A stretch of 64,000 nucleotides of DNA from contig NZ_JAANOU010000001.1 in assembly GCF_011758765.1 (NCBI RefSeq), positions 5,456,001 through 5,520,000 of the forward strand, read 5' to 3'. Positions 1-64,000 of this stretch are shown here, one piece after another. Under the pieces are notes generated by a model. It did not search any database. It was not told where the DNA came from and was given only the letters and a program-made list of their open reading frames with translations. Made by a program: the position numbers and the translations under genes. Source of the DNA: Amycolatopsis viridis (GTDB lineage: Bacteria; Actinomycetota; Actinomycetes; Mycobacteriales; Pseudonocardiaceae). Position 1 is the stretch's first letter; every line of letters starts with the position of its first letter.

Positions 1-512
1 CCGGGCGAGGTGGGCAGGCCCAGCGTCGCGACGCCGGACCCGGCCTGCGCGAGCAGCGCGTCGACGTGCCCGTGGTAGCAGCCCGCGAACTTGATGATCT
101 TGGTGCGCCCGGTGAACCCGCGGGCCAGGCGGATCGCGCTCATGGTCGCCTCGGTGCCCGAGTTGACCAGGCGCACCTGGTGCACCGGGTCGACCCGGCC
201 GATGATCTCCTCGGCCAGCTCGACCTCGCCGATCGTCGGCGTGCCGAACGACAAGCCCGAGCTCGCGGCTTCCCGCGCCGCCTCGACGACCGCCGGGTGC
301 GCGTGCCCGAGGATCATCGGCCCCCACGAGGACACCAGGTCCACGTAGCGGTTGCCGTCCGCGTCCCACAGGTGGGCACCCTCGCCGCGCACCATGAACC
401 GCGGGGTGCCGCCCACCGAGTTGAACGCCCGCACCGGAGAGTTCACGCCGCCGGGGGTCACGGCGGCGGCACGGTCGAACCACGCCCTGGACTTGTCGAC
501 TGCTTGCGTCAC
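1..512 (-). CDS. hemL: Glutamate-1-semialdehyde 2,1-aminomutase, N-terminal part (cut by window edge)
   Basis: PLP enzyme that makes 5-aminolevulinate from glutamate-1-semialdehyde, the step after HemA in the C5 heme route. About 170 N-terminal residues are visible; the frame runs off base 1, so the PLP-lysine half is outside. Seen: [13 protein letters not shown] near residue 18, [17 protein letters not shown] near 120 and [10 protein letters not shown] near 145, all typical of HemL. The GTG at 512 opens directly on the conserved [11 protein letters not shown] start. It lies 25 bases after a small membrane gene on the same strand and is probably co-transcribed with it. Confidence 0.95.
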
Positions 513-537
513 GGACCCCAGTCTTGCAAAGGTCCCG

Positions 538-870
538 TCAGGCCCGGTTCAGGTGTCCGGCGAAGTAGCCGAAGTCCTCGGTGTCCCGGCTCTTGCGGCG
601 ACGCTTGACCCGCGTCGCCAGCAGGACCTCGCGCACCGCGTCGGCCAGCAGGATCCCGGCGACCATGCCGAGTCCGATCGCCGCCGCCATCCAGCTGCCG
701 ACCCACCGGGTGCTGGTCAGCACGGTGCCGTCGGTGAGCCGCACCACGACTGTGTGCACCCCGGCGCCCCACACCACGAACGCGCCCCACACCGCGGCGG
801 CCGCCAGCAGCACCTCGACCAGCGCCACCACCGCGCGCACGGGCTGGTTCAGCCGGGCCTGTTCAGTCAC
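538..870 (-). CDS. Small two-helix membrane protein of unknown function
   Basis: 110 residues, not recognised as a named family. Two hydrophobic segments (about residues 13-38 and 55-80) are followed by a basic cytoplasmic tail with VKRRRKSRD. The stretch [18 protein letters not shown] between the helices resembles the VRLTDGTVV motif at the C-terminus of the upstream 883-1305 product. GTG start at 870; it sits 12 bases after that gene and 25 bases before hemL, so the four genes from 1826 down look like one operon. Function unknown. Confidence 0.7.
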
Positions 871-882
871 GTGAGAAGCCTC

Positions 883-1305
883 TCATGCCGTCTCCGGCGC
901 GCGCAGCGCGGTCCGCAGCGCCTCGACGTCCTTCGCCCAGGCCAGCACGACGGTGCCGTCGGTGAGCCGCACCGGCAGCGTGCCGAACTTGTTCGGGGTG
1001 GTCCAGCCACCGCCGAGCACCCGGGCCCCGGCGGGGGCGCCGACGTCGTCGACCTCGGCGATGTCGGCCAGCGGCAGCCGTTCCCGGCCCTGCCACAGGG
1101 CGTCGTCGGTGACGCGGACGCCGAGGAACCGCCGCCGCGCGTGGATCCACGGCGCGGTGATCACCGCCAGTCCGAGGCCGACGATGATCCAGGCGACGGT
1201 GTGCGGGGTGCCGGTGGCCAGCTCGGCCAGGAACCCGAGCAGGGCGAAGCCGGGCCCGTAGGCGAGGGCCGCCCAGCTCGCGCCGCGCTCGGAGTACCGG
1301 GTCAC
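883..1305 (-). CDS. DUF3093-like membrane protein
   Basis: 140 residues if started at the GTG at 1305. That start overlaps the upstream stop by four bases (GTGA), the usual coupling in this window; longer open frames upstream are shadows. Two hydrophobic N-terminal segments (about 12-30 and 38-55) are followed by a soluble domain with RRRFLGVRVTDDALWQGRERLPLADI and [37 protein letters not shown], which resembles the DUF3093 type of actinobacterial membrane protein. Role unknown. Position upstream of hemL is similar to the small membrane genes next to hemB in mycobacteria (from memory). Confidence 0.75.
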   Translation of the reverse strand: MTRYSERGASWAALAYGPGFALLGFLAELATGTPHTVAWIIVGLGLAVITAPWIHARRRFLGVRVTDDALWQGRERLPLADIAEVDDVGAPAGARVLGGGWTTPNKFGTLPVRLTDGTVVLAWAKDVEALRTALRAPETA

Positions 1306-1826
1306 GGCGACCGGCGGCCGACCTTCGGGAAGTACGGCTGCACCGACGGGATGTACATCAGCGCCAGCGCGACCAGGGCGATCAGCGTCGCGATCAGCGA
1401 GATGCCGGTGTAGGTCCGCAGCAGCACCTGGAACAGCAGGACGATGACGAGCAGGACGGTCAGCACCGTGCGGGCGGAGCGGGTGCCCTGCCGGGCCTTC
1501 CACGCGAACAGCACGAAGAAGGCCCCGAACGACACCGACCCGACCAGCAGCATCGCGAACAGCACCGTGGTGCCCGAGGCGATCCGCTCCGGCGTCAGCT
1601 GTTGGTTCGTGTTGGTCCGGACCAGTTCGTCGACCAGCTGCTGCCGGGTGAGGAACGCCACCAGGTAGGCGGCGGCCAGGACGACGCCCGCGGCGACCCA
1701 CAGCCAGAACGACACCTGCACCGGCCTCGGCGCCTCCGGCCGCTCGGCCTCCGCACCGGCCAGGCTCGGCGCCGGTGGCAGACCCCGGGCGCGGCGCTCG
1801 TCGTCCGATTCGTTCGCTGCGGTCAC
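1302..1826 (-). CDS. Conserved four-helix membrane protein
   Basis: 174 residues. A charged N-terminal region (about 1-35, Glu/Arg/Pro rich) is followed by four predicted membrane helices: about 38-62, 85-110, 118-140 and 145-165. The loop LTRQQLVDELVRTNTNQQLTPERIASGTT lies between helices 1 and 2. No enzymatic motif is visible. GTG start at 1826; its stop overlaps the next gene by four bases, so the two are probably translationally coupled. Unknown function; perhaps a counterpart of the transmembrane gene following hemB in mycobacteria. Confidence 0.75.
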   Translation of the reverse strand: MTAANESDDERRARGLPPAPSLAGAEAERPEAPRPVQVSFWLWVAAGVVLAAAYLVAFLTRQQLVDELVRTNTNQQLTPERIASGTTVLFAMLLVGSVSFGAFFVLFAWKARQGTRSARTVLTVLLVIVLLFQVLLRTYTGISLIATLIALVALALMYIPSVQPYFPKVGRRSP

Positions 1827-1865
1827 CCGTCAGAGACTACTGCGCCCGGGTGCGCCGCGAGGAGC

Positions 1866-2360
1866 TCACCCGACCTCGGCGACGCGGTAGGCGATCCCGC
1901 CCTCGACCAGGTAGCCGGAGCCGACGCAGACGATGTCGTTGAGCCAGGCGTGCTGGTGGGCACCGGTCTCGAACAGCGGTGTGGTCCGGAAGTAGTAGCG
2001 GGCCGGATCGACGTGGTGCCGTGCGCCGCGGTCGGCCAGTGCGGCCCGCAGATCGGGCGGGACGATCCAGCGGCCGTGGTAGGTCATGTGCACGAGGGCG
2101 GCGTCGTCGGTGCGCAGCGTCAGCCGGACGTCCAGGGACATCCCGCCGTCCTCCCGGAACAACGCCCAGTCGCCGCCGCCCGGCAGCACCTCGCCCCGGA
2201 TCCGCGGCCCGGTGAAGCTGCCCCCGGCGGCGCCGAACAGCACGCGCCGCCCGAACGGGCCGGCGCCGAAGTCCAGCCGTGGATCGAGGTCGACGACCAT
2301 GTCGAACAGGTGCCGCGTGGTGATCTCGCCGATGTCCCGCAGCCGGGGGTCCGCGGTCAC
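1866..2360 (-). CDS. DUF3237 family protein
   Basis: 164 residues from the GTG at 2360, which overlaps the upstream stop by four bases (GTGA). The protein fits DUF3237, a small beta-rich family often found near aromatic or polyketide metabolism genes: FGAAGGSFTGPRIRGEVLPGGGDWALFREDGGMSLDVRLTLRTDDAALVHMTYHGRW and TTPLFETGAHQHAWLNDIVCVGSGYLVEGGIAYRVAEV. Length matches the family (about 150). It is coupled to the SnoaL-like gene, so the two products likely act on one small molecule. Substrate unknown. Confidence 0.85.
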   Translation of the reverse strand: MTADPRLRDIGEITTRHLFDMVVDLDPRLDFGAGPFGRRVLFGAAGGSFTGPRIRGEVLPGGGDWALFREDGGMSLDVRLTLRTDDAALVHMTYHGRWIVPPDLRAALADRGARHHVDPARYYFRTTPLFETGAHQHAWLNDIVCVGSGYLVEGGIAYRVAEVG

Positions 2361-2806
2361 GAGCGGGCTCCGAACTGCGTCCGCCGCACGGCATCGGCCG
2401 AGACGCCCGACTGGGCGCACAGTTCGGCCAGGTCGAAGAAGAACCGTTCACCGGCGATCAGGTCGTCGGCGAAGGTGAACTGCAGGAACACCGGCAGCTC
2501 GGCGCGCCTGCCGTTGGGCACCACGCCGAACCGGTCGCCGGTCATGGTCATCCGCGCCACGCCCCAGCAGACCAGGGTTGTGCCGTCGCTCGCGTGTCCG
2601 TCCAGGGATATTTCGTAGTCGGGGAAGGAGGCGAAGAAGCGGGCCAGTGCCCGCTCGTTCGCCGCGCGGCCGGCGGCCCGGGTGCCCAGCGGTGGCGACT
2701 CCAGCAGGATCTCGGGGTGCAGCAGCCGCAGGGCCGCGGGCAGGTCCTGCCGGCTCTTCGCCACGGCCAGCTGGGACGCCAGCTCGAACATCCGGTCTTC
2801 GTTCAT
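2357..2806 (-). CDS. SnoaL/NTF2-like fold protein
   Basis: 149 residues with the SnoaL-like (polyketide cyclase / nuclear transport factor 2) pattern: an N-terminal helix pair, HPEILLESPPLGTRAAGRAANERALARFFASFPDYEISLDG, then a beta-rich half with LPVFLQFTFADDLIAGERFFFDLAELCAQSG. Such proteins are cyclases, isomerases or ligand binders; no specific substrate can be read here. ATG at 2806. First gene of a two-gene operon with the DUF3237 gene. It is divergent from a TetR regulator, with a 14-bp perfect palindrome in the gap, so repression by that TetR is likely. Confidence 0.82.
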   Translation of the reverse strand: MNEDRMFELASQLAVAKSRQDLPAALRLLHPEILLESPPLGTRAAGRAANERALARFFASFPDYEISLDGHASDGTTLVCWGVARMTMTGDRFGVVPNGRRAELPVFLQFTFADDLIAGERFFFDLAELCAQSGVSADAVRRTQFGARS

Positions 2807-2816
2807 CAGATAAACA

Positions 2817-2830
2817 TACGGTCGACCGTA
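2817..2830. promoter_or_regulatory. Palindromic operator between SnoaL-like operon and TetR gene
   Basis: TACGGTCGACCGTA is a perfect 14-bp palindrome centred between the two divergent starts, 10 bases from the SnoaL-like ATG and 34 from the TetR GTG. Beyond a 2-base mismatch on each side the symmetry resumes (AAA / TTT). This is the size and position expected for a TetR dimer site controlling both directions. Confidence 0.7.
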
Positions 2831-2864
2831 CTTTTTGACAAATGTCTGTGAGAGGATGGTTCAG

Positions 2865-3473
2865 GTGAGCGAGGTGGTGCAGGACCGGCGGCGGCTGCGG
2901 GGCGCCCGGTCCCGGCGGACGATCGTGCGGCACGCCGTGGACGTGGCGTCGGCGGACGGGCTCGACGGCCTCAGCTTCGGGCGGCTCGCGGGCGACCTCG
3001 GGATGAGCAAGGCCGGCATCCAGACCCTGTTCGGGACCAAGGAGAACCTGCAGATCGCGGTCGCCGCAGCGGCGCGCGAGGTGTTCGAGGAGGCCGTTGT
3101 GGCCCCGGCGCTCGCCGTGCCGCCCGGCCCGGCCCGGCTGCGCGCGCTCGTCGACCGGTGGATCGCCTACGCGGCGGAACCGTTGTTCCCCGGCGGCTGC
3201 TTCTGGGCGGCGAACCTACCGGTCTTCGACAGCAAGCCGGGTCCACTGCGCGAGGTGCTGGCAGCCCAGCAGCGCGAGTGGCGGGCGCTGCTCGCCGACC
3301 AGGTGCGCCACGCCGCGAGCCCCAGCGAGGGGGCACCCGCCGAGGCGGACCTGGTGGCGTTCCAGATCGACGCCGTGCTCATGGCGACCAACACCGCGCT
3401 CCGGCTCGGCGAGACCGGCTCCGTGGACCGCGCCCGCCGCGCGATCGACCGTCTCGCCGGTCCGGCCGCCTGA
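2865..3473 (+). CDS. TetR/AcrR family transcriptional regulator
   Basis: About 202 residues. The N-terminal helix-turn-helix is at about 20-60: RRTIVRHAVDVASADGLDGLSFGRLAGDLGMSKAGIQTLFGTKENLQIAV. The ligand-binding part includes YAAEPLFPGGCFWAANLPVFDSKPGPLREVL, typical of one TetR subgroup. GTG at 2865 is preferred because AGAGGA at 2851-2856 lies 8 bases upstream; the ATG at 2856 overlaps that ribosome site. Divergent from the SnoaL/DUF3237 operon across a perfect palindrome, so it probably represses that operon and itself. Ligand unknown. Confidence 0.9.
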   Translation: MSEVVQDRRRLRGARSRRTIVRHAVDVASADGLDGLSFGRLAGDLGMSKAGIQTLFGTKENLQIAVAAAAREVFEEAVVAPALAVPPGPARLRALVDRWIAYAAEPLFPGGCFWAANLPVFDSKPGPLREVLAAQQREWRALLADQVRHAASPSEGAPAEADLVAFQIDAVLMATNTALRLGETGSVDRARRAIDRLAGPAA

Positions 3474-3492
3474 GCCCGCCCGCAACCGCCGG

Positions 3493-4464
3493 TCAGTCCA
3501 GCCAGGCTGCCGTTTCGGTGGCCCAGTACGTGAGGATCATGTCCGCCCCGGCCCGCCGGATCGACGTCAGCACCTCGAGGATGGTGCGCTCGCGGTCCAG
3601 CCAGCCGTTGGTCGCGGCGGCCTCGACCATCGCGTACTCGCCGGAGATGTTGTACGCCGCGACCGGGACCGGGGACACGTCCGCCGCCCGCCGGATCACG
3701 TCCAAGTAGGACAGTGCCGGCTTGACCATGATGGCGTCGGCGCCCTCTTCGACGTCCAGTTCGATCTCGCGCAGCGCCTCGCGCCCGTTGCCCGGGTCCT
3801 GCTGGTAGGTCTTGCGGTCGCCCGTGAGCTGCGAGTCCACCGCTTCCCGGAACGGGCCGTAGAAGGCACTCGCGTACTTGGCCGAGTAGGCCAGGATGCC
3901 GGTGTCGAGGTGCCCGGCCTCGTCGAGCGCCCGGCGGATCACGCCGACCTGGCCGTCCATCATGCCGCTCGGGCCGAGCATGTGGGCGCCGGCCTCGGCC
4001 TGGGCGACGGCCATGTCGGCGTAGACCTCCAGGGTCGCGTCGTTGTCCACGCCGCCGTGGTCGTCGAGCACGCCGCAGTGGCCGTGGTCGGTGAACTCGT
4101 CCAGGCAGGTGTCGGCCATCAGGACGGTCGAGTCGCCCAGTTCCGACCGCAGGTCGCGCAGGGCCACGTTCAGGATGCCGTGCTCGTCGACCGCGCCCGA
4201 ACCGGTCGCGTCCCGCTGCTCGGGGACGCCGAACAGCATCAGCCCGCCGACCCCGGCCCGCACCGCCTCCACGGCGGCCTTGCGCAGCGTGTCACGGGTG
4301 TGCTGAACGACGCCGGGCATGCTCGCGATGGGCCGGGGCGTGTCGATCCCCTCGGCGACGAACATGGGCAGGATCAGCTGCCGGGGGCGGAGCGTGGTTT
4401 CGCTCACCAGGCGCCGCAGCGCCGCCGTACTCCGCAACCGCCGGGGACGATGCTCGGGAAACAC
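3493..4464 (-). CDS. hemB: Delta-aminolevulinic acid dehydratase (porphobilinogen synthase)
   Basis: Condenses two 5-aminolevulinates to porphobilinogen. 323 residues, the usual family length, from a GTG at 4464 opening on [20 protein letters not shown]. The Schiff-base lysines are in [15 protein letters not shown] and [15 protein letters not shown]. The metal loop reads [21 protein letters not shown], with two of the three zinc cysteines of the E. coli type enzyme and Asp in place of the middle one, so the metal site is mixed. An in-frame ATG about 17 codons upstream is possible but unlike the family start. Follows hemD by 77 bases. Confidence 0.96.
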
Positions 4465-4541
4465 GCCACCGACGGTACTCCGGGCCCGGACGCGGCTCGG
4501 GGCCGCCCGTGACATCGCACAGGCGGCCCCGGCCGGGTCGA

Positions 4542-6077
4542 TCAGGAGGAGCGGCGGGTGCGCTTCGCCTTGCGCGGCGGCGGCAGGGCGCCCTCGGCGC
4601 GCAGCTTGGCGGCGTGCGCGGCCAGCGCGTCGACCAGGTGCGGCACGTCCGCCACCTCCGGCTGCACGTCCACCCGCAGGCCGAACTCCACGGCGGTCTC
4701 CGCGGTCTTCGGCCCGATGCACGCGACCAGCGTGCGGGTGTGCGGCTTGCCTGCGATGCCGACCAGGTTCCGCACCGTGGAGGACGAGGTGAAGCAGACC
4801 GCGTCGAACCCACCGGTCTTGATCATCTCGCGGGTCTCGGCCGGCGGCGGGGCCGCCCGGACGGTCCGGTAGGCCGTCACGTCGTCGACCTCCCAGCCAC
4901 GCTCGACCAGGCCGGCGGACAGCGTCTCGGTGGCGATGTCGGCCCGCGGCAGCAGCACCCGGTTCACCGGGTCCAGCACGTCGTCGTACGGCGGGAACTC
5001 CGCCAGCAGGCCCTCGCTGGACTGCTCGCCCTGCGGGATCATCTCCGGGTTGATGCCGAACGCACGCACCCGCGCCGCGGTGGCCTCCCCGACACAGGCG
5101 ATCTTCACGCCGGAGAAGGCGCGGGCGTCGAGGCCGAACTCCTCGAACTTCTCCCACACCGCCTTCACCGCGTTGGCCGAGGTGAACACGATCCACTGGT
5201 AGCGGCCGTCGACCAGGCCCTTGACCGCGCGCTCCATCTGGGCGGGGCTGCGCGGCGGCTCGACCGAGATCGTCGGGACCTCGTGCGACGTGGCGCCGTG
5301 GATGCGCAGCCGCTCGGCCATCTCACCGGCCTGCTCCTTGGTGCGCGGCACCAGGACCTTCCAGCCGTAGAGCGCCCGCGACTCCCACCAGGACAGCTTC
5401 GACCGCTGCCCGGCCTGCTCGCCGACGGTCACCACGAGCGGGCCGGCCAGCTCACCGGCGTCCTGCGACAGGGTCGCCAGGGTGGTGTCCACCGTGCGCT
5501 GGGTGTTGATGGTGCCGTTCGCGGTGACCGCGACCGGGGTGGTGCCCGCCAGGCCGTGCTCGGTCAGCGCGCCCGCCGCCTCGGCGAGCTGGGCCGACGT
5601 CGCGTGCAGCACGATCGGGCCCGGCGCCGCCGCGACCTTCGCCCAGTCGACGTCACCGCGGACGTCGACGTCGGTGTAGCTGCCGCCGAGCGCGATACCG
5701 GCGTACGCCGGCACGGCCGAACCCGGCGTGATGCCCGGGACGACCTCGAAGACCGCGCTGGTCTTCGCGACGGCCTGCACCTCGGCCACGGCGGCGGCGT
5801 TGGTCAGCGGGTCACCGCTGGACAGGCGCAGCACCAGCCGGCCGCCCTTGGCCTCGTTCGCGAGGTCCTTGGCGACCTCGGCCGGCTCGCCGACGGCCGG
5901 CCGGACCTCGGCGTCCGCGCTGGCGCCCGCGAGCACGCCGGCGGGCACGTCGGGGTCGGTCACCACGACCTCGGCCTTCGCCAGGAGCTCCTGGGCACGT
6001 ACGGTCAGCAGTCCGGCGTCGCCGGGGCCGGAGCCCACGAAAGCGACGCGCCCAGCGGTTGTCCGCGCGGGGGTCAT
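4542..6077 (-). CDS. hemD: Fused uroporphyrinogen-III C-methyltransferase / uroporphyrinogen-III synthase
   Basis: 511 residues in two domains. Residues about 8-235 form a tetrapyrrole methylase of the CobA/SUMT type ([52 protein letters not shown]). Residues about 262-490 form the HemD synthase ([54 protein letters not shown]). The domain order is usual for Actinobacteria. Some methylase motifs look degraded compared with true SUMT, so the N-terminal half may be weakly active or not a sirohaem enzyme; this is inference. Ends with a basic tail KAKRTRRSS. 53 bases after hemC in the heme operon. Confidence 0.94.
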
Positions 6078-6130
6078 CGTGTCTTTCTCCTATTGATCGG
6101 CGCGAGCGCGCCGAGCCGTTCGAGGAACTT

Positions 6131-7096
6131 TCACCGGTTTTCGCGGCCCGGGCCGGACAATGCGCCGGCTCCGAGGTCGAGCAGCTCCGCGGCCAGATCG
6201 CGGCCGAGTTGCTCCGCTTCGCTCTTGCCGGCGACCGCCGAGGCGCGCAGCAACTGCACGGACTCGTCGTCGAGGCCTGCGGCGGCGACCCCACGAAGCG
6301 AGACGCGCTCGACCACGCGGGCGTCCTCGCCTGTGTCTTCGTAATCCTCCACAACCTCGGCGAGTGCGCCGACGGGCGCGCTGCAGCCGGCTTCGAGCGC
6401 GGCCAGCATGGCCCGCTCCGCCGTCACCGCGGCCCGTGTCGCTTCGTCGTCCACAATGGACCGAAGAAGGTGTTCGATGTCCACGTCGTCGACGCGGCAC
6501 TCCACCGCCAGTGCGCCCTGGGCGGGCGCGGGCAGCATCTGGATCGGGTCCAGGGTCTCGGTGATCACGTCGGCGCGGCCGAGGCGGACCAGGCCGGCGC
6601 GCGCGAGCACGACGGCGTCCAGTTCGCCGTCGAAGACCTTGTTCAGCCGGGTGTCGATGTTGCCGCGGATGGGCACGACCTCGAACCCGAGGCCGAGCGC
6701 ACGCAGCTGCGCCGTGCGGCGCGGCGAGCCGGTGCCGATCCGGGAACCGGACGGCAGCTCGCCCAGGGTCAGCCCGTCGCGCGCGATCAACGCGTCGCGC
6801 GGGTCCTCCCGCGGCGGCACGGCGGCCAGCACGATGCCGGGCTCCGGCGCCGTGGGCAGGTCCTTGTACGAGTGCACCGCGACGTCGACCTGCTTGTTCA
6901 GCAGGGCCTCGCGCAGCGCGGAGGTGAACACGCCGACACCGATCTCCGCGATCGGCGCGCTGGAGCGGTCGCCGGGCGTCGTGATCGTGACGATCTCGAC
7001 CTGCTCACCCGCCTTGCGCAGCACGTCGGCGACCGTGCCGGTCTGCGTCCTGGCGAGGGCACTGCCCCGCGTCCCGATCCGAATGGTCCTCGTCAC
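6131..7096 (-). CDS. hemC: Porphobilinogen deaminase (hydroxymethylbilane synthase)
   Basis: Polymerises four porphobilinogens into hydroxymethylbilane on a covalent dipyrromethane cofactor. 321 residues. Family signatures: [22 protein letters not shown] at the start, [17 protein letters not shown] near residue 80, [32 protein letters not shown] near 100-130, and the cofactor cysteine in [18 protein letters not shown] near 245. The GTG start at 7096 overlaps the hemA stop by four bases (GTGA), so hemA-hemC are coupled. Confidence 0.97.
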
Positions 7097-8418
7097 TGGG
7101 TTTCACCGTCTGTCCTGGGCAGGCGCTCGGGGGTCGGGCTCGACACGACGGCCGGCGAGGCCGGGTCGAGCTCGAACAGCTCCCGCAGCGCGTTGGCGTA
7201 GTCCGTGCCCTGGGTCTCCGCGGCGAGCTGCTTGACGCGCACCGTCGGCGCGTGCAGCAGCTTGTCCACGACCCGGCGCACGGTGCGGTTGACCTCGTCG
7301 CGGACCGCGGTGTCGAGGCCGGGCAGCCGGTGGTCCAGCCGCAGCATCTCGGCGTCGACGACCTCGGCGGCCCGCTTGCGCAGCGCGGTGACGGTCGGGG
7401 TGACCGCCGCGCTGCGCTGCGCGGCGAGGTACTCGCGCACCTCGTCCAGCACGATGCCGTTGGCCCGGGCGAGCTGCTTGGCGCTGCCGGCCGAACCCCG
7501 GTCGTCCATCCGCTTCCGGACGGTCTCCAGGTCGACCAGCCGCACGCCGGGCAGCGTGTCCACGTCCGGGTGCACGTCCCGCGGCAGGCCGAGGTCGCAC
7601 ACCACCACCGGGCGACCGCCGCGGGTCCGCAGGTGCTCGGGGGTGACGACGACGTCCTGCGCACCGGTGCAGGCGACCACCACGTCCGCGTCGGCCAGGC
7701 GCTCGGCCAGCTCGTCCATGCCGGCCGCCACGGCGGGCACACCCTGCTCGGTGACGTTGGCCGCGAGCCGCTCGGCGTTGGCCAGGGTCCGGTTCACGAC
7801 CGTGATCCGGCCGATGCCGGCCTTGCGCAGCTGGCTCGCCGACAGCGCACCCATCGAGCCGGCGCCGACGATCACCGCGTGCTTGCCGGTGAGGTCGGGC
7901 GCCTCGCCGAGGGCCTCGGACACCACCGACGCGCCGAGGTGGTCCAGGCCGGTCTCGGTGTGCACGCGCTTGCCGACCCGCAGCGTGGTCTGGATCAGCT
8001 CGTGCAGGGTGCGGCCGACGGTGCCGGCCTCGCGCGCGGCGGCGTAGAAGTTGCGCACCTGGCCGAGGATCTGGGTCTCGCCGACGACCATCGAATCCAG
8101 GCCGGCGGCCACGGAGAAGATGTGCTCGACGGCGGCACCCGCGTAGTGCACGTACAGGTTGTCGTAGAGGTCGGCCGCCGCGCAGCCGGCCTGGCGGGCC
8201 AGGACCTCGGAGATGTCGGCGAGACCGCCGTGGAACGCCTCGACCACCGAGTAGACCTCGATGCGGTTGCAGGTCGAGACGACCATGACCTCGTTCACGT
8301 GCGGCGACTGCTGGAGCTCGTGCAGCACCTTGTCCAGCTCGGTGGCCGGGATGGCGACCTTCTCCAGCGTGCGCAGGTCCGCAGTGCGATACGACAGCCC
8401 GACGGCCAGGACACTCAC
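7093..8418 (-). CDS. hemA: Glutamyl-tRNA reductase
   Basis: Reduces glutamyl-tRNA to glutamate-1-semialdehyde, the first step of the C5 heme pathway. 441 residues. Catalytic cysteine in [20 protein letters not shown] near residue 50; [19 protein letters not shown] near 108-130; NADPH-binding [20 protein letters not shown] near 180-205; C-terminal dimerisation helices after about 320. GTG at 8418 follows the rex stop with no spacer (TAAGTG), so hemA is read with rex and is expected to respond to the NADH/NAD+ ratio sensed by Rex. Confidence 0.97.
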
Positions 8419-9195
8419 TTACCGCACCACCATTCCGTTACCCACGTTCTCCGCTCGCCGGGCCACGTGGAACGACAGGATCTGCAACTCCACGGCCAGG
8501 TCGACCTTGCGCACCTCGACGTGCTCGGGCACCTGGAGGACCACCGGCGCGAAGTTCAGGATGCACTGCACCCCGCCCGCCACCAGCCGGTCGGCGACCG
8601 TCTGCGCCGCGGGCGGCGGCGTCGCGATGACGCCGATCGAGATCCCCCGCTCCGAGCACACCTCGGGGATGTCGTTGAGGTGCGACACCGGGATCCCGCC
8701 GACCGGCACGCCGATCAGGTCGGGGTCGATGTCGAACAGCGCCTCGACCGGGAACCCCCGGCCGGGGAAGCCTCCGTAGTTGGCCAACGCATGACCGAGG
8801 TTACCGATTCCGACGACGGCCACCTTGTGCTGTCGCGTGAGTCCCAGTGTCCGTTCGAGCTGCCCGACCAGCACCGCGACCTCGTAGCCGACGCCACGCG
8901 TGCCGTACGAGCCGAGGTAGGACAGGTCCTTGCGCAGCTTGGCGGAGTTCACCCCGGCCGCGGCGGCGAGCTCCTCGCTGGCCACGGTGGTCGCGCCCTG
9001 CTCGGCCATCGCGGAGAGCACGCGCAGGTACACGGCGAGACGGGCGACGGCGGCCTCCGGGATCGCGCGGACCCGGGCCTCCTCGGCGCCGTTCTCGGTG
9101 ACCGCGGGCATCTCCGCGGTCGGGGCGTTGTCGGCGTCCGGCGTGGACAGCTTTCCGGCGACGGCCGCACCGTTGCGCCGGCCACGCTGTGCCAC
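8419..9195 (-). CDS. rex: Redox-sensing transcriptional repressor Rex
   Basis: Represses respiratory and heme genes when NADH is low and is released by NADH. About 258 residues: winged-helix domain at about 25-105 (EEARVRAIPEAAVARLAVYLRVL, LAAAAGVNSAKLRKDLSYLGSYGTRGVGY), then a Rossmann fold with VAVVGIGNLGHALANYGGF. GTG at 9195 (or the adjacent one at 9198) is chosen because GAGGAGG at 9204-9210 sits 8 (or 5) bases upstream; the open frame extends further up without another good site. A Rex-type operator at 9312-9329 lies in its leader, indicating autoregulation. Gene order rex-hemACDB is conserved in streptomycetes. Confidence 0.94.
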   Translation of the reverse strand: MAQRGRRNGAAVAGKLSTPDADNAPTAEMPAVTENGAEEARVRAIPEAAVARLAVYLRVLSAMAEQGATTVASEELAAAAGVNSAKLRKDLSYLGSYGTRGVGYEVAVLVGQLERTLGLTRQHKVAVVGIGNLGHALANYGGFPGRGFPVEALFDIDPDLIGVPVGGIPVSHLNDIPEVCSERGISIGVIATPPPAAQTVADRLVAGGVQCILNFAPVVLQVPEHVEVRKVDLAVELQILSFHVARRAENVGNGMVVR

Positions 9196-9311
9196 CACGC
9201 CGGCCTCCTCGTTCCGCCCGTCGACAAGCCTCGAATTTCCCCTTGACCCGGGCCGAGAAGTCGGGTTCGATGCACGGCCGTCGTGAGGGGTACCGGGAAT
9301 ACGGTAGCCAC

Positions 9312-9329
9312 TTGTGAACGCAGGCACAA
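9312..9329. promoter_or_regulatory. Rex operator (ROP-like) upstream of rex-hemACDB
   Basis: TTGTGAACGCAGGCACAA has half sites TTGTGAA and GGCACAA around a 4-base centre. The known streptomycete Rex operator is built on TGTGAACGCGTTCACA; the left half and the CACA end match. It lies about 115 bases upstream of the rex start, so Rex probably controls its own operon and with it heme synthesis. Confidence 0.75.
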
Positions 9330-9362
9330 AGTGGCTGGTCAGGCGCATGACCGAAGCCACAC

Positions 9363-10871
9363 CTAGCGTGCGGTGAAGGATATCGTGTGCCAGCCGGTGG
9401 CGCCGTCCGGAACGACATCCGCGAGCTGGTCGGTCTGGGTGTAGCCGTGGCGGTCGGTCGCCCGCACCCGCACGACGTGGCTGCCCCGCGCGGCGGCGGC
9501 ATCAACCCACCACATCCGCCACGCGTCCACCGTGACCTCGGTGGACAGCTCGGCCGGCACCCACGGCCCGTCGTCCACGCTCACCTCCACCCGGTCGATG
9601 CCGGTGTGCTGCGCCCACGCGATGCCCGCGATCCGGACCCGCCCGGCCGGCACCGCGTCGTGCGGGGCGTCGATCCGGGACTCGGTCTTGACCGGCGCCT
9701 GCTCGGCCCAGCCGCGCTGGAGCCAGTACGGGGCCCGCGCGTCCCAGGTGGTGACCTCCAGGTCGGTGACCCACTTCGTCGCGGACACGTAGCCGTACAG
9801 CCCCGGCACGACCAGCCGGGCCGGGAACCCGTGCTCGATGGGCAGCGGCTCGCCGTTCATGCCGATCGCGAGCATCGCGCCGACGCCGGGATCGGTCATC
9901 GCGGACACCGGGGTGCCCGCGGTCCAGCCGTCGGCGCTGGTGGAGAACACCTGCTCGGCGCCCGGCCGCACCCCGGCCTCGCCCAGCAGGTCGGCCAGGT
10001 CCACGCCGACGAACCGCGCGGTGGAGATGTACGGCCCGCCGACCGGGTTGGACACGCAGCACAGCGTGACGATCCGCTCGACCAGCGGGCGGTCCCGGAT
10101 GTCCGCCCAGGAGTACCTGACCTCGCGCTCCACCATGCCGTGGATCCGCAGTGACCAGTCCTCGGTGCGCACCTGCGGCACGACGAGCGCCGTGTCCACC
10201 CGGTAGAAGTCCGCGTTCGCGGTGAGGAAGGCCGGGGTGCCGAACTTCGCGAAGTCGGCGCCGGCGGGCACCGGCGGTGCGGTCCGCGCGGGCACCAGCG
10301 GCCCGACGGCGGCACGGGAACCGGCCGCGTCCCGGCTGGTGCCGGCGAGCTGGCCGGCGATCCCGGCGGCCCCGGCCCCGGCCGTCGCGAGCAGGAAGTT
10401 CCGCCGCGCGGCCGACTCCGGCCACCCGGCGAGCGCGGTCCGGTGCAGCCATGCGAACACCGCGAGCCCGGCGACCAGGCTGGCCACCGGCGCGAGCAAC
10501 GCGACCTGCCCGAGGTCCGGCCGGGTGACGACGGCGACCCCGCCGAGCACGCCGACCACGGCGACGAACACCAGGCCGGGGGCGGCCCGGCGGCGCGCGG
10601 CCAGCCCGGCGGCGACCGCCAGCGCGAGCGCCACCACCGCCATTCCGGCCAGCAGCACCGCCTTGTCCGCGGTGCCGAACGCCGCGACCGCGAAGTCCTT
10701 GAGCCAGGTCGGGGTCAGGTCGATCGCCGCGTCACCCACGGCGACGAACGGCGAGGCGCCGGCGCCGACGAACCCGGACACCAGGTGCCCGGCACCGAGT
10801 GCCGCGACCAGGGAGACCACCCCGGTCAGCGCGGCCACGGGTGCGGACAGCCGGGGCGAGTCGGTGCGCAC
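9363..10871 (-). CDS. Membrane-anchored molybdopterin-dependent oxidoreductase (sulfite-oxidase family)
   Basis: 502 residues from the GTG at 10871 (VRTDSPRLSAPVAAL); a longer frame would run into the glutaredoxin gene. Residues 1-180 hold four or five hydrophobic segments, ending in a twin-arginine-like RRNFLLATAGAGAAG. Residues about 225-400 form the molybdopterin domain, with the likely Mo cysteine in IVTLCCVSNPVGGPYI and HGFPARLVVPGLYGYVSATKWVTDLEV. A C-terminal Ig-like Mo-co dimerisation domain follows (VRIAGIAWAQHTGIDRVEVSVDDGPW). The catalytic part should face outside the membrane. Substrate unknown. 19 bases downstream of the glutaredoxin-like gene. Confidence 0.9.
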   Translation of the reverse strand: MRTDSPRLSAPVAALTGVVSLVAALGAGHLVSGFVGAGASPFVAVGDAAIDLTPTWLKDFAVAAFGTADKAVLLAGMAVVALALAVAAGLAARRRAAPGLVFVAVVGVLGGVAVVTRPDLGQVALLAPVASLVAGLAVFAWLHRTALAGWPESAARRNFLLATAGAGAAGIAGQLAGTSRDAAGSRAAVGPLVPARTAPPVPAGADFAKFGTPAFLTANADFYRVDTALVVPQVRTEDWSLRIHGMVEREVRYSWADIRDRPLVERIVTLCCVSNPVGGPYISTARFVGVDLADLLGEAGVRPGAEQVFSTSADGWTAGTPVSAMTDPGVGAMLAIGMNGEPLPIEHGFPARLVVPGLYGYVSATKWVTDLEVTTWDARAPYWLQRGWAEQAPVKTESRIDAPHDAVPAGRVRIAGIAWAQHTGIDRVEVSVDDGPWVPAELSTEVTVDAWRMWWVDAAAARGSHVVRVRATDRHGYTQTDQLADVVPDGATGWHTISFTAR

Positions 10872-10890
10872 CCCACCAGTCTGACCCCGC

Positions 10891-11127
10891 TCAGGCCAAT
10901 GCGGCGCGGAAACGGTCCTCCTCGACCTTCCAGTAGCCGTGCTCGGCACCGTCGACGAGGATCACCGGCACCCGGTCGCCGTACTCGGCCTGCCAGTCCG
11001 GGTCGCTGTCGACGTCCTGGGCGCGCCACGGCACGCCCAGCTCGGCGCAGATCCGCTCGACGTCCCGCTCCGCCTGGACGCAGGACGGGCACCCCTGCCG
11101 GGTCATCACGGTCACTTCGTGGGCCAT
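10891..11127 (-). CDS. Glutaredoxin / mycoredoxin-like protein
   Basis: 78 residues, ATG at 11127. Thioredoxin-fold glutaredoxin with redox motif CPSC in VTVMTRQGCPSCVQAERDVERIC, and VPVILVDGAEHGYWKVEEDRFRAAL at the C-terminus. In mycothiol-producing bacteria such small proteins often act as mycoredoxins or disulfide reductants; which one is not decided by sequence. It starts 7 bases after the stop of the acyl-CoA ligase, so it is in that operon. A homologue stands next to hemA in mycobacteria (from memory). Confidence 0.9.
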   Translation of the reverse strand: MAHEVTVMTRQGCPSCVQAERDVERICAELGVPWRAQDVDSDPDWQAEYGDRVPVILVDGAEHGYWKVEEDRFRAALA

Positions 11128-11134
11128 GGCGAAA

Positions 11135-12628
11135 TCATCCTCGCAGCTGGACCCGGCGCAGCTTGCCGGTCGGGGAATGCGGCAACCGCTCGGCGAACTC
11201 GACGGCGTGCGGCACCTTGTACCCGGCGAGGCTGGCCGCACAGTGCTCGACGACCTGCTGCTCGGACAGCGACGCCCCGGCGGACGGCACGACCACCGCC
11301 TTGACCGCCTCGCCGCTGCGCTCGTCGAGCACGCCGACCACGGCGACCTCGGCAACCTCCGGCAGCTGCGCGATGACCTCCTCGACCTCGTGCGGGAACA
11401 CGTTGAAGCCGTTGACGATGATCAGGTCGTTGGCGCGGTCGACCAGGTGCAGGTCGCCGTCGCTGTCCAGGAAGCCGACGTCGCCGGTGCGGAACCAGCC
11501 GTCGGCGTCCGGTCCGTGCGCCCCGTCCGGCCAGTAGCCGGAGAACAGGTTCGCGCCGCGGATCGCGACCAGGCCGGTGCCGTCGCCGTCCTCCTCGAAG
11601 ACGTCCTCCGGGTCCTCCGGATCGAGCGGCACCGGTTCGCCCGAGCCGTCCGGGCCGACCAGCCGCACCTCCACGCCGGGCAGCGGGCGCCCGGTCGAGC
11701 CGGGCTTCGGGTAGCCGGTGACCAGCGTCGACGTCACCACCGGCGCGGTCTCGGTGAGCCCGTAGCCCTCGAAGACGCCGAGCCCGGTCTTCTCCCGGAT
11801 CGCGGCCAGCACCTTCGGGTGCAGGGGTGCGGCGCCGGAGGTGAGCAGCCGCACGGTCGCCAGGCCGGCGGCCAGCTCGTCCGGTTCCAGCGCGGCCAGC
11901 TCGGCGTACATCGCGGGAACGCCGCCGATCACGGTGACCCGGTGGTCGGCGCACGCCCGCAGCGCCTGGCGGGCGTCGAACCGCTCGGCGAGCACCGCGG
12001 TCGCGCCGGACGCGGCGCTGAGCAGCAGGCCCGGACCGAGGCCGTAGACGTGGAACAAGGGGATCGCGATCAGCACCCGGTCGTCGTGCCCCACGGGCGC
12101 CGGGTCGAGCCGGCCCAGCTGGTCGAGGTTGGCCAGCAGCGCGCGGTGGGACAGCATCACGCCGCGCGGCGGACCGGTGGTGCCCGAGGTGTAGGACAGG
12201 ACGGCGATGTCCTCTCCCCCGCCCGTGGCGGGGAACTGCGCTCCGGGACCGAGTTCCGGCCGCAGCACGGGCGCCCCGGCGGTGCCGTCGTCGGGGTTGC
12301 GGCTGATCACCAGGGTCGCGCCGCTGTGCGCGAGCACGGGGTCCAGCTCCGGCCGCGGAGCGAGCGGCGAGACCGGCACCGCGATCGCACCGGAACGGGC
12401 GACACCGAACAGGCTGACCGCGAAGTCCGCCGACGTGGGCAGCCGCAGCACCACCCGGTCACCGGCTCGCACGCCGTGGTCCGCGAGCCGCTGCGCGAGC
12501 CCGCCCGCGGCGGCGTCCAGCTCGGCCCAGGTCAGGCTCACCCCGCCGGTGGTGTCGATCACCGCGACGGCGTCCGGCCACCGCTCCGCGGCGCCGGCGA
12601 GCAGGTCGGCGATGTTGACCGTGTGCAT
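11135..12628 (-). CDS. AMP-dependent long-chain fatty acyl-CoA ligase family protein
   Basis: 497 residues of the ANL superfamily: activates a carboxylic acid as acyl-AMP, then usually transfers it to CoA. Motifs in order: VLSYTSGTTGPPRGVMLSH (P-loop, near 160), LIAIPLFHVYGLGPGLLL (near 205), VFEGYGLTETAPVVTSTLVTGYPKPGSTG (near 300), GWFRTGDVGFLDSDGDLHLVDRANDLIIVNGFNVFPHEVEE (near 385-420), and the C-terminal lysine in SPTGKLRRVQLRG. ATG at 12628 (MHTVNIADLL) is chosen over an in-frame start 11 codons upstream. Substrate chain length cannot be judged. Confidence 0.92.
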   Translation of the reverse strand: MHTVNIADLLAGAAERWPDAVAVIDTTGGVSLTWAELDAAAGGLAQRLADHGVRAGDRVVLRLPTSADFAVSLFGVARSGAIAVPVSPLAPRPELDPVLAHSGATLVISRNPDDGTAGAPVLRPELGPGAQFPATGGGEDIAVLSYTSGTTGPPRGVMLSHRALLANLDQLGRLDPAPVGHDDRVLIAIPLFHVYGLGPGLLLSAASGATAVLAERFDARQALRACADHRVTVIGGVPAMYAELAALEPDELAAGLATVRLLTSGAAPLHPKVLAAIREKTGLGVFEGYGLTETAPVVTSTLVTGYPKPGSTGRPLPGVEVRLVGPDGSGEPVPLDPEDPEDVFEEDGDGTGLVAIRGANLFSGYWPDGAHGPDADGWFRTGDVGFLDSDGDLHLVDRANDLIIVNGFNVFPHEVEEVIAQLPEVAEVAVVGVLDERSGEAVKAVVVPSAGASLSEQQVVEHCAASLAGYKVPHAVEFAERLPHSPTGKLRRVQLRG

Positions 12629-12711
12629 GTGGCCAGTGTGGCACCAGGCGCCGCCCGTCATGGGGTGGTCCGGCGATCGTCGCTCTTCCGGGAGCCAGCA
12701 CTACCTACTTC

Positions 12712-12725
12712 CGGGTAACTACCCG
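12712..12725. promoter_or_regulatory. Palindrome upstream of BldN-like sigma gene
   Basis: CGGGTA-AC-TACCCG is a perfect inverted repeat 60 bases upstream of the sigma-factor GTG, inside the short gap between the divergent acyl-CoA ligase and sigma genes. It could be an operator or part of a promoter; no specific regulator can be assigned. Confidence 0.4.
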
Positions 12726-12785
12726 TATGCTGCTTCTCGCGCGTCGGAGTGGTGGTGATCACTCGGGTCGGACAGAGGAGTCGCC

Positions 12786-13433
12786 GTGACGAACTGGCTT
12801 GCCGCCCGCCCAGCGGGCCTGCACGTCGGCACGGTCGCCCGCGCGGCGGAGGTGCCGGACGAGCAGGCGGGGCCCTGGGCCCTGGTCCGCGCCGCCCAGC
12901 AGGGCGACACGGCCGCTTTCGGCGTGCTCTACGACCAGTACGTGGACGTCGTGTACCGCTACGTGTACTTCCGGCTCACCGACCGCGAGCTCGCCGAGGA
13001 CATCACCAGCGAGACGTTCCTGCGGGCGCTGCGCCGGATCTCGACGGTGAGCTACCAGGGGCGTGACGTCGGCGCGTGGTTCATCACCATCGCCCGCAAC
13101 ATCGTCCTCGACCACCTCAAGTCCAGCCGCTACAAACTCGAGGTCGTCACCGGCGAGATCGCCGACTCGGGCACCGCGCCGTTCGCCGCCGCGAGCGGGC
13201 CGGACGCCGGGCCGGAGCAGCAGGCGGTCACGAGCGCCACCCGCGACGCCCTGTTGTCCGCGATCGCCGGCCTGGGCGACGACCAGCGCGAATGCATCGT
13301 GCTGCGGTTCATCCAGGGCCTGTCGCTGGCGGAGACCGCGCGGATCATGAAGCGCAACGAAGGTGCCATCAAGGCGCTCCAGCACCGCGCGGTGCGCAAG
13401 CTCGCGCAGCTCCTGCCGGACGGGTGGCGCTGA
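12786..13433 (+). CDS. ECF RNA polymerase sigma factor, BldN-like
   Basis: 215 residues. Region 2 (about 30-100): ALVRAAQQGDTAAFGVLYDQYVDVVYRYVYFRLTDRELAEDITSETFLRALRRIS, then GRDVGAWFITIARNIVLDHLKSSRYKLEVVTGEI. Region 4 (about 155-210): DDQRECIVLRFIQGLSLAETARIMKRNEGAIKALQHRAVRKLAQLL. The wording is very close to streptomycete BldN as I remember it, but the long N-terminal pro-sequence of BldN is reduced to about 30 residues. GTG at 12786 after GAGGAG. A membrane DUF5667 protein follows, as rsbN follows bldN in Streptomyces, so that product may be its anti-sigma factor. Confidence 0.93.
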   Translation: MTNWLAARPAGLHVGTVARAAEVPDEQAGPWALVRAAQQGDTAAFGVLYDQYVDVVYRYVYFRLTDRELAEDITSETFLRALRRISTVSYQGRDVGAWFITIARNIVLDHLKSSRYKLEVVTGEIADSGTAPFAAASGPDAGPEQQAVTSATRDALLSAIAGLGDDQRECIVLRFIQGLSLAETARIMKRNEGAIKALQHRAVRKLAQLLPDGWR

Positions 13434-13473
13434 GCGGCGTAACGACCGCGCGGTTTCCCTCGTTGCAGCACAT

Positions 13474-14469
13474 GTGGACGAGCCCCGGTGGTCGGCGCGC
13501 GAGCTGGAGGTCATCTCCGGACTACGCGGACTCGGGCGTGCGGTCGAACCGGACGACGACACCCGGGCCCGCATCCGCGCGGACATCTCCCGGAAGCTCG
13601 CGGCCGAGCCGAGCCGCCGGCGGCGGGCGGTGGCGACGTTCCTCGCCGCCGCGGCCGCGCTGGTCGTTCTCGCGGGCGGGCTCGGCCTGGTGCTCTCCCG
13701 CGGAGCGCTGCCCGGCGACCCGCTCTACGGCGTGAAGCTGGCCGGCGAGAACGCCGAACTCCAGCTCACCTTCGGCGACGGCGCGCGGGGGGCGAAGCAC
13801 CTGCAGTTCGCCACGAACCGGCTGACGGAGCTCTCCGCGATGCGGTCCCCGGCCACCAGTGAGTTTCTGACAACGTTGTCGGCATTCACGTCGGAGGCAA
13901 CGGCCGGCAGTGCGCAGCTCACCGCGCTCGGCGTGGCCGGCGACAGCGGGCGGCTGGAGCAGCTGCGGACGTGGACGCGCGAGCAGAGCGGCAAGCTGGA
14001 CGGCCTCGCGGTCCCGGACGGAGCGCGGCCCGAGTTCACGCAGGCGGCCGAGCTGCTGAACCGCATCGACGAGCGCGCCGTGGCGCTGTCCGAGCGGCTG
14101 TCCTGCTACCGGATCACCACCGGTGCGGCCGACGAGCTCGGCGCCGTGCCCGCCACCGGCGAGTGCACCGTGCCGCCGCAGGCCACGCCCGGCATCCCGT
14201 CCGGCGCCCCGCTGCCGCCGGTCAGCGCGGTGGCACCGCCGCCGGTCGCGATCCCGGCCAACCCGGCCACGCCGGGCACGACGCAACCGGTGGTGCCCCC
14301 GGCGACCGGTCCCGTCCCGTCGGCCGGCGGGCACGCGCCGACCGTGTTGCCGCCGCCGATCAGCGCGCCCACCGCAACCCGGACACCGGCGCCGCCGACC
14401 ACCACGCCGCCGCCGCTGATCTCGCTGCCGCCCTTGCTGCCGGGCCTGCCCGGGCTGGGGATCGGCTGA
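13474..14469 (+). CDS. DUF5667 single-pass membrane protein, candidate anti-sigma factor
   Basis: 331 residues from the GTG at 13474 (VDEPRWSARELEVISGLRGLGRAVEPDDDTRARIRADIS). One membrane helix at about 53-72, then the DUF5667 block (GALPGDPLYGVKLAGENAELQLTFGDGARGAKHLQFATNRLTEL), with helices to about 215 and a long Pro/Ala-rich external tail ending in PPLLPGLPGLGIG. Such proteins often follow BldN-group sigma genes and RsbN is one example. The cytoplasmic N-terminus would bind the sigma factor (inference). The start is weakly supported: no clear ribosome site, 40 bases after the sigma stop. Confidence 0.8.
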   Translation: MDEPRWSARELEVISGLRGLGRAVEPDDDTRARIRADISRKLAAEPSRRRRAVATFLAAAAALVVLAGGLGLVLSRGALPGDPLYGVKLAGENAELQLTFGDGARGAKHLQFATNRLTELSAMRSPATSEFLTTLSAFTSEATAGSAQLTALGVAGDSGRLEQLRTWTREQSGKLDGLAVPDGARPEFTQAAELLNRIDERAVALSERLSCYRITTGAADELGAVPATGECTVPPQATPGIPSGAPLPPVSAVAPPPVAIPANPATPGTTQPVVPPATGPVPSAGGHAPTVLPPPISAPTATRTPAPPTTTPPPLISLPPLLPGLPGLGIG

Positions 14470-14472
14470 CGA

Positions 14473-14787
14473 TCAGTGCAGGACCTTGAGTCCGAGCACC
14501 CCGGCGACGATGAGCCCCAGGCACACCAGCCGGGTCGCGGTCACCGGGTCGCCGAGGGCGACCATGCCGTACACCGCGGTGCCGATCGCACCGATGCCCA
14601 CCCAGACCGCGTAGCCGGTCCCGATGGGGATCGACCGCATGGCGAAGGACAGCCCGGCCATGCTGGCGACCAGGGCGACGGCAAAAACCACGCTGGGCAG
14701 CGGGCGGCTGAACCCGCGGGCGGCGTTGAGGGCGGCCGCCCACACGGTTTCGAGCAGGCCGGACACGATGAGCACGAGCCACGCCAC
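14473..14787 (-). CDS. SMR-family exporter of Gdx/SugE type, probably guanidinium exporter
   Basis: 104 residues with four membrane helices, dual-topology SMR family. The conserved proton-coupling Glu13 is in VSGLLETVWAAALN; other marks are SFAMRSIPIGTGYAVWVGIGAIGTAVYGMVALGDP and LVCLGLIVAGVLGLKVL. The sequence follows the SugE (Gdx) branch rather than the multidrug EmrE branch. Gdx proteins export guanidinium ions in exchange for protons. The guanidine-III riboswitch at 14820-14859 just upstream supports this assignment strongly. GTG start at 14787 behind GGAGG at 14793-14797. Convergent with the DUF5667 gene. Confidence 0.93.
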   Translation of the reverse strand: MAWLVLIVSGLLETVWAAALNAARGFSRPLPSVVFAVALVASMAGLSFAMRSIPIGTGYAVWVGIGAIGTAVYGMVALGDPVTATRLVCLGLIVAGVLGLKVLH

Positions 14788-14819
14788 GGGTACCTCCGAA
14801 GACTGAAGCGACGTTGTCT

Positions 14820-14859
14820 GCGTCGTCTTGTCCTGCCGGGTACGACGTCCCTCGTCCGG
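14820..14859 (-). promoter_or_regulatory. Guanidine-III riboswitch (ykkC-III)
   Basis: On the minus strand the 40 bases read almost like the well-studied Thermobifida fusca guanidine-III aptamer. CCGGACGAGG opens it, UCGUACCCGG and CAGGACAAGACGACGC follow, so the conserved GUACCCGG and CAGGACAAGACG blocks are present. Where the sequence differs (CGUCGU against ACGACG in the second stem) the pairing is kept by paired changes. It ends 22 bases before the GGAGG of the SMR exporter. Guanidine binding is expected to switch on translation of that gene. Confidence 0.92.
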
Positions 14860-14967
14860 GGTGGCGCGCCACCACCGCCGAGAATACCCGCCGACGCCAT
14901 CGCCTGATCCGGATCTGTGACGTGCTCGCTACGCTGATCCCTAGGACAAGCGCAGGAGGCGGTGTGC

Positions 14968-15852
14968 GTGTGGCGGAGCAGGGGTGAGAGCCCGGAGCGC
15001 GAGCGGCTCGCCGAGATGGCCGGGGAGGCGTCGGCCGACGCCGCCGTGGCCATGGAGTCCCAGCCGGACGCACCGCCGGCACCCCCGGACCTGACCGCCG
15101 CCGCGTTCTTCGACGTCGACAACACGATGATGATGGGCGCGTCGATCTTCCACTTCGCCCGCGGCCTGGCGGCCCGCAAGTACTTCACCACGTCGGACCT
15201 GGCCGGGTTCGCCTGGCAGCAGATCAAGTTCCGGGTGGGCGGGCGCGAATCGCACAGCGGCGTCCAGTCGAGCCGGGAACAGGCACTGTCGTTCGTCGCG
15301 GGCAAGACGGTCGCCGAGATGAACCAGGTCGGCGAGGAGATCTACGACGAGCTGATGGCCGACAAGATCTGGTCGGGCACGCGCGCGCTGGCGGAGATGC
15401 ACCTCAACGCCGGTCAGCGGGTCTGGCTGGTCACGGCCACCCCGGTCGAGCTGGCGGCGATCATCTCCCGGCGGCTCGGGCTGACCGGCGCGCTGGGCAC
15501 GGTCGCCGAGCACGTGGACGGCGTGTACACCGGCCGCCTGGTCGGCGATCTGCTGCACGGCCGCGCGAAGGCGCACGCGGTGCGGGCGCTCGCCGCGCGG
15601 GAGGGCCTGAACCTGCGCCGCTGCACGGCGTACTCGGACTCGTCGAACGACATCCCGATGCTGTCGGTGTGCGGCACCGCGGTCGCGGTCAACCCGGACG
15701 CCGGGCTGCGCGAGGTGGCGCGTGCCCGCGGCTGGGAGATCCGCGACTTCCGGACCGGCCGCAAGGCGGCGAAGATCGGGGTGCCGTCCGTACTGGGGGC
15801 CGGTGCACTGGCGGGCGCCGTCGCCGCCGGAATGGCCTACCGCCGCCGCTGA
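14968..15852 (+). CDS. HAD-superfamily hydrolase, subfamily IB (SerB-like)
   Basis: 294 residues. HAD motif I in [20 protein letters not shown] (near residue 50), motif II in [21 protein letters not shown] (near 155), motif IV in [37 protein letters not shown] (near 220-255). A weak C-terminal membrane helix ([18 protein letters not shown]) suggests membrane attachment. Relatives include phosphoserine phosphatase-like and CicA proteins; the true substrate may be a phospholipid intermediate given the acyltransferase neighbour, which is inference. GTG 14968 lies 8 bases after AGGAGG at 14954-14959; the GTG at 14962 is too close to it. Confidence 0.88.
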
Positions 15853-15965
15853 TCCCGGTCCTGGGTCGACTGGCCCGCCGGAATTCCGGTGACCAGGTTC
15901 GCCAGCTTCAGCACGGTGCCCACGGCCCGGCCCACCGCGTACCCGATGCGCTTGATCAGCCCCAT
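15837..15965 (-). CDS. Small basic amphipathic protein, 42 residues, hypothetical
   Basis: The frame from ATG 15965 encodes [20 protein letters not shown], then [20 protein letters not shown] and a final Arg. A run of GGGGG lies just upstream of the ATG. It starts 18 bases after the acyltransferase stop on the same strand and overlaps the tail of the convergent HAD gene by 16 bases. The N-terminal half would form an amphipathic, positively charged helix, suggesting membrane-surface binding. It is absent from longer-ORF calls because of size. Real-gene status is probable, not proven. Confidence 0.5.
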
Positions 15966-15983
15966 GCCCCCAGCATGGCACGG

Positions 15984-16970
15984 TCAGTCCCGGAACGGGC
16001 TGCGCCGGTGCGCCAGCCGCCGGTACAGCGTGGTCTGGATGACCTCCCGCACCTGGTCGGTCAGCGAGAACACCAGCATCGGGTCGTCGCGGTCCTCCTC
16101 GGCGTAGGAGTCGGTCCGGATCGGCTCCCCGAACTCGATGTGCCACTTCGTCGGCAGCGGGATCGCGCCGAGCGGCCCGAGCAGCGGGAAGAACGGCGTG
16201 ACCGGGAAGTACGGCAGCCCCAGCAGCCGCGCCAGCGGCTTCAGGTCGCCGATCTTCGGGTAGATCTCCTCCGCGCCGACGATGGCGCACGGGATGATCG
16301 GCACCCGCGTGCGCAGCGCCGCGGACACGAACCCGCCGCGCCCGAACCGCTGCAACCGGTACCGCGCCGAGAACGGTTTGCCGATGCCCTTGTAACCCTC
16401 CGGCCACACGCCCACCAGCTCACCCGAGCACAGCAGCCGCTCCGCGTCCGCCGCACACGCCAGCGTCTGCCCGGTCTTGCGGGCGAGCGTCCCGAGCAGC
16501 GGTGTCTGGAACACCAGGTCTGCACCGAGCATCCGCAGGTGCCGGCCGGGGGTCTCGTCGTGCACCGCGATGGCGGTCATCACCGCGTCCAGCGGCAGCG
16601 TGCCGGAGTGGTTGCACACGATGAGCGCGCCGCCGTCGTCCGGCAGGTTCTGCGTGCCGTGCGTGGTCACCCGGAAGTACTTCTCGTACAGCAGCCGCAG
16701 CGGCGGCAGCAGCAGGGTGTCGGTCAGCTCGGCGTCGAAGCCGAACTGGTCGACGGCGTAGTCGCCGGTCAGCCGGTGTTTGAGGAACCGCACGAGCCGG
16801 GAGACGGCGTCCGGTGCCGGTGCCGGCTCCGCCGCCGGTGCGGTCTGCCCCGGAAAGGCCACCACGGGCGCGTCGGCCGGGGTCTGCCCGGGCCGTGGCG
16901 GCTCGTCCGCCGGCTTCTCGCGCCCGGGTGCGTGCAGGGGGATGACCCGTGCTTCCGCGCTGGTCGTCAC
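15984..16970 (-). CDS. Lysophospholipid acyltransferase family protein (PlsC-like)
   Basis: 328 residues. A Pro-rich, disordered N-terminus (about 1-55) precedes the acyltransferase domain: GALIVCNHSGTLPLDAVMTAIAV (a longer-spaced variant of the NHxxxxD motif), LACAADAERLLCSGELVGVWPEGYKGIGKPFSARYRLQRFGRGGFVSAAL (the EG substrate motif) and VPIIPCAIVGAEEIYPKIGDL. It probably transfers an acyl chain to a glycerol-type lipid acceptor at the inner membrane. GTG at 16970. Next to epimerase and HAD genes as in the mycobacterial Rv0501-Rv0505 region (from memory). Confidence 0.88.
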   Translation of the reverse strand: MTTSAEARVIPLHAPGREKPADEPPRPGQTPADAPVVAFPGQTAPAAEPAPAPDAVSRLVRFLKHRLTGDYAVDQFGFDAELTDTLLLPPLRLLYEKYFRVTTHGTQNLPDDGGALIVCNHSGTLPLDAVMTAIAVHDETPGRHLRMLGADLVFQTPLLGTLARKTGQTLACAADAERLLCSGELVGVWPEGYKGIGKPFSARYRLQRFGRGGFVSAALRTRVPIIPCAIVGAEEIYPKIGDLKPLARLLGLPYFPVTPFFPLLGPLGAIPLPTKWHIEFGEPIRTDSYAEEDRDDPMLVFSLTDQVREVIQTTLYRRLAHRRSPFRD

Positions 16971-16998
16971 TTCTTCGGCCCCGCTTTCCTCTCTCTGG

Positions 16999-18024
16999 TC
17001 ATCGGATCGCCGCCAGCACCTTGTCGGCCGCCGCGGCTAGCTGCGCGCCGTCCAGCACGGGCCGCAACCCGCGTCCGGTGACGTAGTCGTCGAAGGCCGC
17101 CGCGGTGGACCACCGCGGCCGGTAGCCGAACACCTCGGCCAGCCGGGTCGTGTCGACGACCCGCCCGTAGTTCAGCAGCCGAACCTGGTCCGGCGAGAAG
17201 TCCGCCTTCGCACCACGCAGCACCTTGGCCACCGTGCCCACCGCGGCACGCGGTACCGGCAGCTCGACCCGGCCCGCCCGCCGGATCGCCTGTGACAGGG
17301 TGAGTACCCCGTCACCCCCGGCGTTGAACACCCCGGGCTTGTCCTCCAGGGTGGCCTGCTCCAGGATCGCCAGCGCGTCGGAGGCGTGCAGCAGCTGCAA
17401 CCGCGCGTCGTAGCCCAGCACGGTGGGCACGACGGGGAGCGCGAAGTAGCGGGCCAGCACGGTGTCCACGTCGGGCCCGATGACGTTGGTGAAGCGGGTG
17501 GTGGTGATGGTCAGGTCGGGGCGGCGGCGGGCCAGCCCGCGCACGTAGCCCTCCACCTCGACCGCGTCCTTCGCGTAGCCGGTGGACGAGGCCGGGATGA
17601 GCTCGGCGTCCTCGGTGAACACGGCCGGCGACCGCGGCCCCGCGCCGTAGACGGCGGCGGTCGACTTCACGACGAGTTTGCGCACCTTCGGGGCCCGCTG
17701 GCACGCGGCGAGCAGGCGCATGGTGCCGATGACGTTGACTTCCTTGATCGCCGTGCGGCGGGCGGGCCCCGCCGGGTGCACGGTGGTCGCGCAGTGCACG
17801 ACGGTGTCGACGCCGGCGGAATCCAGAATCCGGGCGATCAGCGGGTTGCGGATGTCGGCCCGGACGAACTCGCCGTGGCCGAGGCGCTGCAGGATCGCCT
17901 TCGACGGCGGCGCGGTGTCGACACCGATCACCCGCTCGACATCCGGGTTGTTGCCCAGCCGTACCAGCAGCCTGCCGCCGAGTTCGCCGCTGACCCCGGT
18001 GACCAGCACGACAGTGGACGCCAT
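16999..18024 (-). CDS. NAD-dependent epimerase/dehydratase family protein
   Basis: 341 residues, extended SDR fold. NAD-binding VVLVTGVSGELGGRLLVRLG at the N-terminus, VVHCATTVHPAGPARRTAIKEVNVIGTMRLLAAC, and RFTNVIGPDVDTVLARYFALPVVPTVLGYD. The expected YxxxK catalytic pair reads SSTGYAKDAVEVEG here, that is Tyr with Lys two residues on, so ordinary sugar epimerase chemistry is doubtful. It resembles the mycobacterial protein annotated GalE2, which is likewise not a proven epimerase. ATG at 18024 with GGGG just upstream. Possibly lipid- or cell-wall-related, given neighbours. Confidence 0.85.
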   Translation of the reverse strand: MASTVVLVTGVSGELGGRLLVRLGNNPDVERVIGVDTAPPSKAILQRLGHGEFVRADIRNPLIARILDSAGVDTVVHCATTVHPAGPARRTAIKEVNVIGTMRLLAACQRAPKVRKLVVKSTAAVYGAGPRSPAVFTEDAELIPASSTGYAKDAVEVEGYVRGLARRRPDLTITTTRFTNVIGPDVDTVLARYFALPVVPTVLGYDARLQLLHASDALAILEQATLEDKPGVFNAGGDGVLTLSQAIRRAGRVELPVPRAAVGTVAKVLRGAKADFSPDQVRLLNYGRVVDTTRLAEVFGYRPRWSTAAAFDDYVTGRGLRPVLDGAQLAAAADKVLAAIR

Positions 18025-18159
18025 GAAACCCCCTGACACGGGTGTGGACGTGGTGTTCGCGGCAGTGGCCGATGCTACCCCGCAACCCGGCCCGAGTCAG
18101 GTGCGCTCACCCCCTGTTAACCCAGGTCAGGGACTTACGCCGGGAATGCCGGAAAAAGG

Positions 18160-18196
18160 GCACGCGGCCCGCCCAGGATCTGGACGGGCCGCGTGC
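18160..18196 (-). terminator. Rho-independent terminator after bS22
   Basis: Stem GCACGCGGCCCG / CGGGCCGCGTGC with a second inner pairing CCAG / CTGG around GAT. On the minus strand it is followed within a few bases by a T run (CTTTTTCC at 18152-18159). It lies 20 bases past the bS22 stop. Confidence 0.85.
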
Positions 18197-18215
18197 GGAG
18201 CGTTCGCGCAGGGAC

Positions 18216-18317
18216 TTACTTGCCCTGCTTGCGCCGCTGCATCCGCGTGCGGCGCAGCAGCTTGCGGTGCTTCTTCTTGGACATGCGCTTGCGGCGCTTT
18301 TTGATCACCGAGCCCAC
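18216..18317 (-). CDS. Small ribosomal subunit protein bS22 (AURKAIP1/COX24 family)
   Basis: 33 residues, extremely basic: [20 protein letters not shown], then [12 protein letters not shown]. This is the actinobacterial 30S protein bS22, found near the decoding centre of mycobacterial ribosomes. GTG at 18317 preceded by AAGGAG. The gene is usually missed because of its size. Its place between the epimerase and the small HTH gene is the same as in mycobacteria (from memory). A strong terminator follows. Confidence 0.95.
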
Positions 18318-18416
18318 GGGTGCTCCTTCACGTTTCGTCTGCTTCACACGCTGCCCAGCGCAACGTCCAAAGAGTTGAAGCGCTACAGGCACGAGCGGCC
18401 TTCAAGGTTACCGGGC

Positions 18417-18440
18417 GGGCCCGCGCACCGGCGCGGGCCC
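18417..18440 (-). terminator. Hairpin after the small HTH gene
   Basis: GGGCCCGCGC-ACCG-GCGCGGGCCC is a perfect 10-bp stem with a 4-base loop, about 100 bases downstream of the HTH stop and upstream of the bS22 promoter region. No clear T run follows, so it may be an inefficient terminator or a 3-prime stabiliser. Confidence 0.5.
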
Positions 18441-18542
18441 CCGGCCTAGTGGATGTTTCGCGCGGCGGAGCCGCCGGCACTCCCGCCGGGCGGGCCGCCT
18501 CAGGCTCCGCCGCCCGCACCACGCACGAGGCTCTTCCTGTCG

Positions 18543-18755
18543 TCAGCCCACGTCGAAGTAGGCGCTCTCCAGGTATTCGTGCACTGCCTTCTCGGGCACC
18601 CGGAACGACTTGCCGACGCGAACGGCCGGTAGCTCGCCCGAGTGCACGAGCCGGTAGACGGTCATCTTGGAGACCCGCATCAGCGCAGCCACCTCGGCGA
18701 CCGTCAGGAACTGGACCTGCCCGACTGCGGGCACGTCCTTGTTGTTCGACGGCAT
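18543..18755 (-). CDS. Small MerR/excisionase-type helix-turn-helix protein
   Basis: 70 residues containing a single winged HTH of the BldC/excisionase type: QVQFLTVAEVAALMRVSKMTVYRLVHSGELPAVRVGKSFRVPEKAVHEYLESAYFDV. It should bind DNA as head-to-tail multimers or a small dimer. Located between proC and bS22, a place conserved in mycobacteria and streptomycetes (from memory); the conservation suggests a general, not phage-related, role. Targets unknown. Confidence 0.9.
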   Translation of the reverse strand: MPSNNKDVPAVGQVQFLTVAEVAALMRVSKMTVYRLVHSGELPAVRVGKSFRVPEKAVHEYLESAYFDVG

Positions 18756-18977
18756 ACGTCACCGTGCCCTTCGACACGTGTCGTGCCGCTCGGCTTCCCC
18801 ACCGGGCGGTACCGACACGCACGTGCTTCACCCTTGAGGGTAGCGGGACAGCTGGGGCCAATGCGACGCCCGGACGGTACTTTCCCGCGAAAGTGCCCGG
18901 TCGGCGGCGCCCGTTCGGCCTAGTCGGAGAACCGGCGGGTGCCCTTCCGGCCACTGGTCAGGCCCGGAAAGCGAGAG

Positions 18978-19008
18978 GCATTCGGCCGCACCCCCAGCGG
19001 CCGAATGC
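18978..19008. terminator. Hairpin terminator downstream of proC
   Basis: GCATTCGGCCGC / GCGGCCGAATGC, a perfect 12-bp stem with a 7-base loop ACCCCCA, 45 bases beyond the proC stop. It is the main structure in the 298-base gap between proC and the small HTH gene; the rest of that gap holds the HTH promoter region and no further gene that I can support. Confidence 0.6.
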
Positions 19009-19053
19009 GACCGGAAGCGTACCAATCCGGCACCCGCTTGAACAGCGTTCTCG

Positions 19054-19860
19054 CTACTCGTGGGCCTTGCCGAGCTCCACCGAACGGTCCCGGGCCGCCT
19101 CGATGGCGGCCAGGAGCGCGGCCCGCACGCCGTGCTTCTCCAGCTCCCGGATGGCGTTGATCGTGGTGCCCGCGGGGGACGTGACGGCCTCCCGGAGGAT
19201 CACCGGGTGCTCGCCGGTCTCGGCGAGCATCTTCGCCGCTCCGACGGCCGACTGGATGATCAGCTTCTCGGCCACCGCGCGCGGCAGGCCGAGCAGGATA
19301 CCGGCGTCGATCATGGCCTCGACCAGGAAGAAGAAGTACGCCGGGCCGGATCCGGACAGCGCGGTGACCGCGTCCTGCTGCGACTCGGGCACCTCGACGA
19401 CCTGGCCGACGGTGGACAGCATCTCCGTCACGAGCGCGACGTGCTCGCGGGTCGCGTGCCTGCCCGGCGACACCGCGCTCATCGCCTCGCCGACGACCAT
19501 CGGCGTGTTCGGCATCACCCGCACCACCGGCACACCGTCCGGCAGCCACCGCTCGTACAGGCTCGTCGGCAGGCCCGCGCACAGCGACACGACCAGCGAA
19601 TTCGGTCCGACCAGCGGCGCCAGCTCGGCCAGCACGGGCTCGATGTCCTGCGGCTTGACCGCGACGACCAGCACGTCGGCGCGTTTGGCCGCCTCCGCGA
19701 CCTCGACCCCGGCGATCCCGTACCGCTCGGTCAGGTCCGCGGAGCGCTCCGGGTGGCGTTCGGTGAACAGCAGCTCCGCCGGGCCGCGCCCGCCCTGCAA
19801 CAGGCCCGCCAGCAGCGCCTCACCGATCTTCCCCGCCCCGAGAACCGCAATCACCGTCAT
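19054..19860 (-). CDS. proC: Pyrroline-5-carboxylate reductase
   Basis: Last step of proline synthesis: NAD(P)H reduction of pyrroline-5-carboxylate. 268 residues from ATG 19860. Rossmann start MTVIAVLGAGKIGEALLAGLL, middle VRVMPNTPMVVGEAMSAVSPG, and the family signature ALSGSGPAYFFFLVEAMIDAG plus REAVTSPAGTTINAIRELEKHGVR near the C-terminus. It starts 23 bases after the thioesterase gene, which itself is coupled to proline dehydrogenase, so synthesis and breakdown genes lie in one strand group. Confidence 0.96.
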   Translation of the reverse strand: MTVIAVLGAGKIGEALLAGLLQGGRGPAELLFTERHPERSADLTERYGIAGVEVAEAAKRADVLVVAVKPQDIEPVLAELAPLVGPNSLVVSLCAGLPTSLYERWLPDGVPVVRVMPNTPMVVGEAMSAVSPGRHATREHVALVTEMLSTVGQVVEVPESQQDAVTALSGSGPAYFFFLVEAMIDAGILLGLPRAVAEKLIIQSAVGAAKMLAETGEHPVILREAVTSPAGTTINAIRELEKHGVRAALLAAIEAARDRSVELGKAHE

Positions 19861-19883
19861 GCCACCAGCGTGCCAAAGCCACC

Positions 19884-20711
19884 TCAGGGCGCCGGTGCCA
19901 GGGCCAGCTGCCGCGCCTGGCAGACCAGCTTCCCGGCGGAATCGATCACCGTCGCGTCCGAGTCGAACCACGCTTCCTGCACCGTCCGGCAGTCGACCTG
20001 GACGCGGAGCCAGCCGGGCGCCGGGCGCGCGCGGACCAGCGCGGTCAGCTGGGCGGTGGGGGCCCAGCCCGCCCGGCCCAGGTTGACCACCACGGGCGGG
20101 TTGATGTCGCCCGCGAGCAGCGCGAAGAAGGCGTCCGGTGCCGCATGCCGCGGCTTCACCCACAGCCGGAGGCGGGGCGGGTCGCCGGGCCGGCCGGTCA
20201 GGAAACCGGCGGTCGCGGGGTCCACCCGCACGTCGCAGCCCTTGGCCAGGTTGAACACGCCTTCCGCGGTTTCCCCGGCGAGGTGGATCGCCCGCGACGG
20301 CGGCTCGGCCGGCATCCGCGGGAGGTCCGTCCAGTCCGGCCGCCGCACCGGCAGCCGCCCGGTGGTGACCGTCGCCTCGACGCAGCTGCGCCCGCGCTGC
20401 TCCAGCCGGACGGCGACGACGGTCGCGCGGCGGCCGACCTTGCGGATGTCGGTGCGCAGCAGCGCCGGGCCGATGGCGGGCGGGCGCAGGAACTCGGCGC
20501 TCACCGCGAGCGGATCGGTGGAGGGCTCGCCGTGCTCGGACAGCACCGCGAGCGCCGCGCGTGCCATCAACGCGATCACGAATCCCCCGTGCGGGTGGGT
20601 ACCGATGGACCACTCGTGCCGCAGGTCGGCGGTCAGCGTGCCGTCCCCCAGCGACCGGACCGCGCACGCCACTTCGAACACGGCGGGGTCGGGGACCTCT
20701 GCGACGCTCAC
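19884..20711 (-). CDS. TesB-like acyl-CoA thioesterase (double hot-dog)
   Basis: 275 residues. The N-terminal hot-dog half has FEVACAVRSLGDGTLTADLRHEWSIGTHPHGGFVIALMARAAL and VSAEFLRPPAIGPALLRTDIRKVGRRATVVAVRLEQRGRSCVEATVTTG. The C-terminal half has AFFALLAGDINPPVVVNLGRAGWAPTAQLTALVRARPAPGWLRVQ and ends in a typical TesB closing strand (VIDSAGKLVCQARQLALAP). It likely hydrolyses acyl-CoA; chain length unknown. The GTG start at 20711 overlaps the proline dehydrogenase stop by four bases. Confidence 0.85.
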   Translation of the reverse strand: MSVAEVPDPAVFEVACAVRSLGDGTLTADLRHEWSIGTHPHGGFVIALMARAALAVLSEHGEPSTDPLAVSAEFLRPPAIGPALLRTDIRKVGRRATVVAVRLEQRGRSCVEATVTTGRLPVRRPDWTDLPRMPAEPPSRAIHLAGETAEGVFNLAKGCDVRVDPATAGFLTGRPGDPPRLRLWVKPRHAAPDAFFALLAGDINPPVVVNLGRAGWAPTAQLTALVRARPAPGWLRVQVDCRTVQEAWFDSDATVIDSAGKLVCQARQLALAPAP

Positions 20712-21634
20712 GAACGGCTGACCAGCGCGCGCAGGAAGAACAACAGGTTCGCGGGCCGCTCCCCGAGCCGCCGCATCAGGTACGGGTACCAGTGTTCCCC
20801 GAACGGCACGTAGACGCGCACGGTTTCCCCCTCGCCCGCCAGGCGGCGCTGCTCGTCGGGCCGCACGCCGTAGAGCATCTGGTACTCGTAGCTGCCCGGC
20901 TTGCGGCCGTACCAGCGGGCGCGTTCGGCCAGGATGGCGATCAACCGGGGGTCATGGGTGGCGAACATGGGGTAACCATCCCCGGCCAGCAGGAGATTCG
21001 CACAACGGACATAAGCCAGGTCCACCTCGTGGACACGCGAGTACGCCACCTCGTCCGGTTCGGCGTAGGCGCCCTTGCACAGCCGGATCCGCGAGCCCGC
21101 GCCCGCCAGGGCCCGCACGTCGTCGCCGGTCCGGCGCAGGTACGCCTGCAGCACGCCACCCACCCACGGCCAGGTGCGGCGCAGCTCGCCGAGCACCCGC
21201 AGCGTCGCGTCCGTCGTGGTGTGATCCTCCATGTCGAGGGTCACGGTGGTGCCGCACTGCTCGGCCGCCGCGCACACGCGGTGGGCGTTGTCGAGCGCGA
21301 GCCGCTCGTCCAGCCGCAGCCCGAGCGCGGACAGCTTCACGCTGACCTCGGCCCGCCCGGCCAGCCCCGCACCGTAGAGGCGGTCCAGCAGCGCGAGGTA
21401 GGTCTGGACCGTCTGCTCGGCCTGCGCGGGCTCGGTCACGTCCTCGCCGAGGTAGTCCAGGGTCACCGACAGCCCGTCGCCGGTCAGCCGGGCCACCCGG
21501 GTGACCGCGTCAGCGACGGTGTCCCCGGCGACGAACCGCGCCACGACACCCGAGGTCCCCGGGGCAGCCGCCACGAGCCGGCGGACCGCGTCGCTTCCGG
21601 CGGCGGCGAGAATCAGCGATCGCAGCGGGTTCAC
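20708..21634 (-). CDS. Proline dehydrogenase
   Basis: FAD enzyme oxidising proline to pyrroline-5-carboxylate. 308 residues, the short monofunctional PutB-type form. Motifs: LDYLGEDVTEPAQAEQTVQTYLALLDRL, AEVSVKLSALGLRLDERLALDNA, TVTLDMEDHTTTDATLRVLGEL, GSRIRLCKGAYAEPDEVAYS and RWYGRKPGSYEYQMLYGVRPDEQRRL. The pyrroline-5-carboxylate dehydrogenase partner is not in this window. GTG at 21634. Its stop overlaps the thioesterase start. Confidence 0.94.
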   Translation of the reverse strand: MNPLRSLILAAAGSDAVRRLVAAAPGTSGVVARFVAGDTVADAVTRVARLTGDGLSVTLDYLGEDVTEPAQAEQTVQTYLALLDRLYGAGLAGRAEVSVKLSALGLRLDERLALDNAHRVCAAAEQCGTTVTLDMEDHTTTDATLRVLGELRRTWPWVGGVLQAYLRRTGDDVRALAGAGSRIRLCKGAYAEPDEVAYSRVHEVDLAYVRCANLLLAGDGYPMFATHDPRLIAILAERARWYGRKPGSYEYQMLYGVRPDEQRRLAGEGETVRVYVPFGEHWYPYLMRRLGERPANLLFFLRALVSRS

Positions 21635-21705
21635 AGCCGGAACTTTACGTGTTCATCCATCGGAATCCCACGATCCAACCCGGAAAGTTGATCTTGTAGC
21701 GGCGC

Positions 21706-22497
21706 TCACCGACCGAGGTGGAACCGCGCGAACAGCAGCGCTTCGGCCAGGTCACGGGCGCGGTCGGCGGCGTTCGCCGCGCGGCGCGTGTTGACCTCCA
21801 GGACCACCTGGCCGGAGAAGGACGCCGCCACCAGCTTCTCCAGCAGCTCCGCGCACGGCTGGTTGCCGCGGCCTGGCACCAGGTGCTCGTCCTTCGGGAT
21901 CCCGGTGCCGTCCGCGAGGTGCACGTGGGTCAGGCCCGGTCCCATGCGGTCGGCGAGCGCCAGCGCGTCCATCCCGGCGGCGGCGCTGTGCGACAGGTCC
22001 AGCGTGTAGTGGCGGTAGCCGACCTCGGTCGGGTCGATCGACGGCCGGAACGCGGACACGCGCGCGTCCCGGCGACCGCCCGGCGGCCGGACCTTGAACA
22101 TGTTCTCGACCGCGATCTCGACGCCGGTCCCGTCCTCCAGCTCGGCCACCAGGTCGGCGAAGGCGTCGCCGTAGCGGCGCTGCCAGCGGAACGGCGGATG
22201 CACCACGACGGTGCGCGCCTCCAGCTCGAGGGCCGCCTCGACGCTGCGGCGCAGCCGCACCACCGGGTCCGGCGACCACACCCGCTGCGTGATCAGCAGC
22301 GACGGCGAGTGCACCGACAGCACCGGCACGCCGGTCTGCCGGGACAGGCGCCGCAGCGCGCCGACGTCCTGGCTGAGCGGGTCGACCCAGACCATCACCT
22401 CGACCCCGTCGTAGCCCAGCCGCTGGGCCAGCTCGAAAGCCGCGCCGGCCCGCAGCGGCCAGACCGACGCGGTGGACATTCCGATCGGTACCGGCAC
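21706..22497 (-). CDS. Sugar phosphate isomerase/epimerase-like TIM-barrel protein
   Basis: 263 residues of the xylose-isomerase-like / endonuclease IV TIM-barrel superfamily: GAAFELAQRLGYDGVEVMVWVDPLSQD, VPVLSVHSPSLLI, TVVVHPPFRWQRRYGDAFADLVAEL, VEIAVENMF, HYTLDLSHSAAAG and THVHLADGTGIPKDEHLVPGRGNQP. The Glu/Asp/His metal-binding residues of the fold are in place. A homologue lies between ppx and proC in mycobacteria (from memory), next to the same proline-rich membrane protein. Substrate unknown. Confidence 0.85.
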   Translation of the reverse strand: MPVPIGMSTASVWPLRAGAAFELAQRLGYDGVEVMVWVDPLSQDVGALRRLSRQTGVPVLSVHSPSLLITQRVWSPDPVVRLRRSVEAALELEARTVVVHPPFRWQRRYGDAFADLVAELEDGTGVEIAVENMFKVRPPGGRRDARVSAFRPSIDPTEVGYRHYTLDLSHSAAAGMDALALADRMGPGLTHVHLADGTGIPKDEHLVPGRGNQPCAELLEKLVAASFSGQVVLEVNTRRAANAADRARDLAEALLFARFHLGR

Positions 22498-22504
22498 GCT
22501 CGCC

Positions 22505-24046
22505 TTACCTCGACAACAACAGCAGGGCCGCGGGCGAGACGGTCACCACCAGGCCGACCAGCACCGCCAGGACCGTGGTCTGGATGTCGTCGGCGCGGCG
22601 GATGCGCCGGACGATCCACACCAGCCCGACGATCACCGCCAGCGCGGCGATCAGCGCCGCCGCCGGGATCTTGCCCCACAGCCAGTTGAAGCCCAGCCAC
22701 ACGGCCGCGCCACCGACGACCCCGCCGGCGAGCTGACCGGCCATCGAGAGCCACTGCTTCGCCGGCGACGGCTCCGCCGCCGGTTCGGCCTCGGGCTCGG
22801 CGTCGGCCCCCTCCGGCTCCGCGGGCTCCTCGTCGTCGTCGTAGCCGGGTCCGGCGCCCTCCTCGGCCGGGGCGAAGTCGCCGAACTCGCCAGCGTCCTC
22901 GACGTCCTCGTCGTCCTCGGCGAACGGGTCGTGGAACCCGGTGGCCTCCAGGTCCGGTCCGGGCTCGTCCGGCTGCGGCGGAGCGCCGGGCGGGAACGTC
23001 GCGGGGTGGAACCCGGTCGGCTCGTCGGGCCCGGCGGTGTCCCGGACCGGCGGCATGATGCCGACCTCGGTGTCCTCCTCGGCGCGCGCCTCCTCCCGGC
23101 CACGGCGCCAACGTTGCAGGCCCGCGGGCGGGACGGCCAGCCCGGCCGGCGGCGCGTCCGGCGACAGCTCCTCGGCCGGTTTGATCTCGCCCACCGGTTC
23201 GAACTGCTCGGTGCTCGGGTCCGGCGGCGGGACGACACGTGCCGGGGCACGCCGCGGACGGCCCGGCGGCGGGAACGCACCGGTGGCCCGCCCGCCGGTG
23301 GGCGGGACGTCCGGGTCGACCGGCGCGTCGAGCCCGTCCAGCCGCGCGGCCAGACCGGTGTGCGTCTCCTCGCCCGGCGGACGGCGGCGCAGCGGTGGCG
23401 GTGCCGCCTCGGCGGGCGGCACCGGCAGGGCGCCGGAGTCCTGCGGCGGCAGCGGCAACGCGCCCGACTCCTGCGGCGGACGGCGCAGGTACGCGGAGTC
23501 CTGCGGGTGCGGGCGCCGCAGCGGCATCGAATCCTGCGGCGGCGGCAACGCCCCGGTGTTCGGACGCGCGAAGCCGCCCGAGTCCTGCTGGCGGCGCGGG
23601 AGCGCGCCCGGCGGCTCCGGCGCCAGCGGCCGCGGCATCGCGGCGGAGCTCTGCTGACCCGGCGGAACGGGCTGACCGGGCGGGTCCGGCAGGACCGGCC
23701 GCGGCATCGCCGCGGAACTCTGCTGACCCGGCTGGACCGGCGGCGGGCCCTGCTCGGGCCGGCGGAACCCGCCCGGCTCCGGACGGCCCGGCGAGTCGGG
23801 CACGGCCCGGCGGCCGCCGTTGCGCCCCGGAGGGGCACCGTTCGCGCGGACCCGGTCGATGATCGCCTGCGGGCCGGTCTCGGTGACGTCGTGGCCGCGG
23901 CGCGGGCCGTCGGCCTCCTCGGGCGCCACGTCCTCGTCGTCGGCCGCGCGTCGGCGCCGCCGCCGGCCCTCGATGTTCCCCCCGTGCAGGGCGAGCAGCT
24001 CGGCGACGGTCTTCTGCGAGCGGTCTTCTCGGCTCTCTCGGCTCAT
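22505..24046 (-). CDS. Proline-rich, low-complexity membrane protein
   Basis: 513 residues from ATG 24046 (MSRESREDRSQKTVAELLALHGG). Residues about 30-330 are Pro/Ala/Arg-rich, with repeats: PGQQSSAAMPRP twice and QDSGALP/QDSAYL/QESGALP units about 23420-23740. An acidic stretch (Glu/Asp rich) at about 330-415 precedes three C-terminal membrane helices (about 415-510). The conserved basic N-terminus and the membrane end suggest an anchored, cytoplasmic flexible protein. Similar genes sit next to ppx and the TIM-barrel gene in mycobacteria. Function unknown. Confidence 0.85.
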   Translation of the reverse strand: MSRESREDRSQKTVAELLALHGGNIEGRRRRRRAADDEDVAPEEADGPRRGHDVTETGPQAIIDRVRANGAPPGRNGGRRAVPDSPGRPEPGGFRRPEQGPPPVQPGQQSSAAMPRPVLPDPPGQPVPPGQQSSAAMPRPLAPEPPGALPRRQQDSGGFARPNTGALPPPQDSMPLRRPHPQDSAYLRRPPQESGALPLPPQDSGALPVPPAEAAPPPLRRRPPGEETHTGLAARLDGLDAPVDPDVPPTGGRATGAFPPPGRPRRAPARVVPPPDPSTEQFEPVGEIKPAEELSPDAPPAGLAVPPAGLQRWRRGREEARAEEDTEVGIMPPVRDTAGPDEPTGFHPATFPPGAPPQPDEPGPDLEATGFHDPFAEDDEDVEDAGEFGDFAPAEEGAGPGYDDDEEPAEPEGADAEPEAEPAAEPSPAKQWLSMAGQLAGGVVGGAAVWLGFNWLWGKIPAAALIAALAVIVGLVWIVRRIRRADDIQTTVLAVLVGLVVTVSPAALLLLSR

Positions 24047-24134
24047 CGTGTCATCCCAACCAGCGCGTAGGGCCACAAGACGCGGGCTCGTGTACCGCAC
24101 ACGCCCACCACCGCCTTACGCATCCTTCCGCCTT

Positions 24135-25142
24135 TCACCGTGCCTGATCGAGCTCACCGAGGTCCAGCCGTGTGCTGTCACCGGTGGTTCTGCCGCGGCG
24201 AACAGCCGCCTCGTCACCGTTGGAGTGATCAAGCCGCCGCAGGATGACGCCCTCTCGCAGCGCCCAGGGGCAGATCTCCAGTTCGTCCAGCGACAGCGCC
24301 CGCATCGCGGCCTGGGCCACCAGCGCGCCGCCGGCCAGCTGGTGCGCGCGGCTCGCGCTGACGCCCTCCAGCTCGGCGAGGTCGGCCGCCTCCATCCGGG
24401 AGATGAAGGCGATGAGCTGCCGCAGTGCGGTCTGGGACAGGGTACGGCGTACCCGCGGGCCGGCTGCGGAGGGCGCCGCCCCGGTCAGCCTGGCCAGCGA
24501 ACGGAAGGTCTTCGAAGTCGCCACGACGCGGTCCGGCGGCCCCAGCTTGGCGACCCGTCTGGCCAGCGGCGCGAGCTGGTCCTCCAGCCACGCGGAGGTG
24601 GACACCAGCTCGGACCGGGTCGGCGGGTCGTGCGCGAAGCGGGTGCGGCTGATCCGGCCCGCGCCGAGCGGCAGGGACTCCGCCAGCGACGGCTCCTCGT
24701 CGATCCCCATCGCCACTTCGAGCGAACCGCCGCCGATGTCGAGCACCAGCAGCTGGCCCGCCGACCAGCCGAACCACCGCCGCACCGCGAGGAAGGTCAG
24801 CCGGGCTTCGTCGACCCCGGACAGCACGGTCAGCTCGACACCGGTGGCGTCGGCGACCCTGCGCAGGACCTCGGAGCTGTTGTCGGCCTCGCGCACCGCC
24901 GAGGTGGCGAACGCCATCAGCTCCTCGCAGCCCAGTGCCGCCGCGGCGACCTTGGCGTTCTGCACCGCCTCGACCAGCGCCTGCGCACCCTGCTTGGTGA
25001 GGTGGTTGTGCTTGGTGATCTGCTCCGCGAGCCGCAGCACGGTCTTCTCGGAGTGCATCGGCGTCGGGTGGGCACCGCGGTGCGCGTCCACCACGAGCAG
25101 GTGGACGGTGTTCGAACCGACGTCGAGTACCCCTAGGCGCAC
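24135..25142 (-). CDS. ppx: Exopolyphosphatase / guanosine pentaphosphatase family protein
   Basis: 335 residues, ASKHA fold. Phosphate-binding RLGVLDVGSNTVHLLVVDAHRG at the N-terminus, AFATSAVREADNSSEVL near 100, second phosphate loop VLDIGGGSLEVAMGIDEEPS near 145, ESLPLGAGRISRTRF after it. Length corresponds to the short actinobacterial Ppx without the C-terminal HD-like half. It hydrolyses polyphosphate chains and may act on pppGpp. GTG at 25142. Downstream of regX3-senX3 on the same strand, a fitting place for a phosphate-related enzyme. Confidence 0.92.
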   Translation of the reverse strand: MRLGVLDVGSNTVHLLVVDAHRGAHPTPMHSEKTVLRLAEQITKHNHLTKQGAQALVEAVQNAKVAAAALGCEELMAFATSAVREADNSSEVLRRVADATGVELTVLSGVDEARLTFLAVRRWFGWSAGQLLVLDIGGGSLEVAMGIDEEPSLAESLPLGAGRISRTRFAHDPPTRSELVSTSAWLEDQLAPLARRVAKLGPPDRVVATSKTFRSLARLTGAAPSAAGPRVRRTLSQTALRQLIAFISRMEAADLAELEGVSASRAHQLAGGALVAQAAMRALSLDELEICPWALREGVILRRLDHSNGDEAAVRRGRTTGDSTRLDLGELDQAR

Positions 25143-25209
25143 AAAACCCTACGGTACCGGTACGTCCCGTGTGCGGCCGCAAAGTGCCGGATAGGCCACC
25201 TCCGCTTGC

Positions 25210-25899
25210 TCAGGACTCGAACTTGTACCCGAGGCCGCGCACGGTGACCAGGTGGCGCGGCGAGCCCGGATCCGGCTCGATCTTCGAGCGCAGGCGCTTG
25301 ACGTGCACGTCCAGCGTCTTGGTGTCGCCGACGTAGTCCGCGCCCCACACCCGGTCGATCAGCTGCCCGCGGGTGAGCACCCGGCCGACGTTGCGCAGCA
25401 GGTATTCGAGCAGGTCGAACTCCTTGAGCGGCAGCGACACCTCGCCGCCGTCGACGGTGACCACGTGCCGCTCGACGTCCATCCGCACCGGGCCGGCCGC
25501 CAGCACGGGCGGCGCCAGCTCGCCGTCGCCGCCGGTCTCGCCACCTCGCCGGAGCACCGCGCGGATGCGGGCGATCAGCTCGCGCGCCGAGTACGGCTTG
25601 GTGACGTAGTCGTCGGCGCCCAGCTCCAGGCCCACGACCTTGTCGATCTCGCTGTCCCGCGCGGTCACCATGATCACCGGCACGGCCGAGCGCTGCCGCA
25701 GCTGCTTGCACACGTCGGTGCCGCTCATCCCGGGCAGCATCAGGTCCAGCAGGACGATGTCCGCCCCGTTGCGGTCGAACTCGTCCAGGGCCTGCTGGCC
25801 GTTGGTGGCGACCGCGGCCGTGAACCCCTCCTTGCGCAACAGGAAGGCCAACGGGTCGGCGAAGGACTCCTCGTCCTCGACGATGAGCACTCTCGTCAC
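25210..25899 (-). CDS. regX3: Response regulator RegX3 (OmpR/PhoB family)
   Basis: 229 residues. Receiver domain 1-120: VTRVLIVEDEESFADPLAFLL, phosphoacceptor Asp in GADIVLLDLMLPGMSG (near 53), VIMVTARDSEIDKVVGLELGADDYVTKPYSARELIARI with the conserved Lys. Winged-helix effector domain 130-225 with GEVSLPLKEFDLLEYLLRNVGRVLTRGQLIDRVWGADYVGDTKTLDVHVKRLRSKIE. Works with SenX3 in the phosphate-starvation response. GTG at 25899 shares one base with the senX3 stop (TAGTG), so the pair is coupled. Confidence 0.95.
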   Translation of the reverse strand: MTRVLIVEDEESFADPLAFLLRKEGFTAAVATNGQQALDEFDRNGADIVLLDLMLPGMSGTDVCKQLRQRSAVPVIMVTARDSEIDKVVGLELGADDYVTKPYSARELIARIRAVLRRGGETGGDGELAPPVLAAGPVRMDVERHVVTVDGGEVSLPLKEFDLLEYLLRNVGRVLTRGQLIDRVWGADYVGDTKTLDVHVKRLRSKIEPDPGSPRHLVTVRGLGYKFES

Positions 25900-27116
25900 T
25901 ACTTTCCTCCCTGGTTCCGGCCGTCCTTGGCAGCGGTCACGAGCCGCGACAGCTGCGCGGGGGTCTGGTCGTCGCGGGCCTCGGGGGTTCCGTCCCCGTT
26001 GCGCCCGGACTGGTGCATCGGGATCCGCAGCGTGAACGTCGATCCCGTGCCCGGCCTGCTCCACAGCTTCACGTCGCCGCCGTGGTTGGCCGCGACGTGC
26101 TTGACGATGGCCAGGCCGAGCCCGGTGCCGCCGGTGGCGCGCGAGCGCGCCTTGTCCGCGCGGTAGAAGCGTTCGAAGACGCGCTGCTGGTCCTCCTCGG
26201 CGATGCCGATGCCGCGGTCGGTCACCGCGATCTCGACCATGCCGTCGGACAGCCGCCGGCTGATCGTCACCGGGCTGCCGGGCTGGGAGTAGTTGACCGC
26301 GTTGTCCAGCAGGTTCGACAGCGCCGTGACCAGCAGCGTGCGGTCGCCCTCGATGAGCAGGCCGCTGGGCGCGTCGGTGGTGATCTCGATCTCGCGGGAC
26401 TCGGCGGACAGCCGGGTGCGGCCCAGCGCCTCCCGCACCACTGCGTCCACCTCGACCACGTTCAGATCGGGCAGCCGCTCGGCGCCCTGCAGCCGGGACA
26501 GCGCGATCAGCTCGCTGACCAGGGTGCCGAGCCGGGTCGACTCGTGCAGGATCTTGCCCCCGAAGCGGCGCACCTCCGTCACGTCCTCGGCCGCGTCCAG
26601 GACCGCCTCGGCGAGCAGCGCGATCGCACCCACCGGGGTCTTGAGCTCGTGGCTGACGTTCGCGACGAAGTCGCGCCGCACCGCCTCCAGCCGCGCCGCC
26701 TCGGAGTGGTCCACCGCCTCGACGACGGTGAAACCCTCGCCGAGCGGCCGGATCTCGGCGACCACGGCCTCCGGCTGGCGGCCGCGGGCCTCCAGGGGCG
26801 ACAGGTCGATCTCGAGCGGATCGCCGGTCTCCTCGACCTGTTCGGCCGCGACCCGCGCCCGCGGGTCCGCGCGATTGGCCTGGACCAGGCCGAGCGCCTC
26901 GGCGCGGTGGTTCGACAGCACCAGGTCGCCGAAGCGGTTCAGCACCAGGATCCCGTTGTTCGACGAGCGCACCAGCCTGAGCAGCAGTTCGGCGACGGTG
27001 GGACCGCTCGGCCGCCGCTGGGCCCGCCTGCGCTGCAACCGCGGAACGAGGAGACCGGCGATCAGGCCGACCAGCAGACAGCCGACGGCCAGCGCAACTG
27101 AACCCGGCGCACTCAC
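25899..27116 (-). CDS. senX3: Sensor histidine kinase SenX3
   Basis: 405 residues. One N-terminal membrane helix or hairpin at about 5-25 (VALAVGCLLVGLIAGLLVPRLQ), a PAS-like domain at about 40-145 (LLLRLVRSSNNGILVLNRFGDLVLSNHRAEAL), the H-box VANVSHELKTPVGAIALLAEAV near 160, then the N-box LSNLLDNAVNYSQPGSPVTISR and the G boxes DRGIGIAEEDQQRVFERFYR and GGTGLGLAIVKHVAANHGG. Partner of RegX3. Phosphate limitation is the known signal in relatives. Confidence 0.95.
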   Translation of the reverse strand: MSAPGSVALAVGCLLVGLIAGLLVPRLQRRRAQRRPSGPTVAELLLRLVRSSNNGILVLNRFGDLVLSNHRAEALGLVQANRADPRARVAAEQVEETGDPLEIDLSPLEARGRQPEAVVAEIRPLGEGFTVVEAVDHSEAARLEAVRRDFVANVSHELKTPVGAIALLAEAVLDAAEDVTEVRRFGGKILHESTRLGTLVSELIALSRLQGAERLPDLNVVEVDAVVREALGRTRLSAESREIEITTDAPSGLLIEGDRTLLVTALSNLLDNAVNYSQPGSPVTISRRLSDGMVEIAVTDRGIGIAEEDQQRVFERFYRADKARSRATGGTGLGLAIVKHVAANHGGDVKLWSRPGTGSTFTLRIPMHQSGRNGDGTPEARDDQTPAQLSRLVTAAKDGRNQGGK

Positions 27117-27223
27117 GGGTGAATCGTAAGCATGGAAGTGGCTGTTCGGCCTAGTCCTGGCCGCCTTCTCGTGATGGCTGTGACACCTTCACCGTGCTTG
27201 TTTCCCCGCGCGTCAACCGGCGT

Positions 27224-28114
27224 TCACGCACCCAGTCCCGTCCCGTGACCATTCACCCGGTCGAGGCGCGCCAGGTCTTCTTCGGACAGCCGCAGCGACG
27301 CCGCCGCGATGTTCTCCTCGAGGTGCCCGACACTGCCGGTGCCCGGGATGGCGAGCACGTTCGGTCCCTGGTGCAAGGTCCAGGCGAGCCGCACCTGGGC
27401 CGGGCTCACGCCGTGGTCGTCCGCGACGGCCTGGACGGCCGGGTCCTCGGTGCCGCTGGCGATGGCGAAGAACGGGACGAACGCGATCTTCTGTTCGGCG
27501 CACAGACGGACGAAGTCGTCGTCCTCACGGCGGGCGGTGAGTCCGTACTGGTTCTGCACGCACACCACCGGCGCGATGGCCTGCGCCTCGGCCAGGTGCT
27601 CCGGGCCGACGTTGGAGATGCCCAGGTGCCGGATCAGGCCCTGTTGCTGCAGCTCGGCGAGCGCGCCGAACCGGTCGGCCAGCGAACCGCTGCCGCGGTC
27701 CAGGGTGCTGCCGATGCGCAGGTTGACGACGTCCAGGTGGTCGCGGCCGAGCTGGCGGATGTTCTCCTCGACCTGCAGGCGCAGCTGCTCGGGGCGCGCC
27801 TCGGGGAGGAACTCGCCGTCCAGGCCGCGGCCGGGGCCGACCTTGGTGGTGATCACCAGGTCGTCCGGGTAGGGGTTGAGGGCGGTGCTGATCAGCTCGT
27901 TGGCCGAGCGCAGTGGGGAGAAGTAGAAGGCGGCGGTGTCGATGTGGTTGACGCCCAGCTCGACGGCCCGGCGCAGGACGGCGACGGCCTGGTCGCGGTC
28001 GAGCTTCCCGCCGCCGGAGATCGCGAGCCGCATGGCGCCGTAGCCCATGCGGTTCACGGTCAGATCGCCCAGCTGCCAGGTGCCGGCCGCGCCGGCGTTG
28101 ATCGTTTCGGTCAT
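27224..28114 (-). CDS. Aldo/keto reductase
   Basis: 296 residues, (beta/alpha)8 fold from ATG 28114. Seen: GYGAMRLAISGGGKLDRDQAVAVLRRAVELGVNHIDTAAFYFSPLRSANELI with the catalytic Asp and Tyr, VITTKVGPGRGLDGE with the Lys, and VVCVQNQYGLTARREDDDFVRLCAEQKIAFVPFFAI. The usual catalytic His after strand 4 is not seen: that strand reads LDVVNLRIGSTL. NADPH-binding VLAIPGTGSVGHLEENIAAASLRLSEEDLARL at the C-terminus. Divergent from a LuxR-type regulator 67 bases away. Substrate unknown. Confidence 0.9.
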   Translation of the reverse strand: MTETINAGAAGTWQLGDLTVNRMGYGAMRLAISGGGKLDRDQAVAVLRRAVELGVNHIDTAAFYFSPLRSANELISTALNPYPDDLVITTKVGPGRGLDGEFLPEARPEQLRLQVEENIRQLGRDHLDVVNLRIGSTLDRGSGSLADRFGALAELQQQGLIRHLGISNVGPEHLAEAQAIAPVVCVQNQYGLTARREDDDFVRLCAEQKIAFVPFFAIASGTEDPAVQAVADDHGVSPAQVRLAWTLHQGPNVLAIPGTGSVGHLEENIAAASLRLSEEDLARLDRVNGHGTGLGA

Positions 28115-28181
28115 GACTCCAGCCTGGTCCGGTGATCGTGACGGCGCCGCAGGTTGGCAACTTGCTGCCACACTGGATGTC

Positions 28182-28808
28182 ATGGACGTGCTGGTGCGGG
28201 GTGAGGCCGAGTTGTTCGCGCGGACGGCCCACCTCTTCTCCTCGGCCCGGGAGATCTTCTGCGCCGCCAACGACCTGCACACCTGGGCGGCGGCGCACCG
28301 GGCGCCGCACGCCCGGCACGACATGACCGGCAAGACCGTGCGGAAGCTGTACCGGCCGGCGTCGCTGCTCCAGCCGGGCGGGGTGGCGCACCTGCGTGAG
28401 CGGGAGCGGCTGGGCGCGCGGATCCGGATCACGCTGGACGAGATCAACGAGACGATCGTGCTGGACCGGAAGGTGGCGATCCTGGCCGGCGACGCGTCCG
28501 GCGGGGAGCGCGGCTACACCGTGGTCACCAGTCCCGAGGTGATCGGCAGCGTGACGAGCCTGTTCAACGCGGCCTGGCGGGCGGGCACCGAGCTGGCGAT
28601 CTACGACACCGAGTTCCGCGAGGTGCGGGCCCTCGCGCCGCGGATTCTCGACGAGCTGGCATCCGGCAGCAAGGACGAGGCGGCGGCACGCACGCTCGGG
28701 CTGAGCGTGCGCACCTACCGGCGCCGGGTGGCCGAGCTGATGGCCGCACTCGGCGCGACGTCCCGCTTCCAGGCGGGCGCGCGAGCCCGGGAGCTAGGAC
28801 TGGTCTAG
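28182..28808 (+). CDS. LuxR-type HTH regulator of the TrmB/B12-like actinobacterial group
   Basis: 208 residues from ATG 28182. The N-terminal part resembles the ligand-sensing half seen in many actinomycete regulators (LVRGEAELFARTAHLFSSAREIFCAANDLHTWAA, KLYRPASLLQPGGVAHLRERERLGARIRI, DRKVAILAGDASGGERGYTVVTSPEVIGSVTSLFNAAW). A C-terminal LuxR HTH follows at about 158-208 (DEAAARTLGLSVRTYRRRVAELMAALGATSRFQAGARARELGL). It is divergent from the aldo/keto reductase, a likely target. Overlaps the convergent TetR gene by 15 bases. Confidence 0.85.
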   Translation: MDVLVRGEAELFARTAHLFSSAREIFCAANDLHTWAAAHRAPHARHDMTGKTVRKLYRPASLLQPGGVAHLRERERLGARIRITLDEINETIVLDRKVAILAGDASGGERGYTVVTSPEVIGSVTSLFNAAWRAGTELAIYDTEFREVRALAPRILDELASGSKDEAAARTLGLSVRTYRRRVAELMAALGATSRFQAGARARELGLV

Positions 28809-29393
28809 CGCTTCGAGGTGAGCCCGCAGCGCCGCCAGGGTCTGCGCGGGCGACCACAGGTCCGGGTGCAGGATCCCGTTCAGGCTCAGGCCGTCGATCA
28901 GCGCGGTGAGCCGCCGCACCTCGGTGTCCGGGTCGTCGAGGTCCAGTGCGGCGAGGACGCGGGCGACCAGCGCCCGCGTGCCGGACGCCGCCTCGCGCGC
29001 CAGGTCCGCCAGCCGCTCGTCCGTGCGTGAGGCCACCACGAACTCGAGGAACACGGTGACTTCGGCTCGCCGGACGTCGTCGAGCGGCAGCAGTTCGGCC
29101 AGCAGTTCGGCCCGCTTCGCGCGGCGCTGCGCCGGGGACAGCCCGGCGACGTCACCGAGGGCGTCGACCTTCGCGGTGAGCCGCGCCGACACCCGGTCGA
29201 TGACCGTCCGCATCGCGAAGCGCATCAGCTCGGCCTGGCCGTCGAAGTAGTGCCGCACCGAGCCGACGTTCAGGCCGGCTTCGGCCGCCACCGTCCGCAG
29301 TGACACGCTGGGCAGCCCCTCGCGCACGGCCAGCCGGAACAGCGCGTCGGCCACCTCCGCCCGCCTGCTCTCCGGATCCACGATCTTCGGCAC
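28794..29393 (-). CDS. TetR/AcrR family transcriptional regulator
   Basis: 199 residues, GTG at 29393. HTH at about 10-55: PESRRAEVADALFRLAVREGLPSVSLRTVAAEAGLNVGSVRHYFDGQAELMRFAMRTV. The C-terminal domain RRAEVTVFLEFVVASRTDERLADLAREAASGTRALVARVL and GLSLNGILHPDLWSPAQTLAALRAHLEAL follows the BetI/TetR_C_6 pattern. Divergent from a 59-residue membrane protein, with a long inverted repeat at 29404-29444 between them that covers both starts, so it probably represses both. Confidence 0.9.
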   Translation of the reverse strand: MPKIVDPESRRAEVADALFRLAVREGLPSVSLRTVAAEAGLNVGSVRHYFDGQAELMRFAMRTVIDRVSARLTAKVDALGDVAGLSPAQRRAKRAELLAELLPLDDVRRAEVTVFLEFVVASRTDERLADLAREAASGTRALVARVLAALDLDDPDTEVRRLTALIDGLSLNGILHPDLWSPAQTLAALRAHLEALDQS

Positions 29394-29403
29394 CTGGCCG
29401 TTG

Positions 29404-29444
29404 TATCACACCTGTGCTAATTTCTTTTTGTCACAGGTGTGATA
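29404..29444. promoter_or_regulatory. Inverted-repeat operator between TetR gene and small membrane gene
   Basis: TATCACACCTGTG (29404-29416) and CACAGGTGTGATA (29432-29444) are perfect 13-base inverted repeats 15 bases apart around an AT-rich centre (CTAATTTCTTTTT). Each arm is itself nearly symmetric (CACA-CC-TGTG), so there may be two dimer sites. The left arm begins 10 bases from the TetR start and the right arm ends 16 bases before the small-gene ATG. Confidence 0.75.
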
Positions 29445-29460
29445 TGAAGGAGGGGCAGAG

Positions 29461-29640
29461 ATGGAAACGGTGCTCACCGTGCTGCTGGTCCGGTTCGCGC
29501 TGATCGCGGCGGTCGTCGTGGCGATCGCGCTCGTCGTCCTCGCGGTCGTGCTCGTGCTGCACCGGCGCGGCCGGGGCGATCAGGCGCGCCGGGTGGCGCG
29601 CACGGCGGCCGAGTTCGCCCAGCGGCGAATCCGGCGTTGA
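29461..29640 (+). CDS. 59-residue single-pass membrane protein
   Basis: ATG 29461 preceded by AAGGAGGGG at 29447-29455, a very strong ribosome site. The protein is METVLTVLLVRFALIAAVVV followed by more hydrophobic residues to about position 33, then a basic cytoplasmic tail (HRRGRGDQARRVARTAAEFA). One membrane helix, positive inside. The only gene divergent from the TetR gene, and followed by a strong terminator, so it is a monocistronic TetR target. It may assist membrane integrity or a pump; no function can be assigned. Confidence 0.8.
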   Translation: METVLTVLLVRFALIAAVVVAIALVVLAVVLVLHRRGRGDQARRVARTAAEFAQRRIRR

Positions 29641-29646
29641 ACGCGA

Positions 29647-29679
29647 AAACGCCGGCTCCCGAGGGGGGAGCCGGCGTTT
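29647..29679. terminator. Bidirectional terminator between small membrane gene and gpmA
   Basis: AAACGCCGGCTCCC / GGGAGCCGGCGTTT, a perfect 14-bp stem with a 5-base loop, ending in a T run on the plus strand and in TTTTCGCG on the minus strand. It lies 7 bases after the small gene and 14 bases after the gpmA stop, so it can serve both. Confidence 0.88.
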
Positions 29680-29692
29680 CGACGGACTGGAG

Positions 29693-30433
29693 TCAGCGGC
29701 CCTGGTTGGCGACCGCGGCGGCGGCTTCGGCCGCGGCCTCCGGGTCGAGGTAGGTGCCGCCGGGGGTGACCGGCTTCAGGTCGGCGTCGAGGTCGTAGCG
29801 CAGGGGGATGCCGGTGGGGATGTTCAGGCCGGCGATGTCGTCGTCGGAGATGCCGTCGAGGTGCTTGACCAGGGCACGCAGCGAGTTACCGTGCGCGGCG
29901 ACCAGCACCGTCTTGCCGGCGCGCAGGTCCGGCACGATCGCCGAGTCCCAGTAGGGCAGCAGGCGCGCCACCACGTCCTTGAGGCACTCGGTGAGCGGCG
30001 CGTCCGGCCCGTAGCGGACGTCGGTGTCCTGGCTGAACTCGCTGCCGCGCTCGATCGGCGGCGGCGGCACGTCGTAGGAGCGGCGCCAGAGCATGAACTG
30101 CTCCTCGCCGAACTCGTCCCGGACCTGCTTCTTGTTCTTGCCCTGGAGCGCGCCGTAGTGCCGCTCGTTGAGGCGCCAGTCGCGGCGCACCGGGATCCAG
30201 TGCCGGTCGGCGACGTCGAGCGCGATGTTGGCGGTCGAAATCGCCCGGCGCAGCAGCGACGTGTGGACGACGTCCGGCAGCAGCCCGCTCTCGGCGAGCA
30301 GCTCACCGCCCTTGCGGGCCTCCTGCTGCCCGAGCTCGGACAGGGGCACGTCGACCCAGCCGGTGAACAGGTTCTCGGCGTTCCAGGTGCTCTGCCCGTG
30401 GCGGAGCAGCACCAGCGTCCCAAGTTCGGCCAT
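29693..30433 (-). CDS. gpmA: 2,3-bisphosphoglycerate-dependent phosphoglycerate mutase
   Basis: Interconverts 3- and 2-phosphoglycerate in glycolysis. 246 residues from ATG 30433 ([39 protein letters not shown]). The phospho-accepting His is in [10 protein letters not shown]; other marks are [39 protein letters not shown] and [41 protein letters not shown]. Length and motifs match the cofactor-dependent enzyme. The Ala-rich tail is ordinary. Same neighbourhood (gpm, mshA, senX3-regX3) as in mycobacteria. Confidence 0.96.
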
Positions 30434-30924
30434 ACCGCTAGCCTGCCAGAACACGCCGAGCGACCGGATGACGGCCCACCGGGCAGCAGCCTTCTACGGA
30501 CAGTGTGCCGCCACCCGGTAGAGGATCGCCCGACCGCTTTTTGACGCACTGGGCCGCGGTCCTGAAAGTGACACTTACTGCACACCGTTAACACAGACAG
30601 TGAGAATCACTCGAACGGAGTAACCAGTAGTCTTGTGATTACTGGTGGACATCTGCCAAGTTGACTTACGTCCCGCTCGGCTGGAATTCCACGCACTCCC
30701 CAGCCGATCGCGGGGTACGACCGCAGCCTGTCTCCCCCTGCCGGGCTGCGGCCCGCCGGCCCCGTTGGCACTCCCCCTCGCCACCGGGTCCAGAAGCGGC
30801 GGGAGCGTTCGCGGGGCGGCTTGAGTTCGCGACTCCCCCTCCCTCAAGCCGCCCCGCCCGCTCGTCCGCGTGCTCGCTCCTCGCTTTGGCGGGCGCTGGG
30901 CGTGGACCAGCACGCCGCGCGCGG
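30434..30924. other. Intergenic region between ybjN and gpmA, no supportable protein gene
   Basis: About 490 bases. The part next to gpmA (30434-30600) should hold its promoter. An AT-richer island at 30585-30670 contains small symmetries: GTGA-GAA-TCAC at 30600-30610 and ACCAGTA / TACTGGT at 30623-30629 and 30640-30646. From 30678 to 30857 come four C-rich-loop hairpins, described separately. Open frames crossing the region in any direction lack family resemblance and codon bias. Confidence 0.7.
30678..30857 (+). ncRNA. Candidate small RNA: four successive hairpins with CUCCCC(CU) loops
   Basis: Four stem-loops, each exposing the same C-rich motif on the plus strand. H1 30678-30706: 7-bp stem CGGCTGG / CCAGCCG. 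H2 30721-30751: 8-bp stem CCGCAGCC / GGCTGCGG, loop TGTCTCCCCCTGCCG. H3 30761-30788: 9-bp stem with one mismatch, loop ACTCCCCCTC. H4 30811-30857: perfect 15-bp stem GCGGGGCGGCTTGAG / CTCAAGCCGCCCCGC, loop ending ACTCCCCCTCC. CTCCCCCT occurs at 30732, 30771 and 30833, CTCCCC at 30696. The plan recalls actinobacterial 6C RNAs, which have C-rich hairpin loops, but has more hairpins and a different location. A TTGACT at 30661 might be a -35 element. Strand is inferred, not proven. Confidence 0.55.
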
Positions 30925-31437
30925 TTACTCAGTCAGGCTGCCGGGGTCATGGGGTTGTTCCGGCTCTACCAGGTGTTTGAACGCCTGCAGGTTCGCCAGG
31001 CTCTCCCCACGGCTCACCCGCCAGTCCCATTCCCGTTTGATGCTCGTCGCGAAGCCGAGTTCCAGGATCGTGTTGAAATCGCCGTCGGCGGCTTCCAGCA
31101 CCTGCCCGAGGATCTTGTCCAGCTCGGCCTCGGTGACCGTGTCCTTGCCGAACCGGCCCACCAGGTAGATGTCCCCCAGCGCGTCGACCGTGTAGTGCAC
31201 GCCGTAGAGCTTCGCGTTGCGGCGCAGCAGGAACCGGTACACCTGCTCGTGCTCCTCGTCCGGACGCCGGCACACGAACGCCTCCACCGCGAACGCGTGC
31301 TCGCGCTCGATGAGCCACACGGTGGTCTGGAGCTTCTTCGTGCCGGGGAGGGTGACGAAGTACTTCCCCTCGTCCTTGCGGTCGTAGGCCAGCCCGGCCT
31401 CGTCCAGCGCGGTCCGGATCGTCTTGTCGAGCGTCAT
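30925..31437 (-). CDS. YbjN domain-containing protein
   Basis: 170 residues. ATG 31437 overlaps the mshA stop by four bases (ATGA). YbjN fold: [114 protein letters not shown]. The fold resembles type III secretion chaperones; YbjN is a putative sensory or chaperone protein. The mshA-ybjN pair is conserved in actinobacteria, suggesting a link to mycothiol or to stress, which is inference. Confidence 0.88.
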
Positions 31438-32741
31438 ACCGCGACCTCCTCGTGCAGCGCGGCCAGCGTGCGCGAAGCCGCCGCGTACGTCTCCAGCAGG
31501 GCGTCCGTGGTGCGCGCCCAGGAGAAGCGCCGCGCGTGCACCAGCGCGTTCTCGGCCAGCTCGTCCCGCCGGGCCGGCCGCAACGCCACGCTGGCGAGGG
31601 CACCGGCCCAGTCCCGCGCGTCGTGCGAGGGCACCAGCAGCCCCGACACGCCGTGCGCGACCGCCACCGGAAGACCGCCGACCTCGGCCGCCACCACCGG
31701 CGTCCCGCACGCCTGCGCCTCCAGCGCGACCAGGCCGAACGACTCGTTGTAGCTCGGCACCGCCACCACGTCCGCGGCGCGATACACCTCCGCCAGCCGT
31801 TCACCCGGCTGCGGTGGCAGGAACCGCACCACGTCCTGGATACCCAGCGACACCGCCAGTTCACGCAGGGCCTGCGGCTGCTCCAGCCCGGTGCCCGACG
31901 GGCCGCCCACCACGAGCACGACCAGCCGCTCCCGCAGCCCGGGACGGCGCTGCAGGAGGTGCGCCGCCGCGTGCAGCAGCACGTCGGGGGCCTTGAGCGG
32001 CTGGATGCGGCCGGCGAAGGCCAGCACGATCGCGTCGCGCGGCAGGCCGAACCGCCGGCGCGCCCCGGCCTGCGAACCGGGCACGAACCGGTTCAGGTCC
32101 ACACCGGGCGCGACCGTGTGCACCCGCTCCGGATCGGCCCCGTAGAGCTCCATCAGCTGCCGCGCCTCGACCGGCGTGTTCGCCACCAGCCGGTCGGCCT
32201 CGGCGACCACCTGCTCCTCGCCGATCACCCGGGTCCGCGGCTCGGGCTTGTCGCCGTCCGCGAGCGCCGCGTTCTTGACCTTCGCCAGCGTGTGCGCGGT
32301 GTGCACCAGCGGCACGCCCCAGCGGTCCCGCGCGAGCCACCCCACCTGGCCGGACAGCCAGTAGTGCGAATGGATCAGGTCGTAGTAGCCCGGCTCGTGG
32401 AACGCCTCGGCGCGCAGCACGCCCGAGGTGAAGGCGCACAGCTGCGCGGGCAGCTCGTCACGGCCCAGCGGTTCGAAGGGCCCGGCCGGGATGTGCCGCA
32501 CCAGCACCCCGGGCGCCAGCTCGGCCACCGGCGGCTGGTCCGACGAGGTCGCGCGGGTGAACACCTCGACGGCGATACCGCGCCGGGCCATCTCCACGGC
32601 GGTGTGCGTGATGTAGACGTTCATGCCGCCGGCGTCCCCGGTGCCCGGCTGTTCCAGTGGTGACGTGTGCACCGACAGCACCGCGACCCTGCGCGGCCAC
32701 AGCGCCTGCGTCCGTCGGGATCCGCGCAGCGAGATCGTCAC
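31434..32741 (-). CDS. mshA: D-inositol-3-phosphate glycosyltransferase
   Basis: First step of mycothiol synthesis: UDP-GlcNAc plus 1L-inositol-1-phosphate. GT-B fold, GT4 family, 435 residues from GTG 32741 ([29 protein letters not shown]). Signatures: [92 protein letters not shown] and the EX7E motif in [27 protein letters not shown] about 9 bases upstream of the GTG supports this start; the frame is open 26 codons further. Mycothiol is used by the isomerase-like protein at 39353-40093. Confidence 0.95.
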
Positions 32742-32840
32742 CTGGTTCAACTCCCGTGTCAGTCGCTGTCCGCATCGGGGCGGCGCCCGTGCACGACAAC
32801 GCTCACGGGCCGCCGCCATCTTCCCAGCGAGGGGAAACCG

Positions 32841-34010
32841 TCAGAGAGCCGACTTGGCCCGCCAGGCGCTCCAGCTGACCAGCCAGTCCATGACGTCGGA
32901 GTTGACGACCGGGCCCAGCCGGGACCCGGTGATCTCCACCGGGTCGCCGATCAGCGCCGAGTCGAAGTAGTCCTTCGCGTCGGCCTCCAGCAGGTTGACG
33001 CAGCCGTGCGAGGTGTTGCTCCGCCCGATGTTGGCCGCGTTGTCCTGGTTCTCGTGGATGAACTCGCCGTGGTTGGAGATGCGGCAGGCCCACTTCTTGT
33101 TGACGTTGGTGTAGCCGTAGCGCGCGTTGTCGAAGATCGCGCTCGGCTCCTTGGTCATGACGATGTAGGTGCCGTTCGGCGTGTTGCGGTTCACATCGGA
33201 ATCGAGCCCGTTGCTGCACGGGTAGCTCTTGGCCAGCGAGCCGTTGCGGTAGACGTTCATCTTGTGGTCCGGAGTGTTGATCTTGACCACCTGGTTGCGG
33301 CCGATCTTGAACTCGCTGGTGACGTCGGCCCGCGGGTAGACGCCGCCGCCGAGGTCCACGCCGTAGAGCTTCGCCTCGACCTTGACCTTCGTGTTCGCCG
33401 GCCAGTACTCCTTCGGCCGCCAGTCGACCTGCTGGTCGGACAGCCACCCCCAGGAGCCCTCGACGTCGGTCGAGGTCTCGATCTTCAACGCCCGCTCCAC
33501 CGCGGCCCTGTTCTTGACCGCGCTGGTGAACTTCACGCTCACCGGCATCCCCACGCCGACCGTGGCGTTGTCACCCGGGTTCACCGTGACCCGCGCCGTC
33601 GAGGCCGGCTTGAGGGTGCGGAAGCTGCCGGACAGCTGCACCGGCTTGCCGTCGGTGCCGGTGGCCGACGCGGCGTAGGTGTAGGTCTTGTCGTAGCCGA
33701 GCGTCTCGCTGCTGGTCCAGGTGGTCTTGTCGGGGCTGAGCGCCCCCGCGACCGCCTTGCCGTCGGGGTTGGTGAGCTTGACCTCGGTGAGGGTGCCCTG
33801 CGCGACCTTCACCGTGACCGGCTGCAGCACGGGCACGTCCCGGGCGTCCACGGCCGGCTCGGAGGTGATGACCGCCACCGGCTTGGTCTCCGCCGGCGCG
33901 CCCCCGGTGTCCTGCCCCCCACCGCCGCTGCCGCCGCTGGTGCAGGCCGCGGCCATGGTCGCCGCGCCCGTGGCGAGCGCGGCCTTGAAGACCGTGCGCC
34001 TCTCGATCAC
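32841..34010 (-). CDS. L,D-transpeptidase lipoprotein
   Basis: Forms 3-3 cross-links in peptidoglycan. 389 residues: GTG 34010 is preferred because GGAGG lies 6 bases upstream; a GTG 5 codons earlier is possible. Signal peptide with lipobox: VFKAALATGAATMAAAC, then a Gly/Ser-rich linker. Two Ig-like domains (about 45-230) precede the YkuD catalytic domain (about 240-360) with INTPDHKMNVYRNGSLAKSYPCSNG, HENQDNAANIGRSNTSHGCVNLLEADAKDYFDSA; the catalytic Cys is in SHGCVNL. The domain plan is that of mycobacterial Ldt proteins next to murB. Confidence 0.94.
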   Translation of the reverse strand: MIERRTVFKAALATGAATMAAACTSGGSGGGGQDTGGAPAETKPVAVITSEPAVDARDVPVLQPVTVKVAQGTLTEVKLTNPDGKAVAGALSPDKTTWTSSETLGYDKTYTYAASATGTDGKPVQLSGSFRTLKPASTARVTVNPGDNATVGVGMPVSVKFTSAVKNRAAVERALKIETSTDVEGSWGWLSDQQVDWRPKEYWPANTKVKVEAKLYGVDLGGGVYPRADVTSEFKIGRNQVVKINTPDHKMNVYRNGSLAKSYPCSNGLDSDVNRNTPNGTYIVMTKEPSAIFDNARYGYTNVNKKWACRISNHGEFIHENQDNAANIGRSNTSHGCVNLLEADAKDYFDSALIGDPVEITGSRLGPVVNSDVMDWLVSWSAWRAKSAL

Positions 34011-34105
34011 CCTGTACCTCCGCACTCCGTACTTCTCCTCAAGCGTCCAGCGACGCCCGACCCTGCCGCGTTACCGGCCCGTCCCCCGCTGGGAGTATGT
34101 GCGGT

Positions 34106-34840
34106 ATGACGACCAAGCGAACCGCCGTGATCACCGGCGCCAGCGCGGGTATCGGCGAGGCGACCGCTCGCGCTCTCGCCGAAGCCGGGTTCCACGTCGT
34201 GCTCGGGGCTCGCCGCCTCGACCGCCTGGAGAAACTGGCCGCCGATCTGTCCGGAACCGCACACGTACTGGACGTCACCGACCCCGGTTCGGTTGCGGCG
34301 TTCGTCCAGCGGGTTCCAGATTGCCACGTTCTCGTCAACAACGCGGGTGGTGCGCGTGGTCTGGAGCACGTGGCGGACGCCGACGAGGACCACTGGCGCT
34401 GGATGTGGGAGGTCAACGTCCTCGGCACACTGCGGATGACGAAGGCGTTGCTGCCGAAGCTGATCGCCTCCGGTGACGGTCACGTGGTGACTGTCACGTC
34501 GATCGCGGGCCACGAGGTGTACGCGGGCGGTTCCGGCTACACCTCGGCCAAGCACGCCCAGGCGGCGCTGCACCGCACACTGCGGTCGGAACACCTGGGC
34601 GACCCGATCCGGATCACCGAGATCGCGCCGGGCCTGGTCGAGACCGACTTCTCCGCCAACCGCTTCGACGGCGACACCGACCGCGCGAAGAAGGTGTACG
34701 CGGGGCTGACCCCGCTGACCGCGCAGGACGTGGCGGAGGTCATCGCGTTCGCGGTGACCCGGCCGCCGCACGTGAACCTGGACACCATCGTGCTGAAGCC
34801 CCGTGCCCAGCTCGACGGCACCCGCGCGCACCGCAGCTGA
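34106..34840 (+). CDS. Short-chain dehydrogenase/reductase
   Basis: 244 residues from ATG 34106. Classical SDR: RTAVITGASAGIGEATARALAEAGFHVVLGARRLDRLEKLAADL (NADP type, with the Arg pair), VLVNNAGGARGLEHVADADEDHWRWMWEVNVLGT, HVVTVTSIAGHEVYAGGSGYTSAKHAQAALHRTLRSEH with the Ser-Tyr-Lys triad, and EIAPGLVETDFSANRF. Divergent from the L,D-transpeptidase and convergent with murB, as in mycobacteria. Substrate unknown. Confidence 0.92.
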   Translation: MTTKRTAVITGASAGIGEATARALAEAGFHVVLGARRLDRLEKLAADLSGTAHVLDVTDPGSVAAFVQRVPDCHVLVNNAGGARGLEHVADADEDHWRWMWEVNVLGTLRMTKALLPKLIASGDGHVVTVTSIAGHEVYAGGSGYTSAKHAQAALHRTLRSEHLGDPIRITEIAPGLVETDFSANRFDGDTDRAKKVYAGLTPLTAQDVAEVIAFAVTRPPHVNLDTIVLKPRAQLDGTRAHRS

Positions 34841-35863
34841 TCACAGGGCGCAGTTGATCAGCAGGGGTTCGGGACGGAGGGTGACGCCGAACCGGTCGCG
34901 CACGCCGTCCCGCACCTCGCGTGCCAGTGCCAGCAGATCGGCGGTGCTGGCCCGGCCCCGGTTGGTCAGGGCGAGCGTGTGCTTGGTGGACAACGACACG
35001 CGCCCGCCCGGCCCGGGATGTCCCTTGCCGAACCCGGCCCGCTCGATCAGCCAGGCCGCGGACAGCTTCACGCCGCCGCCGGACGGGTACCGCGGCATCT
35101 CGACGCCCGCCAGTGCCGGCGGGATCTCGGCGACGACCGGGTTGGTGAAGAACGAGCCGGCGCTCCACGTGTCGTGGTCGGCCGGGTCCAGCACCATCCC
35201 CTTGCCGCGGCGCAGCGCCAGCACCGCTTCGCGTGCCTGCGCCGCCGGGACCCGCGCCCCCGGTTCGACGCCGAGCGTGCGGGCGAGCTCGGCGTAGCGG
35301 ATCGGCGCCGACAGCCCGTCCCCGCGCAGCGCGAAGCGCACGCTGAGGACGATGCCCGCGTCGGTGCCCTTGAGCACGCTGGTGCGGTAGCCGAAGCCCA
35401 GCTCGTCCGCCGTCATCGTGCGCACCTCGCCGGTGCGCCGGTCGTAGCAGTCGATCGAGGTGAGCAGCTCGGCGACCTCGCAGCCGTAGGCGCCGACGTT
35501 CTGGATCGGGGTCGCCCCCACCGAGCCGGGGATGCCGGACAGGCACTCCAGCCCGCCGAACCCGGCCTCGACGGTCGCCGCCACGAACTCGTCCCAGTTC
35601 TGCCCGGCCGCGACCTCGACCTCGGTGCCGTCGATGCGCCAGCCGCGGGTCGCGATCTTCACCACCGTGCCGGGGAAGCCCGCGTCACCGACGACGAGGT
35701 TCGACCCGCCGCCGAGCAGCAGCACCGGCCCGTCGGCCGAGCGCACCGCGTCCAGCAGCTCGGCGGTGGTCCCGGCCACCACGAACGCGCGTGCCGGGCC
35801 GCCCAGCCGCAGCGTGGTGTGGTCGGCCAGGGTCGTCTGGGTCGGTGTTTCGAGACGGCTCAC
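34841..35863 (-). CDS. murB: UDP-N-acetylenolpyruvoylglucosamine reductase
   Basis: FAD enzyme making UDP-N-acetylmuramate for peptidoglycan. 340 residues from GTG 35863 (VSRLETPTQTTLADHTTLRLGGPARAFVVAGT). FAD-binding VLLLGGGSNLVVGDAGFPGTVV, LSGIPGSVGATPIQNVGAYGCEVAELLTSIDCYDRRTG, TWSAGSFFTNPVV with the proton-donor Ser, and the C-terminal domain KLSAAWLIERAGFGKG and STKHTLALTNRGRASTADLLALAREVRDGVRDRFGVTLRPEP. Convergent with the SDR gene; starts 26 bases from the divergent DUF2505 gene. Confidence 0.96.
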   Translation of the reverse strand: MSRLETPTQTTLADHTTLRLGGPARAFVVAGTTAELLDAVRSADGPVLLLGGGSNLVVGDAGFPGTVVKIATRGWRIDGTEVEVAAGQNWDEFVAATVEAGFGGLECLSGIPGSVGATPIQNVGAYGCEVAELLTSIDCYDRRTGEVRTMTADELGFGYRTSVLKGTDAGIVLSVRFALRGDGLSAPIRYAELARTLGVEPGARVPAAQAREAVLALRRGKGMVLDPADHDTWSAGSFFTNPVVAEIPPALAGVEMPRYPSGGGVKLSAAWLIERAGFGKGHPGPGGRVSLSTKHTLALTNRGRASTADLLALAREVRDGVRDRFGVTLRPEPLLINCAL

Positions 35864-35889
35864 GAGGACAAACGGTACTGTCTGGCCCC

Positions 35890-36390
35890 ATGGCATCCCG
35901 TATCGAGCACCGTGCGGAGTACGCGTACGGCGTCTCCGAGGTGTTCCGGGCCGAGACCGGTGACGAGGCGCTGAAGGCGCGTCTGGCCGAGATCGGCGGC
36001 AAGAACAGCGCCCTGCTCAGCCACTCCGCGGACGAGAACGGCGCACGCTACCAGCTGCGCCAGGGGATCGAGGCGGAGAAGCTGCCGCCGATCGTGCGCA
36101 AGCTGCAACCCGGCGACCTCTACGTCGACCGGGAGCACACGTTCACCCGCGACGGTGACGGTTACACGGGCACCGCGCGGGCGACGGTGAGCGGGATGCC
36201 CGGCGAGATCACCGCGCGCACCGAGATCCGGCCGGCCGGTGACGGCACCGTGGTGCAGACCCGCGGCGAGGTCAAGGTCCGGATCCCGCTGGTCGGTGGC
36301 AAGCTGGAGAGCTTCGTCGCCGCCGAGCTGACCACACTGCTCGCCCGCGAGGCCGAGTTCAGCCGCGAATGGCTGGGGCGCGCCCGGTAG
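35890..36390 (+). CDS. DUF2505 (SRPBCC-like) protein
   Basis: 166 residues from ATG 35890: ASRIEHRAEYAYGVSEVFRAETGDEALKARLAEIGGKNSALLSHSADENG, then LQPGDLYVDREHTF, VSGMPGEITARTEIRPAGDGTVVQTRGEVKVRIPLVGGKLESFVAAELTTLLAREAEF. This is the DUF2505 family, a START-like fold that may bind a lipid. A homologue stands beside murB in mycobacteria (from memory). Overlaps the next gene by 22 bases. Confidence 0.88.
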   Translation: MASRIEHRAEYAYGVSEVFRAETGDEALKARLAEIGGKNSALLSHSADENGARYQLRQGIEAEKLPPIVRKLQPGDLYVDREHTFTRDGDGYTGTARATVSGMPGEITARTEIRPAGDGTVVQTRGEVKVRIPLVGGKLESFVAAELTTLLAREAEFSREWLGRAR

Positions 36391-37169
36391 GCGCGCCGAC
36401 CCGGGGAACCACGAATCCGAACCGCCTGCGCCGCGTCGACCGGTGGCTGGCCGGCGCCCCCGAGGTGGCGGCCGCGCTGCGCCGCGCGCCGGACCCGCTC
36501 GTCGTGGACCTCGGGTACGGCGCGTCCCCGGTGACCACGGTCGAGCTGGCTGCCCGGCTGCGGCGCGTGCACCCGCGGGTCCGGGTGCTGGGGCTGGAGA
36601 TCGATCCGGCGCGGGTCGCGGCGGCCCGGCCGGCCGCGCAGCCGCCGGTCCTGGAGTTCCGGCAGGGCGGGTTCGAGCTCGCCGGTACCCGGCCGGTGCT
36701 CGTGCGCGCGTTCAACGTGCTGCGCCAGTACCCCGAGGACGAGGTCGCGGGCGCGTGGAAGCTGGTCCTGGACCGGCTCGCGCCGGGCGGGTTGTTCGTC
36801 GAGGGGACCTGCGACGAGATCGGCCGGCTGTCCACCTGGGTCACCCTCGACGCCGACGGTCCGCGTACGCTCACCTTGTCGTGCCACGTCGGCTCGCTCG
36901 ACCAACCGTCCACTTTGGCCGAGCGGCTGCCGAAGGCGCTGATCCACCGCAACGTCCCGGGCGAAGGCGTGCACGACCTGGTGTCCACACTGGACATCTG
37001 CTGGGCCACTGCGGCGCCGCACCAGGCGTTCGGCGCCCGCGCCCGGTGGCTGGAGACCGTGCGCCTGCTCGCCGCGCGTGGCTGGCCGGTGCTGACCCGG
37101 CCGCGCCGGATCCGGCTGGGCGAGCTGACCGTGCCGTGGGACCGGGTCGCACCGGGTGGCAGCGGGTAG
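36369..37169 (+). CDS. Class I SAM-dependent methyltransferase-like protein
   Basis: 266 residues. N-terminus basic; Rossmann part PDPLVVDLGYGASPVTTVELAARLRRVHPRVRVLGLEIDPARVAAARPAA gives a DxGxG SAM-binding motif; the following PVLEFRQGGFELAGTRPVLVRAFNVLRQYPEDEVAGAWKLVLDRLAPGGLFVEGTCDEIGRL resembles a methyltransferase beta-4/beta-5 region. Substrate unknown. ATG 36369 lies within the end of the DUF2505 gene in another frame, so the pair is probably coupled. Confidence 0.82.
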   Translation: MAGARPVGAPTRGTTNPNRLRRVDRWLAGAPEVAAALRRAPDPLVVDLGYGASPVTTVELAARLRRVHPRVRVLGLEIDPARVAAARPAAQPPVLEFRQGGFELAGTRPVLVRAFNVLRQYPEDEVAGAWKLVLDRLAPGGLFVEGTCDEIGRLSTWVTLDADGPRTLTLSCHVGSLDQPSTLAERLPKALIHRNVPGEGVHDLVSTLDICWATAAPHQAFGARARWLETVRLLAARGWPVLTRPRRIRLGELTVPWDRVAPGGSG

Positions 37170-37281
37170 GGCCGCCCCCCACTTCGGTTGCAGGGACACC
37201 ACGTACGGGGCTTCCCCGGGTTGTCCCGGATCTTGCCGGAAGTCGCTGGTCCCGCGGTCCTCGCCCGGACACGATCAGCTC

Positions 37282-38004
37282 ATGACCACGCTCACCAGCA
37301 CCCAGTACGAAACCGTCATCACCACGGACCGCGACGTCGTCCGGGCGTGCCAGCGCCTGCGGCACGAGGTGTTCACCACCGAATTCGGTGCCGCACCGCA
37401 CCCGAGCGGCCTGGACACCGACGAGTTCGACGAGGTGTGCGAACACCTCGCCGTGTTTTCCGGTGGCGAGGTCGTCGGCACCTACCGGCTGCTGCCGCCC
37501 GGCCGGACCACCAGGCTGTACGCGCAGTCGGAGTTCGACCTGGACGGCGTGGCGCCGCTGCGGCCGCACCTGGTGGAGACCGGCCGTTCGTGCGTGCACC
37601 CGGACCACCGCTCCGGTGGTGTGATCAACTCGATGTGGGCGGCGATGGCGCGCTACGTCGTCGGCCACGGCTACCGCTACCTCGCCGGCTGCGCCTCCGT
37701 GTCGCTCGCCGACGGCGGCACCTCCGCCGCGGCCACCTGGGCACTCGCCCAGGCCCGCCACCGCCCCCCGGACGACCTGCGCGTCGCACCGCACCGGCCG
37801 TGGCTGCCGCTCCCGCGCACCGAACGCGCGCCGAGCTACGCCCAGGTGCCCCCGCTGCTGCGCGGTTACCTGCGCCTGGGCGCGTGGGTGTGCGGGCCGC
37901 CCGCCCACGACGCGGACTTCGCGGTCGCCGACTTCTTCACGGTGCTGGCGGTCGACGAGATCAACGAGCGCTACCGCCGGTACTTCCTCGGGGACGATGC
38001 ATGA
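37282..38004 (+). CDS. olsB: Ornithine N-acyltransferase (OlsB-like GNAT)
   Basis: 240 residues from ATG 37282. GNAT-fold acyltransferase: VVRACQRLRHEVFTTEFGAAPHPSGLDTDEFDEVCEHLAVFSGGEVVGTYRLLPPGRT, LVETGRSCVHPDHRSGGVINSMWAAMARYVVGHGYRYLAGCASVSLADGG, PPLLRGYLRLGAWVCGPPAHDADFAVADFFTVLAVDEINERYRRYFLG. This is the OlsB pattern, which moves a 3-hydroxyacyl group from ACP to the alpha-amino group of ornithine to give lyso-ornithine lipid. Its stop overlaps the start of a PlsC-type acyltransferase (ATGA), as in known olsBA pairs, which supports the call. Expected at the inner membrane surface. Confidence 0.85.
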   Translation: MTTLTSTQYETVITTDRDVVRACQRLRHEVFTTEFGAAPHPSGLDTDEFDEVCEHLAVFSGGEVVGTYRLLPPGRTTRLYAQSEFDLDGVAPLRPHLVETGRSCVHPDHRSGGVINSMWAAMARYVVGHGYRYLAGCASVSLADGGTSAAATWALAQARHRPPDDLRVAPHRPWLPLPRTERAPSYAQVPPLLRGYLRLGAWVCGPPAHDADFAVADFFTVLAVDEINERYRRYFLGDDA

Positions 38005-38765
38005 AGCCGTGGGACGTGACTTCACCTTGTACCCCTCGCTGCGTCACCCACCGGCTGCCTGAGGTCGGCACACTGCGAAGCGTGCGACGGTGGATGGGGC
38101 TCGGCGCGGGCCTCGCCGGCGTGCGGCGGGGGGACCTGCAGCCGCACGCCCGCGGGGTGCTCGACGCCCTCGGCGTCACGCTGGAGGCGAACACCGACCT
38201 GCTGCGCGTCCCCGCCGGCACCGGAACGCTGATCGTGGCCAACCACGTGTCGTGGCTGGACATCGTCGCGGTGCTCGCGGTGGATCCGGTGGGGTTCCTG
38301 GCCAAGCGCGAAGTGCGGTCCTGGCCGCTGATCGGCTCGCTCGCGCAGGCCTGCGGCACCCGGTTCATCGCGCGCCGCGAACTGCGCGAACTGCCGGCGG
38401 TGGTCGCCGGGCTGGCGGACGCGCTGCGGGCAGGCGAATCGGTCGTGGTGTTCCCGGAGGGCACGACGTGGTGCGGTGGAACCGGCGGCACGTTCCGGCG
38501 GGCCGCGTTCCAGGCCGCGATCGACGCCGGTGCGCCCGTGCGGCCGGTGACCTTCGAGTACTCGCAGGGCGGACAGCCGAGCACGGTCGCGGCGTTCGTC
38601 GGCGACGACGCGCTCCTGCCGTCGCTGAGCCGGGTCACGCGCGCCCGGGACCTGCGCGTCCGCTTGACCGCGCACCCGCCGCTCGACCCGCTCGGGGACC
38701 GGCGGGAGCTGGCCGCGCGGGCGCAGGACGCGGTCCGCGCCACCCGGGTCCCGGCCCATGCTTGA
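38001..38765 (+). CDS. olsA: Lyso-ornithine lipid O-acyltransferase (OlsA-like, PlsC fold)
   Basis: 254 residues from ATG 38001. PlsC acyltransferase motifs in order: TLIVANHVSWLDIVAVLAVDPVGFLAKREVRSWPLIGSLAQACGTRFIARRELRELPAV (NHxxxxD and the downstream block) and ESVVVFPEGTTWCGGTGGTFRRAAFQAAIDAGAPVRPVTFEY (FPEGT). It would add the second acyl chain to lyso-ornithine lipid; as a pure sequence call it could also be a general 1-acylglycerol-3-phosphate acyltransferase. Coupled to olsB by a 4-base overlap and to the DedA gene by an 8-base overlap. Confidence 0.82.
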   Translation: MKPWDVTSPCTPRCVTHRLPEVGTLRSVRRWMGLGAGLAGVRRGDLQPHARGVLDALGVTLEANTDLLRVPAGTGTLIVANHVSWLDIVAVLAVDPVGFLAKREVRSWPLIGSLAQACGTRFIARRELRELPAVVAGLADALRAGESVVVFPEGTTWCGGTGGTFRRAAFQAAIDAGAPVRPVTFEYSQGGQPSTVAAFVGDDALLPSLSRVTRARDLRVRLTAHPPLDPLGDRRELAARAQDAVRATRVPAHA

Positions 38766-39576
38766 CCTCCTCGACCACCTCGGTGAGCTGCTGCAGAGCA
38801 CGCTCGGGTCGCCCTGGCTCTGGCTGATCGTGTTCGCGGTCGCCGGGCTCGACGCGCTGCTGCCGTTCATGCCGAGCGAGACGACGGTGATCACGGTCGC
38901 CGTGCTGCTCGGCGCGGACCTGCCGAAGCTGGCGTTGCTCGCGCTGCTCGCGGCTGCCGGGGCGCTCGCCGGGGACTGCCTGTCCCACGCGGTCGGCCGC
39001 GGTGCCGCACCGGCGCTGACCCGGTGGCTGCGGGCCGGCGAGCAGGACCGCTACGAGTGGGCTCGCGGTCAGGTCGAGCGCAACGCGGGCCTGCTGATCG
39101 TCGCCGGCCGGTACCTGCCCGGCGGTCGCGTGGCGAGCGGGCTGGCGACCGGCAGCATGGGCGTGCCCTGGACGCGGTTCGTCACCCTCGACGCACTGGG
39201 GGCCGGGATCTGGGCCGTCTACAGCGTGGCGATCGGCGCCATCGGCGGCGCGAGCTTCGACGGTCAGCCCGCCAAGGGACTGCTGCTGTCGTTCGGGATC
39301 GGGCTGCTCATGGTCGGTGTCATCGAGGTGCTGCGGCGGATACGCTCTCGGCATGGAGCACGCCTCGTACCTCGCGATCATCGGGAACCAGAGCAGGGAG
39401 CTGTGGGCGGCGGCGGCGAAGGCGGGGCCGGCGGCCCCGGTGCCAACTTGTCCGAAGTGGACTGTCCAGCACCTCGTCGCCCATCTGGCCAAGGTCCATT
39501 CCTGGGTCCGCTCGGCACTCACCGACCCGACCGGGGAGAACGTGCGTCGCGGGCAGCCGCCCGAAGACTGGACTGA
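38758..39576 (+). CDS. DedA family membrane protein with out-of-place C-terminal extension
   Basis: 272 residues. The DedA body is residues about 1-200: four or more helices, LDALLPFMPSETTVITVAVLLG, LAGDCLSHAVGRGAAPALTRWL, GLLIVAGRYLPGGRVASGLATGSMGVPWTRFVTLDALGAGIWAVY with the conserved GRYxPGGR, and LLLSFGIGLLMVGVIEVLRRIRSRHG. DedA proteins move undecaprenyl phosphate or other lipids across the membrane. The last 70 or so residues are the out-of-frame reading of the next gene, which starts at 39353, so a 224-base overlap exists where the usual DedA ends. The real protein may end near 39355 in relatives. Confidence 0.85.
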   Translation: MLDLLDHLGELLQSTLGSPWLWLIVFAVAGLDALLPFMPSETTVITVAVLLGADLPKLALLALLAAAGALAGDCLSHAVGRGAAPALTRWLRAGEQDRYEWARGQVERNAGLLIVAGRYLPGGRVASGLATGSMGVPWTRFVTLDALGAGIWAVYSVAIGAIGGASFDGQPAKGLLLSFGIGLLMVGVIEVLRRIRSRHGARLVPRDHREPEQGAVGGGGEGGAGGPGANLSEVDCPAPRRPSGQGPFLGPLGTHRPDRGERASRAAARRLD

Positions 39577-40093
39577 GCTCCTGGAATGGTCGGCGGAGCA
39601 GATGACCGCCATGGTCGACGAGCTCGCCGACCCGTCCGCACCCGCATGGCTGCCCTTCACCCGCTTCGAGCAGAACGCCGGGTCCTGGGCCCGGCGGCAG
39701 GCGCACGAGACCGCGATCCACCGGCTCGACGCCGAGCACGCGCTCGCCGGCAGCACCGACCCCTCGTCGGTCCCGTCGCTGGTGTTCGACCCGGAGTTCG
39801 CCGCGGACGGCATCGACGAACTGATCGCCTGGATACTGCCCACCCGTGCGAAGTGGGACCAGTTCGCGGTCTCCGGCTCGGTGCTGGTGCACGCCGCCGA
39901 CGCCGGCCGCATGTGGCGGGTCGTGCTGCACCCCGGCGAGCCGGCGACGATCGACCCGGTGACGGCGGCGTTCGAGGCCGACGCGACCATCGCGGGCACG
40001 GCCGACGCCGTCTACCGGCGGGTGTGGGGACGGCCCAGTCACGCTTCGGTGACCGGTGACGTGAGTCTCCTGGCGCCCCTGGCCGCGCCGTGA
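39353..40093 (+). CDS. Maleylpyruvate isomerase-like mycothiol-dependent protein
   Basis: 246 residues from ATG 39353: MEHASYLAIIGNQSRELWAA, then TCPKWTVQHLVAHLAKVHSWVRSAL (DinB-like N-terminal domain with the metal-binding His residues), QAHETAIHRLDAEHALAG with the second His motif, and a C-terminal SCP2-like domain around WRVVLHPGEPATIDPVTAAFEADATIAGTADAVYRRVWG. The family uses mycothiol as cofactor or as acceptor; mshA for mycothiol lies 7 kb away. Specific substrate unknown. Its start lies inside the DedA frame. Confidence 0.85.
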   Translation: MEHASYLAIIGNQSRELWAAAAKAGPAAPVPTCPKWTVQHLVAHLAKVHSWVRSALTDPTGENVRRGQPPEDWTELLEWSAEQMTAMVDELADPSAPAWLPFTRFEQNAGSWARRQAHETAIHRLDAEHALAGSTDPSSVPSLVFDPEFAADGIDELIAWILPTRAKWDQFAVSGSVLVHAADAGRMWRVVLHPGEPATIDPVTAAFEADATIAGTADAVYRRVWGRPSHASVTGDVSLLAPLAAP

Positions 40094-40110
40094 GCGGGGA
40101 AGATGGTGCG

Positions 40111-40971
40111 GTGTCCGAACGACGTTATGTGATCACCTTCGGCTGTCCCGACCGCACCGGCATCGTCGCGCGCGTCGCGTCGTTCCTCGCCGACAACGGC
40201 GGCTGGATCGTCGAGGCCGCGTACCACACCGACCCGGACACCGGCTGGTTCTTCACCCGCCAGGAGGTCCGGGCGGATTCGCTGCCGTTCGGAGTGGACG
40301 AACTGCGGTCCCGCTTCGCCGAGGTGGCCACGTCCCTGTCGGCGGAGTCGAACTGGCGCGTGGAGGACACGGCCGAGCGGCGCCGGGTGGTGATCCTGGT
40401 GTCGAAGGAAGGGCACTGCCTCTACGACCTGCTGGGCCGGGTCGCGGCCGGTGAGCTGGACGTCGACGTGCGGGCGGTGATCGGCAACCACGACAACCTG
40501 GCCGACATCACCCGGGCGCACGGGATCCCGTTCCACCACGTGCCGTTTCCGGCCGGGGACAAGGCGGAGGCGTTCGGCGAGGTGCGCAAGCTGGTCGACG
40601 AGCACGATCCGCACGCCGTGGTGCTGGCGCGGTTCATGCAGATCCTGCCGCCCGAGCTGTGCCGGGCGTGGTCCGGCCGGGCGATCAACATCCACCACAG
40701 CTTCCTCCCGTCGTTCATCGGCGCGCGGCCGTACCACCAGGCGCACCGGCGCGGGGTGAAGCTGGTCGGCGCGACCTGCCACTACGTGACCGCCGACCTG
40801 GACGCCGGGCCCATCATCGAGCAGGACGTGATCCGCGTCGACCACGGCGACACCGTGCCGGATCTGGTGCGCAAGGGCCGCGACATCGAGAAGGTCACGC
40901 TCGCCCGCGGGCTGCGCTGGCACCTGGAAAGCCGCGTCCTCGTGCACGGCAACCGCACGGTCGTGTTCTAG
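40111..40971 (+). CDS. purU: Formyltetrahydrofolate deformylase
   Basis: Hydrolyses 10-formyl-THF to formate and THF, feeding purine and one-carbon balance. 286 residues from GTG 40111 (VSERRYVITFGCPDRTGIVARVASFLADNGGWIVEAAYHTDPDTGWFFTRQEV, an ACT domain). The formyltransferase domain follows with VVILVSKEGHCLYDLLGR, VIGNHDNLADITRAHGIPFHHVPFPAGDK, ARFMQILPPELC, NIHHSFLPSFIGARPYHQAHRRGVKLVGATCHYVTADLDAGPIIEQD. GGGGAAG lies about 8 bases before GTG 40111; a GTG at 40090 overlapping the upstream stop by four bases is the alternative. Confidence 0.95.
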   Translation: MSERRYVITFGCPDRTGIVARVASFLADNGGWIVEAAYHTDPDTGWFFTRQEVRADSLPFGVDELRSRFAEVATSLSAESNWRVEDTAERRRVVILVSKEGHCLYDLLGRVAAGELDVDVRAVIGNHDNLADITRAHGIPFHHVPFPAGDKAEAFGEVRKLVDEHDPHAVVLARFMQILPPELCRAWSGRAINIHHSFLPSFIGARPYHQAHRRGVKLVGATCHYVTADLDAGPIIEQDVIRVDHGDTVPDLVRKGRDIEKVTLARGLRWHLESRVLVHGNRTVVF

Positions 40972-41717
40972 GACACGACGACCGCGCCCGCGATCAGCAG
41001 GGTGTACGCCAGCGCGGCCGCCTGGATCGCCCTGGTCCGCCGCCGTTCCGGCCAGGACGTGCGGCGCATCAGCCAGGCCAGCGCCGGGACGACCAGGACC
41101 GCGTGCAACGTGACCGCGTGCACGGGCTTGAGCGCGCCGGCGGTCGTGTAAGCCAGCTGCGGCTGCCCGCCGCGGGCGAGCGCGACACCGTCGGCGATCA
41201 TGACCGCGCCCACGGCCATCGCCGCGACCAGCACCACGAGTCCGAACCGCAGAGCGAACGTCATGCTCGGGCTGAGGTTCGGGGTGCGCCACGCGGCCGT
41301 GGCGAATCCGAGCACGGTCACGATGATCACCGCGCCACCCGCGGCCAGGCTGACCGAGACGGCGGAGTCGAAGCCGGTCTCGAAATTGAAGTGCGACGGC
41401 ACCCCGCGCCACACCTGCATCGTCACCAGGGCGACCTCGACGACGCTGACCACGGTGAACGCGCCCAGCAGCAGGTTCCGGCGGCGGACGGTCAGGAACG
41501 ACGTGGCCCAGGCGACGCCGGCGAGGGTGAGCCCGAACGACAGGCCGAACGTCATGGCCTTGCGGTAGGACACCGGACCTTCCCACGTGGCGCCACTCGC
41601 CACCAGGACCACCAGGTGCACGAGGCCGCTGGTGAACAGGACGGCGGCCACCACGTAGGCGACCCGTTCCACGGTGCGGGCACGGGTCCGGACGGTGTCG
41701 TGCAGTGCGAGGGCCAT
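40968..41717 (-). CDS. Seven-helix membrane protein of unknown function
   Basis: 249 residues, ATG 41717. Seven predicted helices: about 18-40, 52-72, 82-105, 120-145, 155-178, 190-215 and 228-247. Seen: VAYVVAAVLFTSGLVHLVVLVASGATWEGPVSYRKAMTFGLSFGLTLAGVAW and TTAGALKPVHAVTLHAVLVVPALAWLMRRTSWPERRRTRAIQAAALAY. No enzymatic motif. Convergent with purU: the two stop codons share a CTAG at 40968-40971. Function unknown. Confidence 0.8.
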   Translation of the reverse strand: MALALHDTVRTRARTVERVAYVVAAVLFTSGLVHLVVLVASGATWEGPVSYRKAMTFGLSFGLTLAGVAWATSFLTVRRRNLLLGAFTVVSVVEVALVTMQVWRGVPSHFNFETGFDSAVSVSLAAGGAVIIVTVLGFATAAWRTPNLSPSMTFALRFGLVVLVAAMAVGAVMIADGVALARGGQPQLAYTTAGALKPVHAVTLHAVLVVPALAWLMRRTSWPERRRTRAIQAAALAYTLLIAGAVVVS

Positions 41718-41793
41718 GCCGACGATGGTCGGCTTTCCCGCCCCCGGGCGCGTCTGCCCGGCGACGTCTCTTCGCCGTACGGCGCCGGGCGTA

Positions 41794-42798
<1,005 letters not shown>

Positions 42799-42886
42799 GA
42801 TGACTCCTGGTGCCGTGGGATGTGGTCCACCGGCGCCAACGTGCTATCCGGGGCGAGGATTCCGCTTTGTGTCCGAAGCCACCGCC

Positions 42887-43321
42887 TCAGACGAGTTCGG
42901 CCAGCTTGGCCAGCACACCGTCGTAGATCCGCCGCAGCCCGGCCGGCGCGAAGGTCTTCTCGAAGAAGCCGCCGATGCCCCCGGCGCCCTGCCAGGTGGT
43001 CTCGATCCGCACGACGCTGCGCTCCCCCGCAGGCCGCACCGTCCAGGTGGTGACCATGCTGGAGTTGGCGTCGGTCTCGACCAGGGTGCCCGCTTCCGGC
43101 TCCGTCACACTCGCCACGACGTCCCGCACCCGCTTCGAGGTGGCCTGCAACTTCCACTTCGCCTTGGTGCCGGCCCCGGTCCCGCCCTCGACCACCTCGT
43201 AGTCGCGGTACTGCTCGGTCAGGATCTTCGGCCGGGTCCCGGCGTAGTCGGCGACGAGCGCCCGCACCTTCTCGGCCGGCGCGTCGATCGTCCGTTCCGC
43301 GGTGGCCGTGACCTTCGCCAT
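42887..43321 (-). CDS. SRPBCC (START-like) family protein
   Basis: 144 residues, ATG 43321 with GGAGGGG upstream. Polyketide-cyclase / AHSA1-like fold: AKVTATAERTIDAPAEKVRALVADYAGTRPKILTEQYRDYEVVEGGTGAGTKAKWKLQATSKRVRDVVASVTEPEAGTLVETDANSSMVTTWTVRPAGERSVVRIETTWQGAGGIGGFFEKTFAPAGLRRIYDGVLAKLAEL. A hydrophobic cavity for a small ligand is expected. Single gene between the MDR reductase and the betaine ABC importer. Confidence 0.9.
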   Translation of the reverse strand: MAKVTATAERTIDAPAEKVRALVADYAGTRPKILTEQYRDYEVVEGGTGAGTKAKWKLQATSKRVRDVVASVTEPEAGTLVETDANSSMVTTWTVRPAGERSVVRIETTWQGAGGIGGFFEKTFAPAGLRRIYDGVLAKLAELV

Positions 43322-43432
43322 AACCCCTCCTGATCTGCTCGAACTCCGTTGCCCGCGACTCTAGGACCCCCGCCGCGGGGGAGCTGTGGCCGCGGTGCCG
43401 GTGGCGGCGCGGAACGCCGCCACCGGAGCGGA

Positions 43433-44350
43433 TCAGATCAGACCCTGTCCGCGCAGCCAGTCCTTCGCCACGTCGGCCACCTGGTCGCCGTCCTCGTCGA
43501 CCTGCTTGTTCAGCTCACGCAGCTGGTCGGTGGTCAGCTTGGCGCTCACCGCGTTGACCGCCGCCGCGAAGTCCGCGCCGCGCTCGTCCAGCACCTTCTT
43601 GTTCACCGCGGGCACGATGTTCTCGGTGGCCACGATGTGCTGGTCGTCCTCCAGCGCGGTGAAATCGGAGCTGCCGACCAGCGGGTTCACCGAGTCGAGC
43701 GGGATGACCGTGACCGCACCCGAACGCAGCTGCTCGACCCGCGGACCGGACTCCTGGATGCTCGAGAACGTGGCGTTCAGCTTGTAGACGTCCCGGAAGC
43801 CGACGAAGCAGTTGGCCCGGGTGCCGCACTCCGGCGGCCCGCCGAGGACCACCTTGTCCAGCTTCTTCAGATCGCTGATCGTCTTCAGCCCGTGCTGCTG
43901 CGCGAGGTCCGACTTCGCCACGTAGGTGTTCTTGTTCTCGGCCGGCGCGTAGTCGAGCAGCCCGACCCCGGACGGCGCGAACAACTCGGCCAGCTTCGCG
44001 TGCTCGGACGCCGCGTCGGTGGGCGCCTGCTCGTTGAAGCCGGAGCTGATGGCCGCACCCTGGTACTCGGGGATGAACTGCAGCTCGCCCGACTTCAGCG
44101 ACGGGTACACCAGCTCACGCGAGCCGATGTTGAACTTCCGCTGGACCGGATAACCCTTTGCCTCCAGCGCCTGCGAATACACCTCCGCCAGGATCTGGCT
44201 GTCGGTGAAGTTGAAGGACGCCACCACGATCGGCGCGCCGCCCTTGCCCGGCTGCGCCGACCCGCTGTCGCCACCACCGCCGCACGCCGTCAGCCCCAGG
44301 ACCGCTACCGCGAGCGCCCCCGCCGCCCGCAGGCTCCGTGTCCATCGCAT
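43433..44350 (-). CDS. Glycine betaine/choline-type ABC transporter substrate-binding lipoprotein
   Basis: 305 residues, ATG 44350. Signal peptide with lipobox AVAVLGLTACGG, cysteine near residue 23. The OpuAC domain: APIVVASFNFTDSQILAEVYSQALEAKGYPVQRKFNIGSRELVYPSLKSGELQFIPEYQGAAISSGF, then LDKVVLGGPPECGTRANCFVGFRDVYKLNATFSSIQESGPRVEQLRSGAVTVIPLDSVNPLVGSSDF. Binds betaine, choline or carnitine in relatives. Divergent from two permease genes; no ATPase gene is adjacent. Confidence 0.92.
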   Translation of the reverse strand: MRWTRSLRAAGALAVAVLGLTACGGGGDSGSAQPGKGGAPIVVASFNFTDSQILAEVYSQALEAKGYPVQRKFNIGSRELVYPSLKSGELQFIPEYQGAAISSGFNEQAPTDAASEHAKLAELFAPSGVGLLDYAPAENKNTYVAKSDLAQQHGLKTISDLKKLDKVVLGGPPECGTRANCFVGFRDVYKLNATFSSIQESGPRVEQLRSGAVTVIPLDSVNPLVGSSDFTALEDDQHIVATENIVPAVNKKVLDERGADFAAAVNAVSAKLTTDQLRELNKQVDEDGDQVADVAKDWLRGQGLI

Positions 44351-44466
44351 ACCTGTTCACCCTCCAGTGCCGTTCGTCAGAGCGACCCTAACCGCAACCA
44401 CCGACAGAATTCACATCGTGAGATCGCGCGCCGGTGGTTGTCGGCCCCCGCCCGTATGCTCGCCGC

Positions 44467-45153
44467 GTGAGCGAGTACCTGCTGGCCGCGGGCGACCGGC
44501 CGCTGTTCGAGTGGCGCTGGGTCGAGCGCAACGCGGACCAGATCGTGCAGCGCTTGGGCGAACACCTGGCGCTGACGGCGGCCGCGCTTGCGATCGGGCT
44601 GGTGGTGTCCCTGGCGCTGGCTGTCCTGTCGCTGCGGTGGCGCTGGTTCTACGCGGTCGCACTGGGCACGGCGGGTGCCCTCTACGTGATCCCCAGCCTG
44701 GGTGCGTTCGCACTGCTGGTGCCGTTCTTCGGGCTGTCGTTCACCACCGCGGTGATCCCGCTCGCCACATACACGCTGCTGATCTTGCTGCGCAACATCG
44801 TCACCGGTATCCAGCAGGTGCCCGAGGAGGTGCGGGAAGCGGCGATCGGCATGGGCTTCACGCGGGTGCGCCTGCTGCTGCAGGTCGAGTTCCCGCTGGC
44901 GCTGCCGGTGGTCGTCGCCGGGCTGCGCGTGGCGGCGGTCACCACGATCGGGCTGGTCACGGTCACCGCGATGCTCGGGATGGGCGGTCTGGGCTTCTTC
45001 ATCCGGCAAGGCATCCAGACGACCACGCCGAACCCGACGGCGATCATCGTCGGCATCGGACTGTCCATCGTGCTCGCCGTGCTGGTCGACGCGTTGTTGT
45101 GGGTGGGTGAACGGGCGCTCGCCCCGTGGGCGCGGAAGGCGGGCCGGGCATGA
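44467..45153 (+). CDS. ABC transporter permease (OpuCB/ProW type)
   Basis: 228 residues from GTG 44467 (VSEYLLAAGDRPLFEWRWVERNADQIVQRLGEHLAL). Six hydrophobic segments and the EAA loop for ATPase contact: VPEEVREAAIGMGFTRVRLLLQVEFPLALPVVVAGLRVAAVTTIGLVTVTAMLGMGGLGFFIRQG. Partner of the second permease, with which it shares an ATGA overlap, and of the divergent binding protein. A GTG farther upstream would give an odd N-terminus. Confidence 0.9.
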   Translation: MSEYLLAAGDRPLFEWRWVERNADQIVQRLGEHLALTAAALAIGLVVSLALAVLSLRWRWFYAVALGTAGALYVIPSLGAFALLVPFFGLSFTTAVIPLATYTLLILLRNIVTGIQQVPEEVREAAIGMGFTRVRLLLQVEFPLALPVVVAGLRVAAVTTIGLVTVTAMLGMGGLGFFIRQGIQTTTPNPTAIIVGIGLSIVLAVLVDALLWVGERALAPWARKAGRA

Positions 45154-45875
45154 ACGCGTTCGAGCAGGCGCTGGACTGGCTGGGCCGGCCCGGCCGGTGG
45201 AGCTGGACGGACCCGGCCGGCATCCCGTACCGGACGGTGGAGCACCTCGGGTTCTCGGCGTTGTCGCTGCTCGTCGCGGCGGCCCTGGCCGTGCCGTCCG
45301 CGCTGCTGCTGGCGCACTTCCGCCGCGGCGCGTTCCTCGCGAGCAGCGCGGTGAACATCGGCCGGGCGATCCCGAGCTTCGGCCTGATCATCCTGTTCTG
45401 GTACCTGGCGAGCCGGTGGGGCGTCGGCACGTCGTTCTGGCCCTTGTTGCTGGCGCTGGTGGCGCTCGCGCTGCCGCCGTTGTTCAGCAACACCTACGCG
45501 GGCGTGGTGTCGCTCGAGCCGGACGCGGTGGACGCGGCACGCGGCATCGGTCACACCGAGCGGCAGATCATGCTGCGGATCGAGCTGCCACTGGCGCTGC
45601 CGGTGGTCCTGGCCGGTGCGCGGGTGGCGTTCCTGCAGCTCGTGGCGACCGTCGCGATCGGCGCGATCGTCAACGACGGCGGCGGCCTGGGCCGCTTCAT
45701 CGTGGACGGGTTCGCGCAGGGTGCGGGCGGCTACGGCGAGATCCTCGCGGGCGGCCTCGCGGTCATCGTGCTGGCCCTCGTGTGCGAGGGCGTGTTCGCG
45801 CTGCTGGAGCGGTTCGCGGTGCCGCGGGGCCTCATCCTCTCCCGCCGCACGACACTGACGACCCGCCCGGCCTAG
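45150..45875 (+). CDS. ABC transporter permease (OpuCD/ProW type)
   Basis: 241 residues from ATG 45150, overlapping the previous stop by four bases. Same fold: EHLGFSALSLLVAAALAVPSALLLAHFRRGAFLASSAVNIGRAIPSFGLIILFWYL, EAA-type loop DAARGIGHTERQIMLRIELPLALPVVLAGARVAFLQLVATVAIGAIVNDGGGLGRFIVDGFAQG. Convergent with ybaK, sharing CTAG at 45872-45875 as both stop codons. The operon ends here without the usual ATPase (OpuCA/ProV). Confidence 0.9.
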   Translation: MNAFEQALDWLGRPGRWSWTDPAGIPYRTVEHLGFSALSLLVAAALAVPSALLLAHFRRGAFLASSAVNIGRAIPSFGLIILFWYLASRWGVGTSFWPLLLALVALALPPLFSNTYAGVVSLEPDAVDAARGIGHTERQIMLRIELPLALPVVLAGARVAFLQLVATVAIGAIVNDGGGLGRFIVDGFAQGAGGYGEILAGGLAVIVLALVCEGVFALLERFAVPRGLILSRRTTLTTRPA

Positions 45876-46423
45876 CTCACCGGCTTCGCCAGGCCCTCGA
45901 TCACCTCGGCCCCGGGCAGCGAGGCCAGCAGTTCTCCGGTGACCAGCAGCTTCCCGCCACGGGTGCCGATGCCGATGACGAGTTCGGGCGAGTCCGCGAC
46001 GGCCTTGTCGATGAGGATCGGCCAGTCCGCGGGCAGCCCGACCGGCGTGATGCCGCCGTAGGCCATCCCGGTGAGTTCGACGGCCTCGTCCATCGGCGCG
46101 AAGGACGCTTTGCGCACGTCCAGACGTCGTTTGATGACGCCGTTGACGTCGGCGCGGGTCGTCGCGAGCACCAGCGCGGCGGCGAAGCGCACCTCCCCGG
46201 CCCGTTTGCCGGAGACGACGACGCAGTTCGCGGAGGCCGACAGCGGCGAGGAGTAGGCGTCGCAGAACGCGGCCGTGTCGGCCAGGCCGGGATCGATCTC
46301 GACGACACCGGCCTGGGTGTCGTCGAGCGTGGCGAGCGCCTTGGCGACGGGCTCGGCCAGCAGGTCGGTGCGTTCGGTGGCCGGGTGGACGCTCAGCGTC
46401 CCGGCGATGCTCCAGGTCCTCAC
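45872..46423 (-). CDS. YbaK/EbsC-type aminoacyl-tRNA deacylase-like protein
   Basis: 183 residues from GTG 46423 (VRTWSIAGTLSVHPATERTDLLAEPVAKAL). YbaK/ProX fold: GVVEIDPGLADTAAFCDAYSSPLSASANCVVVSGKRAGEVRFAAALVLATTRADVNGVIKRRLDVRKASFAPMDEAVELTGMAYGGITPVGLPADWPILIDKAVADSPELVIGIGTRGGKLLVTGELLASLPGAEVIEGL. Family members remove mischarged amino acids from tRNA; the conserved Lys and the GGITPVGLP loop are present. 25 bases after the DUF2516 gene. Confidence 0.88.
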   Translation of the reverse strand: MRTWSIAGTLSVHPATERTDLLAEPVAKALATLDDTQAGVVEIDPGLADTAAFCDAYSSPLSASANCVVVSGKRAGEVRFAAALVLATTRADVNGVIKRRLDVRKASFAPMDEAVELTGMAYGGITPVGLPADWPILIDKAVADSPELVIGIGTRGGKLLVTGELLASLPGAEVIEGLAKPVS

Positions 46424-46448
46424 GACCGCCAGGATAGGCGGTGCCGGG

Positions 46449-46745
46449 TCACCAGTTCTTGCCGCCGCGCTGGACCTCGATGAGCCGCGGCCGCACGTCC
46501 ACGAGGTAGACCAGCACGGCCACGAGCCCGGCCAGCCAGAAGAAACTCCCGGCGCCGACGAACTGGAACAACCCCATGGCGATGGTGCCCGCACCCGTGA
46601 TGGCCAGCCAGATGGGCTTGGTCTTGCGGTCCGCGGCCTGGTAGGCGTCCGCGCGCTGGACGAGGGCGTGGATGAACGCACCCACGCCAACCGCTGTGCC
46701 GGCCCAGCTGATGACCTGCAAGATCCAAAACGCGATGAACGGCAC
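46449..46745 (-). CDS. DUF2516 family membrane protein
   Basis: 98 residues, GTG 46745. Three hydrophobic segments: AFWILQVISWAGTAVGVGAFIHALVQR, KPIWLAITGAGTIAMGLFQF and GSFFWLAGLVAVLVYLVDVRPRL. DUF2516 is an actinobacterial small membrane family; it follows hbhA in mycobacteria (from memory) as it does here. Function unknown. Confidence 0.88.
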   Translation of the reverse strand: MPFIAFWILQVISWAGTAVGVGAFIHALVQRADAYQAADRKTKPIWLAITGAGTIAMGLFQFVGAGSFFWLAGLVAVLVYLVDVRPRLIEVQRGGKNW

Positions 46746-46892
46746 GTTCCCAGCCTACGTCCCTTCGCCCCCATCGTCCGATTCGGTCATCCCCAGAATG
46801 CCACGAGCGCGAGGACCACGTCACCGCCACCGATTTCCGTGGCCCGGCCCGTCCGCGCGGCTGCCGCGCACCGGTGGCCCGCCCCCACGGCA

Positions 46893-46929
46893 GGAAAACG
46901 GCCCGGTCGCCAGGACCGGGCCGTTTTCC
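46893..46929 (-). terminator. Strong terminator after hbhA-like gene
   Basis: GGAAAACGGCCCGGTC / GACCGGGCCGTTTTCC, a perfect 16-bp stem with a 5-base loop, 22 bases after the hbhA-like stop; on the minus strand the right side ends in GTTTTCC. Symmetric, so it may work both ways. Confidence 0.88.
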
Positions 46930-46950
46930 GAACCGTGTTTCGCGAACCGG

Positions 46951-47562
46951 TTACTTGGTGTTCTTCGGCGTGGTCGCGTTCGCCGGGCGCTTCGCCGGCG
47001 TCGTGCTCCGGCGGGCGGCCGGGGCCTTCGCGGTCTTGGGAGCCGCCTTCGGCTGCTCGTCGACCTCGTCCTCGATGGTGCCGGCGACCTCGTCCGCGGC
47101 CTCGGCGACCTTCTGGCCGCCGGTGCGGGTGCGCTTCGCGACCAGGCCGAGCACGTCCTCGACCTTCTCGCGCGCGTCGGTGCTCACCTCGCCGACGCGC
47201 TCCTGCGCGGCGGTCAGCGCCTCCTCGACCTGCTCGAGCACGCTCTTCACGCGCGGCTCGGCGCGGAACTTGTCCCACGCCTGCTCACCGGTCTCGGCCA
47301 GCTTGTTGTACAGGTTCAGCGCGGCCAGGGTGTACTCGTCGATGACCTTGCGCAGCTCGGCCGGGTCGAGCTTCTCGCGCAGGGTGGTCACCTCGCTGGG
47401 CAGCTCCTCGAAGTTCTTCCGCGCGGCCTCGCTGCCCTCGGCGACGCGCTCCCGGGCCTTGCCCACGGCGTCGACGACGGCCTGACCGGCCAGGTTGCCG
47501 GCACCCAGGGCGGCGAGCAGCGGGGTCCGGAGCTGTTCGATGGCGGTCTTGGTGTTGGGCAT
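46951..47562 (-). CDS. Heparin-binding hemagglutinin (HbhA)-like protein
   Basis: 203 residues from ATG 47562; AAGGAG lies 8 bases upstream, while the GTG three codons earlier overlaps that site. Long coiled-coil part (about 30-165): VGKARERVAEGSEAARKNFEELPSEVTTLREKLDPAELRKVIDEYTLAALNLYNKLAETGEQAWDKFRAEPRVKSVLEQVEEALTAAQERVGEVSTDAREKVEDVLGLVAKRTR. Lys/Ala/Pro-rich C-terminus (QPKAAPKTAKAPAARRSTTPAKRPANATTPKN), as in mycobacterial HbhA, an adhesin and intracytosolic lipid-inclusion protein. In this free-living lineage a lipid-droplet role is more likely; inference. Five bases after the XRE regulator. Confidence 0.88.
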   Translation of the reverse strand: MPNTKTAIEQLRTPLLAALGAGNLAGQAVVDAVGKARERVAEGSEAARKNFEELPSEVTTLREKLDPAELRKVIDEYTLAALNLYNKLAETGEQAWDKFRAEPRVKSVLEQVEEALTAAQERVGEVSTDAREKVEDVLGLVAKRTRTGGQKVAEAADEVAGTIEDEVDEQPKAAPKTAKAPAARRSTTPAKRPANATTPKNTK

Positions 47563-47567
47563 TGTGC

Positions 47568-47999
47568 TCACTCCTTGGCGATGGCGGTTGTCGGTCCTCG
47601 ATCGCCGCCCGCCGCCGCGTTCTCCCGGCGGAACGACTCGTACACGTCGAGCAGGACCTGCTTCTGCCGCTCGGTCAGCACGGTGTCCGCGCGAATCGCG
47701 TCGGGCACCGGCCCCCCGGTCGGCAGGTCGAGGATTCCGGCCTGCACGTAGAGCGCCTCCGCGGAGATCCGCAGTCCCTTGGCGATCTGCTGCAGGATCT
47801 CCGCGCTGGGCTTGCGCACCCCGCGCTCGATCTGGCTCAGGTACGGATTGGACACTCCGGCGAGCTTCGCCAGCTGCCGCAAGGAGATCTTCGCGTTGTT
47901 GCGCTGCTGGCGGATGTACTCGCCGATCCCGGAGGCGATGTCGGCGACCTTGTCGACCGGTCCGCCCGACGAGTTGTCGTGTCCGTTGTCCTCCGACAT
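47568..47999 (-). CDS. XRE family transcriptional regulator
   Basis: 143 residues from ATG 47999. HTH_3 domain about 20-80: IASGIGEYIRQQRNNAKISLRQLAKLAGVSNPYLSQIERGVRKPSAEILQQIAKGLRISAEAL. A C-terminal extension ends RADTVLTERQKQVLLDVYESFRRENAAAGG. Located directly before the hbhA-like gene, as in mycobacteria (from memory), so it likely controls it. The inverted repeat at 48051-48071 in its own upstream region is a likely operator. Confidence 0.92.
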   Translation of the reverse strand: MSEDNGHDNSSGGPVDKVADIASGIGEYIRQQRNNAKISLRQLAKLAGVSNPYLSQIERGVRKPSAEILQQIAKGLRISAEALYVQAGILDLPTGGPVPDAIRADTVLTERQKQVLLDVYESFRRENAAAGGDRGPTTAIAKE

Positions 48000-48050
48000 G
48001 TCAGTCCTTCTCCTCGCGACGAGATCCACGGTACGCCGAGGTGCTAGCTA

Positions 48051-48071
48051 TTGCAAGCACACTGCTTGCAA
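48051..48071. promoter_or_regulatory. Inverted repeat upstream of XRE-hbhA operon
   Basis: TTGCAAGCA (48051-48059) and TGCTTGCAA (48063-48071) are perfect 9-base inverted repeats around CAC, 52 bases upstream of the XRE start. Size and place suit a homodimer operator for the XRE protein. A wider imperfect GCTAGC / GTTAGC pairing flanks it. Confidence 0.65.
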
Positions 48072-48151
48072 CCATCGAGTGTTAGCCGAGTCACGCCACC
48101 ACGCACCGCCGGCCGAGGGCCGCAGGTCCCGTTCTTGTCCTCGGTGGACGG

Positions 48152-48787
48152 TTACGGCAGGCGCGATCGCACCCACTGCGCCACGTGCTCGACGCTCGCC
48201 GCGAGCGGCACGGTCGTGGTGTCGAAGAGGGCAACCGGCGGATCGAGCGTCTCGGCGTTCTCCCGCAGCCAGTCGTTGAACTCGAGCATCTCCGCGATAC
48301 GGGGTTCGTCCCACTGGCGCCACGCCGGACGGCGGCGGAGGCGCCGGGCAAGCACCTCGGGGTCGGCGACGAGGGCGAGGTAGTGGATCTCGCTGAACAA
48401 CGCCCGCTCGGGCAGGGTCTCGAACTCCGGCGGCACCACCGTTCCGCACAGCACGACCGGCCGGCCGTTCTGGTGAACCATCGCGGCCATCCGCAGCCAG
48501 GTGCCGCGGAACGCCGGATGGCCGTTCACGTCGTCCCGCAGCCCGGCCACCCACAGCACGTCCTGCTCCAGGACCATGACCCGGCCGCCGAGCCGGTCGA
48601 CCAGGGCCGGGCCGACCGTCGACTTGCCCGCACCGCTCGGCCCGGTCAGCGCGAACAGCGGCAGCCGGCGAAAGGACCAGCGGTGGCCGCACCGGTGGCA
48701 GCACCGGGTGTCGCCGGCCACCGCCGGCACCTCGGCCAGATCCCCGCACCGAGGGCAGATGCGCGGGTCCAGCATCGCTTCCGGCAT
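48152..48787 (-). CDS. P-loop kinase-like ATPase with N-terminal zinc ribbon
   Basis: 211 residues. A four-cysteine zinc ribbon occupies residues 8-35 (ICPRCGDLAEVPAVAGDTRCCHRCGHRW), then FALTGPSGAGKSTVGPALVDRLGGRVMVLEQDVLW is a Walker A with a kinase-like start. A lid-like region follows: LALVADPEVLARRLRRRPAWRQWDEPRIAEMLEFNDWLRENAE. The C-terminal VALFDTTTVPLAASVEHVAQWVRSRL is typical of shikimate/gluconate kinase-like NMP kinases. Substrate unknown. 14 bases after the zf-TFIIB gene on the same strand. Confidence 0.85.
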   Translation of the reverse strand: MPEAMLDPRICPRCGDLAEVPAVAGDTRCCHRCGHRWSFRRLPLFALTGPSGAGKSTVGPALVDRLGGRVMVLEQDVLWVAGLRDDVNGHPAFRGTWLRMAAMVHQNGRPVVLCGTVVPPEFETLPERALFSEIHYLALVADPEVLARRLRRRPAWRQWDEPRIAEMLEFNDWLRENAETLDPPVALFDTTTVPLAASVEHVAQWVRSRLP

Positions 48788-48801
48788 CGCGTCAGCCGGC
48801 G

Positions 48802-49188
48802 TCAGTCGAAGAGCTGCTCGAGGAAGCTCCGCTTGCGGTGACCCCGATGCCCGTAGGGGCGCGGAGAGTCGGCGTAGTGACCACCGTGGTACGGCCGTGG
48901 CGAGTCACCGTACCCGTGCCCGCGGTAGGGACGGGGGGAGTCGCCGTATCCAGGACCACCGTACGGACGCGGTGAATCCCGGTACGGCTGGCTGTGCCCC
49001 ACGCCCTGGTACGGCGGCGGAGCAGCGGCCGGACCGCCGTAATAGGCGCTCTCCGCACCCACGATCTGCTCCAGCTCGCCGTGGTCCAGGAAGATGCCCC
49101 GGCAACCGTCACATTGCTCGATGTGGATGCCGTTCTTGTTGACGGTCCGCATCACGTTCTGGCATTTCGGACAAATCACAGGTCCCAC
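48802..49188 (-). CDS. TFIIB-type zinc-ribbon protein with DSPRPY repeats
   Basis: 128 residues. A zf-TFIIB domain at 1-50: VICPKCQNVMRTVNKNGIHIEQCDGCRGIFLDHGELEQIV with two CxxC pairs. After it comes a Gly/Pro/Tyr/Arg-rich tail with the unit DSPRPY(G/R/H) four times (about 70-115), ending in a basic KRSFLEQLFD. Such tails are found on several actinobacterial zinc-ribbon proteins and may be an RNA- or phase-separation-type element; no function is known. Start: GTG 49188, or the GTG at 49179. Confidence 0.82.
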   Translation of the reverse strand: MGPVICPKCQNVMRTVNKNGIHIEQCDGCRGIFLDHGELEQIVGAESAYYGGPAAAPPPYQGVGHSQPYRDSPRPYGGPGYGDSPRPYRGHGYGDSPRPYHGGHYADSPRPYGHRGHRKRSFLEQLFD

Positions 49189-49237
49189 AGTACGCAGGAT
49201 CCGCGCCGCGGTCCGCCGGTTCCGGTGCGGAAGCCCG

Positions 49238-51475
49238 TCATTCGGCCCGCAGCGCCTCCACCCTGGTGACTGCCCGGAGCCCGGGCAACGCCGCGGCGGT
49301 CACCGCGAACACCAGGACCGCTGCCGCCGCGACGGCTGTCCCGATGAACCCGGCATCAACGTGCAACACCACGTGGGGGCCCATCAGCCGCACGGTGAGG
49401 GCTCCGGTGCCGATCGCCACCGCTACGGCGACCGCGACGCCGAACACCAGCGGGATCGCGTTCTGCCAGAGCAGTGACCGCGCCAGGACCGGCAGCGGCA
49501 CACCGGACGCGTGCATCGCCGCGAAGGCCCTCCGTCGTTCGCTCAGCTGGCCGGCCAGCAGCACCAGCAGACTGACCGCCGCGATGACGAGACCCAGCAG
49601 GCCCCCGCTGTAGAGCAGCCCGTTCGCCGCGGCCAGGAAGTCCTGGCCGCTGCCGCGGAGGTACTCGTCCTCGCTGAAGACTTTTGTCTGCCACGCGAGC
49701 GGTCCCAGCGCTGCCCGGATCCGGTCCAGCGCGCCCGGATCGCCCGGAGCGAGCAGAAGCTCGATCATGCGTCCGTCCTGCGGCAGGTGCTGCCGGCTCG
49801 CCGCCGCCGGCGTCACCGCCACGCCGACACCATGGGTGATCCCCGCGGCACCGGGAGGTGTGGCCTGCGCCCCGGCCGGGACCGTGAAGCGCACCTGCTT
49901 CACGGTCAGGGTCGAACCCGGGCGGATACCCGAGCCATCCACGACGTAGGCGGCACCATCGGCACACCCGGACGTTCCGAAGAGGTGCGCCAGCACCGGG
50001 CACGGCGCGACCAGCAGCTCGACCGGCCACCCGTCCCCCGGTTTGCCGGTCAGCCGCTGGACCGGGTAGGCGCCGATCAGCCCCGGCGCCCCGTCGAGCA
50101 GTCGCAGCGCCTCCGCCTCGGCGGAGGCGGCTGCGTTGAGCGACGCCGTGCCGCTGGCGACCTGCACCAGATCCGCGTGCGCGGCCGTCGAACCGATCAT
50201 CGTCTGCAGCGTGATCACCCCGGCCAGCACGACCACCACCCCGGCCACGACCCGGTTGGGGGTGCCGCTGTCGAGCTGCAGCCGGCGGACGGCCAGTTGC
50301 CACGCCGGGCTCCCGCCCCCGGAGCGCCGCACCACGAACTCGGTCACCCAGGGCATCACCGCGGGCACGCCGATCAGCAGGAACGTCGATCCGGCGAGCA
50401 GGAACGGGAGGGTACTGCCCGGGTGGTCGGAGCCCACCCCTAGGAGCTTGTCCGGCAGCAACAGCACGACCCCGAGCACGAGCAGAACCAGCCGCCACCA
50501 CAACCGCCTCCGCTCCGGCTTCGCGTTGCGCAGCACCGCGAGCGGTTCGACGACGAGCCGTCGCAGCCCGAACCACGCCGGCCCGATCGCGAGCACCGGG
50601 ACGAGCAGGGCCACCACCACCCCCAGCGGCCACCCCGGCACGAAATCCGGGCGGAAGACGCTGATCCCCTCGAACTCCAGACCCGCTGCCGGGCGGCGCA
50701 CGGCGAGGTACAGGGCGAGGCCGAGCAGTCCACCGGCCAGAGCACCGGCCAGCGACTCACCGGCCGCGATGCGATGCACCTGCCCACGGCGCGCGCCCGC
50801 CAGGCGGAGCGTGGACAGCCGTCGTTCCCGCTCCGCGCCGCCGATCCGGCCCGCGGCACTCAGCAGGACGAGCATCGGGACGAACAGCACGACGACAGCG
50901 ACGACCAGCAGGAAGATCAGCTGGGGGGACGAGGTGTCCACCGCGGTGCTCGCCCCGAAACCGCTGATCGCGAGGCCCTCGTTCGCGGCGCGCATGCCGG
51001 TCGCGCCCACGTAGGCGAACAGCTCGTCCGGCCCGTCGAGCCCGTCCGGTGCGATAACGCCGACCACCCGCTCGGGGAACCTCGCCCGCAGCACCGGATC
51101 CGAGGCGAGCCGGTCGGCCAGCGCCGGCGACACGACCATTTCCCCGGGGTGCGGGATCGCCGCCAGACCGGGCGGGACCGGCGCGTCCGGGCCGGCGGCC
51201 TCCAGCCAGGTGGTGGTGAAGGTCCGGTCACCGACCGGCGCGGTCTGCGAGTCCAGGTACAGCGACGCGGGCCCGTCCACCACCGGTTCCCGCCCGGCCA
51301 TGCGGTCGGCCCGCTCGCCCAGGGCGTGGATCGTGCTCGCGAGCAGCAGGAGCATCGCCAGCGACAGGCCGATGCCGATCGCGGTGAGCACCAGCCGGGG
51401 CAGGTTGGCGCGGAGCGCCCGGCCGCCCCCGACGGCCAGCCGGAAGCCCAGCGCGAAGTCGTTGAACCAGTTCAC
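49238..51475 (-). CDS. FtsX-like ABC transporter permease
   Basis: 745 residues, GTG 51475 overlapping the ATPase stop by four bases. Ten or so membrane helices: one near 25-45, then a large extracellular domain (about 50-185), three helices 187-300, two at about 320-375, helix near 405, second external domain 430-580, and three C-terminal helices with ISVLVLLAGQLSERRRAFAAMHASGVPLPVLARSLLW. MacB/FtsX type exporter permease with both FtsX domains. With the ATPase and PadR it forms an export system, probably for a peptide, lipid or antibiotic. Confidence 0.93.
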   Translation of the reverse strand: MNWFNDFALGFRLAVGGGRALRANLPRLVLTAIGIGLSLAMLLLLASTIHALGERADRMAGREPVVDGPASLYLDSQTAPVGDRTFTTTWLEAAGPDAPVPPGLAAIPHPGEMVVSPALADRLASDPVLRARFPERVVGVIAPDGLDGPDELFAYVGATGMRAANEGLAISGFGASTAVDTSSPQLIFLLVVAVVVLFVPMLVLLSAAGRIGGAERERRLSTLRLAGARRGQVHRIAAGESLAGALAGGLLGLALYLAVRRPAAGLEFEGISVFRPDFVPGWPLGVVVALLVPVLAIGPAWFGLRRLVVEPLAVLRNAKPERRRLWWRLVLLVLGVVLLLPDKLLGVGSDHPGSTLPFLLAGSTFLLIGVPAVMPWVTEFVVRRSGGGSPAWQLAVRRLQLDSGTPNRVVAGVVVVLAGVITLQTMIGSTAAHADLVQVASGTASLNAAASAEAEALRLLDGAPGLIGAYPVQRLTGKPGDGWPVELLVAPCPVLAHLFGTSGCADGAAYVVDGSGIRPGSTLTVKQVRFTVPAGAQATPPGAAGITHGVGVAVTPAAASRQHLPQDGRMIELLLAPGDPGALDRIRAALGPLAWQTKVFSEDEYLRGSGQDFLAAANGLLYSGGLLGLVIAAVSLLVLLAGQLSERRRAFAAMHASGVPLPVLARSLLWQNAIPLVFGVAVAVAVAIGTGALTVRLMGPHVVLHVDAGFIGTAVAAAAVLVFAVTAAALPGLRAVTRVEALRAE

Positions 51476-52146
51476 CGTGCGGTCACCCGTTCCGGAGTCC
51501 GCCCGTCCCGGACGATCACCTCGCGATCCGAGTAGGCCGCCACCCGCACGTCGTGCGTGACCAGGACGACGGCGGTGCTCAGCTCCTTCGCCGCAGCCAC
51601 GAGCAGACGCATGACACGCTCGCCGTTCAGGGAGTCCAGCGCGCCGGTCGGCTCGTCGGCGAAGACGACCTTCGGCGTGGTGACCAACGCGCGCGCGATC
51701 GCCACCCGCTGCCCCTGGCCACCGGACACCTCGCCGGGCCGCTTCCCGGCGAGGTCGCCGAGCTCGAACCGGTCGAGCGCCTCCCGTGCCGCGGCCTCGG
51801 CGGGTTTGCGCTTCGTCCCGCCCAGGCGCAGCGGCAGCGCGACGTTCTCCAGGCAGGACAACTCGGGAACGAGCTGGCCGAACTGGAAGACGAACCCGAA
51901 CTCGGTGCGGCGCAAGGAAGAACGGTGCGCGTCGGACATGGCCGCGAGATCCTGATCGCGGTAGCGGACCACACCGCTGTCCGGCCGCACGATCCCGGCG
52001 AGACAGTGCAGGAGCGTGGACTTGCCCGATCCGGACGGCCCCATGATCGCCACGATTTCGCCCGCGTCGACGGCGAAATCCACGCCGCGCAACGCTTCCG
52101 TCGGTCCGAAGGACTTGCGCAACCCATCGGCGCTGAGCAGGCTCAT
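51472..52146 (-). CDS. ABC transporter ATP-binding protein (MacB/LolD type)
   Basis: 224 residues, ATG 52146 overlapping the PadR stop by four bases. Walker A IMGPSGSGKSTLLHCLAGIVRPDSG, Q-loop LRRTEFGFVFQFGQLVPELSCLENVALPL, signature GEVSGGQGQRVAIARALV, Walker B VVFADEPTGALDSLNGERVMRLL and the H-loop VVLVTHDVRVAAYSDREVIVRDGR. Partner of the FtsX-like permease. Confidence 0.95.
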   Translation of the reverse strand: MSLLSADGLRKSFGPTEALRGVDFAVDAGEIVAIMGPSGSGKSTLLHCLAGIVRPDSGVVRYRDQDLAAMSDAHRSSLRRTEFGFVFQFGQLVPELSCLENVALPLRLGGTKRKPAEAAAREALDRFELGDLAGKRPGEVSGGQGQRVAIARALVTTPKVVFADEPTGALDSLNGERVMRLLVAAAKELSTAVVLVTHDVRVAAYSDREVIVRDGRTPERVTAR

Positions 52147-52667
52147 GTGCGCACCTGCCGGGCGAGCTCGTCGAGCCGGGCAGCCGTCAGCTCGAGCCAG
52201 CGCAGGTCGGCTTCCAGGTGGAACAAAGCGTGGTCGCAGATCAGCGTATCCGCCAGGTCGCCCTCGGCCTTGCGCCGGGTCAGGTCACGCATCACCTTCA
52301 GGTGCTCCGCCCGCTGCGTGTCGAGCACCATTCCGGCGTCCCGATCGGACAGCAGGGCGAGCACGACCTTGGTGTAGAGCGTGTTCTGCAGGTACGCCTC
52401 GGGTTTCTCCGGCGTGGTGAGCCACTGCTCGACGTCGGTGATCCCCGCGTCGGTGATCGCGTAGCTCTTGCGCTCCGGCCCGTCGCCCGGCTCGATCCCG
52501 GTTTCGGTGACCAGCCCGTTGCGCAGCAGGCGCGCCAGCGTGGCGTACACCTGCCCGTAGTGCAGCGGACGGTCGTGGCCGAAGCGTTCGTCGTAGGCGC
52601 GTTTGAGCTCGTAGCCGTGCCGTGGGCCTGTTTCGAGCAGGCCGAGAAGTGTTTGTCCGATTCCCAC
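52143..52667 (-). CDS. PadR family transcriptional regulator
   Basis: 174 residues from GTG 52667 (VGIGQTLLGLLETGPRHGYELKRAYDERFGHDRPLHYGQVYATLARLLRNGLV), the winged-helix PadR domain, then GDGPERKSYAITDAGITDVEQWLTTPEKPEAYLQNTLYTKVVLALL and a helical C-terminal Vir_act-like dimer domain. First gene of the operon with the ABC exporter, with a perfect inverted repeat just upstream; it likely represses the exporter until an inducing drug or peptide is present. Confidence 0.92.
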   Translation of the reverse strand: MGIGQTLLGLLETGPRHGYELKRAYDERFGHDRPLHYGQVYATLARLLRNGLVTETGIEPGDGPERKSYAITDAGITDVEQWLTTPEKPEAYLQNTLYTKVVLALLSDRDAGMVLDTQRAEHLKVMRDLTRRKAEGDLADTLICDHALFHLEADLRWLELTAARLDELARQVRT

Positions 52668-52671
52668 CCGG

Positions 52672-52707
52672 CCGACTATACACACGATGTATAGTCGGCA
52701 TCTATAC
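52672..52707. promoter_or_regulatory. PadR operator and promoter region
   Basis: CCGACTATACA (52672-52682) and TGTATAGTCGG (52688-52698) form a perfect 11-base inverted repeat with a 5-base spacer, starting 5 bases upstream of the PadR GTG. A second half site CTATAC (52702-52707) pairs with the inner GTATAG. It is very AT-rich against its surroundings and may include the -10 region. Confidence 0.75.
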
Positions 52708-52728
52708 ACCCCGTTTGCAGCGACGGGG

Positions 52729-53094
52729 TCAGCAGGCGCAGAGGCAGAACGGGTGACCGGCGGGATCCGCGTAGACGCGGAACGTCGCCGGCTCGTCGTC
52801 GAGCGTCTTCGCACCCAGTTCCAGCGCGCGGGCGTGGGCGGCGTCGAGATCGGTGACGTCGAGATCGAGGTGCAGCTGCTGCGGCAGGTCCTGCCCCGGC
52901 CACGCGGGCGGCCGGTAGGACTCCACGCGCTGGAAGGAGATCCGCACCCCGCTCGGATCGCTCAGGTTCACCCAGTCCCGGTCGTCACCCACCACGGGCT
53001 CGGGCAGGTCGAGCAGGCGGGCGTAGAACCCCGCCAGGGCAACGGGATCCGGGCAGTCCAGAACGATCGCACCCAGTTTCGGCACCGCGCTCAT
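52729..53094 (-). CDS. VOC (glyoxalase/bleomycin-resistance-like) family protein
   Basis: 121 residues from ATG 53094, with GGAAGG upstream. VOC fold: LGAIVLDCPDPVALAGFYARLLDLPEPVVGDDRDWVNLSDPSGVRISFQRVESYRPPAWPGQDLPQQLHLDLDVTDLDAAHARALELGAKTLDDEPATFRVYADPAGHPFCLC. Metal-binding His and Glu positions are partly present; likely a small-molecule binding or modifying enzyme. Function unknown. Divergent from the CGNR gene. Confidence 0.9.
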   Translation of the reverse strand: MSAVPKLGAIVLDCPDPVALAGFYARLLDLPEPVVGDDRDWVNLSDPSGVRISFQRVESYRPPAWPGQDLPQQLHLDLDVTDLDAAHARALELGAKTLDDEPATFRVYADPAGHPFCLCAC

Positions 53095-53184
53095 GCGAAT
53101 TCCTTCCAGGACGGGGAACACCGAGCGACGAGTATGGGAGCCGGGCCGCAGCCGCGCAACCGGTGTCCGGCTTACACTGGTGAC

Positions 53185-53643
53185 GTGAGCTCGTCCGACG
53201 TGTCACTCGTCGTGGACTTCCTCAACACCCTCGACGTGGCGGACGGCACCGACGTGCTCACCCGCAGCGCCGGGTGGCGCGAGTGGAGCCGGGAACGCGG
53301 CCTGGCGGCGGGATCGGCGTCCGCGGCACGGACCGCCCGCGCCGCGCTGCGCGCGGCCGTGGGTGACGAGCTGGAGGCGGCACCGTTGACGGTTCCCGTC
53401 GTGGTCGAGGTGGATGCACGTGTGGGACCGGTACTGGTGGCGCGAGACGCGGTGGGCGCCGTGATGGCGGCCGCGGCCCGGCTGGTCGTGCTGGGGCACT
53501 GGCCGCGCGTGAAGATCTGCCCGGCGGTCGACTGCCGGTGGGCGTTCTACGACGAGTCGCGCAACCGGTCGCGGACCTGGTGCTCGATGCGGGTGTGCGG
53601 CAACCGGGAGAAGGCGCGGAGCTGGCGGCAGCGGCAACCCTGA
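53185..53643 (+). CDS. CGNR zinc-finger protein
   Basis: 152 residues from GTG 53185. N-terminal ABATE-like part VSLVVDFLNTLDVADGTDVLTRSAGWREWSRERGLAAGS, then the C-terminal CGNR zinc finger ICPAVDCRWAFYDESRNRSRTWCSMRVCGNREKARSWRQR with Cys-X5-Cys and the final CGNR. Such proteins are thought to be regulators binding small ligands and DNA. Followed by a 182-base gap with DnaA-box-like sites. Confidence 0.9.
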   Translation: MSSSDVSLVVDFLNTLDVADGTDVLTRSAGWREWSRERGLAAGSASAARTARAALRAAVGDELEAAPLTVPVVVEVDARVGPVLVARDAVGAVMAAAARLVVLGHWPRVKICPAVDCRWAFYDESRNRSRTWCSMRVCGNREKARSWRQRQP

Positions 53644-53780
53644 CCGCGCACGCCGGGGGCCGGAATCGCTCGGTGTCGACCGGTGTGCACGACCGGGTCC
53701 GCACGCCGGCCGACGGCCGGCCGCATCGCGCGGAGTTCTACGCGGAGTCGCCGCCGGCCCGGACCCGCCACCCGGTGGAA

Positions 53781-53824
53781 TTACCCACAGCGGGCCTGTG
53801 GACAACTCGCCGGCCTGTGGACAA
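53781..53824. repeat. Cluster of three DnaA-box-like sites
   Basis: TTACCCACA at 53781-53789 and TGTGGACAA at 53797-53805 and 53816-53824. TGTGGACAA is the exact complement of TTGTCCACA, the usual DnaA box in high-GC actinobacteria; TTACCCACA is a one- or two-base variant. The two copies lie in an 18-base direct repeat (CGGCCTGTGGACAACTC twice with small change). Located at the 3-prime ends of CGNR and DUF445 genes, far from any replication gene seen here. Confidence 0.6.
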
Positions 53825-53825
53825 C

Positions 53826-55112
53826 TCAGAAGAGCAGCTGAGCGACCGTGTAGATGACCAGTCCGGCCAGCGCGCCGACGACGGTGCCGTTGATCCGGAT
53901 GAACTGGAGGTCGCGACCGACCTGCAGCTCGACCTTGCGCGAGGTCTCCTCGGCGTCCCAGCGCTCGACGGTGTCGGTGATGATCGTGGTGATCTCGGTG
54001 GAGTAGTTGCGCACCACGTACGCCGCGGCGCCTTCGAGCCAGCCGTCGACCTTGCCGCCGAGCCCCTCGTCCGACACGAGCCGCTCGCCCAGGCTCCGCA
54101 GCCCCTCCCGCACCCGGCGGCGCAACTCGCTGGACGGGTCCTCGGCCGCGCTGAGCAGCATGCCCTTCGCGGTGCTCCACGCCGAACCGATCAGCTTCTG
54201 CACGTCGGGGTGATCGAGGATCTGCTGCTTGACCTGCTCGGCGCGAGCCATCGTCTCCGGGTCGTTCTGCAGGTCCTGGGCGAACTCGCCGAGGAACTTG
54301 TCCAGCGCGAGGCGCATCGGGTGGTTGACGTCGGTCTTGACCGCCCAGGCGAACGACAGCACCTCGCCGTACACCTTGTCGGCCAGCATCGCGTCGACGA
54401 ACTTCGGCGACCAGCTCGGTGCCCGCTCCGACACCACGCGCAGCACGGTCGCGTGGTTGTCCCGCACCCATTCGTACGCGCGGTCGCACATCAGATCCAC
54501 GAGCTTGTAGTGCGCGCCGTCGGCGAACACCTGCTGCAGCAGCTTGCCCAGCGGCGGCCCCCACGGCTGACCGACGACCCGGCGCACGACCGCCTGCTCC
54601 ATGACGGCCTGCACGTCCTCGTCCTTGAGCACCGTCACCACACCGCGCACGACGGTAGCCAGCTCGGAGGTGACCCGCTCGGCGTTCTCCGGCTTGGCCA
54701 GCCACTCCCCGAACCGCCGCGAGACCTCGACGCGCCGCAGCTTGTCGCGGATGACCTGCTCGGACAGGAAGTTCGTGCCGACGAACTCGCCGAGGCTGCT
54801 GCCGATCATGTTCTTCTTGCTCGGGATGATCGCCGTGTGCGGGATCGGCAGGCCCAGCGGCCGCCGGAACAGCGCCGTCACCGCGAACCAGTCGGCCAGC
54901 GCGCCGACCATGCCGGCCTCGGCGGCGGCGCGCACGTACCCGACCCAGCCGGTCCATCCCGCGGACTGTGCCCACGTGGTCAGCAGGAAGATCACGGTCG
55001 CGCCCAGCAGGAAGGCGAGCGCCACCAGCTTCATCCGGCGCAGCGCCCGCCGCTTGCCCTCCTGGTCCGGGACCGGGGGAAGGCTGATGTCAGCGGGGGT
55101 CGGTTGCTCCAC
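53826..55112 (-). CDS. DUF445 family membrane protein
   Basis: 428 residues, GTG 55112. DUF445 (YjiN type): N-terminal helix KLVALAFLLGATVIFLLTTW, then GWVGYVRAAAEAGMVGALADWFAVTALFRRPLGLPIPHTAIIPSKKNMIGSSLGEFVGTNFLSEQVIRDKLRRVEVSRRFGEWL, a central helical part, and a final membrane segment GTVVGALAGLVIYTVAQLLF. Membrane-anchored and of unknown function. Divergent from the aminotransferase gene. Confidence 0.9.
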   Translation of the reverse strand: MEQPTPADISLPPVPDQEGKRRALRRMKLVALAFLLGATVIFLLTTWAQSAGWTGWVGYVRAAAEAGMVGALADWFAVTALFRRPLGLPIPHTAIIPSKKNMIGSSLGEFVGTNFLSEQVIRDKLRRVEVSRRFGEWLAKPENAERVTSELATVVRGVVTVLKDEDVQAVMEQAVVRRVVGQPWGPPLGKLLQQVFADGAHYKLVDLMCDRAYEWVRDNHATVLRVVSERAPSWSPKFVDAMLADKVYGEVLSFAWAVKTDVNHPMRLALDKFLGEFAQDLQNDPETMARAEQVKQQILDHPDVQKLIGSAWSTAKGMLLSAAEDPSSELRRRVREGLRSLGERLVSDEGLGGKVDGWLEGAAAYVVRNYSTEITTIITDTVERWDAEETSRKVELQVGRDLQFIRINGTVVGALAGLVIYTVAQLLF

Positions 55113-55141
55113 AGGCCCATTGTCCGTGAGGATCGGCGATT

Positions 55142-56308
55142 ATGCGCGAACCAGCTCTCGTCCCCCGGCTGCGGCCGTTCACGTCGACCATCTTCGCGGA
55201 GATGACCGCGCTCGCCATGCGCACCGGGGCGGTCAACCTCGGCCAGGGCTTCCCGGACACCGACGGCCCACCGGGCATGCTCGACGCCGCGAAGAACGCG
55301 CTGTTCGGCGGCGCGAACCAATACCCGCCGGGGCCCGGCCGGCCGGAACTGCGGGCGGCGATCGCGCGGCACCGTTCGCGCTACGGATTGTCCTACGACC
55401 CGGACACCGAGATCCTCGTCACTGCCGGCGCCACCGAGGCCGTTTCCGCCGCGCTCCTCGCGCTGACCGAACCCGGCGACGAGGTGATCGTGATCGAGCC
55501 CTACTACGACTCCTACGCGGCGGCCGTCGCGATGGCCGGCGCGACCCGGCGGGTGGTGTCGCTCACCGAGACGGCCGACGGGCGGTTCGCGCCCGACCTC
55601 GACGCGCTGCGGGCCGCGGTCACGCCGGCGACCCGGGCGATCCTGGTGAATTCGCCGCACAACCCGACCGGAACCGTGTTCACCCGCGAGGAGCTGTCCG
55701 CGATCGCGGAGTTGTGCTGCGAACGCGACCTGATCGCGGTGACCGACGAGGTGTACGAGCACCTGGTCTTCGACGACGCCGAGCACGTGCCGCTCGCCGC
55801 GTTCCCGGGGATGCGCGACCGGACGGTCTCGATCTCCAGCGCGGGCAAGACGTTCAACTGCACCGGCTGGAAGATCGGCTGGGTGTGCAGCAGTCCCGGG
55901 CTCGTCGCCGCGGTGCGCGCCGCGAAGCAGTTCATGACGTTCGTGTCCGGCGGCCCGCTGCAGCCGGCCGTCGCGCACGCGCTCGACCACGAGCTGCCGT
56001 GGGTGGAGTCGCTGCGGACGTCGCTCGCCGCCAAGCGGGACCGGTTGTCCGCGGGGCTCGCCGCGGCCGGTTTCGCGGTCCGGCCGAGCCGCGGCACGTA
56101 CTTCGTGTGCGCCGACGTGCGGCCACTCGGGTTCGCGGACGCGGCCGAACTCGCGTGGCAGCTGCCGGAACGGGTTGGTGTGGCGGCCGTGCCGGTCGGC
56201 GCGTTCACCGATCACCCCGCGGAGTGGCAGCACGTGCTGCGGTTCGCGTTCTGCAAACGGGACGACGTCCTGGACGAAGCGATCGAGCGGCTGCACAAGC
56301 TGGCTTGA
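55142..56308 (+). CDS. PLP-dependent class I/II aminotransferase
   Basis: 388 residues, ATG 55142. Fold type I: FAEMTALAMRTGAVNLGQGFPDTDGPPGMLDAAKNAL, ILVTAGATEAVSAALLALTEPGDEVIVIEPYYDSYAAAVAMAGAT, ILVNSPHNPTGTVFTREEL, the PLP lysine in VSISSAGKTFNCTGWKIGWVCSSPGLVAAVRAAKQFMTFVSGGPLQPA, and RPSRGTYFVCADVRPLGFADAAEL. Resembles mycobacterial DapC (N-succinyldiaminopimelate aminotransferase) and kynurenine aminotransferases; which substrate is used is unclear. Confidence 0.92.
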   Translation: MREPALVPRLRPFTSTIFAEMTALAMRTGAVNLGQGFPDTDGPPGMLDAAKNALFGGANQYPPGPGRPELRAAIARHRSRYGLSYDPDTEILVTAGATEAVSAALLALTEPGDEVIVIEPYYDSYAAAVAMAGATRRVVSLTETADGRFAPDLDALRAAVTPATRAILVNSPHNPTGTVFTREELSAIAELCCERDLIAVTDEVYEHLVFDDAEHVPLAAFPGMRDRTVSISSAGKTFNCTGWKIGWVCSSPGLVAAVRAAKQFMTFVSGGPLQPAVAHALDHELPWVESLRTSLAAKRDRLSAGLAAAGFAVRPSRGTYFVCADVRPLGFADAAELAWQLPERVGVAAVPVGAFTDHPAEWQHVLRFAFCKRDDVLDEAIERLHKLA

Positions 56309-56360
56309 CCACCGTTCCACGGCCGCCCGTGCCGACATCGCCCGCCTGCCGGCGGGTCGC

Positions 56361-56906
56361 TCACGGGTGGTCGTAGCCGTGCGCCTCCAGGTACCGGCGG
56401 AGGCGGTCCAGTGCGCGCCGCCGGAGCGGGCCCACGCTGCCCACGGCCACGCCCAGCTCGGCCGCGATCTCGGCGTGGGTCGCCGGCGGGTCGCGAAGCA
56501 GGAGCTCCACCAGGCGCCGCTGGCGGACCGGAAGCGCGGCAACCCCGTCCCGCAGCACCGCGTCCCGCTCGGCGATCAACAGCGCGCGCTCCGGTACCGG
56601 CCCCCGGTCCGGCCGGTCGCGCTCGACGGGAACCTCCTGGCGCCGCGTCTGGAGTACCCGCAGCGCCTGCCGCCGCGCGGTGGTCGCCAGCCAGCCGGGC
56701 AACCGGGCCGGGTCGCGCAGCTCGCGCCGCTGCGCCAGCGCCGCCCACGTGTTCTGGCAGACGTCGCAGGCGTCGGCGTCGCCGAGGCGGTGTGATCGCG
56801 CCACTCCCAGGATGACGGCCGAAAGCCCGCGCACCAATGCGGCCCACGCCGTCTCGTCCCCGCGCCACGCACGAGCCAGCAAATCGACGAAGTCGGAATC
56901 GATCAT
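56361..56906 (-). CDS. ECF-type sigma-70 factor
   Basis: 181 residues, ATG 56906. Region 2: SDFVDLLARAWRGDETAWAALVRGLSAVILGVARSHRLGDADACDVCQNTWAALAQRRELRDPARLPGWLATTARRQALRVLQTRRQEVPVE. Region 4: DGVAALPVRQRRLVELLLRDPPATHAEIAAELGVAVGSVGPLRRRALDRLRRYL. No anti-sigma gene is adjacent; the divergent neighbour is a secreted Pro/Ala-rich protein. A palindrome GGAACC-AG-GGTTCC at 57045-57058 is in the 286-base gap before that gene. Confidence 0.9.
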   Translation of the reverse strand: MIDSDFVDLLARAWRGDETAWAALVRGLSAVILGVARSHRLGDADACDVCQNTWAALAQRRELRDPARLPGWLATTARRQALRVLQTRRQEVPVERDRPDRGPVPERALLIAERDAVLRDGVAALPVRQRRLVELLLRDPPATHAEIAAELGVAVGSVGPLRRRALDRLRRYLEAHGYDHP

Positions 56907-57192
56907 GGGACTCCTCGTGATCACCAGTTCTCACTCAGATGGCGCCGGCAATCGGAAAGCTCCCGAAAACCGCAGGTAGGCAGGAAGTTGAGTAGAACTA
57001 CGCACACCGTCCGTGATCAACTAACGAACAGGCACACGGATGGCGGAACCAGGGTTCCGTCGTACGGGGCTGGATCCATCGCTTTCGAGGTGAAACACTC
57101 GCCACCGGAGCCAGAACCGGCGGACATCAGCGCACCTGATGACCGGGCCGAAACATTCTCAGACTTGTCGTTCGTGGACGGTGGTGGTGGCG

Positions 57193-58047
57193 ATGCGCGG
57201 CGCGGTGGGTGCGCGTCGGTCCGCGTGGCCACTTCCGACGGAACTCAAGCTGCTGCTCACGGGCGGATTCGTGTTCGCGGGCTGGCTGCTGTTCGCGGTG
57301 CTGGGAACGCCTCCCGCCGCCGCGGACGAGGGTCCGTCCGAACCGGACAGCGTCGCCACCGGACAGCAGCCGGGGTTCCTCGGCACGGTCACCGGAATTC
57401 TCGGCACGCTCGACCACACCGTGAGCAGGGTCAACGACGCCGTCGGCACCACCCTTTCGGCCGTCACCGGAACGGTGGATACCACGGTTCCGAGAGTGAC
57501 CGAAAAGGCCGACCGGACCACGAACCCCATCAGCGACATCGTCGTCCGCACCGTCGAGACCGTGATTCCCACGGCGCCCCAGCCGGTCGAGCACGGGCAG
57601 ACGGAAGCGGCGGTGCACACCGGGACCGAGCCGGTCACCACCGCACCAGCACCCGAGCCGATCGTCACGGAGCCGAGCGTCGCCGAGCCGGCGCCGCCCA
57701 CTGCGCTCAGCGCACCGGTCGCCCCGGCAGCCGCACCGGCCCAGTCCGGCGTCCACCGGAGGCCGGTCACGGTGACGCACGAACCGGCGCCACCGAAGCA
57801 TCCGCAGGACATCGTCGATCCGGCGCATGCGGACACCACGCCGCACGCGCCGGCACCGGCCGGCCCGGGTGATCCGGGCGTCGCCATCTCCGTTTCCCAC
57901 GACTCGGGCAACGGCGGCCGTGACCTGGTGGCGGTACTGGGGCAGCACGCCGCGGCCGTCCCGGTTCAGCCTATCGAGGGAGCGCTGACCAGCGCTTTCG
58001 TGGGTACGGCCACAGCAGCGGGACTGCCACCCACCTCGCCCGACTAG
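57193..58047 (+). CDS. Secreted or membrane-anchored Pro/Ala/Thr-rich protein
   Basis: 284 residues from ATG 57193. Basic N-terminus (MRGAVGARRSAWPLPTELKL) plus a hydrophobic helix (LLLTGGFVFAGWLLFAVLG) followed by TPPAAADEG, a likely signal-peptide cleavage region. The rest is low complexity: repeated TVTGILGTLDHTVSRVNDAVGTTLSAVTGTVDTTV and long AP/TP-rich stretches. No catalytic motif. In many Pseudonocardiaceae such proteins lie near cell-surface genes. Function unknown; the start among several GTG/ATG codons is uncertain. Confidence 0.7.
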   Translation: MRGAVGARRSAWPLPTELKLLLTGGFVFAGWLLFAVLGTPPAAADEGPSEPDSVATGQQPGFLGTVTGILGTLDHTVSRVNDAVGTTLSAVTGTVDTTVPRVTEKADRTTNPISDIVVRTVETVIPTAPQPVEHGQTEAAVHTGTEPVTTAPAPEPIVTEPSVAEPAPPTALSAPVAPAAAPAQSGVHRRPVTVTHEPAPPKHPQDIVDPAHADTTPHAPAPAGPGDPGVAISVSHDSGNGGRDLVAVLGQHAAAVPVQPIEGALTSAFVGTATAAGLPPTSPD

Positions 58048-58241
58048 ACGCGAGGCACGTTCACACAGGCGACCCGCGTCCACAACAAGATCAAGTCGCG
58101 GGTTCGACCGGGGCGTTTTCCGCACCATCCGAAGGCCACCGTGACTTCCCGACCGGCCAACCGCGCCTGGCCGGATCGGGTGCTGGTCCCGGCGTCGCGA
58201 TGCCCCCGCGACGCCGGGGCCCCAACGGGCACGTGTCCGGA

Positions 58242-58269
58242 GCTTCCGCTCACCGCGCCGAGCGGAAGC
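58242..58269. terminator. Hairpin between secreted-protein gene and MocR gene
   Basis: GCTTCCGCTC / GAGCGGAAGC, a perfect 10-bp stem with an 8-base loop, no clear T run on either side. Probable factor-independent or Rho-type end point for one or both convergent transcripts. Confidence 0.45.
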
Positions 58270-58336
58270 CCGATGCGCGCCTAGCCGCGATGGCCCGCCG
58301 GCACGTCGAGGGGCGGTGCCGGCGGGTCACCGTGGT

Positions 58337-58364
58337 GCCCGGCCCGGAGGGATCCGGGCCGGGC
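58337..58364. terminator. Second hairpin in the same convergent gap
   Basis: GCCCGGCCCGG / CCGGGCCGGGC, a perfect 11-bp GC-only stem with a 6-base loop, 115 bases past the end of the minus-strand MocR gene. GC-rich hairpins without T runs are common actinobacterial terminators. Confidence 0.5.
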
Positions 58365-58478
58365 GACCGGCAGCCGGTGCGCTGGACGTCGTCCGCCGAA
58401 CCTCCTCCCTGGAGCGGCAGGTCCGACGGCCCAGCGCACCGGCAGCTCCGGTGGTGAACCGGACCTCCGCACGGCGCG

Positions 58479-59906
58479 TCAGGCCACCGGTAGGTCGTCG
58501 GCCGGGGTGGCGCGGATCGAGGCGGCCGCGAGGGCCAGCCGGGTGGTGGCTTCGGTCAGGCGGGACGCCGGCTGGGCGAACGGGAGCCGGATCCAGCGTT
58601 CCAGCCCGCCCTGGGCGCTGAACCTGGAACCGGGCGCGATCTGAACTCCGTGGTTGGCCGCGGCGACCGCGAGGCGGGTGCTCATCGGCTCGGGCAGGCG
58701 GCACCACAACGACGAACCGCCGGCCGGCACGTGGAACCGCCACTCCGGCAGCTCCCGGCGCACCGCCTCCACGAGCACGTCCCGCAGCCCGCGCAGATCT
58801 GCACGCCGTGCCGCCAGCGCGCCGTCCCCCGCGCCGAGCAACTCGGCCAGCACCAGTTGCTCGAACACGGGCGACCCCAGATCGGAGCCGAACCGGGCCG
58901 AGGACAACCGGGTCAGCAGGTCCTCCGACGCCCGGATCCAGCCGATCCGCAGCCCACCCCAGTGCGACTTCGACGCCGTTCCCACGCTGATCGCCCAGCT
59001 CCCGGCGAACGCGGCCAGCGGAGGGGGCCCGTCGAGCGGATCGCCCTCCAGGTCCAGCTCGACGAACGTCTCGTCGACCACCGCATGCGTTTGCGTGCGC
59101 GCCAGCAGCGCGCCGAGACGCTCCCGGCCCGGCTCGTCCAGTCGCTCCCCCGTCGGGTTGTGGAAGTCGACGATGAAGTACGCCATCCGGGGCGCGGTCT
59201 GGCGAACCGCGGCCTCCATCCCGGCGAGGTCCCACCCGTGCTCGCCGAGCGCGACCGGGACCGGCGTGGTGTGGGCGTTGCGGATCGCGTCGAGCGCGTT
59301 GGGGTAGGTCGGTTGCTCGACCAGCACGCGGTCCCCGGGGTGGGTCAGCATGCGCAGCGCGAGGACGAACGCGTGGTGCGCGCCGTTGGTGATCATGATC
59401 TGGTCCGGCGTGGTGGGCAGGCCCCGCGCGGCGTACCGCTGCGCGATGCGCTCCCGCAGCACCGGAAGGCCGCGCCCGGTGTAGCCGTGGCCGCCGAGCT
59501 CGTCGACCAGCAGCAGCCGCGCGCGATCGACCGCGGCCGCCAGGCCCGGAATCGCCGGCGACGCGGCGCGGGCGAGGTCGATCGCCTCCGGGCTGTCCGG
59601 TGGTGCAGCGGCCGGCGGCCGGCTCCGCGGCGTGGTGATCCACGACCCCGCGCCGCGCCGGCTGGCCACCAGGCCGGCCTCCCGGAGCCGGTCCAGGGCG
59701 GCCGCGACGAGCGTGCGGCTGACGTCCAGCGCCGCGGCCAGCTCGCGTTCCGACGGCAGCCGGGTGCCCACCGGGAGCTGGCCGTCCAGCACCCCGAGTT
59801 CGATTGCCGCCGCGAGGTCCGCCGCCCCGTGACGAGAGCCACTGCGTCGCCAAGCGCCGAGCACCACGGCCAATCTGCGGGCGGAAATCCGGCCGATCGC
59901 GTCCAT
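58479..59906 (-). CDS. MocR/GabR-type regulator (GntR HTH fused to aminotransferase-like domain)
   Basis: 475 residues, ATG 59906. GntR winged helix at about 25-95 (AADLAAAIELGVLDGQLPVGTRLPSERELAAALDVSRTLVAAALDRLREAGLVASRRGAGSWI), then a fold-type I PLP domain: LLLVDELGGHGYTGRGLPVLRERIAQRYAARGL, TNGAHHAFVLALRMLTHPGDRVLVEQPTYPNALDAIR, FIVDFHNPTGERLDEPGRERLGALL and SVGTASKSHWGGLRIGWIRASEDLLTRLSS with the PLP Lys. Divergent from a YczE-type membrane gene, the same pairing as yczR-yczE. The operator at 59911-59930 is in the gap. Confidence 0.93.
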   Translation of the reverse strand: MDAIGRISARRLAVVLGAWRRSGSRHGAADLAAAIELGVLDGQLPVGTRLPSERELAAALDVSRTLVAAALDRLREAGLVASRRGAGSWITTPRSRPPAAAPPDSPEAIDLARAASPAIPGLAAAVDRARLLLVDELGGHGYTGRGLPVLRERIAQRYAARGLPTTPDQIMITNGAHHAFVLALRMLTHPGDRVLVEQPTYPNALDAIRNAHTTPVPVALGEHGWDLAGMEAAVRQTAPRMAYFIVDFHNPTGERLDEPGRERLGALLARTQTHAVVDETFVELDLEGDPLDGPPPLAAFAGSWAISVGTASKSHWGGLRIGWIRASEDLLTRLSSARFGSDLGSPVFEQLVLAELLGAGDGALAARRADLRGLRDVLVEAVRRELPEWRFHVPAGGSSLWCRLPEPMSTRLAVAAANHGVQIAPGSRFSAQGGLERWIRLPFAQPASRLTEATTRLALAAASIRATPADDLPVA

Positions 59907-59910
59907 GACA

Positions 59911-59930
59911 GCCAATTATTGCTAATTGGC
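59911..59930. promoter_or_regulatory. MocR operator between the regulator and YczE-type gene
   Basis: GCCAATTA / TAATTGGC, perfect 8-base arms with a TTGC centre, immediately upstream of the regulator ATG and 40 bases before the likely yczE start. Its AT-richness is exceptional here. Position suits control of both genes; MocR proteins often bind direct repeats too, so the exact footprint is open. Confidence 0.65.
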
Positions 59931-59969
59931 CCTGGCGGGGAAGAGCCAGTTCCCCGCACAGTGGATTTC

Positions 59970-60593
59970 GTGACTGCGATCGATCTTCGGCCGGTGCGCG
60001 TGTCGATCAGCCCCGCGCGCCGGCTCACCCAGCTGCTGGCCGGACTCGTCCTCTACGGCGCGAGCATGGCGATGATGACCCGCGCGCGGCTCGGCCTCGA
60101 CCCGTGGGACGTCCTGCACGAGGGCATCACCAAGCGGACGGGTCTCACGTTCGGCACGGTCGTCGGCATCGCCTCGGTCGCCGTGCTCCTGCTGTGGATC
60201 CCGCTCCGGCAGCGGCCCGGGCTGGGCACCGTGCTGAACGTGCTGGTCATCTCGGTGGTCGTGGACCTGGTGCGCGCCATGCTGCCCGACCAGCAGGTGC
60301 TCGGCTGGCGGATCACGTTGCTGATCGCCGGCATCCTGCTCAACGCCGTGGCCACCGCGGTCTACGTCGGCGCCCGGCTCGGCCCCGGGCCGCGCGACGG
60401 CTTGATGACCGGACTGGCCGCGCGCACGGGCTGGTCCGTCCGGCTGGTGCGCACCGGCATCGAAGTCACCGCGCTGGCGGCCGGCTGGCTGCTCGGCGGC
60501 ACGGTGGGTGTGGGAACCATCCTCTACGCGCTCGCGATCGGCCCGCTCACCCAGGCCCTGCTGCCGCACGTCGCCTGGCGCGAATCACGCTAG
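59970..60593 (+). CDS. YczE/YyaS/YitT-type membrane protein
   Basis: 207 residues from GTG 59970 (VTAIDLRPVRVSISPARRLTQLLAGLVLYGASMAMMTRARLGLDPWDVLHEGITKRTGLTFGTVVGIASVAVLL). Five predicted helices; the region GLDPWDVLHEGITKRTGL and ARLGPGPRDGLMTGLAARTGWSVRLVRTGIEVTALAAGWLLGGTVGVGTILYALAIGPLTQALLP are typical of the YczE family. Divergent from a MocR regulator, the usual arrangement; the two are thought to link vitamin B6 or amino-acid signals to a membrane transporter. A GTG at 59961 is an alternative start. Confidence 0.9.
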   Translation: MTAIDLRPVRVSISPARRLTQLLAGLVLYGASMAMMTRARLGLDPWDVLHEGITKRTGLTFGTVVGIASVAVLLLWIPLRQRPGLGTVLNVLVISVVVDLVRAMLPDQQVLGWRITLLIAGILLNAVATAVYVGARLGPGPRDGLMTGLAARTGWSVRLVRTGIEVTALAAGWLLGGTVGVGTILYALAIGPLTQALLPHVAWRESR

Positions 60594-61112
60594 CGCCTGC
60601 CGGACCCGCCGCGCGTCCACATCGAACCGGGCGAGCACGTCGGCGGCGGGTCCGCGCGTCGCGGCGAGCGCGAGCAGGATGTGTTCGCTCCCGAGTTCCT
60701 TGCCGCCCAAGGAGATCGCCTCGGTCAGGCACACCTGCAGGACCTTCTTCGACTCGGTCGTGAACGGCGTGCGCCATCGCTTCCGGCCTCCGGCGCCACC
60801 GGTGAGCGCGTCCGGCCCGTGCGCCTGTCCGACCCGGTCCAGGATCGCGTCCACGTCGATGCCGAACTCGCCGAGCGCCTCGGCGTCGGCTTCGGTGATG
60901 CCGCCCCGGCGCCGCACCCGCGCGGTCTCGGCGGCTACGTCGCCGAGGGCCACGCCGAACCCGGCGAGCAGGCGCCCGGCCGTGCTGTCCGGCAGGTGCA
61001 GCAACGCCGCCAGCAGGTGCAACGGGTCGATCCGTGGCGAACCGAGGCGGATCGCGTCCTGCTGCGCCCCGGTGACCACCGCGCGGGCATCCGAGGTGAA
61101 CTTCTCGAACAT
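60585..61112 (-). CDS. Clp protease N-terminal domain protein
   Basis: 175 residues from ATG 61112. Two Clp-N repeats: MFEKFTSDARAVVTGAQQDA with SPRIDPLHLLAALLHLPDSTAGRLLAGFGV, then FTTESKKVLQVCLTEAISLGGKELGSEHILLALAATRGPAADVLARFDVDARRVRQAL. No AAA module follows, so this is a stand-alone Clp-N adaptor-like protein. The middle GGAGGRKRWRTP lies between repeats. It overlaps the HTH stop by one base. Such HTH/Clp-N pairs occur widely in actinobacteria; the substrates they handle are unknown. Confidence 0.92.
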   Translation of the reverse strand: MFEKFTSDARAVVTGAQQDAIRLGSPRIDPLHLLAALLHLPDSTAGRLLAGFGVALGDVAAETARVRRRGGITEADAEALGEFGIDVDAILDRVGQAHGPDALTGGAGGRKRWRTPFTTESKKVLQVCLTEAISLGGKELGSEHILLALAATRGPAADVLARFDVDARRVRQALA

Positions 61113-61321
61113 CACTGCCTCCCGTACTTCTTGTGCACTGCCTGCCTGCTCACGCCGAGTTCGGCCGCGATGTCCTGCCACGACCACCCCTGGGCCCGCG
61201 CGCTGCGCACCTGGACGGCTTCGAGCTGTTCGAGCAGCCGCCGCAACGCGGCCACCGCGCGCAGGCCGACCCGGGGGTCGCGGTCGCCGGCGCGGGCGGC
61301 CAGATCGGTTGCCTTCGTCAT
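61112..61321 (-). CDS. Small HTH protein paired with the Clp-N gene
   Basis: 69 residues, ATG 61321. The C-terminal HTH is WSWQDIAAELGVSRQAVHKKYGRQ; the first 45 residues are helical (ATDLAARAGDRDPRVGLRAVAALRRLLEQLEAVQVRSARAQG). It probably binds the twin GTCAAC-N4-GTTGAC sites just upstream. Its stop overlaps the Clp-N start, so both are produced together; the HTH product may be a repressor whose turnover or activity is tied to its Clp-N partner. That link is inference. Confidence 0.88.
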   Translation of the reverse strand: MTKATDLAARAGDRDPRVGLRAVAALRRLLEQLEAVQVRSARAQGWSWQDIAAELGVSRQAVHKKYGRQ

Positions 61322-61324
61322 GAT

Positions 61325-61367
61325 GTCAACCTACGTTGACGAGGCGCGCGCGTCAACTACGGTTGAC
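61325..61367. promoter_or_regulatory. Two copies of palindrome GTCAAC-N4-GTTGAC upstream of HTH/Clp-N operon and PP2C gene
   Basis: GTCAAC (61325-61330) CTAC GTTGAC (61335-61340) and GTCAAC (61352-61357) TACG GTTGAC (61362-61367). Each is a perfect 6-base inverted repeat with a 4-base centre, and the two centres are 27 bases apart. They cover the gap between the HTH start (61321) and the PP2C start (61384). The small HTH protein is the natural binder. Confidence 0.75.
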
Positions 61368-61383
61368 AGCTAGGGTCGGACGC

Positions 61384-62142
61384 GTGATCCGGACGGCCCA
61401 GCGACCCGGCGTCGGTCTCGACGGCAGGCCACGCCCGACCGAGGACCGCATCGTGGTGCTCGATCACGCCGTAGCAGTGCTCGACGGCGCCACCTCGGCC
61501 GACCCGGACCAGCCCTCCGGCGGCTGGTACGCGGAGCGGCTGGCATCCCGGCTCGCCCGCGACCTCGGCACTCGCGATGGTGGCGACCTGCGTGACGTGC
61601 TGCGCACGGCGATCACCGGCGTCGCGCGCGAGCACGGCCTGCGCCCCGGCGCATCCCCGTCCAGCACGGTGGCGATGCTGCGCTGGAACGCCGAGCGGGT
61701 GGACGCACTGGTGCTCGCGGACAGTCCCATCGTCGCGTTTGGACAGAGTGTGGACGTGCTCGCCGACGATCGTCTGGTCACGCTCCGCCGCGCCGGCCGG
61801 CTGCGCACGCAGCAGGCCGTGCGGGCGCTGCGCAACCAGCCGGGCGGCTTCTGGGTGGCCGAGGCCGATCCGGACGCCGCCGCCCACGCCCTGGTCCGCA
61901 GCTGGCCCCGCGCCGCGCTGGACGCCGTGCTGCTCGCCAGCGACGGGGTGTCCTGCGGCGTCGACGACTACGGCCTGTTCACCTGGCCGGAAACCCTGCG
62001 GCTGGCGCGCACGCGGGGTGTGGACGCGGTGCTCGACACGGTCCGGGCCGCGGAGGACGGCGACCCGGACCGCATCCGCTGGCCGCGGGCCAAACGTCAC
62101 GACGACCAGGCGCTGGCGCTGGTCGAGTTCCGGCGTCCCTAG
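61384..62142 (+). CDS. PP2C-type protein phosphatase-like protein
   Basis: 252 residues from GTG 61384 (VIRTAQRPGVGLDGRPRPTEDRIVVLDHAVAVLDGATSADP). PP2C-like core with TEDRIVVLDHAVAVLDGATS, SSTVAMLRWNAERVDALVLADSPIVAFG and AVLLASDGVSCGVDDYG; several metal-binding Asp positions of PP2C (DGATS, ASDGVS) are visible, though the sequence is divergent. It may be a phosphatase or an inactive relative. Divergent from the HTH/Clp-N operon, with shared operators, so probably under the same control. Confidence 0.75.
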   Translation: MIRTAQRPGVGLDGRPRPTEDRIVVLDHAVAVLDGATSADPDQPSGGWYAERLASRLARDLGTRDGGDLRDVLRTAITGVAREHGLRPGASPSSTVAMLRWNAERVDALVLADSPIVAFGQSVDVLADDRLVTLRRAGRLRTQQAVRALRNQPGGFWVAEADPDAAAHALVRSWPRAALDAVLLASDGVSCGVDDYGLFTWPETLRLARTRGVDAVLDTVRAAEDGDPDRIRWPRAKRHDDQALALVEFRRP

Positions 62143-62202
62143 GGGAAAGATCGGGGACTTCTCCGGATCTTGGGCGCCCCGGGCGGCGGAAAGCTGGGAC
62201 GC

Positions 62203-62838
62203 ATGGAGATTTCCGGAGGTACCAAGGGCGACAGAGCCCGCCCCTGGCTGCTCGCGGCGAACGTCGCGATCGGCTGGGGACTGCTGACCGTCTTCGTCCT
62301 GCACATCGTCAGCGCCCGAAACCCGGTGTGGGACACGTTGTCCAGTTACGCACTCGTCAAGGGCGGGATCGGGCTGCTGGGCGCGAGCATGATCGCCATC
62401 GCCGCCGGATCGATCGCGCTGCTCGCCGCACTCCGGGCCGCCGGGCACCGGCTCGGCCCGGCCACGCACGTGGTGTTCTGGACGTGGTCACTCGGACTCG
62501 TCGCGGCCGCACTGTTCCCCGCGAGCTACCCCGAGCGGTTCCACCCGGCGAGCGGCGAGATCCACGAATACGCTTGCGCCGCAGCGTTCCTGAGCCTCGC
62601 CGCGCTCGGCTGGACGCTGCCCGAACCGCTGCGCACGCACCCCGCGATCGTGCGGCTCACCCTGCTGACGCTCGGCGGCGTGCTGCTGTTCGGGGTCAGC
62701 TACCTGATGCCCGGGGTGCTGCCGATCGGGCTGACCCAGCGCCTCGCGCTCGCCGCGGACGTCGGCCTGCTCGTCACGCTCGCCCGTGCGGTCGCCGTGA
62801 CCGCGCCGGCAAAACCGCGGGAGCGGGTACCCAGCTGA
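62203..62838 (+). CDS. DUF998 family membrane protein
   Basis: 211 residues from ATG 62203. Six hydrophobic segments. Seen: LLAANVAIGWGLLTVFVLHIVSARNPVWDTLSSYALVKGGIGLLGASMIAIAAGSIALLAAL, GPATHVVFWTWSLGLVAAALFPASYPERFHPASGEIHEYACAAAFLSLAALGWTL and a last pair ending in LVTLARAVAVTAPAKPRERVPS. This matches DUF998, a family of unknown function. Convergent with the deazaflavin-type oxidoreductase. Confidence 0.88.
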   Translation: MEISGGTKGDRARPWLLAANVAIGWGLLTVFVLHIVSARNPVWDTLSSYALVKGGIGLLGASMIAIAAGSIALLAALRAAGHRLGPATHVVFWTWSLGLVAAALFPASYPERFHPASGEIHEYACAAAFLSLAALGWTLPEPLRTHPAIVRLTLLTLGGVLLFGVSYLMPGVLPIGLTQRLALAADVGLLVTLARAVAVTAPAKPRERVPS

Positions 62839-62877
62839 CCCGTGGCTGCCACCGGGCGGGCGCCGCGCCGGCCCGCC

Positions 62878-63321
62878 TCAGGCGGTTCCGGTGATGCGGA
62901 AGACCGGGAAGCCGGGCGCGACGCCCCGCAGCACCTCGTCCGGCGACTTGTGGTCGACGCCGTCGAAGAAGCGGCTGACCTCCCACGCCCACCGCTTCAG
63001 GTAAGCCCGCAGGATCGGCGGCTTCTCCGCTTCGGTCAGCTCGGCGAACCGGAACGTCTCGACCCGGCGCCCGACCCGCAGCTGCCCTTCGCCCGCCGCG
63101 CGCAGGTTGCGCACCCACTGCGTCTGGCCGCGCGGCGCGACGAGGTAGCGCTGCCCGCCGACCTTCAGCACGTTCACCGGCGTCGACCGGATCTGCCCGG
63201 ACTTGCGGCCCCGCACCAGCAGGACCCGGCTGCCGGCCACGCTCAGGCCCAGTTTGGTCAGCACACCCACCACGGCGTTGAACATCCCGTCGGCCTTGCC
63301 CGGCTGGAGGTAGCGGTTCAT
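62878..63321 (-). CDS. Deazaflavin (F420)-dependent nitroreductase family protein
   Basis: 147 residues, ATG 63321. DDN/F420H2-dependent fold: GMFNAVVGVLTKLGLSVAGSRVLLVRGRKSGQIRSTPVNVLKVGGQRYLVAPRGQTQWVRNLRAAGEGQLRVGRRVETFRFAELTEAEKPPILRAYLKRW. RGRKSGQIRSTPV and GQTQWVRNLRAAG are the family marks. Members reduce quinones or other compounds with F420H2. Divergent from the TetR gene at the right end, which is likely its regulator. Confidence 0.92.
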   Translation of the reverse strand: MNRYLQPGKADGMFNAVVGVLTKLGLSVAGSRVLLVRGRKSGQIRSTPVNVLKVGGQRYLVAPRGQTQWVRNLRAAGEGQLRVGRRVETFRFAELTEAEKPPILRAYLKRWAWEVSRFFDGVDHKSPDEVLRGVAPGFPVFRITGTA

Positions 63322-63385
63322 CTCGGTTCTCCCTTAGCGAGATCGGTGCTCTCTGTTGAGATCAGTGAACACCGCGACTTCCGCA

Positions 63386-63398
63386 AGAGCACTGCTCT
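63386..63398. promoter_or_regulatory. Palindrome between nitroreductase-like and TetR genes
   Basis: AGAGCA-C-TGCTCT is a perfect 6-base inverted repeat about a single base, midway in the 118-base gap between the divergent starts. Related pieces (GAGATCGGTGCTCT at 63350-63360 region and CCGATCTC at 63411-63418) surround it. A likely TetR operator. Confidence 0.55.
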
Positions 63399-63439
63399 CA
63401 AATTTGTGCGCCGATCTCAGAATGTGGCAGACTGTCCGC

Positions 63440-64000
63440 ATGCCTGCCGCCAGGACCGCCCGGGAACGCGCCCGCGCCGAACTGACCCGCGAGATCAAGG
63501 ACGAAGCGCGCCGCCAGCTCGGCGAGGTCGGACCGCACGGGCTGTCCCTGCGCGCGGTCGCGCGCGAGCTGGGGATGGTCTCCTCGGCGCTCTACCGCTA
63601 CTTCCCCAGCCGGGACCACCTGCTCACCGACCTGATCATCGACGCCTACAACGAGATCGGCGAGGCTGCCGAACGCGCCGACGACCCGTCCGCGAAACCC
63701 CGCGAACGGTGGATGCGCGTGTGGACCGCCACGCGGGACTGGGCGAAGCGGAACCCGCACGAGTACGCGCTGATCTACGGCTCCCCGGTGCCCGGCTACC
63801 AGGCACCCCAGGACACCATCGCACCCGCCGGGCGCGTCGCCGTCGCGCTGGTCCGTGTGATGGAGGAAGCCGAGCTCGCCCCCGCGATGCCCGGCCCGCC
63901 CCTGTCCGCCGAGCTGGCCGGGCAGGCCGGCCGGGTCCGGACGGCCGTCGGCACCTCGCTCACGGACGACGACCTCGTCCGGCTCATCACCGTCTGGACG
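63440..64000 (+). CDS. TetR/AcrR family transcriptional regulator, C-terminus cut by window edge
   Basis: At least 187 residues from ATG 63440; the frame is still open at base 64000. N-terminal HTH: TREIKDEARRQLGEVGPHGLSLRAVARELGMVSSALYRYFPSRDHLLTDLI. Following region ERWMRVWTATRDWAKRNPHEYALIYGSPVPGYQAPQDTIAPAGRVAVALVRVM matches the TetR_C_13/WHG-type domain seen in many actinomycete TetRs. Divergent from the deazaflavin-type nitroreductase; the palindromes in the gap point to local control. Confidence 0.92.
   Translation, partial: MPAARTARERARAELTREIKDEARRQLGEVGPHGLSLRAVARELGMVSSALYRYFPSRDHLLTDLIIDAYNEIGEAAERADDPSAKPRERWMRVWTATRDWAKRNPHEYALIYGSPVPGYQAPQDTIAPAGRVAVALVRVMEEAELAPAMPGPPLSAELAGQAGRVRTAVGTSLTDDDLVRLITVWT

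Follow-up and report, generated by a model that had tools for sequence, protein, structure and literature searches.

A conserved structured RNA with four C-rich hairpin loops between gpmA-type and ybjN-type genes of the Pseudonocardiaceae

The gap between a gpmA-type gene and a ybjN-type gene, both located on the - strand, contains four consecutive hairpins on the + strand, and these are preceded by a further hairpin, a linker and a conserved block. All coordinates refer to the window, that is, the whole 64 kb stretch of DNA that was analysed, and the features of the locus are the following.

29693..30433, - strand: gpmA-type gene of the histidine phosphatase superfamily (open reading frame, PF00300), divergent neighbour
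30578..30621, + strand: conserved upstream block (profile block and alignments) with GTTAAC, a -10-like GAGAAT and CACTCGAACGGAGTA
30623-30646, + strand: hairpin P0 with a ten-pair stem and a UUGU tetraloop (fold)
30652..30665, + strand: conserved linker UCUGnCAAGUUGnC, taken as single-stranded (alignments)
30672-30714, + strand: hairpin P1 (fold; two-sided change in all 8 modelled pairs; loop conservation)
30721-30751, + strand: hairpin P2, loop GUCUCCCCCUGCC (fold; two-sided change in 9 of 10 pairs)
30753-30802, + strand: hairpin P3, loop ACUCCCCCUC, with a closing stem (fold; two-sided change in 11 of 11 pairs, helices 4-7)
30811-30857, + strand: hairpin P4 of 15 bp, loop UUCGCGACUCCCCCUCC (fold; two-sided change in 8 of 15 pairs)
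30925..31440, - strand: ybjN-type gene (open reading frame, PF10722, homologues), convergent neighbour with its 3' end at 30925

A preliminary description had placed four hairpins at 30678..30857, and all four are present in the sequence as P1-P4 of the fold; the element as a whole reaches further upstream than these coordinates and takes in P0, the linker and the block from about 30578. Each of P1-P4 carries CUCCCC or CUCCCCC in the loop or at its edge, as had been noticed, with the correction that the tract of P1 (CUCCCC, 30696-30701) straddles the edge between loop and stem. The loop region of P1 also holds CCACGCACUCCCC, the segment that is complementary to the leader of a whiB2-type gene, and P3 has interior mismatches and an additional closing stem. 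The + strand of 30672-30865 folds with -109.4 kcal/mol (z -5.3, none of 200 shuffles equal or better), while the - strand of the array reaches z -2.4, with 4 of 200 shuffles as good. The window has 9 copies of the heptamer CTCCCCC where 19 would be expected, and three of the nine lie within 108 nt at the array, all on the + strand and in loops or at a loop edge.

Conservation starts at about 30578 and stops at P4, both in the profile and in the alignments. The upstream block is a probable promoter, judged from GTTAAC at 30587-30592 and the -10-like hexamer GAGAAT at 30602-30607; a scan with the sigma-70 consensus found no site in the block 30578..30621, and the promoter is therefore something we infer from these two motifs. 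Transcription might start around 30610-30615, which is a guess, and P4 is probably the 3' end of the RNA, as conservation is lost beyond it. The RNA gene would accordingly be read from the + strand, divergent from gpmA, and would have a length of about 250 nt, roughly 30610-30857. The 37 bases just 3' of P4 (30866-30902) have an 89% identical stretch elsewhere in the same genome, at G000:C1:553813-553850. In P0 the motif UUGUG is found in 56 of the 57 diverged copies described below, and 76% of the cells at six positions pair, against 27-37% in slid registers (positions 3-6); two of the six positions are above all 300 shuffles and the other four are not.

Some further readings of the region were discarded. 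A pairing between the P0 loop and ACAAG of the linker was rejected as only AAG is well kept, and a long-range stem CGAAC/GUUCG, seen in one fold, was rejected as the relatives, by eye, do not keep it. For a small open reading frame from the GUG in UUGUG to a UGA, the stop is absent, as judged by eye, from those relatives that carry UUGGC or UUGUC. Open reading frames span the array on both strands, but relatives show single-base gaps in the loops while the stems covary, and these frames are therefore probably not genes.

The first consensus was made from 43 non-redundant sequences in an alignment that was not fitted to the structure of the model; the structure predicted from it contains P1-P4, and 18 of its 49 pairs have changed on both sides. 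In a second alignment 57 diverged copies were aligned to the covariance model; it is fitted to the structure and hence favours the structure of the model, and 96.3% of its cells pair. Two-sided compensatory change is found at 36 of the 44 pairs (shuffles 21.4) and in 246 cells (shuffles 58.5), none of 500 shuffles being as high, and when the partner is slid by one to three columns 29-39 two-sided cells remain, compared with 246 in the unslid register. The loops are kept as well: runs of at least four C are present in the loops of P1, P2, P3 and P4 in 44, 56, 56 and 57 of the 57 copies respectively, and 37 copies have CUCCC or UCCCC in all four, the loosest being the loop of P3 (39 of 57). One copy, L131, aligns without P2. 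The sequences around the C tracts are also conserved, namely the P1 flank CCACGCACUCC in 52 of 57 copies, and GCGACU 5' of the C tract of P4, which is invariant in 43 of 43 sequences. Compensatory change in relatives, which the preliminary description had named as the test of its stems, is thus found in all four of them, and together with the excess of G-U cells and the retained C tracts it strongly supports the proposal that both loop sequence and pairing are under selection. The original observation was right and understated, as the element is a conserved structured RNA of the C-rich-loop kind.

Read on the + strand, the 57 copies have 118 G-U cells and 33 A-C cells, and the RNA is therefore that of the + strand. 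This bears on the explanation that the array is a DNA-level or cis-acting element of gpmA or ybjN, for example an operator array, a terminator array or a leader transcribed from the - strand. The fixed position beside gpmA would suit such an element, and the - strand folds too (z -2.4). However, a G-U excess of this size on the + strand is not expected of a DNA palindrome or of a - strand RNA, the z value of the fold is far better on the + strand, and the distance to ybjN varies, which makes an element of this type very improbable.

A DNA search with 30540-30880 gave a match in 88 of 120 genomes of the family, and of 89 loci 79 contained the block according to an iterated profile, among them loci of named Amycolatopsis species, Qaidamihabitans albus, Tamaricihabitans halophyticus, Haloechinothrix halophila and Actinophytocola bins. 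The covariance model R1, which comprises P1-P4 in 187 positions, matches 174 of the 200 genomes sampled from the family of the window (judged by the named loci to be the Pseudonocardiaceae) and 42 of its 46 genera, with a single match in each genome. The sampled genomes of four genera (g5, g42, g7 and g12) have no model match, g12 being represented by one genome that is 74% complete. Matches in the sample of the order (51 of 298 genomes) and in that of the class (2 of 296) all fall in the family of the window, in searches run with stricter filters by which weak relatives outside the family could be missed. The window copy is the sole strong R1 match in its own genome, and no second copy was found there, the next best matches having 14.9 and 14.1 bits (E 3 and 5). 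The match of 14.1 bits overlaps the whiB2-type site treated below, on the opposite strand.

Homologues of gpmA are found in 61 of 61 genomes, and the RNA is divergent from gpmA in all 95 carrier loci that hold this gene, while 8 more loci stop short of it; ybjN, which is present in 97 carrier loci and not reached by 6, lies in all 97 on the strand opposite to the RNA, at a distance of 0 to about 1.6 kb. These are counts of loci, which come partly from the same species and include the locus of the window twice. No convincing orthologue of the element was found in the gpmA regions of other families of the order; two weak matches, in L158 (E 0.013) and L159 (E 0.0055), were rejected as orthologues as they sit at the other end of gpmA. 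One locus (L081), on a contig titled Candidatus Melainabacteria, has a ybjN with 66% identity to the window copy, and this contig is probably mislabelled or contaminated.

No family of Rfam 15 reaches its cut-off at the array. A match to ar7 (RF02342) at 30650-30795 on the + strand, with 19.5 bits where the cut-off is 60 (E 0.86), and a sub-threshold match to Pyrobac-1 on the - strand (E 2.7) were taken as chance, and nine homologous loci searched against Rfam at E up to 1 gave two matches, both far below the cut-offs and off the element. At the gathering threshold Rfam has a single match in the whole window, a guanidine-III riboswitch (RF01763) at 14817-14878 on the - strand, with 50.4 bits and a cut-off of 36.

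The array had been said to resemble the 6C RNAs while having four hairpins and a different location, and the search with the 6C model bears this distinction out. By definition 6C has two hairpins with runs of at least six C in the loops; the array has four C-rich hairpins, and the P1 loop columns are without a five-C run in 57 of 57 copies. Up to E 5 the model RF01066 has no match in 29000-33000; it also has none window-wide at the gathering threshold, and none at E up to 1 in the nine homologous loci. Of 31 genomes searched with it, 25 have a match, and in the genome of the window the one match reported lies far from the array, at G000:C1:626443-626515, with 68.9 bits (cut-off 47). As there is no RF01066 match at the array and a separate 6C locus above the cut-off, the array is not a 6C RNA, and the two coexist in one genome. 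A more distant relation, in which the array is a diverged member or a duplicate of the 6C/B11 family, would agree with the shared loop chemistry and with the presence of both in actinobacteria; the failure of the 6C model at the array and its homologues, the separate 6C locus and the layout of four C-rich hairpins plus P0 speak against it, and we consider such descent extremely unlikely. The array RNA has no earlier description in Rfam 15 or in the open-access literature searched, and the main text of two papers on small RNAs of S. erythraea (PMC3827479, PMC3610266) contains neither gpm nor phosphoglycerate.

B11, the mycobacterial 6C RNA, is reported to repress genes through C-rich loops that pair with ribosome sites (PMC10470900, PMC12395582). 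The genes overexpressed in M. abscessus without B11 are, as reported, enriched in stretches of at least 6 nt that are complementary to the loops and lie in the 25 nt ahead of the start codon (PMC10470900), and for M. marinum pairing is described between the C-rich loop of the B11 terminator hairpin and G tracts beside ribosome sites (PMC12395582). Because the chemistry is the same as that of B11 and there are four loops, we read the array RNA as a repressor that acts in trans on several targets. More precisely, it would be a small RNA of about 250 nt that is specific to the family, is present in one copy and has its own promoter, and whose C-rich loops repress translation in the manner of 6C/B11, and we put the probability of this reading at roughly 70%. 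Transcription would start from a promoter within the gpmA-ybjN gap and give an RNA composed of the UUGU hairpin, the conserved linker and four hairpins, each presenting a C-rich loop; the strand signal and the conservation of the element speak for expression as a discrete RNA. The exposed C tracts are predicted to pair in trans with G-rich stretches of mRNA leaders and ribosome sites, and the pairing should repress translation at several targets in the way of the two-loop 6C/B11 RNAs; P1 has a candidate target in the leader of a whiB2 (whmD)-type gene. Of the roles considered in the preliminary description, the blocking of ribosome sites by an RNA that acts in trans is the most likely one by analogy with B11/6C, and to this the match with the whiB2-type leader may be added.

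Repeated sites in an RNA can also serve to titrate a protein, as CsrB does with CsrA, and the four C-rich loops might be such repeated sites for an RNA-binding protein. One loop repeated on four different stems is what one expects of a sponge, and the C tracts are kept while the stems covary. The flanks of the loops differ, however, and each is conserved on its own (CCACGCACUCC at P1, GCGACU at P4), which fits better with different pairing partners. We know of no C-loop-binding protein of such kind in Actinobacteria, and titration of a protein seems unlikely. An extension of the trans-acting repressor is that each C-rich loop, with its own conserved flanks, has its own set of mRNAs, P1 being directed at the whiB2 leader, so that the RNA would represent a multi-headed form of the 6C principle beside 6C itself; we regard this as conceivable but rather doubtful.

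A 13-mer that is exactly complementary to the P1 loop occurs at no fewer than two places on the + strand of the genome of the window, among the matches listed. One of them is in the leader of a WhiB-domain gene (PF02467; region of G000:C1:1215372, L176), which we take to be of the whiB2 type; NCBIfam has no match on this gene. The other, at G000:C1:2163994-2164006 (L177), is where a DUF2786 gene (PF10979) is predicted to start, and this gene is a possible second target. The - strand copy of the RNA gene itself also matches, outside the listed complement sites. In the whiB2-type leader the complementarity with the P1 loop extends to 17 nt, and with -36.5 kcal/mol this leader is the first of 322, ahead of the 321 others sampled from the genome, a rank that is not independent as the gene was picked via the exact 13-nt match. 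The corresponding leader is 1st of 244 in G085 and 3rd of 250 in G023 but only 153rd or 163rd of 254 in G088, all with leaders called by a crude gene finder and the scored interval centred on the leader element; when the interval is placed at the leftmost possible start the ranks are 107th in the genome of the window (G000) and 83rd in G085.

At least 9 complementary nucleotides are found at the leader site in 15 of the 29 relatives examined, G036 owing them to the other half of the loop, and the remaining 14 do not have them. Upstream of the whiB2-type gene GGGGAG is present in 27 of 30 genes from the family compared with 6 of 27 in families without the RNA, and GGGAGTGCG in 15 of 30 compared with 0 of 27, as counted within 330 nt 5' of the conserved motif, with at least 2 of the 27 outsiders mis-anchored. 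Both the P1 loop and the leader deviate from the rest in G007 and G051, where one position is compensatory by eye; this sign is weak, because in G088 and G021 the leader has changed in the same way with an unchanged loop. Shared ancestry within the family could produce part of the leader pattern, and in a genome rich in G, C tracts find matches by chance more easily. Genome-wide, the P1 complement with up to 2 mismatches has 184+205 sites compared with 185+244 for the reversed control, that is, no enrichment, and the long complement of the P4 loop has no exact match except the RNA gene itself, with 41+49 sites compared with 29+34 for the control. The true start of whiB2 may be further downstream, 3' of GAGGAGG, and the site would then lie in the leader and off the SD. 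In many members of the family CCGCC...GGCGG-like arms are seen by eye around GGGGAG and GAGGAGG, and the whiB2-type leader may be a structured leader itself. The link between P1 and whiB2 is at present a tentative lead, drawn from complementarity and motif counts, that may well turn out otherwise.

The Pseudonocardiaceae produce rifamycin, vancomycin-type antibiotics and erythromycin, and to our knowledge few structured small RNAs are known as conserved across this family. The array RNA is absent from Rfam 15, occurs together with 6C and, in most of the family, is present once and at a fixed place. It would be a global regulator if its loops act on ribosome sites. As whiB2 is a regulator of cell division and development, the array RNA would, if the whiB2 lead is true, be tied to these processes and provide a case of RNA control of a WhiB-type regulator.

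Among known systems, CcsR and other RNAs with CCUCCUCCC loops in Alphaproteobacteria have neighbouring hairpins that share one anti-SD-like loop motif; compared by description only, these are separate RNAs of another lineage, whereas the array is assumed to be one RNA. Also from Alphaproteobacteria is the small RNA ar7, whose best-placed, chance-level match aligns C-rich loops with those of the array, which is not a member of that family. The C-rich-loop small RNAs of Staphylococcus, such as RsaE, have UCCCC loops that pair with SD regions, and differ, again by description only, in their low-GC hosts and in their architecture. The closest likeness is to 6C/B11 (RF01066), which is actinobacterial too and exposes C tracts by hairpins; the array RNA differs from it by four C-rich hairpins with a UUGU hairpin, by another locus and by the lack of a model match, and the pairing with G-rich ribosome sites that has been shown for B11 is predicted for the array RNA.
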